From Anadara kagoshimensis (lineage: Eukaryota > Mollusca > Bivalvia > Arcoida > Arcidae), in the NCBI GenBank assembly GCA_021292105.1, contig CM037864.1, positions 43,679,816-43,743,815 of the forward strand: a stretch of DNA of 64,000 nucleotides, given 5' to 3'. Shown piece by piece: positions 1 through 64,000 of the stretch. The notes below the pieces were generated by a model. It was not told the origin of the DNA and searched no databases. It saw only the letters and a list, made by a program, of their open reading frames with translations. Both the position numbers and the translations under genes were made by a program. The stretch's first letter is position 1; every line of letters starts with the position of its first letter.

Positions 1-464
1 CAATTTTCATCTACATGTATTGCCTTTTTGTTTATATAGAGGATAATTAATAGTGAAGTTTGCAAATGAACTGTATTTTGTAAAATGAAGTGATCAAATC
101 AATATTTTACGAGGTGGCGCAGCAATCGGGTGAAAAATATGCTTTCTCACTTCACGAGAATGTAACTTGTCCATACTATAATTGATTTGAAGTGATTCAG
201 GATTTGATATTTAAGAGGGAATGTTTTTGAAAGTATTGATGGATATTATTATAGCGTTAATCCAACTTCTGGTCTTGATTTGGAGCTTTCAGTTAAAAAT
301 TCTATTTTCTAAATATCCTACATGTTAAAATCTTTAGATCCTCAAAAACTAAAGTATACCCCTCATACAATGTATTTCCTTAGCTCTATTTGGTTTAATA
401 TAGTTTGGTCCTTTGAATATTTTTCAGCCCTTTGAAGATATTTTAATTTCACAATTTTGGTCCA

Positions 465-510
465 AGCACTACTAATGAGGAATTGCATTCCAAAACAGCC
501 GTCTAGTGCT
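465..510 (+). ncRNA. hammerhead ribozyme-like motif (core mutated)
   Basis: Same architecture as the copy at 945-990. Stem I AGCACTA/TAGTGCT (465-471, 504-510) is perfect, stem II GGAAT/ATTCC is intact, and the cleavage triplet is GTC. The core reads CTAATGA instead of CTGATGA and AAAA instead of GAAA, so self-cleavage is probably lost. It is embedded in a repeat of about 170 bp (365-530). Confidence 0.55.
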
Positions 511-639
511 GTAAAATTAAAACTGGTATATGTAATTATGAAATATCGAATGTTTATACAAAGCACATTTAATGATGAAACGGGAACATTGTCAGAGAAA
601 TAGTTTCATATTTCTGAACATCTATGTTAAAAAATTTCA

Positions 640-905
640 GGGCCTTCAAAACCTTTATTGGCCGCCATCAGAGTATTGTTGATAGTTTGACGTCTCTGTG
701 TCCAGGATTCCTTTGTATATAATTGGCGTCCGATAGTTCCATGTTACTTTCAAACAAATTTGATGACACCCGGGTGAAGCTAACTGAACAGGAGCTGCTA
801 ACCCTTCAGGAGCAACCGGTCTCACTTCCCTGGTGTAGGTTAACGTGTCTAACCTTACTTGTCAATTCCAAACGTTTTTTGGACATGGATTACTGTGTCT
901 GATTT
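640..905 (+). repeat. dispersed repeat family A, diverged copy
   Basis: The landmarks are GGCCG(C/T)CATCA...GTATTGTTGATA, GACGTCTC, AACAGGAG, TCACTTCCCTGG, GTCTAACCT and GGACATGGATTA. The same series recurs at 3230-3420, 5565-5650 (reverse), 11865-12050 (reverse), 16835-17200 and 24980-25660. The coding potential is nil. It is probably a non-autonomous transposon; termini not resolved. Confidence 0.55.
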
Positions 906-944
906 TGATTAAGTAATTACATATTATACCAGTTTTAATTTTAC

Positions 945-990
945 AGCACTAAACGGCCGTTTCGGAATACAATTCCTCATCAGTAGTGCT
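945..990 (-). ncRNA. hammerhead ribozyme-like motif (intact core)
   Basis: Read on the minus strand: stem I strand AGCACTA (990-984), core CTGATGA (983-977), stem II GGAAT/ATTCC around a three-base loop (976-964), core GAAA (963-960), minimal palindromic stem III CGGCCG (959-954), then T, cleavage base T, and stem I partner TAGTGCT (951-945). All catalytic-core positions of the hammerhead family are present and stem I pairs over 7 of 7 bases. The predicted cut falls between 952 and 951. The very short stem III resembles metazoan retroelement hammerheads, which often work as dimers. Activity is inferred. Confidence 0.72.
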
Positions 991-1359
991 TCGATTAGAA
1001 TCTTAGATAAGAAAACGCCAAGACAAAACATTAGTATAAAACTAGTAGCTTAGGATTAAGTCAAAGAATGTATAACATGAATCAACTGAGATGTAATTAT
1101 GAACATGCAATACACATATGTAGTAGTGTGTCTCATGCAACAATTGCAGATTTTGTTTCTGTTACATTTTAAAAGTTTCATCAGGAAAGTGAGACCTGGG
1201 GATAGTAGCATTGGCAAACTTGATTTAAAATTGTGTATTTGATATATTCCGTAAATATGAAATAGAAACAACTGTATCTAGAAGGACGCTAACTTTTGTG
1301 CATGAATATATGCGTAAATTATTGTATCAATAAATGGTTAAGTTTTTTTTTTCTTTCAG

Positions 1360-1620
1360 GACGTTATACTGGTATTTACGAAAGTAAATATAAAGCTCCC
1401 TCTAATACGGTTACAACAAACTTCTCGACGAGTACCATATGGGTAGATAGCGCAGGCAATTTAGGTTACTGTGCTTTGAAATGTCATGTTGATACAAATT
1501 GCAACTCATTCGGATACAATACCATAACCAAAATTTGCCAAGGGCACAGACAATGTTTTTTGACAAAAGATTCCAATCCCTATATCACAACAACAGCTGC
1601 GATTTATTTCGCTCTGAATG
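1360..1620 (+). CDS. exon: PAN/apple-like cysteine-rich module
   Basis: This exon has a strong polypyrimidine tract and AG before 1360, and donor GTAAGT at 1621. It is phase 1 at both ends, the symmetric pattern typical of shuffled extracellular modules. It encodes about 87 residues with six cysteines. An ATG at 1296 upstream lies in the intron and is not supported as a start. Confidence 0.7.
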
Positions 1621-4600
1621 GTAAGTACATAGTCAAATAAGCCTACGTCGTAGAAAAAATTCAAATAAATAAATTAAAGAGAATTAAGAATTTAGTACAA
1701 AAAACGTAAAATTAAAGTCACATAAAATTTTACTTTTGACAGCAAAGCAAGCTGCTTACAAATAAATTGTATAAGTAGACTTATCAAAGGCTCTCAAAAA
1801 ATTTAATGGCCGTCATTACAATGTTAATATGTTTGATATATTTGTATTCAAAATTGTCATGTTTTAGTATGTTTGCGTTTACTTTCCTTTGGGAATGTGA
1901 TTTGGAAATGAATTAGTATGTTAGTTTTTACTTGCTTTGGGAGTGTATTTCCATAGCTCAATTTGGTAAAATATATTTTGGCCCTTTGGTAATCTTTTCA
2001 ACACCTTGAAAACAATTTTTATTTTATAATTTTTCTCCAGGCTTTACTGATGAGGAATTGTATTCCTAAACGACCGTCTAGTGTTGTAAAATTAATACTG
2101 GCATACTATTAGACATGAATTGGTATGTTTGTTATTTACACTGCTCTGGAAATGTAATCTGGACATGGATTGGTTTGGTTATTTTTTACTTTGATTTTGG
2201 AGTGTGATTTAGACATGTATCGGTATGGTTATCTTTAGCAGCACACAATAATCATAATATTGAATCAGATGCCAGTAATACAATGTAAAAGAAAACAGAT
2301 GTTCTGCCAAAGCGTCTTCTTGGTAATAACTAATACATCCATAGCATAGAAAACTATTACATTTGTATGAATGGAAAAGAAATGAGCAGCAAACTTAAAT
2401 AGTCATAAAATAGGAAAAAGAATCTGTTCAACATTACAAAACTATATGTATATAATATATTACAACATCCTTTTACCAAGACTTATGAATTAGTTTTATC
2501 AATAATTCAAACGAATGCGTGTCGGATTATAATGAATTTGATTAAGAGTTTTGATTGATAATTAATTTTTAAATGTTCATTTGGAAATGCATGTACTTTT
2601 GTGGTGGTTCAAAAAGAATATTTAGAATCTATATGGACACAAGGGGATAACAATTTATACCAATTTATGTCAACACAGGCACACGAAGCTTTAATTTTTA
2701 TTTAAGCTCAAATTTAAGAAGAATACATGTAATTATAGAGCATTGAACTTTGCAAATGTAAGAATTATACTAAATGGGGGCCTACCATTATTTGCAAGAC
2801 GGGGTACAAAATGATAAAAAACAACATGGATCTCTTGAACGTTACAAATAGAAATTGGATTTCCGAATGTTTTATCATTTCACATAGGTACGTTAATAAT
2901 ATTGAACATGTTATATTCTACAGATGGAAAATGTGCTAGAGATGTATCAGAGGAGACGATTTATTGGCGAGTTTGTAATCCGGTATGTAAAATCATCAGT
3001 CTTAAAGCAGCACTTGTATCTGAACTGACGTATTTCCAACGGTTTAGGAGATTAAATTTCTGTGTTAAGAGGATTTGGATTCTTTAAAGCTATTTGATTT
3101 TGATAATTTCTGATTGGTTCGGTTGTAGATACAAGTTTGTAAAATCTTATTAAAAAATCAACCAAAATCACCACACATCATTAGTCAATCACACAAACAA
3201 CCCAAAAGACGAGGAAGGGCATAAGTTTAACAAACATTGCCATTCAATCGTCAAACTAGTGTCCATAGTCAAAGCTAAACAGGAGGTTTTTATCCTTCCA
3301 GAACATCCGGTCTTACTTCCCTGGTACACGTTTACGTGTTAAACCTAACTTGTCAGTTTCAAAGTTTTAACTTTGCTTCTAGATTCGATTTGCACATGGA
3401 TCAGTATGTTTGTTTTTTATACTTCACTCGCTTCTCAGAACAGTAAATTACAAATTGCTATAGAATCATTATTAGCTTACGACTTAGAGGTTTTCTGTCT
3501 CAGAATGTGTTCAGATTACAGAAAAAAAACATAATAATATTTTTTTATTATGCTTACACAATTGCTGCTCTGTCAGGCTAGTAAGCTAGGACCTAATGAT
3601 GGAATGCACTAGGATACATTGATTTTTTGTGATCAAGTTGAATAAAGATGGAAAGCTATTTAATTACATTTGAGTTGAGTTGGGCAATGATTTTTAACTT
3701 CCAAGTCACAAATATTTTAATTATATCGAGACGTCACCAGTTATAGGCAAGCTTGCAGAAAAGGAGGCTGTGCTCTATGGGCCTTTCCCGGCACCACAAT
3801 TTTAATAATTTTTTGAAGGGGAAATGTCTTTGATATGTTACCGAACACTTTGCCAATTATACATATCAAAAAAAATCCATTGCGCTGATGACATTATATA
3901 GCAGGGTTCTTTACCGGCCATGCCTATCGTAACACGGAACCTCGATTATTTTCAGTTCCCCTCCAAAAGAATCGTGACTTTCATTTAGTAATGCTGAGTG
4001 TTTGACAAAAGAACAGTCACTGCGCACTTTCAAGTCTTAGGTTAGACCCGGTCGGAGTTTGAACCTATGACCTCTCACTGATCGTAGGAGAAAGCACTCA
4101 ACCTACTGAGCTGCCGCAGTGGTACGTTTTAATTACATTTGACAATGCGCAATAAACATTTATGAATGAGAAAAACAAACAAGACAAGAAAAAATAAACA
4201 CAAGTATTGGGATAATTGATTTTAAAGGTTTGAAGAACTAACTCTAGTATTGCATATTATTGTCCTACTGTGTATTTATCTTCTTTATTTTAGTCAATAC
4301 CATTCCATAAACCCATTGGTCAGCCATTAACTGGACGCAAGATTGTAATTGAGGGGATACTGAAGACTGTTGGGTCAGTTTAATTCTATCTTTTAACGTA
4401 ATCCCGTAATAAATTCATTTGGATCATAAATACCGTGTTCAATTCTATTAAGGACACTACACCTACTTCATTCTGGTTTCCAAATCATCGAATTACCACA
4501 AACATACCTACAATCCAATAAAACTCGAGTGTCTTAATGTATCCCGTGGAGAAAACTACTAACAGATACTCCAAGCTAAACAAATAAATAAAATATACAT

Positions 4601-6861
4601 GTCCATGTTTAAACGACAGTCTAAATATGATGCCACTGAGCTTAAGGTATCCTGGGAAAAACTCCGACAGCAGATATATCTACCCAGTAAAAATCAAAGA
4701 ACAAATGCTCCAAGTTTAAATGAGAGCTAAATTATATAGATGACTCATATACACGGTTTTTCTGGGGAAAACTTTAATATAGTAAGTTGGACGTTGCGGA
4801 GCCAAATTTTCTCTTTATTTATTAATGTTTTATGTATTTATTTATTTTCACAGAAACTTCGCGGTTAATTTCTACTCCGATTTAAGCAACTACGGATTTA
4901 ATCTTCACTTTGACCTATCAACATATCAAAAAACCGTAAAAACTGCTATAAAAATCAATACAGTGTGGAAAGACAGTATAGTACATTACCAGGGTACTGG
5001 TGGTCCAGCTATTGACTCGCTTTTCTGTCTTGAAGTTCTCGTCACCACAGAGACATACAAGGTAAATGAAACACTTTAAAACTACTGATTTTATAGCTCA
5101 ACCGATTCAAAAATGAAAATGATTGTATTGTATGTCTAATTTTTATAATCTTTTTTTAAAATGAATATTGCAAACAATATCTTAAATAAATCAAAATTCA
5201 TTTAACATTCGTATCAAAAACATAACAACTACATTTATTACATTTTTCACGTTTCTGTTAAATTTTGAGCATTCGTGGACTTAACATGAAGATAGTTTTG
5301 TCCTTTTTGTGTGATTGTATTGATAGCATTTATCTTCATGAACGTAGGCAAGTTACAGTTTTTGGCATAAAACAAACTAGGACGCTAAAATGTACAGTGT
5401 CACTAACTTTATCCTGCATATTTCTCCATTTTACTTAATTAATCAACATCCATTTGCAAAAGAAATATAATAACTAACATTTGTTTTTGCTGTAAAGACA
5501 AAACAGTAATAATGCAAAGTGAATGCTTTGAACACTGGAAAATAAAGTTGCGTACGTAAACTTTCACAAAGAAAGTAAGGCTGGGTGCTGCGAACTGGTA
5601 ACAACTTTCTGCTTAACTAGCTAAGCTCTTCATGCGTGTCATCAAAATTAAGAATGTCAGGAAAAAGAAATTATGGGGCGTCAAATATATACTTTAAAAG
5701 TCTACGCATGCAATATCCTAACAAATATTTTCCTTTCCAATTCTTAAGATTAAAAAAGAAAAAATATATTAATTCAAAGCTAAATTGATTTCTTACTTCC
5801 ACTTAAACTTAAAATGACAAAACCATATACTGTAAATCACTTAATTTTCGCGAGCACTTTATTTTCGCGATATTCGCGACTCGGTAACAATTCGCGAAAA
5901 TTAAGTGTCCTGAAATTAAAGTGATTTTTGATAATGTTAAATCGAAGTGACATAATATATAGCAAATAAATTTAATTAGGGGTTACCTTTGGCGAAATCG
6001 CGAAAATTTCATGTCGCGAAATAGGTTTTGTTATGGATTCGCGAAAAAATAGTGCCGCGAAATTAAAGTGATTTACAGTATTAATACTTGTAATAATTCA
6101 ATAAAATACGTCAAAAATGTTCTTTTTGTTCTTTTCATATGACCTGTTGTTGAGAAAAAAAAGAAAGATATGTTTGAAAACTTGTATTTTAATGCAGTCT
6201 AGAAATCCAAACTGCAACTAAAACATTACTTCTTAATTAATAAATCAAATAATTTGACTACAAATGTCGAAATATTTTAAAATATCAAATTTAATATCAA
6301 TTTTGTAAAAAGCATTTATGCTTTCGTGATAAAAATAGTGATGAATAACTAAGAAAGACCATACCTTATAAAGATAAAGAAAAAGTATTGGGCATAGACA
6401 CTTACCAGTTTGAAGTGAAATTAAAAATTTTATGCATATTTTTTAAATAATATTTTCGTTAAAAAACTCACGTTGTGTTAAGGTCAACTTGTAATTAAAC
6501 TTTGACACTACCAATAAATATTCATTTCTGTAAACTGTGGCTACAATGGGGTTTAAGTATTTATGGAAATGGTTTAAATTCTGTTACATTCTATTAAAAC
6601 CTGTTGGATAAGTTAAGTCAACCATTTTAATGTAGGCAGACAGACGATGAACAGCATAATACGCTCAAATAATATGTGCTTTATGAGATTTACTGAAAAT
6701 TAAACTTCAATTTTGAACATTCTTGTTAATTTTAGGTAACATTCAACAACGAATATATGCTGGGAAGAAATGTTACAAACAACTTCGAAATATATGACAA
6801 GCTTGTAATATATGCCACAAACAGTTTTATTCTGTACGAAGTTTCAGTTATAGTAAGCTAA
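1360..6861 (+). CDS. PAN/apple-like plus galectin-domain protein (5 exons, 5' incomplete)
   Basis: Five coding exons join in frame: 1360-1620, 2924-2982, 4294-4373, 4854-5061 and 6736-6861 (stop TAA). Every junction has AG/GT sites and compatible phases (1, 0, 2, 0). The first exon gives a cysteine-rich module (YCALKCHVDTNC, then KICQGHRQCF) resembling a PAN/apple fold. Exons 3-5 read as a galectin-type carbohydrate-recognition domain: IPFHKPIGQPLTGRKIVIEG, FAVNFYSD, LHFDLSTYQ, NTVWKDS, FCLEVLVTTETYKV, and the final strand YDKLVIYATNSFILYEVSVI. Galectins bind beta-galactosides. Here the usual HxNPR motif is reduced to HFD, although the tryptophan is kept, so sugar specificity may differ or be lost. 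The cysteine-rich module suggests secretion. No signal-peptide exon was found upstream, so the start may lie outside the window or in an unrecognised exon. AATAAA at 6917-6922 could serve polyadenylation. The galectin call is firm; PAN is likely. Confidence 0.72.
2040..2085 (+). ncRNA. hammerhead ribozyme-like motif (decayed)
   Basis: CTGATGA (2047-2053), stem II GGAAT/ATTCC (2054-2066), TAAA instead of GAAA, CGACCG, then GTC. Stem I pairs poorly. The flanks (about 1960-2110) match the other copies of the repeat. It sits in intron 1 of the galectin-domain gene. Confidence 0.5.
2924..2982 (+). CDS. exon: linker of the PAN-galectin protein
   Basis: This is a 59-bp exon between TTCTACAG and GTATGT. 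It encodes DGKCARDVSEETIYWRVCNP, with two cysteines that may close the preceding module. Phase 1 in, phase 0 out, matching both neighbours. Confidence 0.65.
3230..3425 (+). repeat. dispersed repeat family A, copy in a galectin-gene intron
   Basis: Shares AAACAGGAGG, ACTTCCCTGGT, ACGTGTTAAACCTAACTTG and CACATGGATCAGTATG with the other family A copies. Confidence 0.55.
3665..4122 (-). mobile_element. tRNA-headed SINE, family 1
   Basis: The minus strand begins with a tRNA-like head: CTGCGGCAGCTCAGTAGGT (A box like), then GGTTCAAACTCCGACC (B box like). After it comes a body ending near the GAGTTGAGT tail. Further copies lie at 29279-29601, 34892-35240 and 44558-44801. It sits in an intron of the galectin-domain gene. 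Confidence 0.65.
4294..4373 (+). CDS. exon: first strands of the galectin domain
   Basis: An 80-bp exon with acceptor TTATTTTAG and donor GTCAGT. It encodes SIPFHKPIGQPLTGRKIV and on to ILKTVG, the typical opening strands of a galectin domain. Ends in phase 2. Confidence 0.68.
4854..5061 (+). CDS. exon: core of the galectin domain
   Basis: A 208-bp exon with acceptor TTTTCACAG and donor GTAAAT. It holds the ligand-binding strands (LHFDLSTYQ ... NTVWKDS ... FCLEVLVTTETYK). Of the canonical ligand contacts, the His and Trp are visible, while the Asn and Arg are not. Confidence 0.75.
5565..5655 (-). repeat. dispersed repeat family A, fragment
   Basis: A reverse-orientation fragment (AAGTAAGGCTGGGTGCT ... 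CTAGCTAAGC ... GCGTGTCATCAAAATT) in the last intron of the galectin-domain gene. Confidence 0.4.
5828..6080. mobile_element. TA-flanked MITE with CTGTAAATCAC terminal repeats
   Basis: The terminal inverted repeat CTGTAAATCACTT...AAGTGATTTACAG is bounded by TA on both sides, the target of Tc1/mariner-type insertion. The interior is rich in TTTCGCGA motifs and has no reading frame. Related elements lie at 22323-22501 and 54801-55008. Confidence 0.7.
6736..6861 (+). CDS. exon: last galectin strands and stop
   Basis: The acceptor is TTAATTTTAG before 6736. The exon encodes VTFNNEYMLGRNVTNN and the closing strands, then TAA at 6859-6861. It contains an N-glycosylation sequon (NVT), consistent with a secreted route. 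Confidence 0.7.
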   Translation, partial: VTFNNEYMLGRNVTNNFEIYDKLVIYATNSFILYEVSVIVS

Positions 6862-7247
6862 AGGGACAGCGGATTAACAGATTAAAGATCAAAGCGCCAA
6901 CTGTTTGTCAAAGCTCAATAAACCCAGAAGTTTTTGGGGGATTGAAAACTTGGAATCCATTGGATTTTGATATTCGACAATACCAATAGCAATTTGGTAA
7001 ATACTGTACATTTTAATCGGAATATAGAATTGGTATGTAAATTTGATTCTCAGAATATTTTACGAGAATCGAAGTTATATACCCGTATGTATATGTTGTG
7101 TATTTATTTTTTCCTCTTGGGGAACTTTATACAACGACACAAATAAATTGTTGACCTTAGCTTAACAAGGCCAATAAAAAGCTAAGTGCGTCTTTTATTG
7201 TTACCCGTTTCCGTTAAGAAGTAATAGTATTTTTTGCATGCACATGC

Positions 7248-7451
7248 TTGGCCATTCAAAATAAGAACTTTATGGCTATGGGTCATGATTGGTTACCTCA
7301 AGTGTTACATAAGCAAATTTATTGCAAATATTTTTATCGTGCTTCTTTTGATTATAGACCTTTATTTATTATACGTCTTTTCTTAAGAATTTTTCCTAAC
7401 CCATTAGTAGATTCAATAAGAAACATCATCAAAAAGCTTTGGTATGATTAA
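7248..7451 (+). other. unassigned 67-codon open frame downstream of the Harbinger gene
   Basis: ATG to stop, MAIQNKNFMAMGHDWLPQ..., opposite in strand to the Harbinger gene. No family recognised and no splice or promoter support. It could be chance, or a second frame of the same element. Confidence 0.12.
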
Positions 7452-7478
7452 AAGGCAAGGACTTGGTTAAGAGCTTAC

Positions 7479-7660
7479 CTAATGGAGTGAAGCAAATCTT
7501 CTTTTTAGAATACCAAAGGTTTGTTCTATAAGAACCCTTGTCCTACATAAAGCTGTGTTATATCTTTCCTTACAAGCTTCATCAGTTGTATAGTAGGGGG
7601 TCATCAAATATGGTTTACATGCATAACCTGAATCTCCTAATAACATCCCATCATGTTCAC
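7479..7660 (-). CDS. HARBI1-like exon with catalytic Glu, ends in TAG
   Basis: The acceptor is CAATTTTAG. It encodes EHDGMLLGDSGYACKPYLMT, then TRVLIEQTFGILKRRFASLH and TAG. The stop abuts GTAAGC, so the true splice frame may have been disrupted by mutation. Confidence 0.7.
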
Positions 7661-9272
7661 CTAAAATTGAAATACTAGTATTTAGATGCTGTAAATTTGA
7701 AGTAAGACCTTTTTTTTAAATGAACATCAACAACTTGATTGAAGTCTAAAATCTATTTCAGCAGTTATTTTAGTCTGGCTGAATTTTCTAGTCTTATATG
7801 GCTATAATTTATCAAGACAAATAAAATGTTTACTGTAAATATTAGCTAGTTCATCCAAGTCATGTTGATATGTTGACACCTGATCCAAAATATACAAAAA
7901 GGCAGAGTAATTTGTCATTTTTTAAATGTGTAATAGATGTATTATTTAATGTTAAGATTACATCTGTGTAAATAATTGCCTCAATCTTCTAATGTGGTAA
8001 GTGGCCACTACATTTTAGTCCCAAAGTCATTGTTTACCGGTCTATAACAACCAGTGCTTAACTTGACAAAAGTTGTTTAAGGTCCCAAGAAACCTGATTT
8101 AGTTCTAAATTCTAATAATATAATGAACTTCAACATAACAGAAGCCATTGAGCTACAAAGGGTGCTATAACTATTACCCATTGGATCACAAGTTTTGTTG
8201 ATGAAATTTGAGCATGGACTTATATGTTTGTTTATAATTTTTAAAATGAAATTTAACTGAAAAACAATTAAATCCATTATGTCAAATACAAATAAAATTA
8301 TTTATTTACAATTTTCTATAAGCCTTACAATACTCACGCAAGATAACACGCAACAGTGTAAACCCCTGTCCATAGTGTTTACCTGTCTTTAGTGGTCACT
8401 TTGGCCTCTTCCAGCAGCTGACCACTACAGACAGACAGGTTTGACTGTGTGATTCATCTTAAATGTTTTCTGACAATTTAATTTATACAGTTTTTCATAT
8501 TTAGCTATATTTATGTAAATTACCGTCTGCACAAGTTGCTCTCTTTAAACATCCTAGAATCATGGACTGATCCTGGCCATTTTGCTACACAGTTAGTAAT
8601 TGTGAAGTTTTCATCACATACCATCTGCAAAGAGAAAAGAAATAGTCCTAATTTCTTTTACAATCATTCCTGGGTTTTGTTATATATGTATATACATTAT
8701 GTTTATAAATTTAATAAACTTGTATCAGTATTTCAATACACATTTTGTAGGTATACAAAGCTTTTAATTCTCTAAAAGTTAAAATATTTTGTAAAAACAA
8801 CTGAAAATTTTTTTTTTACTAAAATCTATGTTGTACCAGTTTAATATTACAACTTTGTTTAACATAAAGACAAAAACTTCAGTTTACATGTATATTATAT
8901 GTAAAGTACTATACAAATACTATGGATACAACCCCAGTCTTGATTAAGACTCCGTGGTGAGTTAACTGGCACATGAACATTTTGCTACATGTAAATATCA
9001 ATCAAAACATTACTAGTACTACAAGAGGAACTGTGTTAAGAAAATCACTTATATTATACCTGCACATTTAGTAAATGGAAACCTTTCCTGTTCACATAAT
9101 CCTTTTCATGGAGCTTTGGTTTAGTGATTCTCACTTGTGTCCCATCTATACAGACTATGACATTAGGAAATCCTAAAAAAAACACCCATTCAAAGAATAA
9201 ATTTACATGTTGTTGCAATTAAGTTTATGTTAATTATCAAAATATATCATTGGTGTGTGTGTGATATTCATA

Positions 9273-9323
<51 letters not shown>

Positions 9324-10879
9324 TATGCATGACTAAGTATTGGGAAACATTGGATTTGGTTATATGGCAAAATGTCTTATTTATGAATGTTAATAGATCA
9401 AGATTAGACCAAAAAAAGTTGGAAAATTGGGACATGTGAAAAAAAGTTGGAAAATTGGGACATGTGAACTTTTCCCTTCCATTCTTTTTGTTATATTAAT
9501 ATTAACATCAACAAAAATATCAACTCAAAAGTCAATGTTATTTTTTATATTATTTCTAGTATTTTTATATATTCTGGCCATATCACACATTGAATATGAA
9601 ATTTCTAAAAACTTTCCATTTTTTTTTTTTTTTTTTTTTGGAAATATATTACATTTGCCATTAAGTGCAATGTTCCAATGTGGTTATATTTGGAGCATAA
9701 TTTAAATAAGAAATAATTTTAAGAAGGTCAACATGACTTAATTCATTCATGTAACTTGGTTATAACTTCTTGCATTACAATACCAGAAAAGTTTTACTGG
9801 TTTTTCTGCATTTGATTTTTTTTTTATTTCACATGCCCACACATTTTCATGTAACCATGAGGCCATAGTTTGCTATTAATAAAAAAATGGATTTATACTT
9901 AACTTTTTAAAGTCATATAAACATGTGATATTTCAATTAGTGTGGTTTTTTTCATATGTACTGTTTCTTTCAAAAATTCATATTTATGTATTCATGACAG
10001 ATTTCATTGTAATGTTCTGTATTGAGAGACAGATTTATATAAAACTTTCATCTTGTCTGTTAATTTGATTTATGAAATAAATATTGTTTACCACTAACAT
10101 GTTTTCTATTGTATATTTCATTCAAGGCTAATATTTTTTTAATCTGTGAATTCCTCTGGAAATAAACCTTAATTGCCAAGTGATTTTTTAAATATTTTAT
10201 ATTTCCTTGTATTTATATAACCGTCAACATAATATACAACATGGGATAGAGGTGTATGTAGAGCATAAACAGCAGTTGCATCCCTTTCATTGATCTAGGT
10301 GGCAGTAGCGGTTTATTTTTAGACAAGTGTGAAGGTCACAGAATTTGTATACATTTTGAAGATGGCTGTGTCGTGCGTTGGTGATGTGTTGTTTGCGATA
10401 TAATTTGGATACATTTATCAATTGGAAATTATGTTTGCTAAAAAAAAATTACCAGCAACAGCAAAAAATCCAGACTTTCGCTGCACGATGTCATTTCCAG
10501 TTGGGAAAACGATAAACTGGCCTGCTAGAGAAGAGATGGCTTTCCCCACTCTTCTAATGCACCTGCCAGTGGTTGCCTTGCTTATGTTAACGCTGTTTCC
10601 TATAAGTAGATGGAATGCGCCGCTTGCCAAAAAGCGTAGAAATACCAAAATTTGAAGCAACGGAGTCAAAGGCAGGCTCCTTCTCGTCGGATGCATTAAC
10701 CTGTCCGACACCAAATATGTGATGTAGAGAATGGTTCTACTACGGAACCGGTACCGGACGAAAATCTCCTCGTCCCCCAAACATTCTAAAGGGTTTTGTC
10801 GATCGACAAAAACTCTACGAACGTTCCTATGACGTTCCATGTCTTCGAGGCGTTCCAATAAACGAAGAACGGCCGCCAT
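7479..10879 (-). CDS. PIF/Harbinger transposase-derived nuclease (HARBI1-like), multi-exon
   Basis: Recognised exons on the minus strand: 10879-10453, 9172-9060, 8624-8524 and 7660-7479. The first opens at ATG with MAAVLRLLERLEDMERH and contains the RYRFR...LLQILVFLRFLASG helical region of HARBI1. The DDE nuclease follows: CIDGTQVRI (first Asp), WPGSVHDSRMF (second Asp), LLGDSGY and RTRVLIEQTFGILKRRF (Glu). HARBI1-type proteins are DDE nucleases, either active Harbinger transposases or domesticated relatives. Exons 1-2-3 join in phase. Exon 3 to exon 4 does not, and about five residues are missing there, so a mini-exon was probably overlooked or the gene is damaged. The frame hits TAG directly at a GTAAGC donor-like site (7478), before the C-terminal ACAVLHN-like helix expected in the family. 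Likely a decaying transposon gene, or one whose last exon was not recognised. Confidence 0.75.
8524..8624 (-). CDS. HARBI1-like exon with second catalytic Asp
   Basis: The acceptor is ATTTGCAG-like (CTTTGCAG) and the donor GTAATT. It encodes MVCDENFTITNCVAKWPGSV and HDSRMFKESNLCRR. The HDSR aspartate is the second catalytic residue. Confidence 0.75.
9060..9172 (-). CDS. HARBI1-like exon with first catalytic Asp
   Basis: The acceptor is TTTTTTTTAG and the donor GTATAAT. It encodes GFPNVIVCIDGTQVRITKPK and on to GFHLLNVQ. The D of CIDGT is the first metal-binding residue. Phase 1 in, 0 out. Confidence 0.78.
9276..9322. repeat. (TG)n microsatellite
   Basis: About 23 uninterrupted TG dinucleotides inside an intron of the HARBI1-like gene. 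Confidence 0.95.
10453..10879 (-). CDS. HARBI1-like exon 1
   Basis: The ATG is at 10879. The donor GTAATT follows codon position 1 at 10453, and the exon joins to AGFPNVIV of the next exon. This is the N-terminal helical part of Harbinger transposases (residues 1-142). Confidence 0.75.
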
Positions 10880-11095
10880 TTTGAGTCAGACTTAAATATT
10901 TAGGACTGCCAGGTACTTGTCTTAGAAAAGTTAAGTTCAAACTTAGATTTAAGTAAAAAAAAAATAAGTTAAGTTTGTTTCGTGATCCAATTACTTTTTA
11001 AGATTTTTCTTAACTCTCAGAGTTAAGAAAAAACTTAGATTTAAGTCTAAAAACTAGCTTAAGTATTGTTCGTGATCCCGGGGCCAGGACCCAGT
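10880..11095. mobile_element. probable outer end of the Harbinger element
   Basis: Between the HARBI1-like start codon and 11095 lie several direct and inverted copies of TTAAGT/ACTTAA words, with AGCTTAAGTATTGTTCGTGATCC followed by CGGGGCCAGGACCC at the edge. Such subterminal repeats with a GGGCC-type end suit a Harbinger terminus. The matching opposite end was not located. Confidence 0.35.
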
Positions 11096-11864
11096 TGTCC
11101 GAAGCTTGGTTAGCTTAATCAGTGATTAGCTGAAAATTAAAACATAAATAAAAATAAAAATACCACTTTCGAATTGGTATTTTTTTCAGTGTGCTTTAGT
11201 TTGATGAAATTTGTATTCATTTTCGACATTTCAACATTAAGTTTACAATATATCTGCACCTATGCAAAATTCAAATTTTAACTAATCAATTGATTAACCC
11301 TTTCAATGCCAGATGTTTGAAAATGTATTACGTCACGTCATTGTTGACGTGCACAATTATCACGTCATCAGTGCCAGGAGTTTTCAGAAGCCGTAATTGG
11401 TTTGTGAAAATGTACACTTATGGTGCGCGTTTTATAGCGTCATCCTGAATGTTAAAAACTCGTTAATACATGTTTAGATCCACCATTTACTTAAAATTTC
11501 ATGCTTCATAAACAAGTTATTATGAGTAAATATGATGCCAAGTCAATCTTTTAATGTATAGATGTACAGGCCTTGAATAACTACTCTTCATAAGAAAATC
11601 AGGCTTCGAACAACTTACCCCTGTTTGGCTCATCATTCGATGAAGTACGTTTTTGTAACATCAGCAAATTTGTTGCAAATATATTTCTAAATGTAACATG
11701 CTATGTGAAAATTGTTTTCATTCGCCTAAAATTGTCAACCATAGATATGTATTTATGTAACTCCGCTAAGTTTGCATATGTGTATGTTATCTTGACAACC
11801 ACCTCCGGTAGTTTACAGTGAATAAAAAATTGAAATGATTTGAATCAAGTAGCGTAATCAAAAA

Positions 11865-12055
11865 CAAACATACTTATCCATGTCCGAATCACAATCCAGA
11901 AGCAAAGTAAACACTTTGTAACTGACAAGTTAGGTTAAACACGTGAACTTCCACCAGGGAAGTGAGGTCGGGTGCTACGGAAGGAAAAGCACCTCCTGTT
12001 CAGCTAGCTACACCCGCCACGTATGCAATCAAAATTGTGTGAAAGGAAATAATAA
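11865..12055 (-). repeat. dispersed repeat family A, reverse copy
   Basis: A well preserved copy: CCATGTCCGAATCACAATCC, AGCAAAGTAAACACTTTG, CAGGGAAGTGAGGTCGGGTG, CAGCTAGCTACACCCGCCAC. It is continuous with a second block (12085-12460) that is also repeated near 17650. Confidence 0.65.
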
Positions 12056-12084
12056 AACAAGAATAGATGTTGAGCGTTTCTTTG

Positions 12085-12316
12085 AGATAGTTGACAATAA
12101 GGACAATACCACGCCACACCATAGGGAGAACATCCGAGGGCTAAAATATCAAGATAAAAAAATAAAATTTCCTTTTTTACTTATTTCGATTGACCTTTAT
12201 AGTTTGGTCTTTTTCGCGCGAAGGGTTTACTAAGTCGAAATGCGTTTTTTTTCGTCTTTTGGCATTGCATTTATCTGTCTCTTAGATTGCCGTCTTTGTG
12301 CCTTTTTGTAGTTTGC

Positions 12317-12352
<36 letters not shown>

Positions 12353-12460
12353 TCTGTTATGATCTACCAAGTTTCGGGTTTTTTATCTTTTCGGGTGAAG
12401 TTACTAGTATTTTGCTTTTAAACTGCGTCTTTGTTTTTTGTGCCTTTGTAAGCAGCTGAA
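12085..12460. repeat. dispersed repeat family B
   Basis: GTTGACAATAAGGACAATAC, CACGCCACACCA and GGGAGAACATCCGAGGGCT, then T-rich TTTTCGTCTTTTGGCATTGCA. The same order of words recurs at 17650-18075 in the same orientation. A poly(T) run of about 32 lies at 12319-12351. Confidence 0.6.
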
Positions 12461-12698
12461 AAGATTGTATAAATGAAAAGCAAACATACTAATTCATGTC
12501 CAAATCCAAAAACCAAGCGCAAAGTAAACACTTTGAAACTGACATATTGGTTGTTCAGGATGGGACTATACGGACTGGTTGTATCAATTGTTATTCTTTT
12601 TTGTAACGGTTTCCATTTTGACTGTTATAAGTCCTACGCCGGATTCAACAAAAGGGGCGGCTATAGGTTTGCTCTCCATCCTTCCGCAACACATTGGC

Positions 12699-13175
12699 TT
12701 GTGCATTGAACTATATTTTTTGAGCAAATGATTTCAAATTGAATATTTGCAGGCGTGTTATTTATGGCATGAGGATACTGTATAGATTTTTGTTCAGATT
12801 GAAAAAATGCATGGTGGTCATCTTGGATTTTACAATACACATATTCCTTGTGCATTGAGCTACATGTACTACAGTTTTGGAACAAATATTTTTGAAGCTT
12901 TGCTGGTGTGTTACTTATGACATTAGAATACTGTGTTTGTTGTTTCAGATTAAAAAAAAAAACAAAATGGTTGACTGGCAGTCATCTTGGATTTTTATAT
13001 TATTTAACACATTACTTGTGCATTGAACTCCGTCTGTTTTGAAGCAAATATTTGGAAACTATGTTTTACCAATGACAAAGGATGCTGTGTACATTTTACT
13101 CTAGATAGGAGAAACAAAATGGCCGCTAAAAGGTCATCTTAGATTTTTCCCATTAGCTAGTTGCTTGTGCATTTA
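12699..13175 (+). repeat. degenerate tandem repeat of about 150-165 bp, three units
   Basis: CTTGTGCATTGA(A/G)CT recurs at about 12698, 12848, 13015 and 13162. Each is followed by GAGCAAAT/GAACAAAT-type words and GTGTTA(C/T)TTATG. Each unit has AAATGG(T/C) and GTCATCTT(G/A)GATTTT. Confidence 0.6.
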
Positions 13176-13988
13176 ACTTCTACCCTGTATCTTTCCATGG
13201 ACCGTATTTACCATACCCTACCCCACTTTGCTTACCCGAACATTTACCCTACCCTGTACTCCAAAGCTCTTGCACTTTATTCAATTTAAAGGGTGTTTAT
13301 TTGTGCTTGGGATAATGAATTGCCTGTACCCTAACGGTTCCTAACCTGTAGATTATAGTCATTCTCTCCCCTAATGTAACCACCCCTTACCCAGACCGAC
13401 ACTCTATCTCGTCTTTTACCCAGTGTTTATTAACGGCGGGAGACTATGCATTGCCTGTCAATACCAACTTGTTTCGTCTTGGTTGTCATTTTATATTTTT
13501 GAATGTTCTAAATGAAATATTCTTGCATGCACGACGTCATACTATAAATATTTGAATATTTCACCTAGAAAAAAGTATATGACGGAGGGACATGGTACTG
13601 GCTTCACATTACATTAAATGCGTGTTTTAATTTTAAAGTTTTGATGTTCAATGTACATGTTGGAAGTTCATTTTGGTATATCGGCCATTATAGACAACTT
13701 ATGATTCCTTTTGCAATATTTGATTCTTTTTAAAATTTGATAATGCTGGCTCAATTAATTGTTAAAGTTTCAAAATGAGTTTTCAAGAGACTTTCGAACA
13801 AATCCACTCATTTAATTTTTTATTTATTAGGGACAGATACCAATAATTTTATCTTTTTAAAAGCATATTTAAATGCGTATTTATCATTTGTAACTTTTTG
13901 TACTTTGTACTTTTGCGTTATTAATTTTTAATTTTAAATGATATAGGTTCTTTAAATTAAAAACAATGTTCCATTTAATTGATCGCTA

Positions 13989-14300
13989 ATGGTAATCCAA
14001 TGGTGCAAAAGTGTCATAAGTCGGTATTACCGAGATGTTATACTAAACAAACTCAAGGAATATTATTTTAAACGACGCTCTGTGTCAAGACTTGGATATG
14101 TTCGCCTACTTCATGATAATGCTCCATCACAAACATTTCAGCTGGTGAAGCAATTTTTAAGTTTGGGACGGTTTCAGTCTTGTCACACTCATCATACTCA
14201 TCAGATCCAGTCTCATGAGACTTTGTCCTATTTCCAAAACTGGTTGCCGTTATGCAGGTATAATTTGCTAAAGGTAGAAAAAAATCTGAATAATAAATGA
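13989..14300 (+). pseudogene. mariner-family transposase fragment, frameshifted
   Basis: The open frame contains LLHDNAPSQTFQLVKQFL, the second-aspartate block of mariner (IS630/Tc1/mariner) transposases. Immediately after, the expected block VLPHPPYSPD appears in another frame as VLSHSSYSSDPVS, followed by a stop and DFVLFPK. So there is at least one frameshift and one nonsense change. There is no N-terminal DNA-binding region nearby. An inactive relic. Confidence 0.75.
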
Positions 14301-14659
14301 AAACCTTCTATCTTTATTTGTTTTCGTGTTTGTTATTTGTTATGGAAACCAAAAACAATTATTCACTAATAATGAAAACCATTGGATGTTCAAAGTATGG
14401 TACACCCATACAACGAAGCAAGCTGCTCTCAAAAAATGTTAACATTGCAAGCAGAGTCTTATAAAGCCTCTCAAAAAAGTTTTATAGCATTCATCACAAT
14501 AATATTTATAAGAATAATGCCTCGATGTTTCAATCATTAATTTGGATATAGTTGACGTCCATGATTTCATTAAAATCATTCACACGTGGCGAAATTTTGC
14601 GAAAATTTTGGAAATTTGATCAAGTTTATACACTAATTGGGCCTCATTCAAAGTTAAAT

Positions 14660-16210
14660 CAGGGCATTTACTGTGCATAAAGGCTATTTTGAACATGGAT
14701 GTATTGCGATTTAATATTTAATTCTAATTTTTTGTTAAAATTCTAACTATATTTCAGCACAGAGAAGAGAGACATAAGTGGAAAAAATATGTTTTGTTTT
14801 AAATCGGTCTGTGTGAGTGTGTACATACCATAAATTTTGCCATTTTTTCAAGAATATCAAAATGGTTAAGTATAAATACTCCCATTAGGTGCCTCATTAT
14901 CTTTTGGTTATATGTAGATCGACCAGGTGTGAATTATTTTTTACTCAATCACGCAGGTGAAAGGTAAATTTTTACCCAACATTCATTTGTAATTTAAGGC
15001 TCAAATGGTTGGCTGGAAAACATATTTTCTGTCAAAAATGTGATTTTTTCTATATACAGACGTTAAGGGTCATCTAAGTAGGAAAATTCAAGTGAAAACC
15101 ATTCCGTTGAAAAGCGTGAAATAGGGGTATAATTATGAAATTACCTACACAAGTGTGGAGATTTTTAAATAAAAATACAGAAGGAATTGATAATTTAAGA
15201 AATTTTAAATATTTGTTGCATGTTTTTATAAAAATTGTACAAAAATACACGTGTTGGGGAAAATAGCTTACACCTTGTATAACGAATTGATTTTTAAAAA
15301 ATGAAATGATATTAAGATAGTCAACGTCATAGAGCAGTGCAAAGGGGCCAGAGTTTGTTAAAGAAATACGAGGTTTTTTGAAAACTCGACAATTTACGGT
15401 TGAGGTTATCTACGATTTATTTTCCTTTTAAAAATGCGTGTACCAGGCGTGATATTTATATTCTAAGGCCACTACTAATCCAAAATACAACAAGTCACTG
15501 AAAGTGCAACGGTCACACAATACTGTTTCTATTTAAATCGAGGTAAATATTGTTTGTTTTCAACATGTTGAACTATATAAAGCCGAATATGCCTCAGCAA
15601 TAATCAAGTAATATTCAACTTAGCTTTTATAATCCTCCCTTGGATCGTTGGTAGCCTTAGAATATGAACTATCAACGCCTGGTACACGCATTTTTAAAAG
15701 GAATACAAAACATTAAAAAACCTCAACCGTAAATTATCGAGTTTTCAAAAACCTCGTATTTCTTTAACAAACTCTACCCCCTTTGCACTGCTCTATGACG
15801 TTGACTATCTTAATATCTTTTCATTTTTTAAAATCAATTCGTTATACAAGGTGTAAGCTATTTTCCCCAACACGTGTATTTTTGCACAATTTTCTTTAAA
15901 AAATGCAACAAATATTTTAAAATTTCTTAAATTATCAATTCCTACTTTATTTTTATTTATAAATCTTTACACTTTTGTAGGTAATTTCATAATTATAACC
16001 CTCTTTCATGCTTTTCAACCAAATGGTTTTTACTTAAATGACCCTTAACCAAAACATGCAGCATTGACAAAAATATACTTTTTAGTTAGGTCTCTGAATA
16101 ATGAATAAATATGCGCTGTTAATTTTTGCAAGCACTTCTTTATTAAAACGAAATTTACAATATTCCATGTTCAAAATAGCCTTTATGCACAGTAGGGTTC
16201 GGTTTTTTCC
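14660..16210. repeat. long imperfect inverted repeat (fold-back), about 1.5 kb
   Basis: The left arm (about 15060-15480) and right arm (about 15630-16060) are inverted copies. For example, AGCAGTGCAAAGGGG pairs with CCCCTTTGCACTGCT, TATAACGAATTG with CAATTCGTTATA, and AATTATGAAATTACCTAC with GTAGGTAATTTCATAATT. The outer words TGTGCATAAAGGCTATTTTG and CAAAATAGCCTTTATGCACA pair 14.67 with 16.19 kb. The left arm carries about 300 bp extra at 14730-15050. The loop is about 150 bp. Confidence 0.8.
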
Positions 16211-16834
16211 AGGCGTAATCATTATGAATATTCCAATTATGGCATAACGTGTATAATTGTTCCAAGTAAGAAAGTAGGGATAATTTTGACATAGTCATTC
16301 TTGTTTTGTTAAAAAGTTCAAAAATTGCTCTATGTGCAGAATTAAGTTCACTTTTTCATGAATAAAAAAATATTTTTTTCCTATTAGGTCAGTATATTTT
16401 GTATTAAGCTTTGACATTTTTTGTGAGTTATTCTTGCATTTCCATGTGCATTGAATTTGTGGAAATACAGTAGTGTTACAGTTTTGAATTTTTTTGAAAT
16501 AATATATTCAAAAGTTTGTCATGTGCTAATTTTGAATGTATTATTTCATAAAAATGCAAAAGTACTCATGACACAGTTACAATCATATACAATGTATATC
16601 CCAATTGTAACTGAATAATACGTGTTAGATAATAACAGTATCTACATGCACCAGGACCAACATCTTAACCAAACATTTGAAATAAGAGTAGCTAAATACA
16701 TGTAATTTATATACATATAACGACTTCATAATATATAAATAAAATCTATGAATTTATACGAGCAAGAGACATATTATGCCAACATTAAGGCCGATAACGT
16801 AGTTGAAGTATTTTGTAAAGCCTAATCAAGCAAA

Positions 16835-17200
16835 AACACCGATTCGAGTTCAAATCACAATCCCAAAGCACAGTAAAGACTGACAAATTAGGTTAAACAT
16901 GTGAACTGTAACCAGAAAAGTCAGGCCGTATGTACCAGCAGTGTAAGCACCTTCTGTTTCGTTAGCTACACTCGTCACGTGTGTAATCAAAATTGAGCGT
17001 GAAAGAAACAGTTAAAAATGGGATGTAGGATTACACACGTGGCGGGTGTAGCTAGCTAAACAGGGATGCTTACCCTTCCGGAGCACCCGGCCTCACTTCC
17101 CTGGTGGAAGTTCACGTCTCTAACCTAACTTGTCAGTTCCAAAGTGTTTACTTTGCTTCTGGATTGTGATTCGGACATGGATTAGTATGTTTGTTTTTTT
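16835..17200. repeat. two family A copies head to head (inverted pair)
   Basis: The left copy (16835-17000, reverse) and right copy (17022-17195, forward) share CTAGCTACACTCGTCACGT / ACGTGGCGGGTGTAGCTAGCT, TTAGGTTAAACATGTGAACT and AGTTCACGTCTCTAACCTAA. Together they can form a long hairpin with a loop of about 20 bp. Confidence 0.7.
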
Positions 17201-17287
17201 TTTATATATCCAGGGTAACCCTCTAAAATTACTACAAAACTGTTTAACCGATGTGAAGTGAATTGGTAAGGGATATATATCTCTCTC

Positions 17288-17405
17288 ATACCACTACGTT
17301 CGCTCAGTTGGTAGAGTGGTCAATCCGAATGCGAGAGGCTGTGAATTCGAAACCCGGCCAGGTCTGAGAAAGTGACTACTGTTCTTTCGCCTACAATAGT
17401 CTTGT
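17288..17405 (+). mobile_element. SINE family 1 head, truncated
   Basis: GCTCAGTTGGTAGAGTGG (A box) and GTGAATTCGAAACCCGGCC (B box) are spaced as in a tRNA. AGTGACTACTGTTCTTTCGCC follows, as in the body of family 1 SINEs, then the similarity stops. Confidence 0.6.
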
Positions 17406-17649
17406 TTTGTCTTCAAATAGCATAATCGGTAGCGCAACTGTTACACACGTAAATTTAATGCAGATGACTTTTACGTACGTCTAATTATACAACTTATCTT
17501 AAGAGAATCCATGAATAGATTTACAAAGATGCTTTATGTTGGGTGATAAGTATTGCAGGAACCTGCTATGGACTGGCCCAATCATCTGCATTGTGTTTAA
17601 CATATAGGCAAATGTAATACAAATATAGAGTTCTAAATTTATTAAACAA

Positions 17650-18075
17650 ATTAATGTTGTTGACAATAAGGAAAATACAACGCCACACCAACGGAAAACA
17701 TCCAAGGGCTATAAATATAATAAATATAGATATAAATAATAAATAATAAATAAATAAATTAATTATTAATTAAATTTTCATCTTTCGTTATTTCGCCTTT
17801 GAAGTTTTACGTTTTCGCTCTGTGTAGGTGTAGGTTTTATCCAGGCAGACAAATCGCGTTATTTTCATCTTTTGGTGTTGCATTTCTCCGTCTATTTCAT
17901 CGCCGTCTGTGCATCTTTTCGTATGTTTTTGTCCTGGCAAACCAAAAGACAAACAAACGCTAAGGACCACCAGAAAATACTAAAACACGCCATGTGTAGA
18001 GAGGCAACGCTTCATACGTTATTTTTCCTTTGAAGTTTCGGTTTTTCGTATTATCCCGTAAAAGTGTTTTGCCCT
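17650..18075. repeat. dispersed repeat family B, second copy
   Basis: It starts with GTTGACAATAAGGAAAATAC and shares CGCCACACCA, AACATCCAAGGGCT and ATTTTCATCTTTTGGTGTTGC with 12085-12460. AT-rich spacer. No credible reading frame. Confidence 0.6.
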
Positions 18076-18729
18076 TGTTTCTTTTTTGCCATCAGACAAA
18101 AAAATGAAATGGAATAATCTGCCATTAGAGAGTTTGGATTTATTATTCATTAAGAAGAAGTTTCTGGAAAGACAATGTTTCGGTCATTTATGTGACTGTG
18201 ATCATGTGATACTCTTTGTTGAACTACTTGAATTTCACAAACGGGATATTTTTTGTACACGTTTTATTGATTTTTTTTTTTTTTCAAATAGTTGGGGAGT
18301 TGAAAAACAATACTGATTTACAACCGATTTATTCCAATCGTTTGGAACAGCCTTTCAATGACGTCACACGTAAAGACAAGCCGTGACGTCACTTTATTAA
18401 TGGTAATTATACTCCTATATAGTTACATTTGATCTCAAACAAAGTATAATATCAATAAAACATCACAAATGTAATTATTTTTGTCTGAGGGACCACAACT
18501 GTCAGATGTCCGTCTTTAAACGACGTCTTTGTATTATCAATTGTTTTTTCTCTTAACTTAAACATATATTATTATTTGCATATAAAATGGCTGTTGTAAA
18601 TTCCACTATATTAATGGCCTTAGCTCATATCGAAATCAATATTGCAATTTCCTGCATAATTACATACTCTGGAAATCAATAGAATTTCTCTTAATAGTCG
18701 ACTGACGTACTAACATAGGTAAGTAATAT

Positions 18730-18730
18730 A

Positions 18731-18793
<63 letters not shown>

Positions 18794-18811
18794 TGTGTGT
18801 GTGTGTGTGTG
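18730..18811. repeat. (TC)n(GT)n compound microsatellite
   Basis: About 30 TC units with one interruption, running directly into about ten GT units. Confidence 0.95.
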
Positions 18812-19080
18812 ATGTAAGTGTAATACTATACAGATACATGTACGCGGTGAAGGTATACAGAGTATTCAACTCAAATTATTTCTATTTTCATCTTCAATCA
18901 AGGTGTAAATTTTGTGTATATATACCTGCGTGGTATCATAAAAAATTTTAAATCGGGTCCTTGAGTGACGTACACACTGGTCTATATCTTAACCTGCGTG
19001 TTATCTGTAACAAAATATTTCTGTCACAAGGTAAGTATTATAACAATAATACCATTTACGATCACGGTCTATTTATACAG

Positions 19081-19192
19081 AAAGTTTTTGCAAATGTTGA
19101 AACGGTTTATAATTCTTGATGCTAATGAAGACACGTTAAAAACGACCACTGATATTGTGAAATCATTAAGGACGAAAGTACGTACGGACAAG
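19081..19192 (+). other. exon-like segment, unassigned
   Basis: A 112-bp stretch between TTTATACAG and GTATGT, open in one frame (KFLQMLKRFIILDANEDTLK ...). A good donor GTAAGT at 19031 lies 50 bp upstream of its acceptor. It could be an untranslated leader exon of the TMEM45-like gene 2 kb downstream, an exon of an unseen gene, or chance. Confidence 0.2.
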
Positions 19193-19499
19193 GTATGTAT
19201 ATGTCAGATACATGTTTGTGGGTTGGGCGTTGTTGAGATACAGGTGTAAATCTTGAAATACCTGCAGGATAGAAAGAGGACATGTTGCTCGTCCCTCTTA
19301 CTTATGAACAGTATCACCATGTCAACAGAATTATAACATTGTGATCATACTGCGGTAGAAATACCGATAATATGGACATAATTTTTTTCTAAAAACACTC
19401 AAATTAAATATGCTGTTTGTTTCACTGTTATTTGTACATGGTCCAATAATCAGAGCACGAAAATGGTTATACTGTATCGTTTGAGTTCCATTTAAAACC

Positions 19500-19536
19500 A
19501 CACACACACACACACCACACACACACACACACACAC
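19500..19536. repeat. (CA)n microsatellite
   Basis: CA dinucleotides with one interruption. Confidence 0.9.
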
Positions 19537-20927
19537 CTCCCCAATATTGCCTGAATTTAAAATTTTAAAAAGTCTAAAATGGCTGAATAGCAATTTTAAA
19601 ACTTTTTGTTGAAAATGCCATCAATTCATACAATGTTACGGGTAAAACAGTTGGTTATATCCGCAGCATCGGCCTCAGTTCCAATGTGAAAGTGTGCGTA
19701 TTAAACTTATATTAATTTGTCGGTTTAAAAGTTTTTACTTTGCTTTGGATTGTTATTTAAAAAGGACCCATAGGGCCGATATGTTGTTATTTATTTAGTT
19801 ATTTATTTTTTTTTTTTATTATTATTCCAATGACATGTACAGTGAAATAAAACTTTGTTTAAATGAAGAAATAATTCTGCAGTACTTCTATTATTTTCGG
19901 CCTCGGTGACGGATTCGTCCAAAACCCCGGCTTCGAATCCGTGGCGATGTCTCTCGTTGTCTTGGTTAGTATTCAACTGGAGAGGTTACTTTTCTGAGAA
20001 CTTTCCAAAGACCAGTAGTTTTCTCCTAGAATTGTTTGTTTCGACTGTAAGAATTTCGACGAATAATATTCACTAGTATTTTGTGGCACAAATATTTCGC
20101 CATTAATAGTAATACCTTATAAATAAGCATTTTTATGTGAAAATTTAAATTTACAAACACATGTACATGTATCCACCGCTTCGTCGAGCATGTAGGAAAA
20201 TGGCCGTACGCGTTCCTTATTCATATTACAATACACATGTATTCATATTTTATCACAAGGACATGGGGTCAGTTTATTTATTATTTTATCTTATCAGATA
20301 TCGTTCTGAAGTAAAAGCGGCGGAAATAAACTAGTTCCGAAGTAAAAGCGGCGGAAATAAACCGATTTTATTGCTTTTTATTGTCTACCTTTTTTAATTA
20401 AATTCCCACTATATAAAAAATATTTATTATCGACGTATTTACTTCATTACAATATCAAATAAGGTAAACTTGATAATAATAAAAATCAATATAAGACAAA
20501 AAGTAAATAATAAAAAATTAATTAATAAATAAATATCTGACCCATGTGTTTGTGATTTGTATGTTATTTATTATTAAACTGTTAATATATATATCATTTA
20601 CATTTTGTAACAAATGCACCATACTGAATCCTTTTAAAACGATTTTTCCGATTTATAGATATATTTTCATCATGAAAATTTGATTTGAAACAGAAGCCCG
20701 CAATGAAGCTGTTATATACTTGACAATCACAAGGGAGAAAAAAATACGACACGAAGATTCTTAATTACCAATATCATCATGACCATATCGTGTGTCCAGT
20801 TTGAACTGGCCGTTTGACCTTTAATTTGAATACTAGAGTGGGCTAATAAACTTAGTGATTTAGGGAAGACAGCATGTTCCATTACCATAAACACTCGGTA
20901 CCTAGAATTATTATTATCTATATACTA

Positions 20928-20929
<2 letters not shown>

Positions 20930-20987
<58 letters not shown>
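20930..20987. repeat. (TA)n microsatellite
   Basis: Nearly 29 uninterrupted TA units. It lies about 350 bp upstream of the first TMEM45-like start codon. Confidence 0.95.
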
Positions 20988-20989
<2 letters not shown>

Positions 20990-21304
20990 ACTTTACATTG
21001 CCCCTACATTACACAATGGATATGTCCGTTTGAATATTCAAATTAAAGGTCAAACGGTAAGGTAAAACTTGACGCACTATATCACGTTAAAACAACACAA
21101 CACATGCAGATATCAACTCAACTGCCGCTATCAAAGTAAAAGTCGGAGTGGCCGAAACCCAGGTCTTATTTTCACCAAAAAAATATTTTTCGAATGTTTA
21201 AACACATAATTAAGCACACAGAGAGTAATAAGAAACCAATTATGGTCTTCTTATTATAACACCAACATTAAATAGACTTAAACATATCTGTTGATTTATT
21301 TCAG

Positions 21305-21340
21305 AATATCATTTGATGGGTCAGTAGTCAGCAAAGCATC
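21305..21340 (+). other. 5' untranslated part of the first TMEM45-like coding exon
   Basis: The segment between a polypyrimidine/AG acceptor ending at 21304 and the ATG. No other ATG in frame. Confidence 0.45.
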
Positions 21341-22207
21341 ATGGGATCGTTTGGTGGACATGCTCTTCCAGGTTCATTTTTCCTCGTATTTGGAGTATGG
21401 TGGACCATTCAGATATTTATCCAATACTACTCGGGTTTAAAACATAATATCAAGTTTAAATCATCGGGGATGTTTCCTTGTTCGTGTTTTTGTGGAAGGA
21501 TAAAAAATTGGCCAATCCAGCCATGTTTGGTTATATTTTGCACATTTGTTGGTTTGTCTTTGGAGATTTACACGGGAACATCACATGGTAAGTTTGACGC
21601 GCCTGGAAACGCTCAGCATGCTACTATGTTCTTTTTCTTTGGATTAACAGCGCTCATAAATATACTCGCCTACTTTAAGGTCTCTATGCCAAATAACCTG
21701 GATTATATTATGGGCGCCATTGCTTTCACCGTTGAATGGGTTCTGTTTAGATTCCATCTTCATGGAAGAACGCCACTTGATGTTCTCTTACACACCTTGT
21801 TGATGTATGTGATAGGGGCAAACATATTATCTGTTTTTATAGAACTGAAATACCGAGACCAAGTGTTAGCACCTCTGTTTAGAAGTTACATGGTTTTTCT
21901 ACAAGGAACCTGGTTTTGGCAAGTTGGATTCATTTTGTACAATCCTAATCCAGACGCTGAGAAATGGGACCAAGAGAGTCATCGTCAGATGATGATTGCT
22001 ACAATGTATTTCGCATGGCATCTTGGAATTGTTTTCCTGATTATGCTGATAATTAATTGTGTTGTTGCAGCTTATTACAATAAACTACTACACAGAAAGG
22101 ACGACAGAATAGAAATGGAAAGCTTGATAAAGTCCGACAAAAACGGATATACATGTGTGCCTGTAGCTGATAGTGATGATGATTTTGAGAAAGCTAGTAC
22201 TTCATAA
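21341..22207 (+). CDS. TMEM45-like (DUF716) multipass membrane protein, paralogue 1
   Basis: An intronless coding region of 288 codons. It begins MGSFGGHALPGSFFLVFGVW, close to the MGNFKGHALPG start of vertebrate TMEM45A/B. About seven hydrophobic segments follow. Family landmarks visible: QHATMFFFFG (about residue 92), FRFHLHGRTPLDVLLHTLL (about 140), FLQGTWFWQVGFILYNP (about 186) and YFAWH (about 226), ending in an acidic Asp/Glu/Ser tail. Its length matches the family's usual 270-300. The biochemical role of TMEM45 proteins is poorly defined; they are placed in endomembranes. An intron acceptor (TTATTTCAG, 21296-21304) precedes the ATG, so a leader exon lies upstream. By eye it shares about two thirds of residues with the protein at 30196-31071. 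Start choice follows the conserved N-terminus. Confidence 0.9.
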   Translation: MGSFGGHALPGSFFLVFGVWWTIQIFIQYYSGLKHNIKFKSSGMFPCSCFCGRIKNWPIQPCLVIFCTFVGLSLEIYTGTSHGKFDAPGNAQHATMFFFFGLTALINILAYFKVSMPNNLDYIMGAIAFTVEWVLFRFHLHGRTPLDVLLHTLLMYVIGANILSVFIELKYRDQVLAPLFRSYMVFLQGTWFWQVGFILYNPNPDAEKWDQESHRQMMIATMYFAWHLGIVFLIMLIINCVVAAYYNKLLHRKDDRIEMESLIKSDKNGYTCVPVADSDDDFEKASTS

Positions 22208-22322
22208 TTCAGCTATGATCGATAGTGATCCTCAGTTGAAGTGTGCATCTATTACTCATTAATGGTTAACAAAGATGATTTTATTTACTGCACTATGTTT
22301 GATAAACATTAGAGATTTGAAT

Positions 22323-22501
22323 TACTGTAAACCCATTTTATTCGCGTGCGATTAAGTTTCGCTAAGACAAAATAATTGCAAAAGTTAATCTTCGCAAACT
22401 CGAAAATGATATCGATGGTACGAAATTGAATAGTCACGAAATGGTTCTTGGTAAGAGAATCGCAAAATTTAAAAGCTACGACTAAAAGATGGTTTACAGT
22501 A
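22323..22501. mobile_element. TA-flanked MITE with CTGTAAACC termini
   Basis: TA-CTGTAAACCCATTTTATTC ... GATGGTTTACAG-TA. The interior carries TTCGC-type words like the element at 5828-6080. It lies 116 bp past the stop codon of the first TMEM45-like gene and may be within its 3' UTR. Confidence 0.65.
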
Positions 22502-23070
22502 TAAGATTATTTTGTTTGAGATTTATGTTCACAGAAATCCATTACAGAAAGCCATGACTGATTCTAACACGACTAATTATATAAGAAAACGTTCAAATTA
22601 GAACGGGAACATATATTTAGATGTGTTAAACAGAGAAACTCAATACGTGGTGCAAAATTCTCTATTTCTGTAGAGGTCTAAAAAGTTGATATTATTCTGA
22701 TTACACTGCAAAAACATGGTTCGTTTGGTTTTTTATCTTAGGACGATGCAATCGAATTTTTAGTACTAGTAAGATTTTCGTCATCGGTTATTTATTTTTC
22801 TGAAGTTTATACAATTTACATTTTCACGCCATAGCGCATGCAACTTGTCTTTACTCGTTGGAACGACAGAAAATTAAAGAATCTTACCCTGATGCCGCAT
22901 GTCTTTAAAAACAAGAGTGTTGACCAAAAAATCCTACAGGAGGCTTTCTGAGTCTGGAATTATTGTATCAAGACACTATTGTTAGGAAATCTTGCATTGA
23001 AATTGGAGAAGGATTCTTAACATCAGAGGACTGAAAAAGCAATTCGACAGACTAATGTACACTATGCAAT

Positions 23071-23072
23071 AA

Positions 23073-23107
<35 letters not shown>
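23071..23107. repeat. (ATC)n microsatellite
   Basis: About twelve ATC/CAT units, abutting the hammerhead-bearing repeat copy. Confidence 0.9.
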
Positions 23108-23108
<1 letters not shown>

Positions 23109-23109
23109 T

Positions 23110-23280
23110 GTAATGACATACTATACCAATTTTAAATTTACAACACTAGACGGACGTTTTAGAATACAATTCCTCATTAGTAATGCTTGGACCAAAATAA
23201 TGAAGCCAATTTTTTCAAGATGTTGAAAAGAAACATAAAAGACCAAAATATATTTTACCAAATTTAGCTAAGGAAATAAG
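23110..23280 (-). repeat. hammerhead-bearing repeat, fourth copy
   Basis: In reverse this matches 365-530: CCTTA GCTAAATTTGG, AATATATTTTGGTC, AAAATTGG and the ribozyme-like fold, in the same order. Confidence 0.55.
23142..23187 (-). ncRNA. hammerhead ribozyme-like motif (decayed)
   Basis: On the minus strand: AGCATTA, CTAATGA, a stem II helix with its last pair mutated, AAAA, CGTCCG, T C, TAGTGTT. It belongs to a repeat copy at about 23110-23280 whose remainder matches the copy at 365-530 in reverse. Confidence 0.5.
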
Positions 23281-23911
23281 GCAGTAACATGTCAGTAAAA
23301 CCTTACAAGATAAATATATTAATTAAGGATAGTGTGTTTTGGACTTTTGTTCAAGATTGTTTTAATTATCATGTAAATTTAGTACTCCCAAATGTCTTCC
23401 TAAAGTACTTTACCAACACCATTTTGCTTTCTTCTGTTATAATGTTATATTATAGCAGTTCCCAGCTAAGTGCGTGTCATCATATCGGTATATACTATTT
23501 ATTTTATATAGATACAGTGTTTTACTGTTTTATATAGGAGTTACATGTATATAAATGTTGTTTTGTAATTGTAATCGGTTGGTATGTATGTTGCCAAGTA
23601 CATTTTATTCAACTTTATTATAAATGAACATCACTATTTGAATCTAAATAATCAATTTTATGAACAAAAATCAACAACCATTACAACGTGGATCGTTTCA
23701 TGTGTTCAGGCCAAATTTCGATTTCAATCACGTTTATGACAAGCACAAATTAATGTACCATGGCAATATAACCATGCATGGAATGATGCAGATATATATA
23801 TAGAACATAAACAGGATATTACTTAATATAAACGAGATTAATCCACCCATAACTGTCATTTTTGTCAAGCGTTGGGGTGGGTGTTGGGTTAAAAGTCGTG
23901 TGTAATAAACT

Positions 23912-23932
23912 GTGTGTGTGTGTGTGTGTGTG
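23912..23932. repeat. (GT)n microsatellite
   Basis: Ten GT units. Confidence 0.85.
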
Positions 23933-24439
23933 TATTTATTTAGTTACCAGTAGTAGTATTTATACATTTTGTTTGCGATTTTTTAAATATGCATTGAATT
24001 TTTTACTTTATTGAATAATTTTGTGATCAATTTTATTATATTATGCAGTTTAGATCAGCGCACTAATAAAAATTCATACGAACATTACAATATGTGACAG
24101 TTGTGCCATTATAGAACACGTTGGGTTAAAAAATATTAAATTTTCTAATTACAAACCCTGATGGACAGGATGTATGTTTCTGTGAGATCATTTATTTTTT
24201 TCTGGGTTATACAATTTTCGTTCTTTTCGTTGACATCCTGACCAACAAATTTAAATATCAACGAAATAGTGTATATTACAAACCCACCTTGAATGGTAAC
24301 TAAAATCCACGAACTAACAACCTACACAAAAGCATTTTAAAGAACATCGAAAATTGAACACCACAAAATAAATTACTCCGGTATATTACCCTGGTGTCTA
24401 GCTAGTTGATAGTTACGTATGTTCTGTAGCTTTCACAAA

Positions 24440-24600
24440 TACATAGAGCTCTCAATAGCCGAGTGGTTTATGACACGCGTTTACAAATTGCAGCGCCTTT
24501 TGGCAATTACATCCGTATTTCTCTCAGCTTCCTTGCCAAACTTTGGAAGGTTTCTGTGGATGCTGCCGTTTAACCTCCATCTCAGAACTAACCAAGTCGA
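24440..24600 (+). mobile_element. possible tRNA-derived SINE head
   Basis: CTCAATAGCCGAGTGGTTTA resembles the D-arm/A box of a leucine- or serine-type tRNA, but no clear B box follows at the right distance. Tentative. Confidence 0.25.
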
Positions 24601-24979
24601 TTTAAGTGTTAAATACTTGGCCGTTAGTGTAAAACAACATTATTTCCCCACAATCATAAATTCTTTTTTAAATTCTTATTATTTTATTTACATTTTGTAT
24701 TTTTGATTGACCTTAATCAATAGCCGGTTACCATGGAATACGCCTAGTATATTCTTTAAAGCAACTAGATACTGATCATCTCCAATAAAACTGAACACAG
24801 TAAGTTTCTTAGAATTTTAATCATACGTGCCAAAACATTCCCTAGCTCTTTTGTTATATTATTCATGATCTTTAAAACAGTATTAATTAAAAATTGATAT
24901 ACATAACCTAAATAGTTTTTAGTATAAATCATATACAAATAGGCCATCAACAGTTATGGTATTTTGAATAAAAAGAAAA

Positions 24980-25351
24980 ACGTACTAACCCATATCGAAA
25001 TCACAATCACAAAGCAAAGTAAACACTTTGAAACGGGTAAATTACATTAGATGCACTTCCGCCAGGGAATTGAGACCGGGTGTTACGGAAGGGTAAGCGC
25101 CTCCTGCTTAGAAAGATACACCCGCCATTTGAAATCGAAATTGAGAATGAAAGGGACATGGAACTGGGGGGGGGGGGGTGTACGTCAAGTTTACCCAGGG
25201 TTAATTTTGGATACAGAAACATCATACTCATTACCAATATCGTAATGACTATCAGGAAAGGCGGTACATGTACACGCAAACATAGGGTATAATGGGACAT
25301 TATAAATGATGCTTAGTCATGCATTAGAGTCATATATATATATATATATAA

Positions 25352-25390
<39 letters not shown>

Positions 25391-25660
25391 AGGCCCTCAA
25401 AAGTTTTATGGCCGTCATCACAGTATTGTTGATAACTTTGATGTCTCTTTGTCCAGAATTGCCCTGGATATATTTGACGTCTCATAGTTCTATGTTCCTT
25501 TCACACAATTTTGATTACACACGTGGCGGGTGTAGCTAGCTAAACAGGAGGTGCTTACCTTTCCGGAGCACTCAGCCTCGCTTCCCTGGTGGAACCTGAC
25601 TTGTCAGTTCCAAAGTACTAACTTTTCTTCTGGGTTATGATTTGGACATGGATAAGTATG
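24980..25660. repeat. second inverted pair of family A copies
   Basis: A reverse copy (24985-25150) and a forward copy (25389-25660) face each other across a spacer with a poly(G) run (25167-25179) and a (TA)n tract (25333-25388). The forward copy is the longest in the window. It keeps GGCCGTCATCACAGTATTG, GATTACACACGTGGCGGGTG and AACAGGAGGTGCTTACC. Confidence 0.7.
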
Positions 25661-25906
25661 TTCGTTTATGCGTACTTTAAAGTTTACAATACTAGTACTA
25701 ATCAATTGTTCAATCCAAAAGTTTTAACCCATCGCGGAACAGACGGACGGACACACAATGAAATCGGACAGATTTACATAATAACTCGTGACGGTGTACG
25801 ATAGGTACAAAATGGTAAACAATGTATATAAGGAAGCTGAAAACGTGCCGTAAACAATGACTGAAACAACCAAGAAAAAACTTAAACAGAAGTGAACACT
25901 CGCCGT

Positions 25907-26852
25907 AGGCAATAGCTAAAAAAGCTTAGAACAAACCAGAGCACAGCTGGAAAGCTGGCGTAGGCAATAGCTAAAATAGCTTAGAACAAACCAGAGCACA
26001 GCTGGAAACCTGGCGTAGGCAATAGCTAAAATAGCTTAGAACAAACCAGAACACAACTGGAAACCTGTCGTAGGCAATAGCTAAAATAGCTTAGAACAAA
26101 CCAGAGCACAACTGGAAACCTGTCGTAGGCAATAGCTAACATAGCTTAGAACAAACCAGAGCACAACTGGAAAGCTGTCGTAGGCAATAGCTAAAATAGC
26201 TTAGAACAAACCAGAGCACAGCTGGAAAGCTGGCGTAGGCAATAGCTAAAATAGCTTAGAACAAACCAGAGCACAACTGGAAACCTGTCGTAGGCAATAG
26301 CTAAAATAGCTTAGAACAAACCAGAGCACAACTGGAAACCTGTCGTAGGCAATAGCTAAAAAAGCTTAGAACAAACCAGAGCACAGCTGGAAAGCTGGCG
26401 TAGGCAATAGCTAAAATAGCTTAGAACAAACCAGAGCAAAACTGGAAACCTGTCGTAGGCAATAGCTAAAATAGCTTAGAACAAACCAGAGCACAGCTGG
26501 AAACCTGTCGTAGGCAATAGCTAAAATAGCTTAGAGCAAACCAGAGCACAGCTGGAAAGCTGGCGTAGGCAATAGCTAAAATAGCTTAGAACAAACCAGA
26601 GCACAGCTGGAAAGCTGGCGTAGGCAATAGCTAAAATAACTTAGAACAAACCAGAGCACAACTGGAAACCTGTCGTAGGCAATAGCTAAAATAGCTTAGA
26701 ACAAACCAGAGCACAGCTGGAAACCTGGCGTAGGCAATAGCTAAAAAAGCTTAGAACAAACCAGAGCACAGCTGGAAAGCTGGCGTAGGCAATAGCTAAA
26801 AAAGCTTAGAACAAACCAGAGCACAGCTGGAAACCTGTCGTAGGCAATAGCT
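25907..26852. repeat. 55-bp tandem satellite, about 17 copies
   Basis: The unit begins TAGGCAATAGCTAAAATAGC and continues AACAAACCAGAGCACA(A/G)CTGG to AAACCTG(T/G)CG. The period is exactly 55 bp (for example 26071 to 26126). Units differ at a few linked sites, for example AACTGGAAACCTGTC versus GCTGGAAAGCTGGC, giving two main variants that alternate irregularly. No reading frame spans it. Confidence 0.95.
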
Positions 26853-27940
26853 GGAAAAAGAACTGACCAAAACATACGTAATTTCAGTAGACAATAGATG
26901 AAACAAGCAAGAACAAATCAAAACGCAAAAAAAAAAAAACTTGAATCAATCAATAATCAACCAGAACAAAAAAAACGTGTTTTATGGAATAGTTAAAACA
27001 TCCAAGAACTAACTAGAACAAACACAGTATCGAAAGCAAAAGTTGAAACAACCATGGAGAAACCGCTACATCAAAACTGAAGACGTGTCGTAAAAATAGT
27101 TTGAACAAACCAATCAAAACAAATAAACAAAAACTGAAACAACAAAGGGTCTCACCAAACCCGGAAACGTATCTTGACGATAGCGTTAGTAATCAAGAAC
27201 AAATCATGACAACGCAGAATACATACCCCGACAGGTTGAAACTACCAAATACAAACCAAAAAAAACAACGCGTCGCAAATAAAAAATAACACATTGTACC
27301 AACGCTTAAAACAAGTCACAGGTAAAAAGGTAACTGACCTCACAACAACGAGGTAAATACAACGTGTCGCAGTCGATAACTGAAACAAAAATTAACATAT
27401 TGTACTAACGTACCATGTCATAGGCGTACCATGTCGAAGGCGTACTGTGTCGAAGGCAAAAGCTGGAAGAACAAAACTAACAACAACGAAGGAAAAACAA
27501 CGTGTCGCAGTCAGTAACTGAAACAAAAATTAACACGTTGTACCAACGTACCATGTCGTAGGCGTACCATGTCGAAGGCGTACCATGTCGAAGGCAAAAG
27601 CTGGAAGAAAAGAACTAAAAACAACGTGTCGCAGTCGATAGCTGAAACAACAAATAGCAAATTGTACCAACGCATAAAATGTGCAGTAGGCATTAGCTGA
27701 AACACAAATAATAAACCATAACAACGCTAAAATATGTTGTAGACAAAAGCAGAAAAACAAGAAAAAGTCACAACAAAGTAATAACAATGTGTCGATGATG
27801 AACGAACTGCAACTAAGCTGACAAAGTTTTATAAGCAAACCTCAAACAACCAAGTGCAAACAATATTAAAGTACAAAATGTTTTGGTAGGTAATAACTGA
27901 AAGAAAAAACGAAATAGGAAAACATGAAAAAATTAACGCA
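26853..27940. repeat. A/C-rich degenerate extension of the satellite
   Basis: Words such as CGTGTCG(T/C)AG, GATAACTGAAACAA and CCATGTCGAAGGCGTACC recur with irregular spacing. One 100-bp-scale block is duplicated (about 27405-27475 and 27535-27605). This looks like old diverged satellite. Short open frames here reflect the skewed composition. Confidence 0.6.
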
Positions 27941-28989
27941 CTTTTATTAGTAGTTAGTTTTGTTTATTCCCCTGAAAAATCTACTTATATTTTATGTATA
28001 ATTGTAATTTCATTTGTTAAAAAGTAAATTAAAATCCATAAGTGGTAAATGAACCGAATTAACAAGAAATCCTTCAAACTTAAATCAAATTATGAAATAT
28101 AAATTTGACAATTACCAGATGACATATGTATGCATGTCTCATGTCATGTACACATTTTTTATGTTAACATAGGTAAGTCTATATTATTGATTACATTAAC
28201 AACGATGACGTAATACCACAACAGTAAAATCTGTCTAATCAAAATCAAGTTTACAGGTCTATATATCGTGATATCACAACAATAAAGTATGTCTAATGAA
28301 ATAAAAATACCGGTCTACCGTGATACTACAACAATAAATTCTGTCCCATCAAAATAAATATACCAGTCTATGTTAAAAACAATCTAAAAACTTAGTTAAC
28401 ATTTTTATAACTGGCTATATAGGTAAAACACGTTAACTTCTATCAGGGAGATGTTGGGGGATGATCCGGAGGGGATTCTTAAGGCTTTCTACCCAGATAT
28501 GATGTATAGATGCTTATCGTAGATGAACATGGTCGCATATTTGATATTGTTTTTAGCGCATAGGGTTGTGATTAAAACTGCATTTGTTACTTCTTCGTCC
28601 ATATTGGAAGTAATATAATACCAGAAATTGGGTATTGTGTACCGGTGCACACGGAAGAGATTGGTATAAATGTCTGGCCACTACATAGAAAGCATACCAC
28701 TAGAATCGAAAGAGAATAAAACTTAAATAATTTGTAATAATTTATTTGTAGTAAGATACCAATTGATGATCTTAAATTACAATAGTTTGTTGATAAAAAA
28801 CCAAGAGTCATAAATGTCAATTACTTGACATTAAGAAACGACTTATTTATGAGACCTGAAATTATGGTCATATTGGTTTTCTTGATGTTATAGGTAACTT
28901 GTACACAGAGTCGTTGGTTCTTTATTTGATTCCTTTATTACTTATGTTTTAGAGGGGTAGAGTAATGACGTTTTACGCCACAGTAAAGA

Positions 28990-29206
28990 TTTGTTTTCTA
29001 ATTATACACTCATATTGAGGCAGACAGTTCAGGGACTGTGTAGGAGTTGGCGTGCCTGAAAAAAAAACCACCGACATTTGGCCGCCAGTGAACAGACAAA
29101 GTTTCTCTCACTGGGATCTGTCCAGATTGAGATTCGAACCTAGGGTAAGAGATGTCGTCATTCATAGGCCCCACTTTAGACCACTTTGCCACTGAGCCAC
29201 CTCATC
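28990..29206 (-). mobile_element. tRNA-headed SINE, family 2
   Basis: Minus strand: GAGGTGGCTCAGTGGCAAAG (A box) and AGGTTCGAATCTCAATCTGG (B box), then a body with ACAGATCCCAGTGAGAGAAA and TTCAGGCACGCCAACTCC. Related partial copies lie at 44820-45140 and 50050-50240. Confidence 0.65.
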
Positions 29207-29278
29207 AATGTTTACAGGAACAACTTGAATTATAGTTGTAACATTGATGTGTGGTTAGGTTATCAAAGTATCGGGGGG

Positions 29279-29601
29279 TTGAGTAGAGTAATGGTGTTTA
29301 AAGTCCTAGTCAAGAATATTTCACTTATATCATGACGTCGCTAACTATAGGCGAAGGTGCAGAATTCGGCATGTGCGTTACGCTGATGGCATTGTACAAC
29401 AGGGTTCTTTATCGTGCCACGCCTGTCATAACAAGGGGCCTTATTTATTTTAAGTTCCCATTCTAAAAATACTTTCATTTCGTAATGCCGAGTGCTTGGT
29501 GCAAGAACAGTCATTACCCACATTCAAGTCTTGGGTAAGGGGATCAAACTCAACTTCCAACTTTCGGATCAATTATTCTACAAACTGAGCTACCACAGTG
29601 G
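29279..29601 (-). mobile_element. SINE family 1
   Basis: It shares GTAGCTCAGTTTGTAGAAT-type head, GTAATGACTGTTCTTGC, GGCGTGGCACGATAAAGAAC and the TTGAGTAGAGTAATGG tail with the other family 1 copies. The B box is weakened. Confidence 0.6.
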
Positions 29602-30195
29602 TTACAGAGTGTCAGGAACCTCACCATTTGACTGGGTTTAATCTTGTGTCTGTCCAAAATAGAATTGCCTTAAAATTATAAAGTTCAATTTAAAACCAAT
29701 GATGTATCGATATAAGTGTAATAACATCTACTATAATACTTATTATACAAGTTTACACAGTAGTTTTATTAGGTTATTGATTATTAAACACTGATTGGTG
29801 ATCTTAAGTTATAACTTTTGTTGTAAGAACATCTGTTTCATAAATGTACAAACACAACAAAAATCTTTACCAAATATTGATATTTTACTCTTATGTACGT
29901 GACCAGATAAGTGTCCGAATGTGAATTTATAACAAAATTAACTGGTATTACGTATGTAAAAGCAATATATAAAACAGTGTCACGTTGACGATATAAACAA
30001 TTAGAGAAGGTCAGCTCCACTTCTAGAGAAGGTCGGCTTCGCCAGCTCCACTACCAGAAGTTTTGTTGCTTTGTGTCTCATCGGGTAACAATTTAGACTT
30101 GGATGTTATTTTAATACTCAGTTCATCCATTTATTAATCACGGCACCGTGTTGTTCAATTCAAATTTTGAGATAGTCTTGAGGATTTAAGAGATT

Positions 30196-31071
30196 ATGGG
30201 GACTTTCGCCGGACACGCTCTCCCTGGAACATTTTTCCTAATATTCGGAGTGTGGTGGACTATACAAATTTTTATACAGTACTATTCAAGTTTAAAACAC
30301 AATGTAAGATTTACGTCTTCATTAACATTTCCATGTAATTGTGGAAGATTTAAAAATGTGCCTATACAGCCTTGTTTGATTATATTTTTCACAGCTGTTG
30401 GATTTTTCTTGGAGATATACACGGGGACCACAAATGGACATTTCAGTGCACCCGGGAACGCTCACCATGCCACTATGTATTTCTTCTTTGGAGTTATGGC
30501 CGTTATTAATTTAATGGCCCATTTTGAGGTCAATATGCCAAAGGACATAGAATATGCCATGGCAGTTATTGCATTTTTCGTGGAATGGATCCTGTTCAAA
30601 TTCCATCTGTATGACAGAAGCCCGCTTGATGTTCTTGTGCACACGTTATTGAATTACGTCGTTGCTGCGAACATTGTATCTATTCTAGTTGAAATCAAGT
30701 ATCGTCACCAAGTCTTAGCACCACTATTTAGGGCTTACTTGGTTTTCCTACAAGGTACATGGTTCTGGGCCGTCGGTATTATTCTATATAATCCAAACCC
30801 AAATGCAGAAAAATGGGACGAAGAAGACAACGAGCAGCTGATGATAGCCACGATGTTTTTCGCATGGCATACTGTGATTGTTTTTCTCATCATGCTGGGT
30901 ATCAATTCTATTGTGTCTGTCATACACAGTAAGTTGCTATACACAGAGGATCGGTACATTGAATTGGAAGGTGTAATGAAAGAAGAAGTTAACGGATACA
31001 CAAGTATCCCTGTTCATGATACTGCCATTCCTGATGGTGATGTCGACGATTTTGAAAGACTAACCAACTGA
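30196..31071 (+). CDS. TMEM45-like (DUF716) multipass membrane protein, paralogue 2
   Basis: An intronless coding region of 291 codons. It begins MGTFAGHALPGTFFLIFGVW and shows the same landmarks as paralogue 1: HHATMYFFFG, FKFHLYDRSPLDVLVHTLL, FLQGTWFWAVGIILYNP and FFAWH. The cytosolic tail ends in Asp/Glu-rich residues. Two residues are missing in the cysteine-rich first loop compared with paralogue 1 (PCNC--GRF versus PCSCFCGRI). Same strand and about 8 kb apart, so it is a tandem duplicate that has since diverged. The membrane topology is clear; the substrate or partner is unknown for the family. Confidence 0.9.
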   Translation: MGTFAGHALPGTFFLIFGVWWTIQIFIQYYSSLKHNVRFTSSLTFPCNCGRFKNVPIQPCLIIFFTAVGFFLEIYTGTTNGHFSAPGNAHHATMYFFFGVMAVINLMAHFEVNMPKDIEYAMAVIAFFVEWILFKFHLYDRSPLDVLVHTLLNYVVAANIVSILVEIKYRHQVLAPLFRAYLVFLQGTWFWAVGIILYNPNPNAEKWDEEDNEQLMIATMFFAWHTVIVFLIMLGINSIVSVIHSKLLYTEDRYIELEGVMKEEVNGYTSIPVHDTAIPDGDVDDFERLTN

Positions 31072-33490
31072 TGCCAAATTACACGGTTGAGATCAGAATA
31101 GCTTTAATTCATATATGTTTTGTTTCACTAACTGTGTTGCTTAACTTAAACGACAAGGGGTGTCTAGTAGCTTGCTTCGGAATGCCCTTAGACGTCAGAG
31201 TTATTACAACCAACTAGTTGAACACCTCAATTGAAACCGGAACTGGTTAGCTATTTACTAGTAGTTTACATTATTGGTTCTTGTTCATAAAACACTTTTT
31301 AGAGCATTCTGTATCAAATATTCAAAATCTGTTTTTGATAAGGAATAATGCAATGCTGCTGTGGTCGAAATTTTAAGTTTACCATTTTGCTCTAGACACC
31401 ATTAACAAAGTGCATTTTAGTGTTTAATAACAAAGCTGGCGATAAGTTAACGGACTAAACTGATAACTAAGTCATGTTACTATTTAATTACTAAAAGGAC
31501 TAGGTTCACGAAGGGGCGTATTTGGCCTAATCTCGGATTTGGCCCAAATTCACTCTTATGATTTTATAAGTAGTATAGAAACACAAAATGTATTTTATTC
31601 AGATAATTTTCCTCGTTGGTTACCATGGCAACCGATCAAAAACAGACCCCTTGTTTCAGGTAAAATCTGAACTTGGTGCTTTTGAAACAATGACATTTGC
31701 GTACATATCATTGTTATATTTATAAAAATCGTTTTGAAACAATCCAAAATTGCATGAATAGGATTAAACTTATTACTCAATCAAAAAAAATACATAATTT
31801 GATAAAATAATATTTTTATTTGTTGTCATGGCAACCAAAATACTAGTTTCAGTACTATGAAACATCTTTGTTTTATTTTTCCAATGCCTTAACACGCACA
31901 TAGTTTCATATCAATTTAGAGGACATGTTCTCAAAAAATCATTATTACAGAATTCTATGATAATGCAATTTCCTTTAAAAACAAAATACAACATTTTAGG
32001 TAAAAAATAATACGTATCCATAGCAACAATGCGGGTGCAATATATTATAACCATGTTAATAATGAAGTTTGACTTTTCGTTTTATTGGCATAGTGTGAGG
32101 TTTAAACAATATTACCAAGCATGCATATTCTTTTTAACATTTTCTTTTTTTCTTTTGATGAAAAGGTCTTTTTAAATAAAACACTAGTTGCTATAGTAAT
32201 AGCCACTAACCAATTTAAAACAAAAGGTCAATTTCGTCTGTCGGTTCGCGGATCACATTTATCCGGATACGCTGGTGTCTTACTTCATCCAGGTACTGAT
32301 CGACATGGTGTAAATTAAAAACTGACTGTACATAAATACTGATATAATCATCCTATTTAAACTCCAGAATGTTCAATGTCCATAACGATTTAAACACAAC
32401 GGTAGCTCATTCTATATGTGGGAGGTCGCGACCGGTAATGACAAAAACTTTGAAGTATTTAGAGACCGTTATTTCGACAAACACTGGCATTTAAAAATGC
32501 AAGCCACCACAGGGACCTTAACACCGATGCCTCGTGTCACTGTAGGCTTGACACGACAAAGAACCATCACCCCAGTACACTGCCCTGAGCACATTTCAAA
32601 TGTCACTTCACTTAAACCTAGTGATGTATCGATATAAGTGAAGTATTCTTGACTGCGACGTTAAACCCACATTCAATCAATCCAAGAAATAGTAAACTTG
32701 GCAATAACGATAATATTTCATATGCAGTAGCAGCGGCATATGGATCCTTTGGCTCATCAAGTTTGACCCTGTCACTTGACCTTCAATTTAAATATTTATT
32801 AAGAATGCTCGATTATGAAGTACAGGGTTACTTACTTCATATAAGACGTTTGCTTTTAGACTTTTTTTTTTAAAAAAATTACAAAAATACGATATTTTGG
32901 CAGAGTGTTTATAACCACGGGCAAATCTATTCAAACCGTGTTATTGTATGCGTATATTCACGCCTGAATGTGTTCATTTATCAAGTATGATCCCTATTTG
33001 CATTGTATAGACTCCCCCATATTTTCAAAAACTCTACTGACACGGGTTAATAAATTAGCAGTGAACCATCGGCCCTCATTCAATCACAAATGCTGATGTG
33101 GGTGATGCTGCTGCTGCTGCTGATGATGATGATGATGAGAGAGATGGTCAAAATGTTGATATTGAGACAATTTTAGCTCCATCACATTCTTAAAGTAGTG
33201 GGGACACCAGCAACAATGCGGGATAAAAACTAGCGTCAACTAACTTACCGTAAATCCGGGGACGCGAGTTTTGTATTTACATAGGTATATATTCCGCGCA
33301 TCACTAGTGTTGGTCGAGTTTTTAAAAATGTTTCCAATATCTACACACTATACATATGTCGCAAAATTACTTGTGACATTAACGCATCAAGAAGGTACTT
33401 GTACAAATACGTGACATGATCTGTAAGGGTACAACACTCGTCGGTGAGACACTTTTACCGAACGCTGTATTAACATTATTTTAAATGCCT
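31072..33490. other. intergenic block with a diverged ~190-bp tandem array
   Basis: No gene recognised. Between 31610 and 32210 four X-box-like palindromes recur at spacings of about 204, 191 and 174 bp, with AT-rich sequence between. A (CTG)n(ATG)n tract sits at about 33108-33137. A SINE-tail-like end (GATGTATCGATATAAGTGAA, GACGTTAAACCCACATTCA) occurs at about 32620-32680. Confidence 0.4.
31618..31633. promoter_or_regulatory. X-box-like palindrome
   Basis: GGTTACCATGGCAACC, matching the RFX-type GTNRCC-AT-GGYAAC consensus. A second is GTTGTCATGGCAAC at 31822-31835. It occurs inside a repeat array, so a regulatory role is unproven. Confidence 0.3.
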
Positions 33491-34354
33491 TAACCCACAG
33501 TGTATGAACGGAACTGTACGCAAAAAGGTAGCTACTGTTCGTCGAAGCGAGAAGAAGGTGTATCGGGAGACACGAGGTTGTTGATTATCTATCTTTCTTG
33601 CTCAATTTTAATGGATTTAGTTTATCCCTTTTATTTAATCCATCTTCGCTATATAAAGCTTTAGTGGTAGCCATATGGTCTCAGAAAAGTGTCAACTTAT
33701 ATAATAAATATGATGATGAACATCATCAAACGTCGAGCCGTGGGCTTATCACTTCTAATTAAATGGTGTAAAATACATATTATTTCACATTGTATGTTCC
33801 ATTATCAGTACCTATATGTAAAAAAATATTCTTAGATTCCCTAACTCATGTACAGAATGTTACAAAACTCGTATTTACATTGAAAAAGCAAGTTTTCCTT
33901 CCGTGGTCGAAAGTTAGAACTGTACTGGTAGTTTTCAACATCTGTATTGTTTCTGTACCGGTAGCTACATTTCTCTTCCACGCTATCCATGCGAGTTAGA
34001 TGGAATTTTCAGTTTGATACTAGAAATTTTTGTAATTCAATTATAAATTATAAATCATGCTTTTCTATTGAAGCAAAATATGCTATGGACAATATTTAAG
34101 ACCAATAGCCCCTTAATTATAGTACATTTTGCAATTGCATAAAATATATCGTATACTGTAGCATGTTTTTGGAAATTTATTACTCAAATTTCCATATTGC
34201 AAGAACTGAGGGGGTGATAGCTATAATACAGAAATATTATTAAACGTAAGCTACTATTCGCGACCAGAACAAGACTATTACCCTCTGAGAATTAATCTTT
34301 GTGCGTGAGATTTGCTAGTGTGTTTACTATCAGTCATTAGCAAGGAATTTAGCT

Positions 34355-34675
34355 GTATGGTCATTGCAAGGATTAAGACAGGAGTGGACAAGAGACTCAG
34401 GAAGGAACATACAGGATTTAGACCAGGGAGAGTAACAACAGAGCATCCTGAGAAAAATACTGGAACAAGCAAATGAATTCAGAACTCCAATATACACATG
34501 CTTTGTGGACTTTGAAAAGGCATTCGACTCAGTGCACAGGAAGAGCCTTTGGACGATAACGAAGAGCTATGGGATTTCAACCAAAATCACTAATGCTATA
34601 AGAGGGATATATGAGTGATTCGAATGTGCTGTCATTGAAGAAAATGAAACATCAGAGTGGTTCGCTATTAAAAGT
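34355..34675 (+). pseudogene. non-LTR retrotransposon reverse transcriptase fragment
   Basis: One frame reads RLRKEHTGFRPGRVTTEH. After a one-base shift the next frame reads ILEQANEF...IYTCFVDFEKAFDSVHRKSL and ISTKITNAIRGIYE, then a TGA. These are consecutive RT blocks, including FVDFEKAFDSVHR with the first catalytic aspartate. The later FADD block is absent. A dead LINE fragment, probably of a CR1/RTE/Jockey-like clade. Confidence 0.8.
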
Positions 34676-34891
34676 AAGTTAAGTTTATGGTTTTCATTGT
34701 ACTAGCGCACACTCAGGGCGACTTTAAGGTGCAAGTAGTTTTAAACTTAAGTTCAAGCTCAATGTCGTAAAAAATAAAATTGTATGAAGACTATTTGCAG
34801 TAACAACAATGGTAAGAAACCATCTGTGTAAATAAAAGCATTTTATTTTACGACAATCTTTTTTGGCCAAAGCAATATCACAAGTTTAAGG

Positions 34892-35240
34892 GGAGTTGAG
34901 TTGAGTAAATGTGTTCTACGCCCCAGTCATGAATATTTCACTTATATCAAGAAATCGCTAGCTATAGGTGAAGGTGCATAAATTTTGTCTGTGCGTTGCA
35001 CTGATGGCAATTTACAGCAGGGTTCTTTATCGCGCCAAGCCTACCATGACACGGGGCCTGGTTTATTTTAAGTTCCCATCCAAATGAACCGTGACTTTCA
35101 TTTTGTAATGCCGAGTGCTTGGCGAAAAAAACAGTCACTTCCCACTTCCAAGTTTTGGGTCAGACCTGGTCGGGGTTCGAAGCAACGACCTAGCTTCCAC
35201 TTACGGAGCGAGCACTCTACCAACTAAGCTATCACAGGGG
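34892..35240 (-). mobile_element. SINE family 1, near full length
   Basis: The head is in reverse (CTTAGTTGGTAGAGTGCTCG, TCGAACCCCGACCAGG). The body has GACTGTTTTTTTCGCCAAGC and CATGGTAGGCTTGGCGCGAT. The tail is TTGAGTTGAGTAAATG. Confidence 0.65.
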
Positions 35241-36313
35241 TTATGTTTAAAAGGAAGTGGTGGCTGTATTACCATAATACATGTACTTATACAACTAATT
35301 AGATAAAATCATATGGTAGCATAATAAGCATAAAAGTACTAAAAATCTCTGACTGGAAAAAGAGAAATTTCCCCAGTATCCCAGAGAGACTGAAGTTAAA
35401 GTATCACAATAAAAACTACCGGTACAGTGTTTCTGTTACTAGAAACTCGCTACCGGTACAGACAAAATATAAACTACCGGTACAGTAACATCTTGTCAGT
35501 CATGTCGTTTGAATCAATATTTTGAATGTTTCTGTGCCAAAGTAGATTTTGTAGCTATATAGACTGATTGAAACAAGGTTTGTTTTCATCATGTATTTTA
35601 AAATTTTCGGATATTTTCGATTAAATGAGCATAAATCTACATTTTAGATAGGTCCAGCGTTGCTCAAATACGTGTTCATGACTGTTCTTAATGGAATATT
35701 TAATTTATTTTGAGATTCTAAAACACACAAATATGCCCAGGAAGAAGATAGAGAACAAATGCTTATTTACCGTATTCGATTTCGAGTTGCTATTTACGCA
35801 ACAAGAAAATAAGAAACAATTTACTCGTTGACCTCATTTTCTCTCGCTTCGCCGAACAGTAGCTACCTTTTTGCGTACAGTTCCGTTCATACACTGTGTA
35901 ACCGAGGGAAGTATATTTCATATTTGACTACTTATCCTATAAAATTAATGGAAATTTTAAAAGTAGGTATTTAATTCCCTTCCGGGGTTGGTTCAAAAAT
36001 ACCCTTTTTTCTAATAGTTTCATATTTAAAGGTACCCTCGCATAGTGAATATTTTACCAACCTTGCCAATTACGAGCTTTAGCTTCCGATGTGAAAGAGT
36101 ATATTTTAGTGTTATATAACAAAACCTAACTAGGAATATATAACCAAAACTTTTCATATGCGTCTGTGTCTTAGGAAATGTTGAATTATATATTTAAGTA
36201 CATTTTGTCTAATTTACCAGCCGCGTGACTAAAACATTGAACAATTTAATACTGACAAACTTTAAATAAGTTGATCAATACGAGTTGGTATTTTAGTTGA
36301 AACAAGTTAATAC

Positions 36314-36390
36314 TAGTCCGACTAATCAGCCCACTAAACCCCCATTTTAATTTTTTGACTTTTTGGAGGTTTGTGGTCTGACAGCTTCCA
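36314..36390. mobile_element. palindromic MITE, one half well preserved
   Basis: TAGTCCGACTAATCAGCCCA followed by CTAAACCCCCATTTTAATTT. The right half is degenerate (GGAGGTTTGTGGTCTGACAG). Same family as 38024-38118 and 59451-59550. Confidence 0.5.
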
Positions 36391-38014
36391 TTATTGAATT
36401 CTTGAAATTTCTGGCGAAAACGGCAGAAACGAAAACACGCGTCGATAATTTCCAGTATTTCCTTACCTCGCTCTTGTTGACAACATGGAACGCTTCCTAA
36501 AACATTATTCTACCGATCCATGCTTAATTTTTAATTAAAATCAATCGATATCGGTAGAAATACAAGGTTTTCTGATGTCTCTTCAGCTCTCTGTCACTTT
36601 CACATCGTGAAGACATTACTAATTTGCATTGACCAATCAGATCGCGCGTTGCATTTGGATGGTGAAACTCTCAGTTCTATCTTTAGAAAGCACAGTACTT
36701 AATTTGAGAAATTAGACAATTGCATAAAAATTGAACAAGTTGGCAAAAAATATAAAACGAGTTGACAAAAGTCGGAACTGGACCATATTGACACCGTATT
36801 GACATATTGATTAGTAGACACCGCGCGGGGATACTATGGGTCTACAGACGATGTCATAAACGTTTATATGCGGTAGAAAAGTCGGTATGAAATAACAAAA
36901 AATTGTGAACATTGATGAGAACGGTTAACTAATTACATCCAAAAGAGAGAGAGAAAAAAAATAATAAGGTCGGTCGTGTCCGAACATCCATCCATCAAGT
37001 TTGAATGCCAACACGCTAACCATTGCACCATGTACAACATTACGCAACGCTGCTTTTAAAATTATCTTATTTTTGATACTGATAAATGGTCGTGTTTTTT
37101 GGCAATTTTTATATCATTTTTGTTATTCTGTTAATTATTAAACTGTCGATAATGTCAACATGTAGTTGTTTCTTTCCAATCCGTTTTTATTGGGGTTTAT
37201 TTCAACATTGACTGTATTTTACGTTTTCACTGTGTCCGGGTCGCGCACTGTCTCATTGTACGGAATCATTATTTCCACATTGTGAGAAACATTAGGTAAA
37301 TTTCCTAAAATTCTTTTATCACCTAAATTACACCAAGCAAAAAAAGACAGAAAGAACCATATTCGTATACATTTTGGCAACAGTTTAAATCCCGGTTTAC
37401 GTCAGGGTTTGGAAGGTGCTCCAAAAGGAGGAAGGAGTTACCATGAAAAACGAAGCGTCGACGTGAAAATTGACAATTTTTCACACACATTTTGTTAAAA
37501 TGAAGGGTGTGCGCAGCCATTAACCACAAAATGTTGTATATAGATCGAAAGATATTACAAAAACCATTTAATACTGAAAAAATGGTGGTGGTTAACGAAT
37601 GCGCACATATTAAATTTTTGAAATGTGTGCAACAAAAATGCACATTTTCTCAATTTTGTGCGTTGCTAACCAACTTTATGGCGATTTATCATAATCCTGG
37701 GTAATATTTTGCTGAAAAAAAACACACAGGGTGCAAGTACTGATATTACTTAATATAAAACGAAAGATATTTTGGTGATTATTCTGTCATTATTTTTTAC
37801 CAAAATTTAGGCCGATACAGGCGCAAAACGAATTTAGCCCTTTGTGTGAATTGTGTAGGAGGGTTATGTTTGTGTCATCTTGTGTCACAATACATATTTT
37901 TAAAAAATATAACGTAGTTGATTCTTTTTACGTGTATACAAGGGATACGAACTTCGTTGATTCGTGTAACGTTAAGCTAATCATAAGTGATTACCTTGTT
38001 TAGTTGTCGATTAT
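36391..38014. other. intergenic, no gene recognised
   Basis: Contains a possible tRNA-like head on the minus strand near 36975-37035 (GCAATGGTTAGCGTGTTGGC). Two overlapping short open frames on opposite strands near 37323-37704 have no recognisable motif and probably arose by chance. Confidence 0.35.
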
Positions 38015-38023
38015 CTTTTATAC

Positions 38024-38118
38024 TAGTTAGTCCCACTAATCAGTCCATTAAACTCTTATTTTAATATTTGACTTGTTGGGGGTTTAATGGGGTTTTAGTG
38101 GGCTGATTAGTCGGACTA
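38024..38118. mobile_element. palindromic MITE with imperfect 9-bp target duplication
   Basis: TAGTTAGTCCCACTAATCAG ... TGGGCTGATTAGTCGGACTA, with inner arms CATTAAACTC / GGGTTTAATGG. It is flanked by CTTTTATAC (38015-38023) and CTTTTAAAC (38119-38127), eight of nine identical. Confidence 0.65.
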
Positions 38119-38924
38119 CTTTTAAACATACAAATGTAAAACATTGACTAATAAAATGACGTAAAACACAAATGAAATAATACACCTGTTTACTTATTCC
38201 ATAAGCATGGGTAGGTGTCAGAGCACCACATTTACCAATGTCTAAGAAAACAAAACATATATAGTTACGTACTTACTAGTAGCTATAACGGACTAATTGT
38301 CAAGTAATCATGTAACTATTTATTTAAATAGTACTTATTCAATCAAGTTCGTCTGGATAATACAAACTTTATGCGATCTCTGGTTTTATTGAAGAGTTTC
38401 GTGTGGTTTTTAATCAAGCATTTCTACGCGCCTTGTCGCTATTTTAAGTTGCAATTAAAGACTGATAGTGCGTTACATAAGTAGAGGAGTCACTAGCGCT
38501 AGCTTCCAAAATAAAACGCCCTTACAATTGAAATACTGATCATACAACAGTTGATACCTTAAGTATATTGAAGATTTCATGGTAGCTAACAAGATGAACG
38601 CGAAAAATTGTAAGTTTCCTGCTGTACCTCTAGCTACTTGTTCATAAAATATTTTTTAGAATATTCTTACATTACTATGAATATTTGCAACTGGTTTGTC
38701 GTTTTTATTGAAATATGCATTAATGATTTCAATATTTAATTCCATTTCAAATGGAGATTAAACGTTTTCCACAATAAAAAGTAATGGACATCACATGGAT
38801 TAAAAGGAATTTACAACTTAATAACCCTTTATCCCAGACTCTTGGCTATTACAACACAATATAAATATGTTTTATTGGGCCTAGATTTCCGAGTAGTCTC
38901 TCACTACTTATGTTCGATCCCCGC

Positions 38925-39440
38925 TCTGGGAGAATTCTAGTTTTGTCCCAGAACAGGAAATTGCCCCATACTCTAAGTTTGCCCAGAACAAGATGTTGTC
39001 TCATGCTCCAGGTTTGCCCAGAACAAGATGTTGTCCCATGCTCTAGGTTTGCCCAGAACAAGATGTTGTCTCATGCTCCAGGTTTGCCCAGAACAAGATG
39101 TTGTCCCATGCTCTAGGTTTGCCCAGAACAAGATGTTGTCTCATGCTCCAGGTTTGCCCAGAACAAGATGTTGTCTCATGCTCCAGGTTTGCCCAGAACA
39201 AAATGTTGTCCCATGCTCTAGGTTTGCCCAGAACAAGAGGTTGTCCCATGCTTTAGGTTTGCCCAGAACAAGAGGTTGTCCCATGCTTAAGGTTTGCCCA
39301 GAACAAGAAAATGCCCCATGCTCCAGGTTTGTCAAGAACAAGAGGTCACCAAATGCTCCAGGTTTGCCTAGAACAAGAAGTTGCCCATTACTCTAGATTT
39401 GTCCAGAGCAATTGGTTGCTTCATGTTCCAGGTTTGGCAC
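38925..39440. repeat. 35-bp minisatellite, about 14 units
   Basis: The unit contains GGTTTGCCCAGAACAAGATG and TTGTC(T/C)CATGCTC(C/T)A. The period is 35 bp (for example 39011 to 39046). Edge units are more diverged than central ones. Because 35 is not a multiple of three, all frames of one strand are read in turn, and the array is open on both strands. Those open frames are by-products unless expression is shown. Confidence 0.9.
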
Positions 39441-42400
39441 ACAAATGCAAAATGAAGCTTAAACACTTCTACAACAAAATAAAATTTTAAATATATTCTA
39501 ATATATGTGATGCATCAAACAAAACCAATATTTTTGTTCCAATACACTGTGATCGATATTATTTAAGACAAAACACTTAACATTAAGATCAGTCTTGGGA
39601 ACATAGTGTGCATCATATTTATTATTTTATGCATATTTTAAAGTATTTTCAATAGTTCTGAGAAACTATTGTATGCTTATAGAGAAAACGATTTATCTAA
39701 AGAAAATGTTGACTCCCAATATGTAAAATAATCCCAAAAATCAAATTTATAAGAACATTACATAATAAAAAGATTGCACTCAATAAACTATATTTATGTT
39801 ATAAAATACATGTATATATAAATATATAAAAATTTAACAATTTACAAAAATCAATTTAGAAAATGAGCATGTCAATTTCAAATAGAACAAGAAAAAGCAA
39901 TGACTCATAACCACAGAATTTATATAGAAAAATGTCATTGTACTACTTTAATGCAAAATGTCATGCTCATTCTGTTTGAAGATGTGATCAATGTGGTTTT
40001 AAATAAAGGTGAAACATTTATATTCTCTGATTTTTTATGGTCTTCCACCACCCTGTACCCCATTCCAAAATCTTGTACCCAAATGAAACAGTAGGAGACT
40101 CATTATTTTGTCATAAGTTCCAGAAATTTTATTCAAACCATAATAATTTTGAATCCTTTAATTTCATCTGAGATTGAGGATTACAAGAATGAGATGTTTG
40201 GATAAAAGAGTTCATTCAATCAGCAACGTCACACAATTTTCACAAAAATACTGACATGTACTATAATACTGATACTCAAATATATTCAAATGATAGATAC
40301 AGTAAATATCTGTCCTTTTAACCCCATCCATCATGACAACGGATTGGCATAAATTGATCAATTTGCCTGCATACTACATTATAAATATCACATAATGTTT
40401 GTTTGGGATAATATAATATCACATAACTTGATGTGTTTTCCTGTAAAACAACAGTGTGATTCAAGTGTATGTCATAGCCATTGGAAATCATTGTTCTTGG
40501 CTTCCACAAAAACTATTTGGTATAATTATATAAGTGATGAACTGACAAACCCCATTTCTATTTGACATAGCTGCCAATACTACTAATGGAAATGGTAAAA
40601 TAATGCCCATAAAAGGTTTATCCTGCATCTTCCATTCTTTGCAGTGAGGCAACACAAAAGCTGGCATTGTTTCTGACACGATTAGCAATATTATTTTTTT
40701 TTAATTTTCATCAAAACTCAGTTTAACTCGCTTAACCTAAGTCATGATTCTGCTTTATATAGGAGTATAGATAAGGGCCCTATTTTGTCCCAAAATGTGA
40801 ACAATATGAAAACATTGTCAAACATGTACATTTGTAACTTTAAAGAATATATGGCAGTTTTTATGTAAGTTTTAAAGAATCTAAATTACTGTGCTCATTT
40901 GCAATTTGCAATAAGGATTGAAGCAAATTTGGTTTGAAATCATATTTTGAACATATTTTGACAAATATAGTGGGCAATTGAGAACAAACTGAATCATCAT
41001 GAAAATATGGAGTTTGTTGTTCATACTTTCTGCTGATAAAAGCTTTGTAAATTACGACCAAAGTCATCTGTTAATTGATGAAACATGCTTCAACATCATT
41101 TGCTGAATCATATTTAGAACAGTAATCTTTAGACATTAAAATTTTAAGTGTCATTTCACTAGAAAAATCTGGACTGGGAATTTAAAGTCAATTCTTAATT
41201 TTTGCAGAATGTGGCAAGGGGCCAAATAAGACCCTTATTCTATAAACTTCATTTGATCTGTGCCAAATATAAGGTGCATTAAAGACCAGATCTTAAAATC
41301 AATATTGTTACCAGCAAAACTTTTATAATTTCATGATAATTTAAACTAATGCCTGATTTTGTTTTTACAAATAACTCTATTTAAATTCATGTACATGTAT
41401 ATACATCCACATTTAGTGAATTTTGCAATATTTACAATATTTACATAATACTTTTGTCAAAATTTAAAACCAGCAGTTTTAACAAATCCCAATATTTACA
41501 CACTTCCCACACTCATAATTTAAACAGAAACAAAATATGCCCTTCACAATATAAGCAATGAAGAGGATAAAAATATTTATATAACAATTTCTTTATCAAA
41601 GTAAGACCAGCTTATAATCAATACAAGAATTCAGGTTCACAAAATTACCGTAGATTTCAGTTGCCTTTTTTCATGGACCTGTCATTTCCCAAAAAATAAT
41701 TCCCCAAGTTTCATATACAATGACAACATTCAAGGTTTAATTATTCAGATCTTAAAAAGTTATTCAGATAAGAATGTTTTCTGTTTACTATTGATTCAGT
41801 TTTCACGGTTTTATTGTTTATAAAAATTGTAAATACAGATCATATTAAATAAAGAATAATGTGAGAACACCAATATCAACAAATCTACTAGATCTACATA
41901 AATGGCATACCAGACCTAAACTAAAATATAAAAAAAACTATAAACTGAGATCCTTAAAAGGTTAACCAAAAACACTTGATGGATGCTGGTGCTCACACCG
42001 GGTACGACTAAAGCACTTGAATACTTTGTACATGTTGTACAAGTGAAATAAATATAAATCTGAATATAAAAGTTCAATCAAAAATAACATATTAAATGGA
42101 GTTAGCCAGTGTACCAATTGACATATCCTGTGATAACCCGTAACACTTCTGTGAAACTAGCATTTTCAATGGATTGAAAAATATTATCCCGTGAATTTAC
42201 CGTTCAATGTAAATGTTTTCGATGGTAGATGTTATGAAGTAATCACAGATCATGTGGTACACTGATGAACTTCATTACTGTGGACTACTTCTACTTCTAA
42301 ACAATAAATAAAATTTTTAATTTTAATTAAACAAATCTTCATAAACTTTGAAACAATAACAAAAGAGGTGTGTATTTATATGCCCTCCTCTTTCCCGCCA

Positions 42401-43407
42401 CAGGGGGTCCAGGAGTGATGCAATTTAAAGGTACCTAAAAGATGGCATTAATACTAGCACTGACAAAGTTACCTCAATGTCTTGCTTCATTTCATAATGT
42501 ACAAGAGACCTATCCGTTAAAGAATCTCAAGGAATTGATTGAAAACATCTTAGGTGGTTAGGGCATTGGGGATGATGCATGAAAACACACCTTTTTACTA
42601 AGAAAGAGCTGGTTAAATCAAGGAATTTCATATTCAATTATGTTTTTGTTTCATTCATTTGCTTATGAAATCATTTATAAAAGATTCATGAAAAGTAAAC
42701 TATCCTGGAAACACAATATTTATGCAAGACATGCAATTATATAAAAGTAACTTCACACAAATCAATTTGCTGTGTGTAAACTCTGAGATAATTGGTTCAA
42801 AGACTTCCTTTAAACTACCCAATGTTGATATCGTCAATTTATATATCATCTACGTGAAAACGTTTTAAGACTTTGTTTTCTTGGAAAGTAAAAATTTTAC
42901 AAAAATTAAAAGATCACAGACAAGTTATCACAGGTTATTAAGCCACCATTTACATAAACTTTTATGTATGTGGACAGATACATATTAAATATGTTCATAT
43001 CTACTTAATATATAAAATTTTTCTTATAATTTTTACTAAGTCATAACAGTCCTAGTTATTCAAACAATATTTCCACCTTTTTATCCTTAGTGTGTGATTT
43101 TATAAGAATACTAGAAGAAAATTTTATCAATTTCCCCATCATGATCATTTATAACATTTCCCTCACTAGACAAAACAAGAGTTTGTAAAAATGATTGAGG
43201 TTACATTTGTATTTGTATTTTGGTTACCATGGTTACAAGAAATGACATCACAGGGCAGTGTAACAACTGTCAGGTCTTGACACTTATGACAGTCAAAGAT
43301 TCAATCCTATGATCCTCATGATCCACAAACATTGAAAGGTAAGCTGTCTTAGCAGATCCAAGCCTTGTCTTCAAGCAGAAATATTTTTCAGCTGTTCTTA
43401 CATCAAA
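39441..43407. other. AT-rich block downstream of the F-box/LRR stop codon
   Basis: No reading frame or repeat family was recognised in about 4 kb. On the minus strand this is downstream of the F-box/LRR stop at 43408 and may hold its 3' UTR. Minus-strand AATAAA words occur at about 41809-41814 and 40127, among others; which one is used cannot be told from sequence. Confidence 0.35.
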
Positions 43408-43498
43408 TCACATTTCAACAACTAGATTTGGATTAGCTTCTCGTATTTTATCTGTCAATCTCACACTTGTACAGCCGTATAAATGTAAAAGTTTTAAC
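43408..43498 (-). CDS. F-box/LRR exon 15 (terminal)
   Basis: Encodes LKLLHLYGCTSVRLTDKIRE ANPNLVVEM and TGA (43410-43408). Acceptor CTATTTCAG. The final LRR with a short cap. Confidence 0.85.
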
Positions 43499-46400
43499 CT
43501 GAAATAGAAAAAAAACAATGGATTGGTAAAGAAGGACTGGAATGACATCCAGCCAAATAACAGTTTTGTTCTTTTTAGTCCTGGGTCATTTTTAGGCAAG
43601 TTTTTGACAAGGCTGGCTCAAACTGATAATATTGCATGGTAAAATACCGTTATACCACAAAGCATTCTCACCATTTGTTCAGTCAATGCAAGTATTGGTT
43701 TATAAAGGGGTAAATTGTCAAAAAAACATGAGAGGCATGTGATGAAAAAGCATGGAAGATATGCAAGATGACAAAGTAATTGAGAGGAATCAAATAAAGT
43801 TGACATGCATAGAATTTTATTAATTTAAAGAAGTTTCCAGTTTGATGAGTCTATAAACTCAAGACAGATTTAAACCTTTAACATTTTTATAGAACTGATT
43901 ATAAATACGATTTTTTAAAAATTTAACAATTTTACCACTGAAAATCGTTTAACAGTTTTTATTATTTTCAAATAACACAGAAAGGATAGTGTCTCCGAGA
44001 TTTTAAGTACACTGTTTCTAAACCCATTTGACTTTAAAGGCAAATTTTATGGCGTGTATCCGCTGTATCAGTATATCTGTGTTAACAACTAGTACACTGA
44101 CAAAGATAGTTATCAAAACTGGCAAAATAAACTGAGTCCTATTGATTTTTAATGATGAAATATCATAAACATCACCTGTTGTCCAAGAAATACATGTCAT
44201 TGATACAGATAAGATATTGATTTAAATATGGTCAAGCCGTAGGCATGTCATGAAAGGTTTTCACAGGCAGGATGAACAATATAGGTCAATAGAAAAACAT
44301 GCAAATGACCCTAGTCCTTTTACATTTCAGACATTCTCTTAATGTTTTGTCAAATTTTTCTTATATGTTCTTAAAGAAGACATTATTTTTTATATCCTGG
44401 TCAGTTTGAATTTCCAGTAACATTCAATTTGGCAATGGTCAAATTGTCCATAATAATATCAAGCTTTTCAAGAACACACAAGATATAACACTATAACATA
44501 TTATACACTCAACTAAATTTCCTATTTTTTGTTGAATTTAGATTGGTTGTGCCGAGTAGTTGAGTTGAGTAATGGTGTTTAACGTCCCAGTCAAGAATAT
44601 TTCACTTAAATTGTGATGTCGCCAGCTATAGGTGAAGTGCAGAAATTTTGAATGTGCGTTGCACTGATGGAATCAAGCTGAGTGCTTGGCAAAAGCAGTC
44701 ACTACCCACTTTCAAGTCTTGGACCAGACCTGGCCGGGATTAGAAACCCACAACCTCCCACTTACAGAGCGAGCACTCTACCAACTGAGCTAAAGCAGTG
44801 GTTTGTTGTGTCAACATAAATGTATGAATGGAATGGGGTAATAGAGTTTTTTACACCCCCAGTCAAACTTCCTTTACCTATGTTGAGAACTGGTTCAGGA
44901 ATGGTGGAGCAAAATGAGGTAGAGTGGAGTAGTAGTGTTGAATATCCCTGTCAAGATATTTTTACTGATATTGGAGCGGTGAATTCAAAGATGATGGAGG
45001 AAACTGGAGTGCCCTGAAAAAACCAACAAGCTTAAGCAAAGGAAAATGACAAACTTTCTCTCCCTAGGATCTGTCCTAAGTGCAATTAAGAGGCACTAGC
45101 TGTGATCTGTAAGTATGCGCTTTAGACCACTCTGACATTAAGGTTTTATATACATGAACAAGGATTGTTATCACACTGAATTTCCTATTGTTGACATATG
45201 ATTTTTGTCATATTTTGTGCTGACATCATTAGGCCTAAAATGCTATGAACCATGATGTTTTTAAAGTCTTACCTGTCCCTGAAAACCAAATATTTACCAA
45301 ACTTATGAAACTTGTCACTATAAACAAGTGAGGCTGTTATAAGGTCTCGACCAAGGGACTTAAGTACTGACAGAGATTAATGGTAATAGGGAAGAGACAA
45401 AATACAGATCATTTACATTTGTTAGATGAAATAATGACAGTTGTCAAAAAAATTGTTTGCCCTGTAAAACTGTTGTAAAAGAAATAAGAAATACCTTTTG
45501 CAATGCTTTGCCAATTTTATAAGCACTGTTTCTGTGACATCCGACAGGAAATTAAGCTTGACTGTCTCTAACCACTGACTACAAAAGTTAGCTAACATGG
45601 AAACACTGAAATAAGAAATAAATGCATGGTTATTGAACCTATATTGCTCTATTGTTCATTGTTAAAAGCTTTAGTTCTGACTGAAAAAAAATCTCCGAAA
45701 ACACAAAATATGTACGATTGAAGATATTTTCAAGTCAAGGCAACTTTATGTATTGTAGGACAATGTTTTGAATATGACATTCCCCTTTTTCAAACATAAA
45801 AAAATTTATTTCCAATGGTAAATATATAACACCACCTGTTACTGTTGGTAATACAACATTATTCCATAAAAATTACTTCTTTTCCCAAGTTTTTTTCAAT
45901 CCGTATAAATTTGCATGAAATAATAAGTAAGCATTATAGCAATTTACAGTTCTGCAGCACAAAGGCTTCATGGTGAAGTTTTGTGCCAAACCTTTCTGAT
46001 TAAGCCAGACAATACTATATGTATACCCACCTGCGGTGACTACAGACTGAGGAATTAATACTTATATATATCAAATTCTGGCAGTGCCAAGTTAAAATTA
46101 CAACACTAAACCTACCTGTGGTGACTACACCCTGAGGAAATGATGGTTAATATATGTATACCTACATTCGGTGACTACACTCTGAGGAACTGATGGTTAA
46201 CCTGCGGTGACTACACCCTGAGGAACTGATAATTAACCCCCACAATACTATATGAATACGTACCTACGGTGACTACACCCTGAGGAACTGATATCTATAT
46301 ATCTCAGATTCTGGCAGTTATTAGCTAAGGCTCGAATTCCACTGTCTGTAATTTTTCTACAACCACACACATCAATATTCCTAAAAATAAAATTTCAATT

Positions 46401-49400
46401 TAGAATAAAAAGTATATACAAATTGAAAAACAGTTTTTTCACCTATATTATACTGAACATCAAATAAAGACAGTTTCAAATAAAAAGTCATGTTTACTTA
46501 AAAAGAGAATATGAAAATTAAAAACATACATGATATAAATTAACACAATTCGAACCAAAGGATTTGTTAGACAGAGTTTTAGTTTACACATATAACTTTA
46601 ACAAACAATATCAAAAGTGCAGTAAAACTTTGATTTATTGCCACCATTTGTTCAGTCAAATTTGACACTTTAATAGGGGTTGGCTATAAATTGAGGGAGG
46701 CTTCTAAGATAAACCCAGATGAAAAAGATTTTTGGATTTCTAAATAGAATGACAATTAACAAGGTGGAACAAGTATAGAGTTGTATTTAAAAAAAGTTTT
46801 CTATAGATCAGATGATGTTTGTATTGTTGCTTAACATGTCAGCAACAATTTTTCAGATATTCACGACGAGAGCAAGTTTATTTAAGAATTGAATTGCACT
46901 TTTTACGTTGTTATCGGGGTGTTACAACGTGAAAATTATCACAAATTGTGTAAAACCGCGTAGCGTAGCGCAGCGCAGCGCTTTTACGCATAATTTGTGA
47001 TAATTTTCACGTTGTTACACCCGATAACAACGTAAAAAGTGCAATTCAATTCTTATAATTACAAACCCAAAATTTAACATTTTTTAAAGCTGACCAACAT
47101 TTCTGAACTGATCAGCTGATTTTCAGAAAATCGACGTTACAAGGCTGAACTGCGTAGTGATACAATAAATGACATCTTTATGAAACGATAAAAGCTGAAA
47201 TAGTTTTGAATTTATATATTTTTATTCATTTTTTAGTTATTTTCAGTCAACATATAAATTATGTTACATTTTAATTCATTGACAAAAAGGGATTATATTA
47301 TGTCTCGCAATCATTAAAACAAACAACACTTTGTACAACGTCATACGTGACGGCCAAACGTTTGTAGGACAGGCGTGTTTACATTTTGATTTTTTACCCA
47401 TAACATAAGAAAAACTTTATTGGTTGAATGAACAGTGTGTTAAACAAACCCCGAAATCAACTATTGACATGGAATTAATGTTTTCTTGGATGATTCAATG
47501 TTTAACCACCTATGGAATGGATGCGAGATGAGGGATTCTGTCACCGGTGGTAGCTGTTTGGCTGATCAGGGACATTTTGATAAGGTAAACAAGCGGTACG
47601 GGTGAACATTAGACTTGAATATAGTATGCTATCAATTTTAATAAATTATTATTGGCAGGCCTACCACTGTCATTATCATCAAGATCCAATTCAGAATCAA
47701 CCATCTGACATATCTGCACACTGGCATTGCATTCTTCAAAATATTTATCCTGATCCCCGGCTATACATTGTCTGGGGGAAATAAAATGTCTTTGCTTTCA
47801 AAAGGATGCGTATGTGATGAATTTCAAACAAAACACCCCGCACTGAGGTTTGGCATCCGAGAATAACATGGTGCGTGTCCGATATTGCTTATACTTAGTA
47901 GCCTATAGACACATAAAGTCCTGAATGACGATAAAATGTCGATTTTGAAAAATATTTCATAAATATACAATCATAAATGTAAATTATTAAAAATATCGGT
48001 GAAAATTAATCAGAACATGTTTGAAATAATTTTTCAAATTTGAATTTATTAAAAAAAATCGAAGTATTTTAATGTTTCCATGTGAAATCGTTCCCGACCT
48101 CCCCGTTTGTTTACAATCTTAAAATGGCTGTTCCGAGACGGGTAATCCCCGAAACAGGCCCAAAGTAGTTCCGGTAGAAAACGTTGTTATTGGAAAATAA
48201 CACCGTGTTTTTTGCAAGACGACAACCAATGAAAATGCTCTAAATTGTGTAACAACGTGAAGTTTGTAATTATTAAGGATTAATCTAAGAACATGTTTGT
48301 ATATGTGTGTCTTATAGTCTGCCTTGTACTAGTGCATATCAAGGGCTGCTTTAGGTGCTAGTCCAGTGTCAGTACACTGTAGACAAGCACTCTACTCCCA
48401 AGAGTAACTTTATCCTAGCATAGGGTGAACCAGTTGATACTCTGTCCTCTAATACTGAAAGCCAGTCGAGAAAGCAATAACTAAAATTTTAAAGTCTTAT
48501 ATATGACCCGGCCAGGGTTTGATTCTATGACCTCCTGCTCTCAAGGAGACGGTCTACAACTGGGTAACCCAGGCGGTAAATGTAGTTAAGTTGAGATAGG
48601 TTCTCAGTTAACTCTGGGTTTTCCTGTCACGGGTTCTACTGTACAATGATCTACACAATTAGTTTACCTGATGTCAGTGGTATATGTTGATATCTCTAAC
48701 ACAGACACATCACTTATATTGGGACAATTAGCTAAAACAATTGTCTTTAATCTAGGGCAGTTCTTAACCACGTATCTCATACAGTTGTCTTTTATCTGTT
48801 AATAAAATTAAATAAAATTCAATAAAATTTAAATAAAATAATAAAATTAATTCACATAGAATATTTACAGAAATATACATTTACTCATTTGTACTTTGAA
48901 ACTGAAAAATGGTAAAATTATTTTACAAAAAGTTAAGTAAGAGAAAGCAAGTAAGAATTATTTAAGGATGAAATTAATGTTTTCAAGAGAGCAAAATTTT
49001 TTTTCAATAGCAAATAGCATTCCATGGATGTCGAAAAGGGTTTCTTGTTTTCCAGCCATCTAGAAGTTCAAATGTCTGAGTAAAATCCTGTTGTGACAAG
49101 TGGCTTTATTCTGTCTCTCATCACTGTGCCAATTTGTTACTTATTCCTGCACATACAGACTAAAGTAAAACTTTTGTATACTCTTGTATTTTAGCAAATA
49201 TCATTTATGATATAGTTGTAAAGAAGCTGTTTGTGAAATTAATATGTATATTCTCTGTAACTTACATTTTTACATCCTCTGAGATCTAAGGTTTCCACTT
49301 TACCGAGACTGTTTGATAGCTGTGTTATACATGAATCTGTCATCTGTAAAAACAAGATAATAATATTAGATAAAATTAAACAGAAACATCATGGATTTAT

Positions 49401-52400
49401 GATGGCATCTTCATTGTACATGGAGGTTTAATATACAAGCAATTCCACACACAATGTCTGAAATCAAACCAGGTCACACTGGTGAACAAATAGTGAAATA
49501 TACAACAACGAAACTAACTTTAACCAACCTAGTAGTAAAATCAATATGATCAATGCTGGCTGGTAATTCTTAATAATTTTGTTTTTATGATTTTTTAAAT
49601 TAAATAATCCAATATGAAAAAAGTATTATATATTCATAAGTTTTCATAAAGAAAAAAAAAGAAAAAAGTACAATGTATTGGTAAATGAATAAATCAATGC
49701 ATAAATAAATAATCCTTACCTTATAACACTGGCCTAGATTTAGAGTAATGAGATTGATACAGTGGTTTCCTAGGTAACGGATCCCTTTTGGAGTGATGTT
49801 AAAACAACCAAACATTTCTAAAACTCTTAAACTGAAAGAAAACAAAAGTGTAAAATACTGAATAAAACATGAAGCATATAAAATCATACACCAACAAGAG
49901 CAAAACTAGACATTTGAAATACTTTGATGGGGTTTTGTTGAACTAATAATGAAAACCCCCAGAAGAATTTGATTTAAAGCACTAAAATTTGAATTTGATT
50001 GGCAGTTTATGAACAGACATCAATAATCTAAGAATAGTGTGTTTGAACAAATAAATATAGTGGAGTAATTGTGTTTTACATATAAATCAATGTTTTTCAC
50101 TAAAATCAAGGCAGTCATTTCTGGGATGGTAAAGGAAACTGGAGTGCCGAGAAAAAACACTATCCTAAGGCCAAGAATTCATAAACATTCTCACACTAGA
50201 ATCTGTACGAAAGAGATTAAAACCTTGGTGGTCAGACATGCTATGTCCGTAAATTTAAATTCATGTAGATGCAATTAACCCAAATCTGCTAAAAGTAGGT
50301 ATACTGAACAAATTGAAATAAGGTTCCTTACTCAAAAATCAATTGCCACACCTCTAGAACAGTGTTTGTTTACAGGTGTGATTCTATACTTAAAAGATAG
50401 TTAATGATAAGTTGGATTCTGGTTGGTTATAAACTAGCTGTAAAATTGTTACAACAATGAACATGTCTAATACATAAAAGTTAAAAGTAACCATATTATT
50501 GTCAAGAGTTTTACAATCACTGATCTTAATAATTAAAAAAAATAAATTGTATGATGATACCTTTTACCATGTTTTTTAATGACAGTCTCTAGTCCCTCAT
50601 CACTGATCATCTGACATCCATTAATACATAAACTTTCTAATCTGAAATATAAAAAAACAATAAGTTATAAAATATAAACAGTAACCTGACTGTAATGAAA
50701 CAATTCAGTTAAATACTAGTAGTTGAATTTATAATAGAAACAATCTTCTTATCTTTTCATCTTGTTCAGCCTGTTTCATTCACTTCTAGTTGTAAGCGTC
50801 CTTTGTAGCAGTCACAGATGGCCTACTCTTTTTTTAACTCTATAAAAAGTGTCTGTAGCATGCACTGAGAGATGGGACTTTAGTTTTGAGTCTCATTCGA
50901 AAGAATTTTCTGGTAATGAGCTTTTTACGAATCTCATATGACCAGGGGATGAAAATCTTCTCAGAAAATTTCCAAGTCCTCAGTGAGGTTTGAATCTATG
51001 ACTCTTGACTTCGGAAGCCAGTGACAGTACCACCAGGGCATGGTGAAAATCTGGACCAAATGATCCATTGCCTATATACAGTTACAAACAACATTTCTAC
51101 ACTTCACTCCACTCCAATACAATACTCATAATACATGTATATCAGTATTATGACATGTCATAATCTCACTGTCTCATTAAAGTGAATTTGGGACTGCATA
51201 ATTTGTATACTGTTTTTTGATGTGATTACCTCCCTTAGACCATACCTTGACAATCTTAATTACATGATGTTCATATAATCCTGGTAGCTCAAAGTTATTA
51301 GCACATTATCATTTCACATTCTTATGAATCAAAAACAAATATTTTTAAAACCAGACCCTTTCAATATGTAGGTTCTATATAAGCTTTTCTGAATTTTCCC
51401 CAAAAAGTTCTCATTTGCAGAATTTACAAATTCTCATTTGTATGCACACAAATGTTTATCCATTTGTTGGATATACAAATAAAATGTTATGTAATTCAGA
51501 GAGAGCACATATTCTCTAAATATCACACCAACTAGTATCTGCACCTGCAAAATATGACATCTAACTGAGGCATTTATCAGTATACAACTGAGGTAAGTTC
51601 AGTAGTGTCTGTGTAACATGTTTTTGTTTCGGGAAACATGCTGTTCAACACTGATACTAGAGGCAACCACACACAAGAGACAGCATTCATTGTCAACAGG
51701 TGTTTACCCTGACGATGGTGTCGCAAAGATATAATTTAACATTTTTTTAGAGGATGGATTTAATAAATTCTTAAAACCAGCTGTTGCAAGTGTATTATAT
51801 CATTCTAGACATGTATGAATGACAAAACATTTGTGTAAGAGTTATCTATTTAGCACTTATATTCCAGTCATTGACTGTGTCCAAATCTAAAGGAGATTAT
51901 TAAATAAAACATCTGGATTATTAAGATGACTCAGATGCAATATTATTGTTTGCTACTGTTCAAAAGGCACACAAAGTACAAGTACCTGTACCAGCAACTC
52001 AAAAGCAGAAGCATTGATGAACACACTTATGATAAAAACTATGGAGAGCACATGTGTTACCAAATAAAGTTATAATGTTACCTGTTACAGGACTCAGAAA
52101 TAGCACCAATACCACTGTCTGTAACATTGCACCAACTAGCATCTACATGTGTTATATTACGACATCTAGCCGACGCATGTAGCAGTATACAGTCTCCTGT
52201 TAAAGCACCTCTACTACAACCACTGAAGTTTAACTCCTAAAAAGTCAAAACAAAACAAAATTTGATTCAAATTCAAATATTTGTGTTATATTTTTTTTCA
52301 TTCAAATTACATTCAAAGTTTAAAAACAATTTCTTTAAAATATTAGTGAATTGCCTAGAAACCCTAAAATTTCTTCAACTGAAAGTACTTTAATTACAGC

Positions 52401-55400
52401 CTACAAGATTATTTGAACATAATTGGTTAAATGTACAGCATTTTTCATCACATTTGATTTTTTTCAACCATTCATAATGAAATACATGCACTCCTATTAA
52501 AGACCTTATTACATCAAAATAGAAAGTAACAAAATTTTGGAGTAATATTAACTTTATATTGGAGTAATATTAACTTTATATTGGAGTAATATTACTTTAT
52601 ATTGGAGTAATATTAACTTTATATTGGAGTAATATTAACTTTATATTGGAGTAATATTAACTTTATATTGGAGCAATATTAACTTTATATTGGAGTAATA
52701 TTAACTTTATATTATATTAACTTTATATTTGAGTAATATTAACTTTATATTGGAGTAATATTACTTTATATTGGAGTAATATTAACTTTATATTGGAGTA
52801 ATATTACTTTATATTGGAGTAATATTAACTTTATATTTGAGCAATATTAACTTTATATTGGAGTAATATTACTTTATATTGGAGTAATATTACTTTATAT
52901 TGGAGTAATATTACTTTATATTGGAGTAATATTACTTTATATTGGAGTAATATTAACTTTATATTGGAGTAATATTAACTTTATATTATATTAACTTTAT
53001 ATTTGAGTAATATTACTTTATATTGGAGTAATATTAACTTTATATTGGAGTAATATTAACTTTATATTATATTAACTTTATATTTGAGTAATATTAACTT
53101 TATATTGGAGTAATATTAACTTTATATTGGAGTAATATTAACTTTATATTGGAGTAATATTAACTTTATATTGGAGTAATATTAACTTTATATTGGAGTA
53201 ATATTAACTTTATATTATATTAACTTTATATTTGAGTAATATTAACTTTATATTATATTAACTTAATATTGGAGTAATATTACTTTATATTTGAGCAATA
53301 TTGACTTTATATTGGAGTAATATTAACTTTATATTGGAGTAATATTACTTTATATTGGAGTAATATTACTTTATATTTGAGTAATATTAACTTTATATTA
53401 TATTAACTTTATATTGGAGTAATATTACTTTATATTGGAGTAATATTAACTTTATATTGGAGTAATATTAACTTTATATTGGAGTAATATTAACTTTATA
53501 TTTGAGTAATATTAACTTTATATTATATTAACTTTATATTGGAGTAATATTAACTTTATATTATATTAACTTTATATTTGAGTAATATTAACTTTATATT
53601 TGAGTAATATTAACTTTATATTGGAGTAATATTAACTTTATATTGGAGTAATATTAACGTAATATTAACTTTATATTGGAGTAATATTACTTTATATTGG
53701 AGTAATATTAACTTTATATTGGAGTATTATTACTTTATATTGGAGTAATATTAACTTTATATTATATTAACTTTATATTTGAGTAATATTAACTTTATAT
53801 TGGAGTAATATTAACTTTATATTGGAGTAATATTAACTTTATATTGGAGTAATATTAACTTTATATTGGAGTAATATTAACTTTATATTGGAGTAATATT
53901 ACTTTATATTGGAGTAATATTAACTTTATATTGGAGTAATATTAACTTTATATTGGAGTAATATTAACTTTATATTGGAGTAATATTAACTTTATATCAA
54001 TGTCAATTTCACTTTGTGGAGAAGTGTTAAACAGTACACACATACATTTTAGTTGTGTAACAAGTCATATATGTGAATGTGAAGTGAAATGTTATCTTGT
54101 TATAAAGTTCCCAAAATCTATTTTGTCTTGTTTCTGTCTTTTAGTTGTAAGTTAGTGAATATTTTTGATTGCATTGCTTACTGCAAAATTATGAAAACAA
54201 AAACATACCCTGAGATATTCAGAACATTCACGAAAGAGTTCCCTTAAACCCCTGGCAGTAATATTTTCCCCATGACACTGTATAAGGGCAAGACTAACTG
54301 GATGCCGTTTACCAATCATCACTAAAGATTCATCATCTAAATTCCTTTTCTTTTTAACTGTGATGTATTTCCCTAAATAAAAAAACAGGTAAAGAAAATT
54401 TCAACACATCATTGTTTTGGCAAATATTAATTCAAATTAGTTTAACCTAAACATATGGAACTGTAAAGATATAATTTATAGCTATTTCAGTAAGCGACAG
54501 TTTTTTTAGTAAATAAAGGAAACTGCACATGTATGAAGTGAACATGAAATTAAACTTGTTGGGCTAATTATGCATTAATTGTTCAAAATGTCAAATTCAT
54601 ATATTTTTCCATACCGAAAAAAAAAGAAAAATTAATTTCATTTCTATATCACTAAACAGATTATGAAAACCAAATGGTCAGTTCAAGCTAAATAATGATG
54701 TATTTTGGTTTAATAAAAAATGGCTTATTTTCGACTTATAATAGCATTTGACTTATCCTGAAATTTGAGATATATGAGTTCAAGTTTATGACAGTTCATT
54801 TACTGTAAACCAAATTTTATTTGCAGATATTAACTTTCGCGATTCATTTATCAAAACCATTTCGTGACCATAATGGATTTTAGCTGAATATTTGGTATAA
54901 ATAAAACCATTTTTGAAACAAATTTGTGAGGATTAACTTTTGTGAGTATTTTTTCCTCACGAAACACGCGGAAGTTAATCGCACACGGATAAAAGTTGGT
55001 TTACAGTAAACATACTACAATCTAGTAAAAACCAGATAAACTTACATAATGATAAGTCCATGACTAATCTGTAGAACGTTTTACAAACTTGAGCACATTT
55101 AGCGAGATCTGACTGAGATAGGTATGACAATATATGTAGAAAGATCTCATCTGGAAAACATAGCCACATGGATAACTCTCCATCTCTTATTCTGGGTGTC
55201 TGAAATGTATAAACATCATATTTACATACCAGTGTGTAGAACGAGTCACCATTAGCTGAATAAAAAACCTTAGGGTAATCCCTTGAGCATCATTTTCTTA
55301 AAATATCCAAGTTATCATGTACTCAATGACTTTTTTTCTTTCATTAATCCATTAATTTATTAATAAAAATTGCTAATTGTCTAAAGTGGCTTAAAGCCAA

Positions 55401-56591
55401 ATTTCTAAATAAACAAAAACATATATGATAAATATAATTTAAAATTATTTACCATTTCTTGAAACTTCATAAAATTTCTTTCATTGCTTGTCATCGCAAC
55501 AACTGTTGAAGCTGAAAAAATGCGAAAAGAAATTAACAAAAAAAAAACAAGACATGAGATATACATTTATAATTGAATTAAGGAATAAACAGATATTCCA
55601 AATATAGATAAAACAGTCATTTACAAAGAATGTTAATTTCAGATATAAAAAATGTGTCAAATTCTTGTGATTCTTGTGATACAGACGAAAGATTGATGAA
55701 AAATCCTTTCTGTCAATACTGATTGGAATAGCATAAACATCAACATCATCGATAAGTGGTTACCTTCAGATATAAGTTATTGTCACTGGAACATAAAACA
55801 AAATTCAACCCACTTGTTGTGTATAGTTGGTGATATTGTGATATAAGTGAAATAATTTTCACTGGAACATAAAACTGCATTCCACTCACTCAACCTGGTG
55901 GTGTTATAGTCTCAAAGTAAATGAAATAATCTTGATATGGATGTAAAACCCGAATCAATTGACTTAATGTTACAACAATATCACATACATGTTGATATAT
56001 TCTTCGTCTGTACATCTTCCACTTGCTCTACTGGCAGTCGATGATGAACTATCCCAGGAATATCTGGAACTGTATCAACCTCTGACGGTGAATTCACCTG
56101 AAGTTTTGGACTGTCTGTATTTGGAACATCTACAGATTCATATGCATTCACTGAATCTGAAGATCTTCTGTTAGATTTGGAGGTATTTACTGCTGCCCTA
56201 GGTCTCCTATAAATGGAATTAAAACCACTCCCCATAAAAGTTTAGTTCAAATTAATATTTGTACAAATAGGTCCATTTTCAGCAGTTTATGCCATATGTA
56301 TAAACACAACTGTTGTCAATACATGTATCATGAGAGAGCCTTTGGGAGTTTTAATATAGGTTTATCTTGCTCATTTTTAAAATGATACTTGGACCTTGCA
56401 GTTGCAAATTTAGCAACATAAAAGGATGAAATAGTGAATTTTAAATCTTATTCTCAAAATAACAAATTTTGACTACTGGTATATTCAGAAACAATATGTT
56501 GCAGTACCAAGATCAGCTTACAGACTGAAAACATATAACCAATATAATCAGATATAAGGTCAATGGGATAACTTATAAATTGAGAGTTGTA

Positions 56592-56623
<32 letters not shown>

Positions 56624-59600
56624 AGAGAATTTTCTTCCTGGCACTGAGAACTTCATTCACCTCGAAATCTTTAACAAAAACAATGAAGAAAACATGGAAA
56701 AGCAACTTTCAAAACATTCTGAAAACTCAAGTATGTGTAAAGACATACAATATTTTCTCAATCAAAATGGCTCATACATACCTGGTATCTGCACTTGCAG
56801 GCCTGTTGTTGAGCTGTTTCTTCTTGGGTACAGGTTTACGTTCTGATGATGTTCCAGAAATGTCCTCCTGAAGATTATCATTACTTCCCCTTACAAATCT
56901 GTTTCTACTGGCACTAGAGGGTCTTCCTCTTGAAGGCTGACCTCTAATACTTGACTTTGTGCTTAGTTCCCTCTGATTATATGAGCCCCAAGCTATGCTA
57001 GATCTTTCCCAGTGTCTCTGATAACCTGCTGATTCAATAGATTCTCTGACTATACTTCTGGCATTATTATTGCTTGGTCTTTTTCCTCGACCATTTCCAC
57101 TGCTTGGTCGTTTTGGTTTAGGTGTGTTGATTTCTGCCATCACTTGAGCTAAAAATGGCTGCTGCTCTTCATTATCTACTCCTTCCTGAGAGTCTGCAGC
57201 CATTGTTATTGATTCCTCTGGAGGATCAAAGAATTCATTTAAATCATTAGTGTCAGTTGACGAGTCTAGAAGTTGTCGATTTCGCTGTTCATTGATTTCA
57301 TTCTCTTCATCACTACTATTGACGAGATTTAGAATAGGAACGATTGGTTCAGATCTACCAGAACTTCTTCTCTCAGAACTAGGAAAAACTTCAATATCTA
57401 CTGGTACATTTTTCTTTAACTTTGATTTTTTCTTTGAATATGATGGTTTTGTGTTACTGAGAACAGGGGGTTCTACAGCATTTGGATCACATTGATTTTG
57501 AGTTTGAAGTTCTTGTGTACTTTGATGTGAATTTGAATTGGCTTGAACAAAATCTGGGGCACTTGAATTCGTTAGTACTTGGACATAATTTTGGACACTT
57601 GAGCATGACTGTGTCTGATCAAAATTTTGAGTTGTATGAGAATTTTTCTGATTTTGAACATCAATCTGAGAAGCGAATGCTTCCAAACCATTTGACTGTC
57701 CTGCATGTGTATTGTCTTCACCATCATTTTCTTCTTCATCGCCAGTAGAAGTATCTTTTCCATCCTTCATATTTATAGCCTGTTTCTTCCGATTGAAATA
57801 GGCTTTAATAAACCCTTTAATGACAGGATCTGATATATTCTCACAAATCTCAGTCACTTCCTTTTCAGTTCTACAGTAATCCATGTCTTCACTAGAAGGT
57901 CGTCCACTGTCTCTGCTGTCCGATTTATTAGGTGATGCTTTACCTTTGTAAACCTCATCATGAACTGGAGATATTTCACCGTCTCTCTCAGAAACAATCT
58001 GAGGCACTATACCAGGATCACCCTCTATTTCTTTTTCAACAAATGTTACATTTTTGATATTTTCTATTTCAACATTCTGGTTTTCAGTTATGCACCTCTT
58101 AAGTTTTCCGTTTTTACCCTTTTTCATTAAAATTGGATTAACACCTATCAACACGTCACCACAGTCAGCACACCATGACATGTACGGTTATTTACTTCTC
58201 CACATTCTGGACAAACAATCACTAATTTACCATTTGATTTACTACTATTGTCCATATTTTCTTTGGAGGCTTTCTGACCCTCTCCTTTTATGAATGACAG
58301 ATCAATACCGAGCTTTTCCTCACGTTCTGTTACTCCACCAGCCTTTATACTAGTAGCTGATGTGAATTCTGTATTCACTAGTGTTTCTTCTCCATCATTA
58401 TCAACAGGTGGTTTTATTGGAGTTGTTTCTTTGTGTGGTGTTGAAGCCTCAGTTTCCTCATTAAGATTCTGGTTATGGTCTCGTCTATAGAGGTTTTCCA
58501 GAGAAGTGAAATATCTGTCTATGGAAGCTTTGGCAAACTTTCTCTGTTTCTGGAGTACTTCATCTTCTTCTTGTTGCAATCTCCTACAACAGAAAATTAA
58601 ATGAAGTCATACTAACGTACTACATAAGTCAGTGGAGCTATCCTCTTTTAAACCAGTAATTCTGACTTATAAGATTTTGCTAGTGTGAGTAGAATGGTGA
58701 GAAGAATAGTGTATTGGTCAAGAACCTGTCACTTATATGAAGTCAGAAGTTCTACCTGTTCCAAGATGGTGGAGGAAAGTGACTGTGCAGAAAAAAAAAT
58801 ACAAATTTAAAAAAGTCTAGTCAGACTGCTGTCATTTTAAAATTTGCTAGTCACAGGCATTATCAAACTTGTGACCAACAGACTGTTCAATAAATGCTCT
58901 TTTATATTCTATAATCCTTTATGTATCTTTGTAAATTTAACAAAGATTTCATAATGCTTAAGTTGCCAAGCTCCAACTATGGTCCTGATGAAAGGGCCTA
59001 GTTTGACAAGAAAAGGTCAGCATTGGGTCACAACTTTTTATGTACAGGAAAGTGATTCATGTCATACATGTATAATGCATGGAAAACATCTGAGTCACAA
59101 TGAATCTCACCTTTGTTCATGGAATTGTCTTATTCCTTCTATATGCCTTTGAGAAGGATTTTTAGAATCTTGATCAACAATAAGCTTGTCTTTACTATCT
59201 CTCCTCCCATCATGCTCTTCTACAGGAACATCCTGTTTCAGGTCTCCCTTTCCATCATGTACATTTGTAATATCAAGCCTGTTATTCCTCCTTGGTGAGG
59301 ATTCATCCTTCTTTCGTGCTGGTGGATGAGGAATCATAATCTGTCCATTTGTCTCCAAAACTGCAAAACAGAAATAAAATACATTTAAAAGTAAACTGTA
59401 AGAAATATTGTGTTACCCATCAAAACAATTTAAGCTTGTGTATGTGAAAGTCGTCCGACTTATCAGTCCACTAAACCCCTATTTTAATTTTTTTACTTTT
59501 TAGAGTCAAAAAATTAAAATGGGGGTTTAGTGGGCTGATTAGTCGGACTAATGTGAAAGATGCCAGGCTGTTCTAGACAGATAAAACCAGAAACTACAGT

Positions 59601-62600
59601 TCAACCTGCCTTAAATGCCACCTCTATATAAAGACCATCTGCTTATAAAGCCCAGTAGAATCATATTCCAATTGTTCTTTATTGATATTATTTGTACCTG
59701 TATATAAAGACCACCTGTCCATAAAGGCCACTTTTACTGGTTCCCTTGGGCGGCCTATATAGACAGGTTTGATTGCATTAGCCATGTTATCAGGACAATT
59801 TCTGAATAATAACCAGTTCAGCCTACCATTTGTTATTTCTCTTAGACTGCCTGTCAATGGACTTAATTAGCTTACCACATAACTTATGCGGGTAACAACA
59901 ATGAATATGTGATTACTTATGTTGACATTTTCCTGTAAATTCTGGAAACTTTTCCATACTGTTCTCCGCAAACGTTATGGGGTATTGATCACTTAGTATG
60001 TTGCCAAATCAAATTCTAAAACCAAAACATTTAAAACATACATGCACAACATGATTAAAAAAAATAATTCAAATTTTTAAACAACGTAGATCATGTAGAT
60101 GTAAAAAATCAAGCACTACTGCACTATGTAAACTGAAACAGTTTCATTTTTTTTAAAATAGTGTTATCACACATGTATTTAATTTGGTGTAAAAGATAAA
60201 TATTTAAATATTAAACATACCTTTTGTCTTATCGTCAACAAACATTTCAGCAGAGTCCATTCTGTTATAAGGTGGTGTCATTTGTACATAGGCTTGTCCT
60301 GGTGGGTAAGTTGGCACCATTCTGGGGTATGGCATTGGATAACCTTGGGTGCTCAGATACTGGAAATAAGCACTCAGATCCACATTTTCTGGTGGTGGAG
60401 GATACGGTATTCCTTTAGGCATCTGTTGTATATAATTTGTAAACTCTGACGGTTGTGATGTTCTGGCTGAGTGTGGAACACTGCCAGGTGGATGAGGCTC
60501 TTTGTGGGGAAATTGGTGTAAGTTTTTCATATGTACATTCTGAACTGGTCTACTTTTCATTTCTGATGAAGAAGGTTTAGATTCAGGTGGATGTGGAATC
60601 ACAGGAGAATAATATTGTGGATATTTTTGAAACTCTGAACCATCAAAAGATTGTAAGCTTCTTGCTGACATTTGTTGAACATATCTCTCCATTTCCCCTG
60701 GCAATTGTTGATAGGGTCCCTGTGGTGGTATTGGAGGCCCCATATCTACAGGTCCAGTAGGATGGTGGTGAGCATAAGCATGGTACTGAGGATGATTGAA
60801 CTGTCCTGGACCATATACACTTGGTGAGTTATGTACAAATGGATTAGGAGGTTGCTGTATATACTGCTGTCCATAACCCATATTTACAGAATGGTATAAA
60901 GGATTCATCATGTGTCCTTGACCTTGAATATGAGGGCTACTTGGAACAGAACTGAAATGATCTGGAGTGACAGGAACATGTCCTTTATACGCTTGGTTGT
61001 AGATTTCATCAGCTGAAAAAACAACATTTCTTGCTACTGTCAATTGTTCATAATTTCTATTAGGAGTGTCTTTATCCTTTTCAGACATTTGTTGCTTTGG
61101 AGCATAAATATTTTTTGGTTCATGCTTAGGACGGTTCAATAATGGTCGGCCAAAGTTATTGTCCATGTCTGTATCAACATGAGTTGTCTCCCCTTTGTCA
61201 AATTTGATTCCTGAGACATTGTCAAGACTCTCAGTGACTTTAGTAAATTCAGACTCTATCTCATGATGAATATTTGCCTTTTCTTCCACGTTTGTGTTTT
61301 TATTTGTTTTTGTTTTAACCTCAGCACCAGATTGAACTCCCTTAGATTTTTGTTTTTCAGATTTTAACAATTTCAGATCTTTGTCTTTTTCAACAGTTTT
61401 ATGCCCTCTATATGCCTTACTTTTACTTAGCTCTTTAGAGCTTGCACGTCTATCTGTACTTCTATCACTGTGAAGTTCATCAATGTCTCTTAGAGATTTT
61501 TCTAGAAATTCCTTATATTTTTTCGCCCCTAAAGCAAATCTTAATTCATCTGATGTAACTTCATTAAACACTCTAGGAGAAACCTGTTTCAACTTTTCTT
61601 CCACATTCTGTATTTCCTTTTCAAAATGCACATCACTAACATTACTATCAAGTCTCTCAGACTCTGCCCTATGTGTGGATAAGCCTAGATCATCAATCAC
61701 TTCAGTGTCTACAGATTTTTGAAACGCTGCCATAGAGTCAAAGTCATGTGAATCTGATGCTCTTAACTTGAAGGAAGAGTGAACATCAGGCTGCCTATTA
61801 TGACTATATGGATGTCTATCACTAAACAAGTCCTCAATATTTCTTTCCTCCACTTTCTTTGGTTTGATAGTCTCTCTATATAAAACTGGATTCTTACTCT
61901 CACTCTTTTGAACATGACTTTGCAAGTGACTCTTTTCACTAATCTTAGAATCATTTAATCTTTTTTGTGTCGATTCTGACACATCACATGTAGCAGTTTT
62001 CTCTCTTATTGGTTGAGTATATGCATCACCAGATTGTAAGGGCAGAGTACTCTCTTTATGTGTATGATTACTGATTTGAAAGTTGTCTCCCTTGGCATCA
62101 ATTCTGCTACTCCCATGAGTAGTTTCATTTTTACTTCCATACCTTTCAGCAATTTCTCTTTTTGCAAGTCTGATCAAATTTTCCACTTCTTCATCACACC
62201 CATCTCCACCACCTTGACTCATTTTATGTTGTAGCTTTTCTGTAATGAGTCTAAATTCATCCTTTTCATCCTTACTATATTCAGTATGTCCAGTGTCGAC
62301 ATTATCAGAATATTTAGAATATCCATAATTTTGACCTTCTGCAAATTTGAAGTTATTTAATCTATGTTTGTCTCCATATTCATTATTATTCAATTTCTTT
62401 TCTTTGTCTGTATCAAATATGTTTTGTAATTCATCTTTTGTCGTTGACTGTAACTCTTGTTTGCTTTGGGCTGTATCCTTTTCATTTTGTGACGGCAAGC
62501 TTTGAGTGGAAGTTGATTCGAAATAAGCTAGTCTTCTCTTTCTAAGCTCTTCAATTTCATTTGGAGTTTTTGGCTCCACTTTTTCACTACTGTTTTCTGC

Positions 62601-62603
62601 CAT
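43408..62603 (-). CDS. large F-box/leucine-rich-repeat protein with N-terminal low-complexity and zinc-ribbon-like regions (15 coding exons)
   Basis: Exons (high to low): 62603-60221, 59360-59111, 58583-56782, 56206-55989, 55511-55453, 55199-55046, 54372-54209, 52236-52082, 50641-50561, 49831-49720, 49343-49266, 48795-48668, 46380-46264, 45605-45495 and 43498-43408 (TGA). All junctions are AG/GT with matching phases. Total 5,903 bp, one short of a multiple of three because of a frameshift in exon 3. Predicted layout: residues 1-790 charged then Pro/Tyr/His-rich and disordered; a short helical QRRLQQEEDEVLQKQRKFA (about 880); a knuckle VCPECGEVNN...MSWCADCGDVLIG (about 1000-1020); Ser/Arg-rich tracts to about 1550; F-box LCFPDEIFLHILSYLSQSDL (about 1580-1625); then about ten CysLRRs to the end. 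F-box/LRR proteins are substrate receptors of SCF (Skp1-Cul1) ubiquitin ligases. The target is unknown. I do not recognise a vertebrate orthologue name with confidence. Confidence 0.85.
44558..44801 (-). mobile_element. SINE family 1, internally deleted
   Basis: In the last intron of the F-box/LRR gene. The head reads TTAGCTCAGTTGGTAGAGTG and B box GGTTTCTAATCCCGGCC; the middle of the body (the GGTTCTTTATCG part) is missing. Confidence 0.65.
44820..45140 (-). mobile_element. SINE family 2, diverged
   Basis: Shares GAAACTGGAGTGCCCTGAAA, CTTTCTCTCCCTAGGATCTG and the AGTGGTCTAAAG head with 28990-29206. It directly follows the family 1 copy, making a nested or adjacent SINE pair. Confidence 0.5.
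45495..45605 (-). CDS. F-box/LRR exon 14
   Basis: Encodes SVSMLANFCSQWLETVKLNF and LSDVTETVLIKLAKHCK. Acceptor CTTATTTCAG, donor GTATTT. Confidence 0.83.
46021..46263 (-). repeat. tandem partial copies of the exon 13 end plus splice donor
   Basis: On the + strand CCTGCGGTGACTAC, CCTGTGGTGACTACACCCTG, CATTCGGTGACTACACTCTG and CCTGCGGTGACTACACCCTG recur at about 46031, 46112, 46166 and 46201, before the genuine copy at 46264. Each keeps GAGGAA(C/T)(T/A) and most keep a reverse-complement GT donor. Confidence 0.75.
46264..46380 (-). CDS. F-box/LRR exon 13
   Basis: Encodes NIDVCGCRKITDSGIRALAN and NCQNLRYIDISSSGCSHRR. Acceptor TATTTTTAG, donor GTACGT. The last about 40 bp with the donor is repeated four more times just downstream (46021-46250). 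Confidence 0.85.
46884..47054. repeat. near-perfect 171-bp palindrome
   Basis: AAGAATTGAATTGCACTTTT at the left end and AAAAGTGCAATTCAATTCTT at the right; about 72-bp arms with very few mismatches. The loop is GC-rich with GCGTAGCGTAGCGCAGCGC. In an intron of the F-box/LRR gene. Confidence 0.9.
47052..48276. mobile_element. possible 1.2-kb element joined to the palindrome
   Basis: CTTATAATTACAAAC at 47052-47066 and GTTTGTAATTATTAAG at 48261-48276 are inverted, and the right edge also repeats AATTGTGTAACAACGTGAA from the palindrome. No transposase found inside. Confidence 0.4.
48320..48575 (-). mobile_element. tRNA-headed SINE, family 3
   Basis: Minus strand: TGGGTTACCCAGTTGTAGAC (A box like) and GTCATAGAATCAAACCCTGG (B box like), body to about 48320. 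Intronic. Confidence 0.5.
48668..48795 (-). CDS. F-box/LRR exon 12
   Basis: Encodes IKDNCMRYVVKNCPRLKTIV, LANCPNISDVSVLEISTY and TTDIR. Acceptor TTATTAACAG, donor GTAAAC. Confidence 0.87.
49266..49343 (-). CDS. F-box/LRR exon 11
   Basis: 78 bp, phase 0 both ends: MTDSCITQLSNSLGKVETLD LRGCKN. Acceptor TTTTTACAG, donor GTAAGT. Confidence 0.87.
49720..49831 (-). CDS. F-box/LRR exon 10
   Basis: Encodes SLRVLEMFGCFNITPKGIRY and NLITLNLGQCYK, one and a half LRRs. Donor GTAAGG. Confidence 0.88.
50045..50240 (-). mobile_element. SINE family 2 fragment
   Basis: GAAACTGGAGTGCCGAGAAA and CTCACACTAGAATCTGTACG match family 2; the head is missing or decayed. Confidence 0.4.
50561..50641 (-). CDS. F-box/LRR exon 9
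   Basis: An 81-bp exon: LESLCINGCQMISDEGLETV IKKHGK, one LRR. Acceptor ATATTTCAG, donor GTATCA. Confidence 0.85.
50785..51040 (-). mobile_element. SINE-like repeat with tRNA-like head
   Basis: Minus strand: GCCCTGGTGGTACTGTCACT and AGTCATAGATTCAAACCTCA are spaced like A and B boxes, with a body of about 200 bp. Intronic in the F-box/LRR gene. Confidence 0.45.
51041..52081. other. intron 8 remainder of the F-box/LRR gene
   Basis: AT-rich. It holds a near-duplicate of exon-8-like words in + orientation at about 51520-51590 (CACACCAACTAGTATCTGCA, GACATCTAACTGAGGCATTTA, CAGTATACAACTGAGG), echoing 52130-52220. Otherwise nothing recognised. Confidence 0.4.
52082..52236 (-). CDS. F-box/LRR exon 8
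   Basis: Encodes ELNFSGCSRGALTGDCILLH and NITHVDASWCNVTDSGIGAI, two cysteine-type LRRs. It follows the minisatellite-bearing intron. Confidence 0.87.
52545..53997. repeat. AT-rich minisatellite, period about 22 bp, in intron 7
   Basis: The unit is made of TTATATTGGAGTAATATTAAC plus CT overlap. Variants drop one A (21 bp) or lack the GGAGTA block (about 16 bp, TTATATTATATTAAC). About 65-70 units over 1.45 kb. The short variant is most often followed by a TTTGAG unit, showing higher-order duplication. TAATATTA is self-complementary. Confidence 0.95.
54209..54372 (-). CDS. F-box/LRR exon 7
   Basis: Completes the F-box (W-KYITVKKK) and enters the first LRR-like segment: LVMIGKRHPVSLALIQCHGE and NITARGLRELFRECSEYLR. 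Donor GTATGT. Confidence 0.85.
54801..55008. mobile_element. TA-flanked MITE next to the F-box exon
   Basis: TA-CTGTAAACCAAATTTTATT ... AAAAGTTGGTTTACAG-TA. The inner words (TTAACTTTCGCGATTC) resemble the two other CTGTAAA elements. Its edge is only 37 bp from the splice donor of the F-box exon. Confidence 0.7.
55046..55199 (-). CDS. F-box exon (exon 6)
   Basis: The acceptor is ACATTTCAG and the donor GTAAGT. It encodes TPRIRDGELSMWLCFPDEIF, then LHILSYLSQSDLAKCAQVCK and TFYRLVMDLSL, a clear F-box (Skp1-binding helices). Confidence 0.9.
55453..55511 (-). CDS. F-box/LRR gene coding exon 5
   Basis: A 59-bp exon between TTTTTTCAG and GTAAAT. It encodes STVVAMTSNERNFMKFQEM. Phases fit both neighbours. 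Confidence 0.7.
55989..56206 (-). CDS. F-box/LRR gene coding exon 4
   Basis: The acceptor is CCATTTATAG and the donor GTATGT. It encodes RRPRAAVNTSKSNRRSSDSV ... DVQTKNIST. Ser/Pro-rich linker. Phase 2 in, 1 out. Confidence 0.75.
56593..56622. repeat. poly(A) tract of about 29
   Basis: An uninterrupted A run on + in intron 3 of the F-box/LRR gene. It produces spurious lysine-rich open frames. Confidence 0.9.
56782..58583 (-). CDS. F-box/LRR gene coding exon 3 (contains a 1-base frameshift)
   Basis: 1,802 bp. One frame runs from 58583 to the zinc knuckle (VCPECGEVNN) and then meets TGA at 58148-58150. The other frame continues from MSWCADCGDVLIGV (58181) to the donor GTATGT at 56781. Entry and exit phases are reconciled only if one base is added near 58182-58187, in the codon before TACATGTCATGG. 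Downstream are acidic, Gln/Asn/Ser-rich and Arg/Ser-rich stretches. Confidence 0.8.
59111..59360 (-). CDS. F-box/LRR gene coding exon 2
   Basis: The acceptor is TTTTGCAG and the donor GTGAGA. It encodes LETNGQIMIPHPPARKKDES ... GIRQFHEQ. Charged and likely disordered. Phase 1 in, 2 out. Confidence 0.78.
59451..59550. mobile_element. 100-bp palindromic MITE with perfect 9-bp target duplication
   Basis: Arms GTCCGACTTATCAGTCCACT / GTGGGCTGATTAGTCGGAC, with TTTTAATTTTTT.. / AAAAAATTAAAA inside. Flanked by ATGTGAAAG at 59442-59450 and 59551-59559. In intron 1 of the F-box/LRR gene. A 9-bp duplication is typical of Mutator-type (MULE) insertion. Confidence 0.8.
60221..62603 (-). CDS. F-box/LRR gene coding exon 1
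   Basis: The ATG at 62603 (MAENSSEKVEPKTPNEIEEL) follows an acceptor TTATTTGTAG ending at 62620, so a leader exon exists upstream. It encodes about 794 residues: Lys/Glu/Ser-rich to about 530, then Pro/Gln/Tyr/His-rich (YGQQYIQQPPNPF, HPTGPVDMGPPIPPQGPYQQ). No folded domain recognised. Donor GTATGT at 60220. Confidence 0.85.
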
Positions 62604-62619
62604 TTAAGCTGGATTTTAT
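62604..62619 (-). other. 5' untranslated end of coding exon 1
   Basis: Sixteen bases between acceptor TTATTTGTAG (ending 62620 on the minus strand) and the ATG. Confidence 0.5.
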
Positions 62620-63953
62620 CTACAAATAATAAAGGTATTTAATATCAGACAGTAGTTTCAATTGAGGCCAACAAAAACTGTGTTAAGTAATATGGAAAAA
62701 ATTATTGATGTGTGTCAGTTACTTTTACATCAAAAATTACAATATGGTTACATGCATGTAGGTAATTGAGAAGATTCCCTTTCCTGTTTTTCATTCATTT
62801 TAAATATTTTGATTTTAAGCTCAAAATTTAGGAGAAACTGTACTACATAAGACTTAAAATTCATTTTTTTTCCAGGACTAAGTCTGGTGATGATTATGAG
62901 AATCACAAAAGGGAGGTCTTAACACACAAAACAAATTGAGGCTTTTCAGTTATTGTTTCATAACTAACACAGATAAACCTAAAATGTCTATCAATGTGTT
63001 TTTACAAGTATTGTTTGAATTTTCACTACCGGTACCTAATATATTAAGGCATTATGTTTTCATCTTATTCAGTTGTAATTTAAGTGAATACCAGAAATGA
63101 CATACAAGTGAATTAAGGCACACATAGCCCTTTGATTATTTAATTATTGTAGTCTCTTAATTTCTAACATTGTCAGGAATTTAAACTCTTAATCTGTCAA
63201 TTTAAATTAAGAAATAATCAAGTACAACATGATCTATCCATGGTATATTTGTAGTGCAAATCAACTCAGGTCTTGGTTCAAATCTACCCAAGGCAAACAC
63301 CCAATATGTGGAAAGGACTGCATACTGTATATGAAGGCAGATATCAAGTATGACATGGCCAAACAAAGGCTGAAAATATTTATTTGTCCAGATTGGTACA
63401 TTTTTACTGTGCAAGGTTGCCATTTAGGTACTTTTTATGGTTAAGCATTTGATTTTGGTTCAATTTCCATACAAAAGTTCGAATCTTTAGTACTTTTGAT
63501 TAAAAAATCTTATCAAAATTGGAAAAAATCCATCTAATTTGACCTTTTCATTTTATCTGTTTATTTATTTGTCTTTATGGTACAAATCCATCAAAAACGG
63601 ATACATCTGTCGAATTGGTCAGCTTGCAAATAGTCATGTTACATCTGATTCTATTTGTTGTCAAGTGTTGTTCAATTCAATATGCACAGTCGTGTTTTGA
63701 CTATTGACAGCGCTTTGCTGAAAAAACATAATTTTACCCTGATAACTGTTCTATGGTTCCATTTAATTTTCAAAACAAAACATATCTAACTAACTACCGG
63801 TACCTATGTATACATACATGCGGGCACCTGTTTGTTGTGATAGATGCCATGTAAACTACTCAATTTTTTATCACAAAAAAGTTTCCTTTGTCGTATTTCT
63901 CAGATACTCTTTCCACTACATGTGAAACGATGAAATCAATATGTAACCATTAC
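62620..63953. other. probable 5' intron of the F-box/LRR gene
   Basis: No gene or repeat family recognised. Two overlapping short open frames on opposite strands near 63202-63444 show no motif. Confidence 0.3.
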
Positions 63954-64000
63954 CTCAAAGCTCTCTCGGTTTAGTGTTTCCTCGCATATTTGAAATAGAC
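63954..64000 (-). other. candidate noncoding first exon of the F-box/LRR gene
   Basis: Minus strand: ...AACCGAGAGAGCTTTGAG followed by donor GTAATG at 63953. A leader exon is needed upstream of the acceptor at 62620, and this is the best donor seen, but it is unconfirmed and may extend past the window. Confidence 0.25.

Follow-up and report, generated by a model that had tools for sequence, protein, structure and literature searches.

A predicted hammerhead ribozyme in a truncated retrozyme-like insert of Anadara kagoshimensis, and the common 3' end of its genomic copies

The closest described relatives of the repeat reported here are the retrozymes of mussels, in which some ~5,000 type I hammerheads lie in repeats of ~350-390 bp, with circular RNA (PMC7229834). 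The discussion of the same paper proposes Penelope-like elements (PLEs) as strong candidates for the mobilisation of retrozymes (PMC7229834). The parts that we examined of this and related papers contain, for retrozymes, no mention of a fixed 3' end, of scattered starts with passage across the cleavage site or of near-identical units within an array, nor, in the case of PMC7229834, the string 'truncat'. For PLEs, the enzyme of an anole element is reported to initiate reverse transcription inside the RNA, without homology to the cut DNA and with ATT preferred, and this internal start corresponds to a genomic 'tail' of 30-40 bp that is specific to PLEs (PMC11167929). Cleavage by the hammerhead (HHR) is dispensable for this enzyme in vitro, and the main template is the unprocessed RNA rather than a circle (PMC11167929).

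We analysed a stretch of 64,000 nucleotides of the bivalve Anadara kagoshimensis (assembly GCA_021292105.1, contig CM037864.1, forward-strand positions 43,679,816 to 43,743,815), hereafter the window, and searched 1.115 Gb of genome in 36 contigs. Compared by description, the repeat family found here appears to fit the mussel retrozymes (PMC7229834): in common are the type I hammerhead, the tandem repetition of an AT-rich unit some hundreds of bp long and thousands of copies, and the family is likewise taken to be without LTRs. It differs in the length of its unit (~325-341 bp) and in occurring mostly as single truncated inserts.

The hammerhead at 945-990 and its copies in the window

Read on the minus strand, the copy that we call c2 has the sequence AGCACTA-CTGATGA-GGAAT/TGT/ATTCC-GAA-ACGGCCGT-T-TAGTGCT. 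An earlier note had claimed a hammerhead with an intact core at this place, together with 7/7 pairing in stem I, a stem II of 5 bp and a cut between 952 and 951; all of this is borne out on the minus strand, where every listed part is present (Table 1). The core criteria for type I hammerheads were taken from the parts of PMC3088659 used here, with mispairs adjoining the core disallowed, and require the bases C3 U4 G5 A6 N7 G8 A9 G12 A13 A14 A15.1 U16.1 H17. The copy c2 agrees with all of them, and the three other copies in the window, c1, c3 and c4, fail. Under a strict descriptor (stems I, II and III of at least 6, 4 and 2) as well as a looser one (3, 3 and 2), c2 is the sole match in the real window; 300 first-order Markov windows yielded 1 strict match and 10 looser matches.

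Table 1. Positions and strands of the features, with remarks
Feature	Position	Strand	Remarks
c2 type I hammerhead, intact core	945..990	minus	from sequence, Rfam targeted search and descriptor
c2 stem I	990-984 with 951-945	minus	7/7 paired
c2 CTGATGA	983-977	minus	
c2 stem II	976-964	minus	5 bp
c2 GAA	963-961	minus	
c2 stem III	960-953	minus	
c2 H17	952	minus	cut predicted 952/951
c2 insert, 5'-truncated retrozyme copy, ~80 bp	915..995	minus	3' end 37 nt beyond predicted cut
c1, truncated and older, spanning unit 137 round to 37	304..537	plus	core broken: G5A, G12A; hammerhead-like part 465-510 (472+)
c3, truncated and older, spanning unit 206 round to 31	1945..2109	plus	core broken: G12U; hammerhead-like part 2040-2085 (2047+)
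c4, truncated and older, spanning unit 207 round to 37	23112..23278	minus	core broken: G5A, G12A; hammerhead-like part 23142-23187 (23180-)
PLE of locus L113 beside a partial inverted copy of its 3' end (positions in L113)	3990-4475; 529-1176 vs 4023-4660		

A covariance search with Rfam, which the earlier note had put forward as a check, gave a divided answer. Over the whole window no hammerhead appears at the gathering threshold, nor is there one among the 22 matches at E<=10. On the isolated 81-base stretch around c2, however, RF00163 (Hammerhead_1) scores 24.2 bits, with E 2.4e-4 against 4,227 families, in a targeted test for which the site was picked in advance and in which the short input makes the filters laxer. 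The copy is like RF00163 in its core, open stem I and short stem III, and the full-length model is matched; it differs in that its score lies under the gathering score of 34 bits. We conclude that c2 is, as judged from its sequence, a genuine type I hammerhead motif, for which cleavage is predicted. It lies on the strand opposite to that of a PAN-domain exon at 1299-1637.

The earlier note had also claimed three further copies with core changes, and these are present at their sites, each with lost core bases: G12 is lost in c1, c3 and c4, and G5 in two of them (c1 and c4). In Rfam searches of their 81-base stretches, c3 scores 14.6 bits (E 0.38), and c1 and c4 have no match. As for the claim that stem I is kept or compensated in two copies, c1 and c4 both pair 7/7 (c4 with two wobbles; c3 pairs 6/7, with three wobbles and one mismatch), but the compensation amounts to one-sided wobble only. 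The shape is kept in 96.7% of 60 pair cells across the four window copies, with 0 two-sided compensatory changes in their stems. A model built from these four copies found no convincing fifth copy in the window, the next best match having E 0.41. For c1 and c4, a longer stem I helix was inspected by eye only and set aside as AT-rich.

The repeats around c1, c3 and c4 extend well beyond the ribozyme part. Their alike left edges had suggested a separate element of ~165 bp; this was rejected, since the genome shows these edges to be truncation points of a longer unit. The 5' edge of the c2 insert is uncertain by several bases (BLAST extends to 1002), and c4 is directly followed by an (ATG)n run. 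Copy c3 sits within a ~50-bp tandem repeat (1902-1947, 2109-2236) whose unit recurs at several sites elsewhere in the window. Copies of c1, c2 and c3 also occur together at locus L002 (G000:C8:43214235-43217375), inverted and ~465 kb away on the same chromosome; with an identity of 95% over 141 bases around c2, the window at ~300-2800 and L002 form a segmental duplication.

The short stem III had been read as a retroelement mark of action as a dimer. The mark recurs, in that PLEs of this genome carry a palindromic stem III as well; dimer-only action is not supported. In the c2 monomer the active fold, at -7.8 kcal/mol, is predicted to be less stable than the minimum of -12.3 kcal/mol, and in the dimer it stands at -34.5 against a co-fold minimum of -36.5 kcal/mol. 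The dimer co-fold gain of 11.9 kcal/mol is matched or exceeded by 44/300 shuffled sequences, and we therefore reject dimer folding as functional proof. Across 159 copies, the stem III palindrome varies most at its centre, where the two middle bases show 16 and 15 changes, as against 1-9 at each of the other six.

The carrier family, its insert ends and its arrays

The exact, intact 26-mer that runs from CTGATGA to GAAACG has 4,587 copies in the genome (2,326 + 2,261), and its reversed control has 0. Exact copies of three variants were also counted: 347 with G12, a CpG site, as A; 161 with the loop II G as A; and 27 with both G5 and G12 as A, the double change seen in c1 and c4. These 27 copies may represent either an amplified ribozyme-dead subfamily or independent decay. 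A query of 141 bases around c2 gave 1,437 candidates, of which the 40 scored places, including the window itself, are 94-100% identical, mostly over ~81 bases. The family of c2 is therefore young; c1, c3 and c4 are nonetheless old.

The repeat unit is mostly ~325-341 bp long and is found as single 5'-truncated inserts and as head-to-tail arrays. Units cut from arrays measure 320-354 bp (337-340 in 40/52), ten units have a GC content of 0.33-0.35, and the longest ATG frame spans 18-66 aa across 52 units read as circles. Retrozymes are characterised by tandem units of 150-450 bp that contain one type I hammerhead apiece, by low GC and by the absence of a coding frame, and the element shows all of these; metazoan non-LTR retrozymes are further defined as lacking LTRs, a primer-binding site and a polypurine tract. 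In c2 the window holds a 5'-truncated insert of this high-copy element, whose unit of ~325-341 bp has one hammerhead. The family that carries the ribozyme, which the earlier note had left open, is by the anatomy of its unit and its 4,587 intact copies classed here as a metazoan non-LTR retrozyme; the claim of a dispersed retroelement repeat is upheld by thousands of genome copies as inserts and arrays. Searches of viral contigs and of genome contigs, and one of text with the sequence, found nothing.

Conservation of the core among genome copies had been named as a test of the motif. The core is intact in 45/48 ribozymes of the loci L055-L072, which were found via a stretch outside the ribozyme, and in 42/48 ribozymes of L002-L039, which were found by likeness to c2. 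Of the 133 intact copies (among 159), 114 have C at H17, 18 have U and 1 has A. The stems show no covariation, with 4 two-sided changes among 65 distinct family copies where shuffles give 6.4; the copies are young and offer little variation for such a test. Rfam lists no hammerhead at E<=1 on the array loci L009, L016, L034 and L036, which hold intact tandem copies and together comprise 9,004 bases. The Rfam model and its filters thus pass over this retrozyme family in longer scans, and more than 4,500 intact hammerheads of one family escape the thresholds.

We number the unit from the base that follows the predicted cut. In the first set of 71 chains, 13 were dropped (10 duplicate-locus rows and 3 running off the stretch), whereas the three inserts of L002 that duplicate c1-c3 were retained, as was a pair of alike inserts in L033. 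The 3' end lies at unit 31-41 in 55/58 kept chains, 33 of them ending exactly at 37; the exceptions are three old fragments that end at 243 or 339. Because the c2 query itself ends at unit 37, end counts from L002-L039 are biased, a bias from which L055-L072 and L073-L112 are free. At L055-L072 the main inserts end at unit 36-41 in 18/18 cases (16 if three duplicate loci are counted once), and two additional chains are short diverged fragments. The loci L073-L112 are the first 40 stretches along contig C1 that carry an intact 26-mer, with one place (L032) skipped and the likely duplicate pairs L087/L089, L090/L093 and L110/L111 kept; being chosen by the intact 26-mer, they are uninformative on core conservation. 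They hold 54 chains, 42 of which carry the intact 26-mer, and among these 42 the 3' end lies at 33-41 in 37, at 27 in two and at 325-339 in three. Their starts are spread over unit 1-319, and 37/42 inserts are shorter than 400 bp, the remaining 5/42 measuring at least 400 bp. From the end counts in all three samples it follows that nearly all inserts share a 3' end, vary at the 5' end and cross the cleavage site. Starts at the cut site were considered as a trace of cleavage and rejected, as only L062, L071 and L074 begin within ~2 nt of it and the choice of loci favours such starts.

At the junction, TGTAAT is followed by T in 44/49 cases, and the next base is A in 34/49. Target-site duplications, which in retrozymes exceed 4 bp if present, are weak (mean match P 0.026; matches of at least 6, P 0.13). 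Just beyond the common end lies a GC-rich stretch that folds in the unit RNA (z -2.1), with 3/200 shuffles as good.

Arrays reach ~11 units, and the longest read, L055, has 11 full units in 3,835 bp. Among 52 full units, differences average 0.50% within arrays (79 pairs, 55 of them from L055) versus 3.64% between arrays. The nearest unit belongs to the same array for 32.7/40 units, as compared with a mean of 2.2 and a maximum of 8.5 in 200 shuffles. Four of the 13 arrays (L009, L016, L024 and L034) differ internally by 2.4-3.8%. The mixture of 325- and 339-bp units reflects a difference of 14 nt between short direct repeats, of which slippage could be the source. The clonality of the arrays fits one circular template copied several times. 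Near-identical units within an array would also be expected from homogenisation in DNA, and the arrays might have formed there by unequal exchange, like a satellite, rather than via an RNA circle; we consider this unlikely, since the main inserts of L055-L072, single and multi-unit alike, all end at 36-41, and a DNA step is unneeded.

Penelope-like elements and the proposed route of copying

The genome contains at least 50 matches to GIY-YIG at E<=0.001 (248 candidates, 150 scored), and among 32 proteins scanned in the window (7 + 25, one frame twice) there is no gene for a reverse transcriptase (RT) or GIY-YIG. Our account of PLEs draws on one locus, L113, and on the 3' ends of six others, with RT sought in L113 alone. 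Locus L113 has a frame of 728 aa with RVT_1 and GIY-YIG. The frame looks intact, and the element adjoins a partial copy of its 3' end in inverted orientation (Table 1).

A hammerhead-like motif lies directly 3' of the frame in 7/8 PLE ends, of which L113 contributes two; at the L117 end it is absent under the PLE descriptor rule. The motif has CTGAAGA, a stem III palindrome AGTACT or AGCGCT, A at H17 and a stem I of 6-10 bp. In L114 it reads ATGAAGA, so that C3 is broken, and stem II is weak throughout, being barely present in L114, L115 and L118. The descriptor of the L113 motif, widened after the motif had been seen, matches 0/400 simulated sequences, and Rfam lists no hammerhead on L113. 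In one PLE subfamily, L114 and L118 diverge 42 nt beyond the cut. In the other, L113 minus diverges, by eye, at about 42 nt, and the similarity of L113 plus and L116 continues until about 75 nt beyond the cut, an apparent second end; (AT)n runs blur the ends of the L113/L116 subfamily, and alignments across these runs extend longer. The PLE ends thus match the retrozyme end position in the L114/L118 subfamily and partly in that of L113 and L116.

The two kinds of element are alike in several respects: PLEs as described (PMC11167929; PMC7761336) and the retrozyme both have a hammerhead near the insert end, an internal fixed 3' end and tandem copies, and the retrozyme inserts show the fixed internal 3' end just past the hammerhead by which PLEs are recognised. 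They differ in that the PLE has a frame with RT and GIY-YIG, whereas unit frames do not exceed 66 aa, and the PLE hammerheads are unlike that of the retrozyme at core base 7 and in stems II and III. The retrozyme unit and L113 share no notable sequence (best match 12 bases, E 0.2). Calculated from published numbers (PMC11167929), the anole PLE has its RT start about 85-92 nt beyond the cut, as against a putative start at 36-41 in the retrozyme. Since its unit lacks a long frame, the retrozyme would act like a passenger of PLEs and is not itself a PLE; PLEs may well be what mobilises it.

Taking these observations together, we hold it likely that c2 is a retrozyme insert with a working hammerhead, whose family moves by circle formation and an internal RT start supplied by PLEs. 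The hammerhead would fold in the transcript and cut between 952 and 951. At multi-unit loci two cuts would free a unit, and a host ligase would close the circle. A reverse transcriptase acting in trans, most likely from PLEs, would have a fixed start within the RNA, about 36-41 nt beyond the cut, at nicked AT-rich DNA, and the cDNA would run back through an uncut or religated hammerhead. An early stop would give 5' truncation, as in c2, and further rounds would give arrays. The copy c2 would then be a dead-end product that at most cleaves a transcript running through it; having a single ribozyme and lacking another cut site, it is unable to release a unit alone.

The insert pattern fits internal initiation of the Penelope type, with a template that is either circular or uncleaved. 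The copies may record such initiation on ribozyme RNA circles specifically, with arrays as circles copied repeatedly and a start signal common to the PLE, a proposition that in our judgement could equally be right or wrong. The shared signal is suggested by the PLEs of this genome, whose ends lie similarly far beyond their hammerheads, and the finding of hammerheads on PLEs makes copying of circles by PLEs slightly likelier and a purely non-PLE mechanism less likely. If true, the proposition would name the machinery and the template of retrozyme movement, which have hitherto only been proposed. A fixed start site, which can be read from thousands of inserts, makes testable the way in which non-coding circles with a ribozyme re-enter animal genomes, for it predicts where a PLE enzyme binds or starts and how junctions and arrays should look.

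LINE inserts usually have 5' truncation and a common 3' end. The pattern observed here resembles this, and the fixed end could be the 3' terminus of a linear transcript on which a LINE-type enzyme acted. Such an origin seems rather improbable to us, however, given that no long A run was seen at the insert junctions examined, that the arrays are mostly clonal and that PLEs here end at a similar distance. Alternatively, the repeats might derive from coding PLEs, as remnants of their untranslated ends (pseudo-LTRs), and not be a separate non-coding retrozyme, as the like position of PLE hammerheads relative to the insert end would allow. This we find highly doubtful, because complete units of ~339 bp stand head to tail with no coding sequence between them and because the PLE hammerheads, with their different base 7 and stems II and III, and L113 as a whole are dissimilar; as just 8 PLE ends of at most three kinds are at hand, another PLE may bear a retrozyme-like end. 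Finally, a chance look-alike in AT-rich DNA, to which the whole-window Rfam scans without a hammerhead and the broken cores of 3/4 window copies might point, is implausible in the extreme in view of the simulated windows, the targeted Rfam E-value and the thousands of intact copies.

Other features of the window

Three long, perfect-looking fold-back inverted repeats lie at 16945-17071, 46889-47047 and 59438-59559; they match miRNA precursor models below the cut-offs and look like inverted-repeat transposons. Two similar single-exon genes with a DUF716 domain, at 21341-22204 and 30196-31068, stand on the same strand 9 kb apart. The window also holds two tandem arrays, one at 25904-26852 with 17 copies of a 55-bp unit, and one at 52537-53997 with a 22/44-bp unit in 69 or 35 copies.
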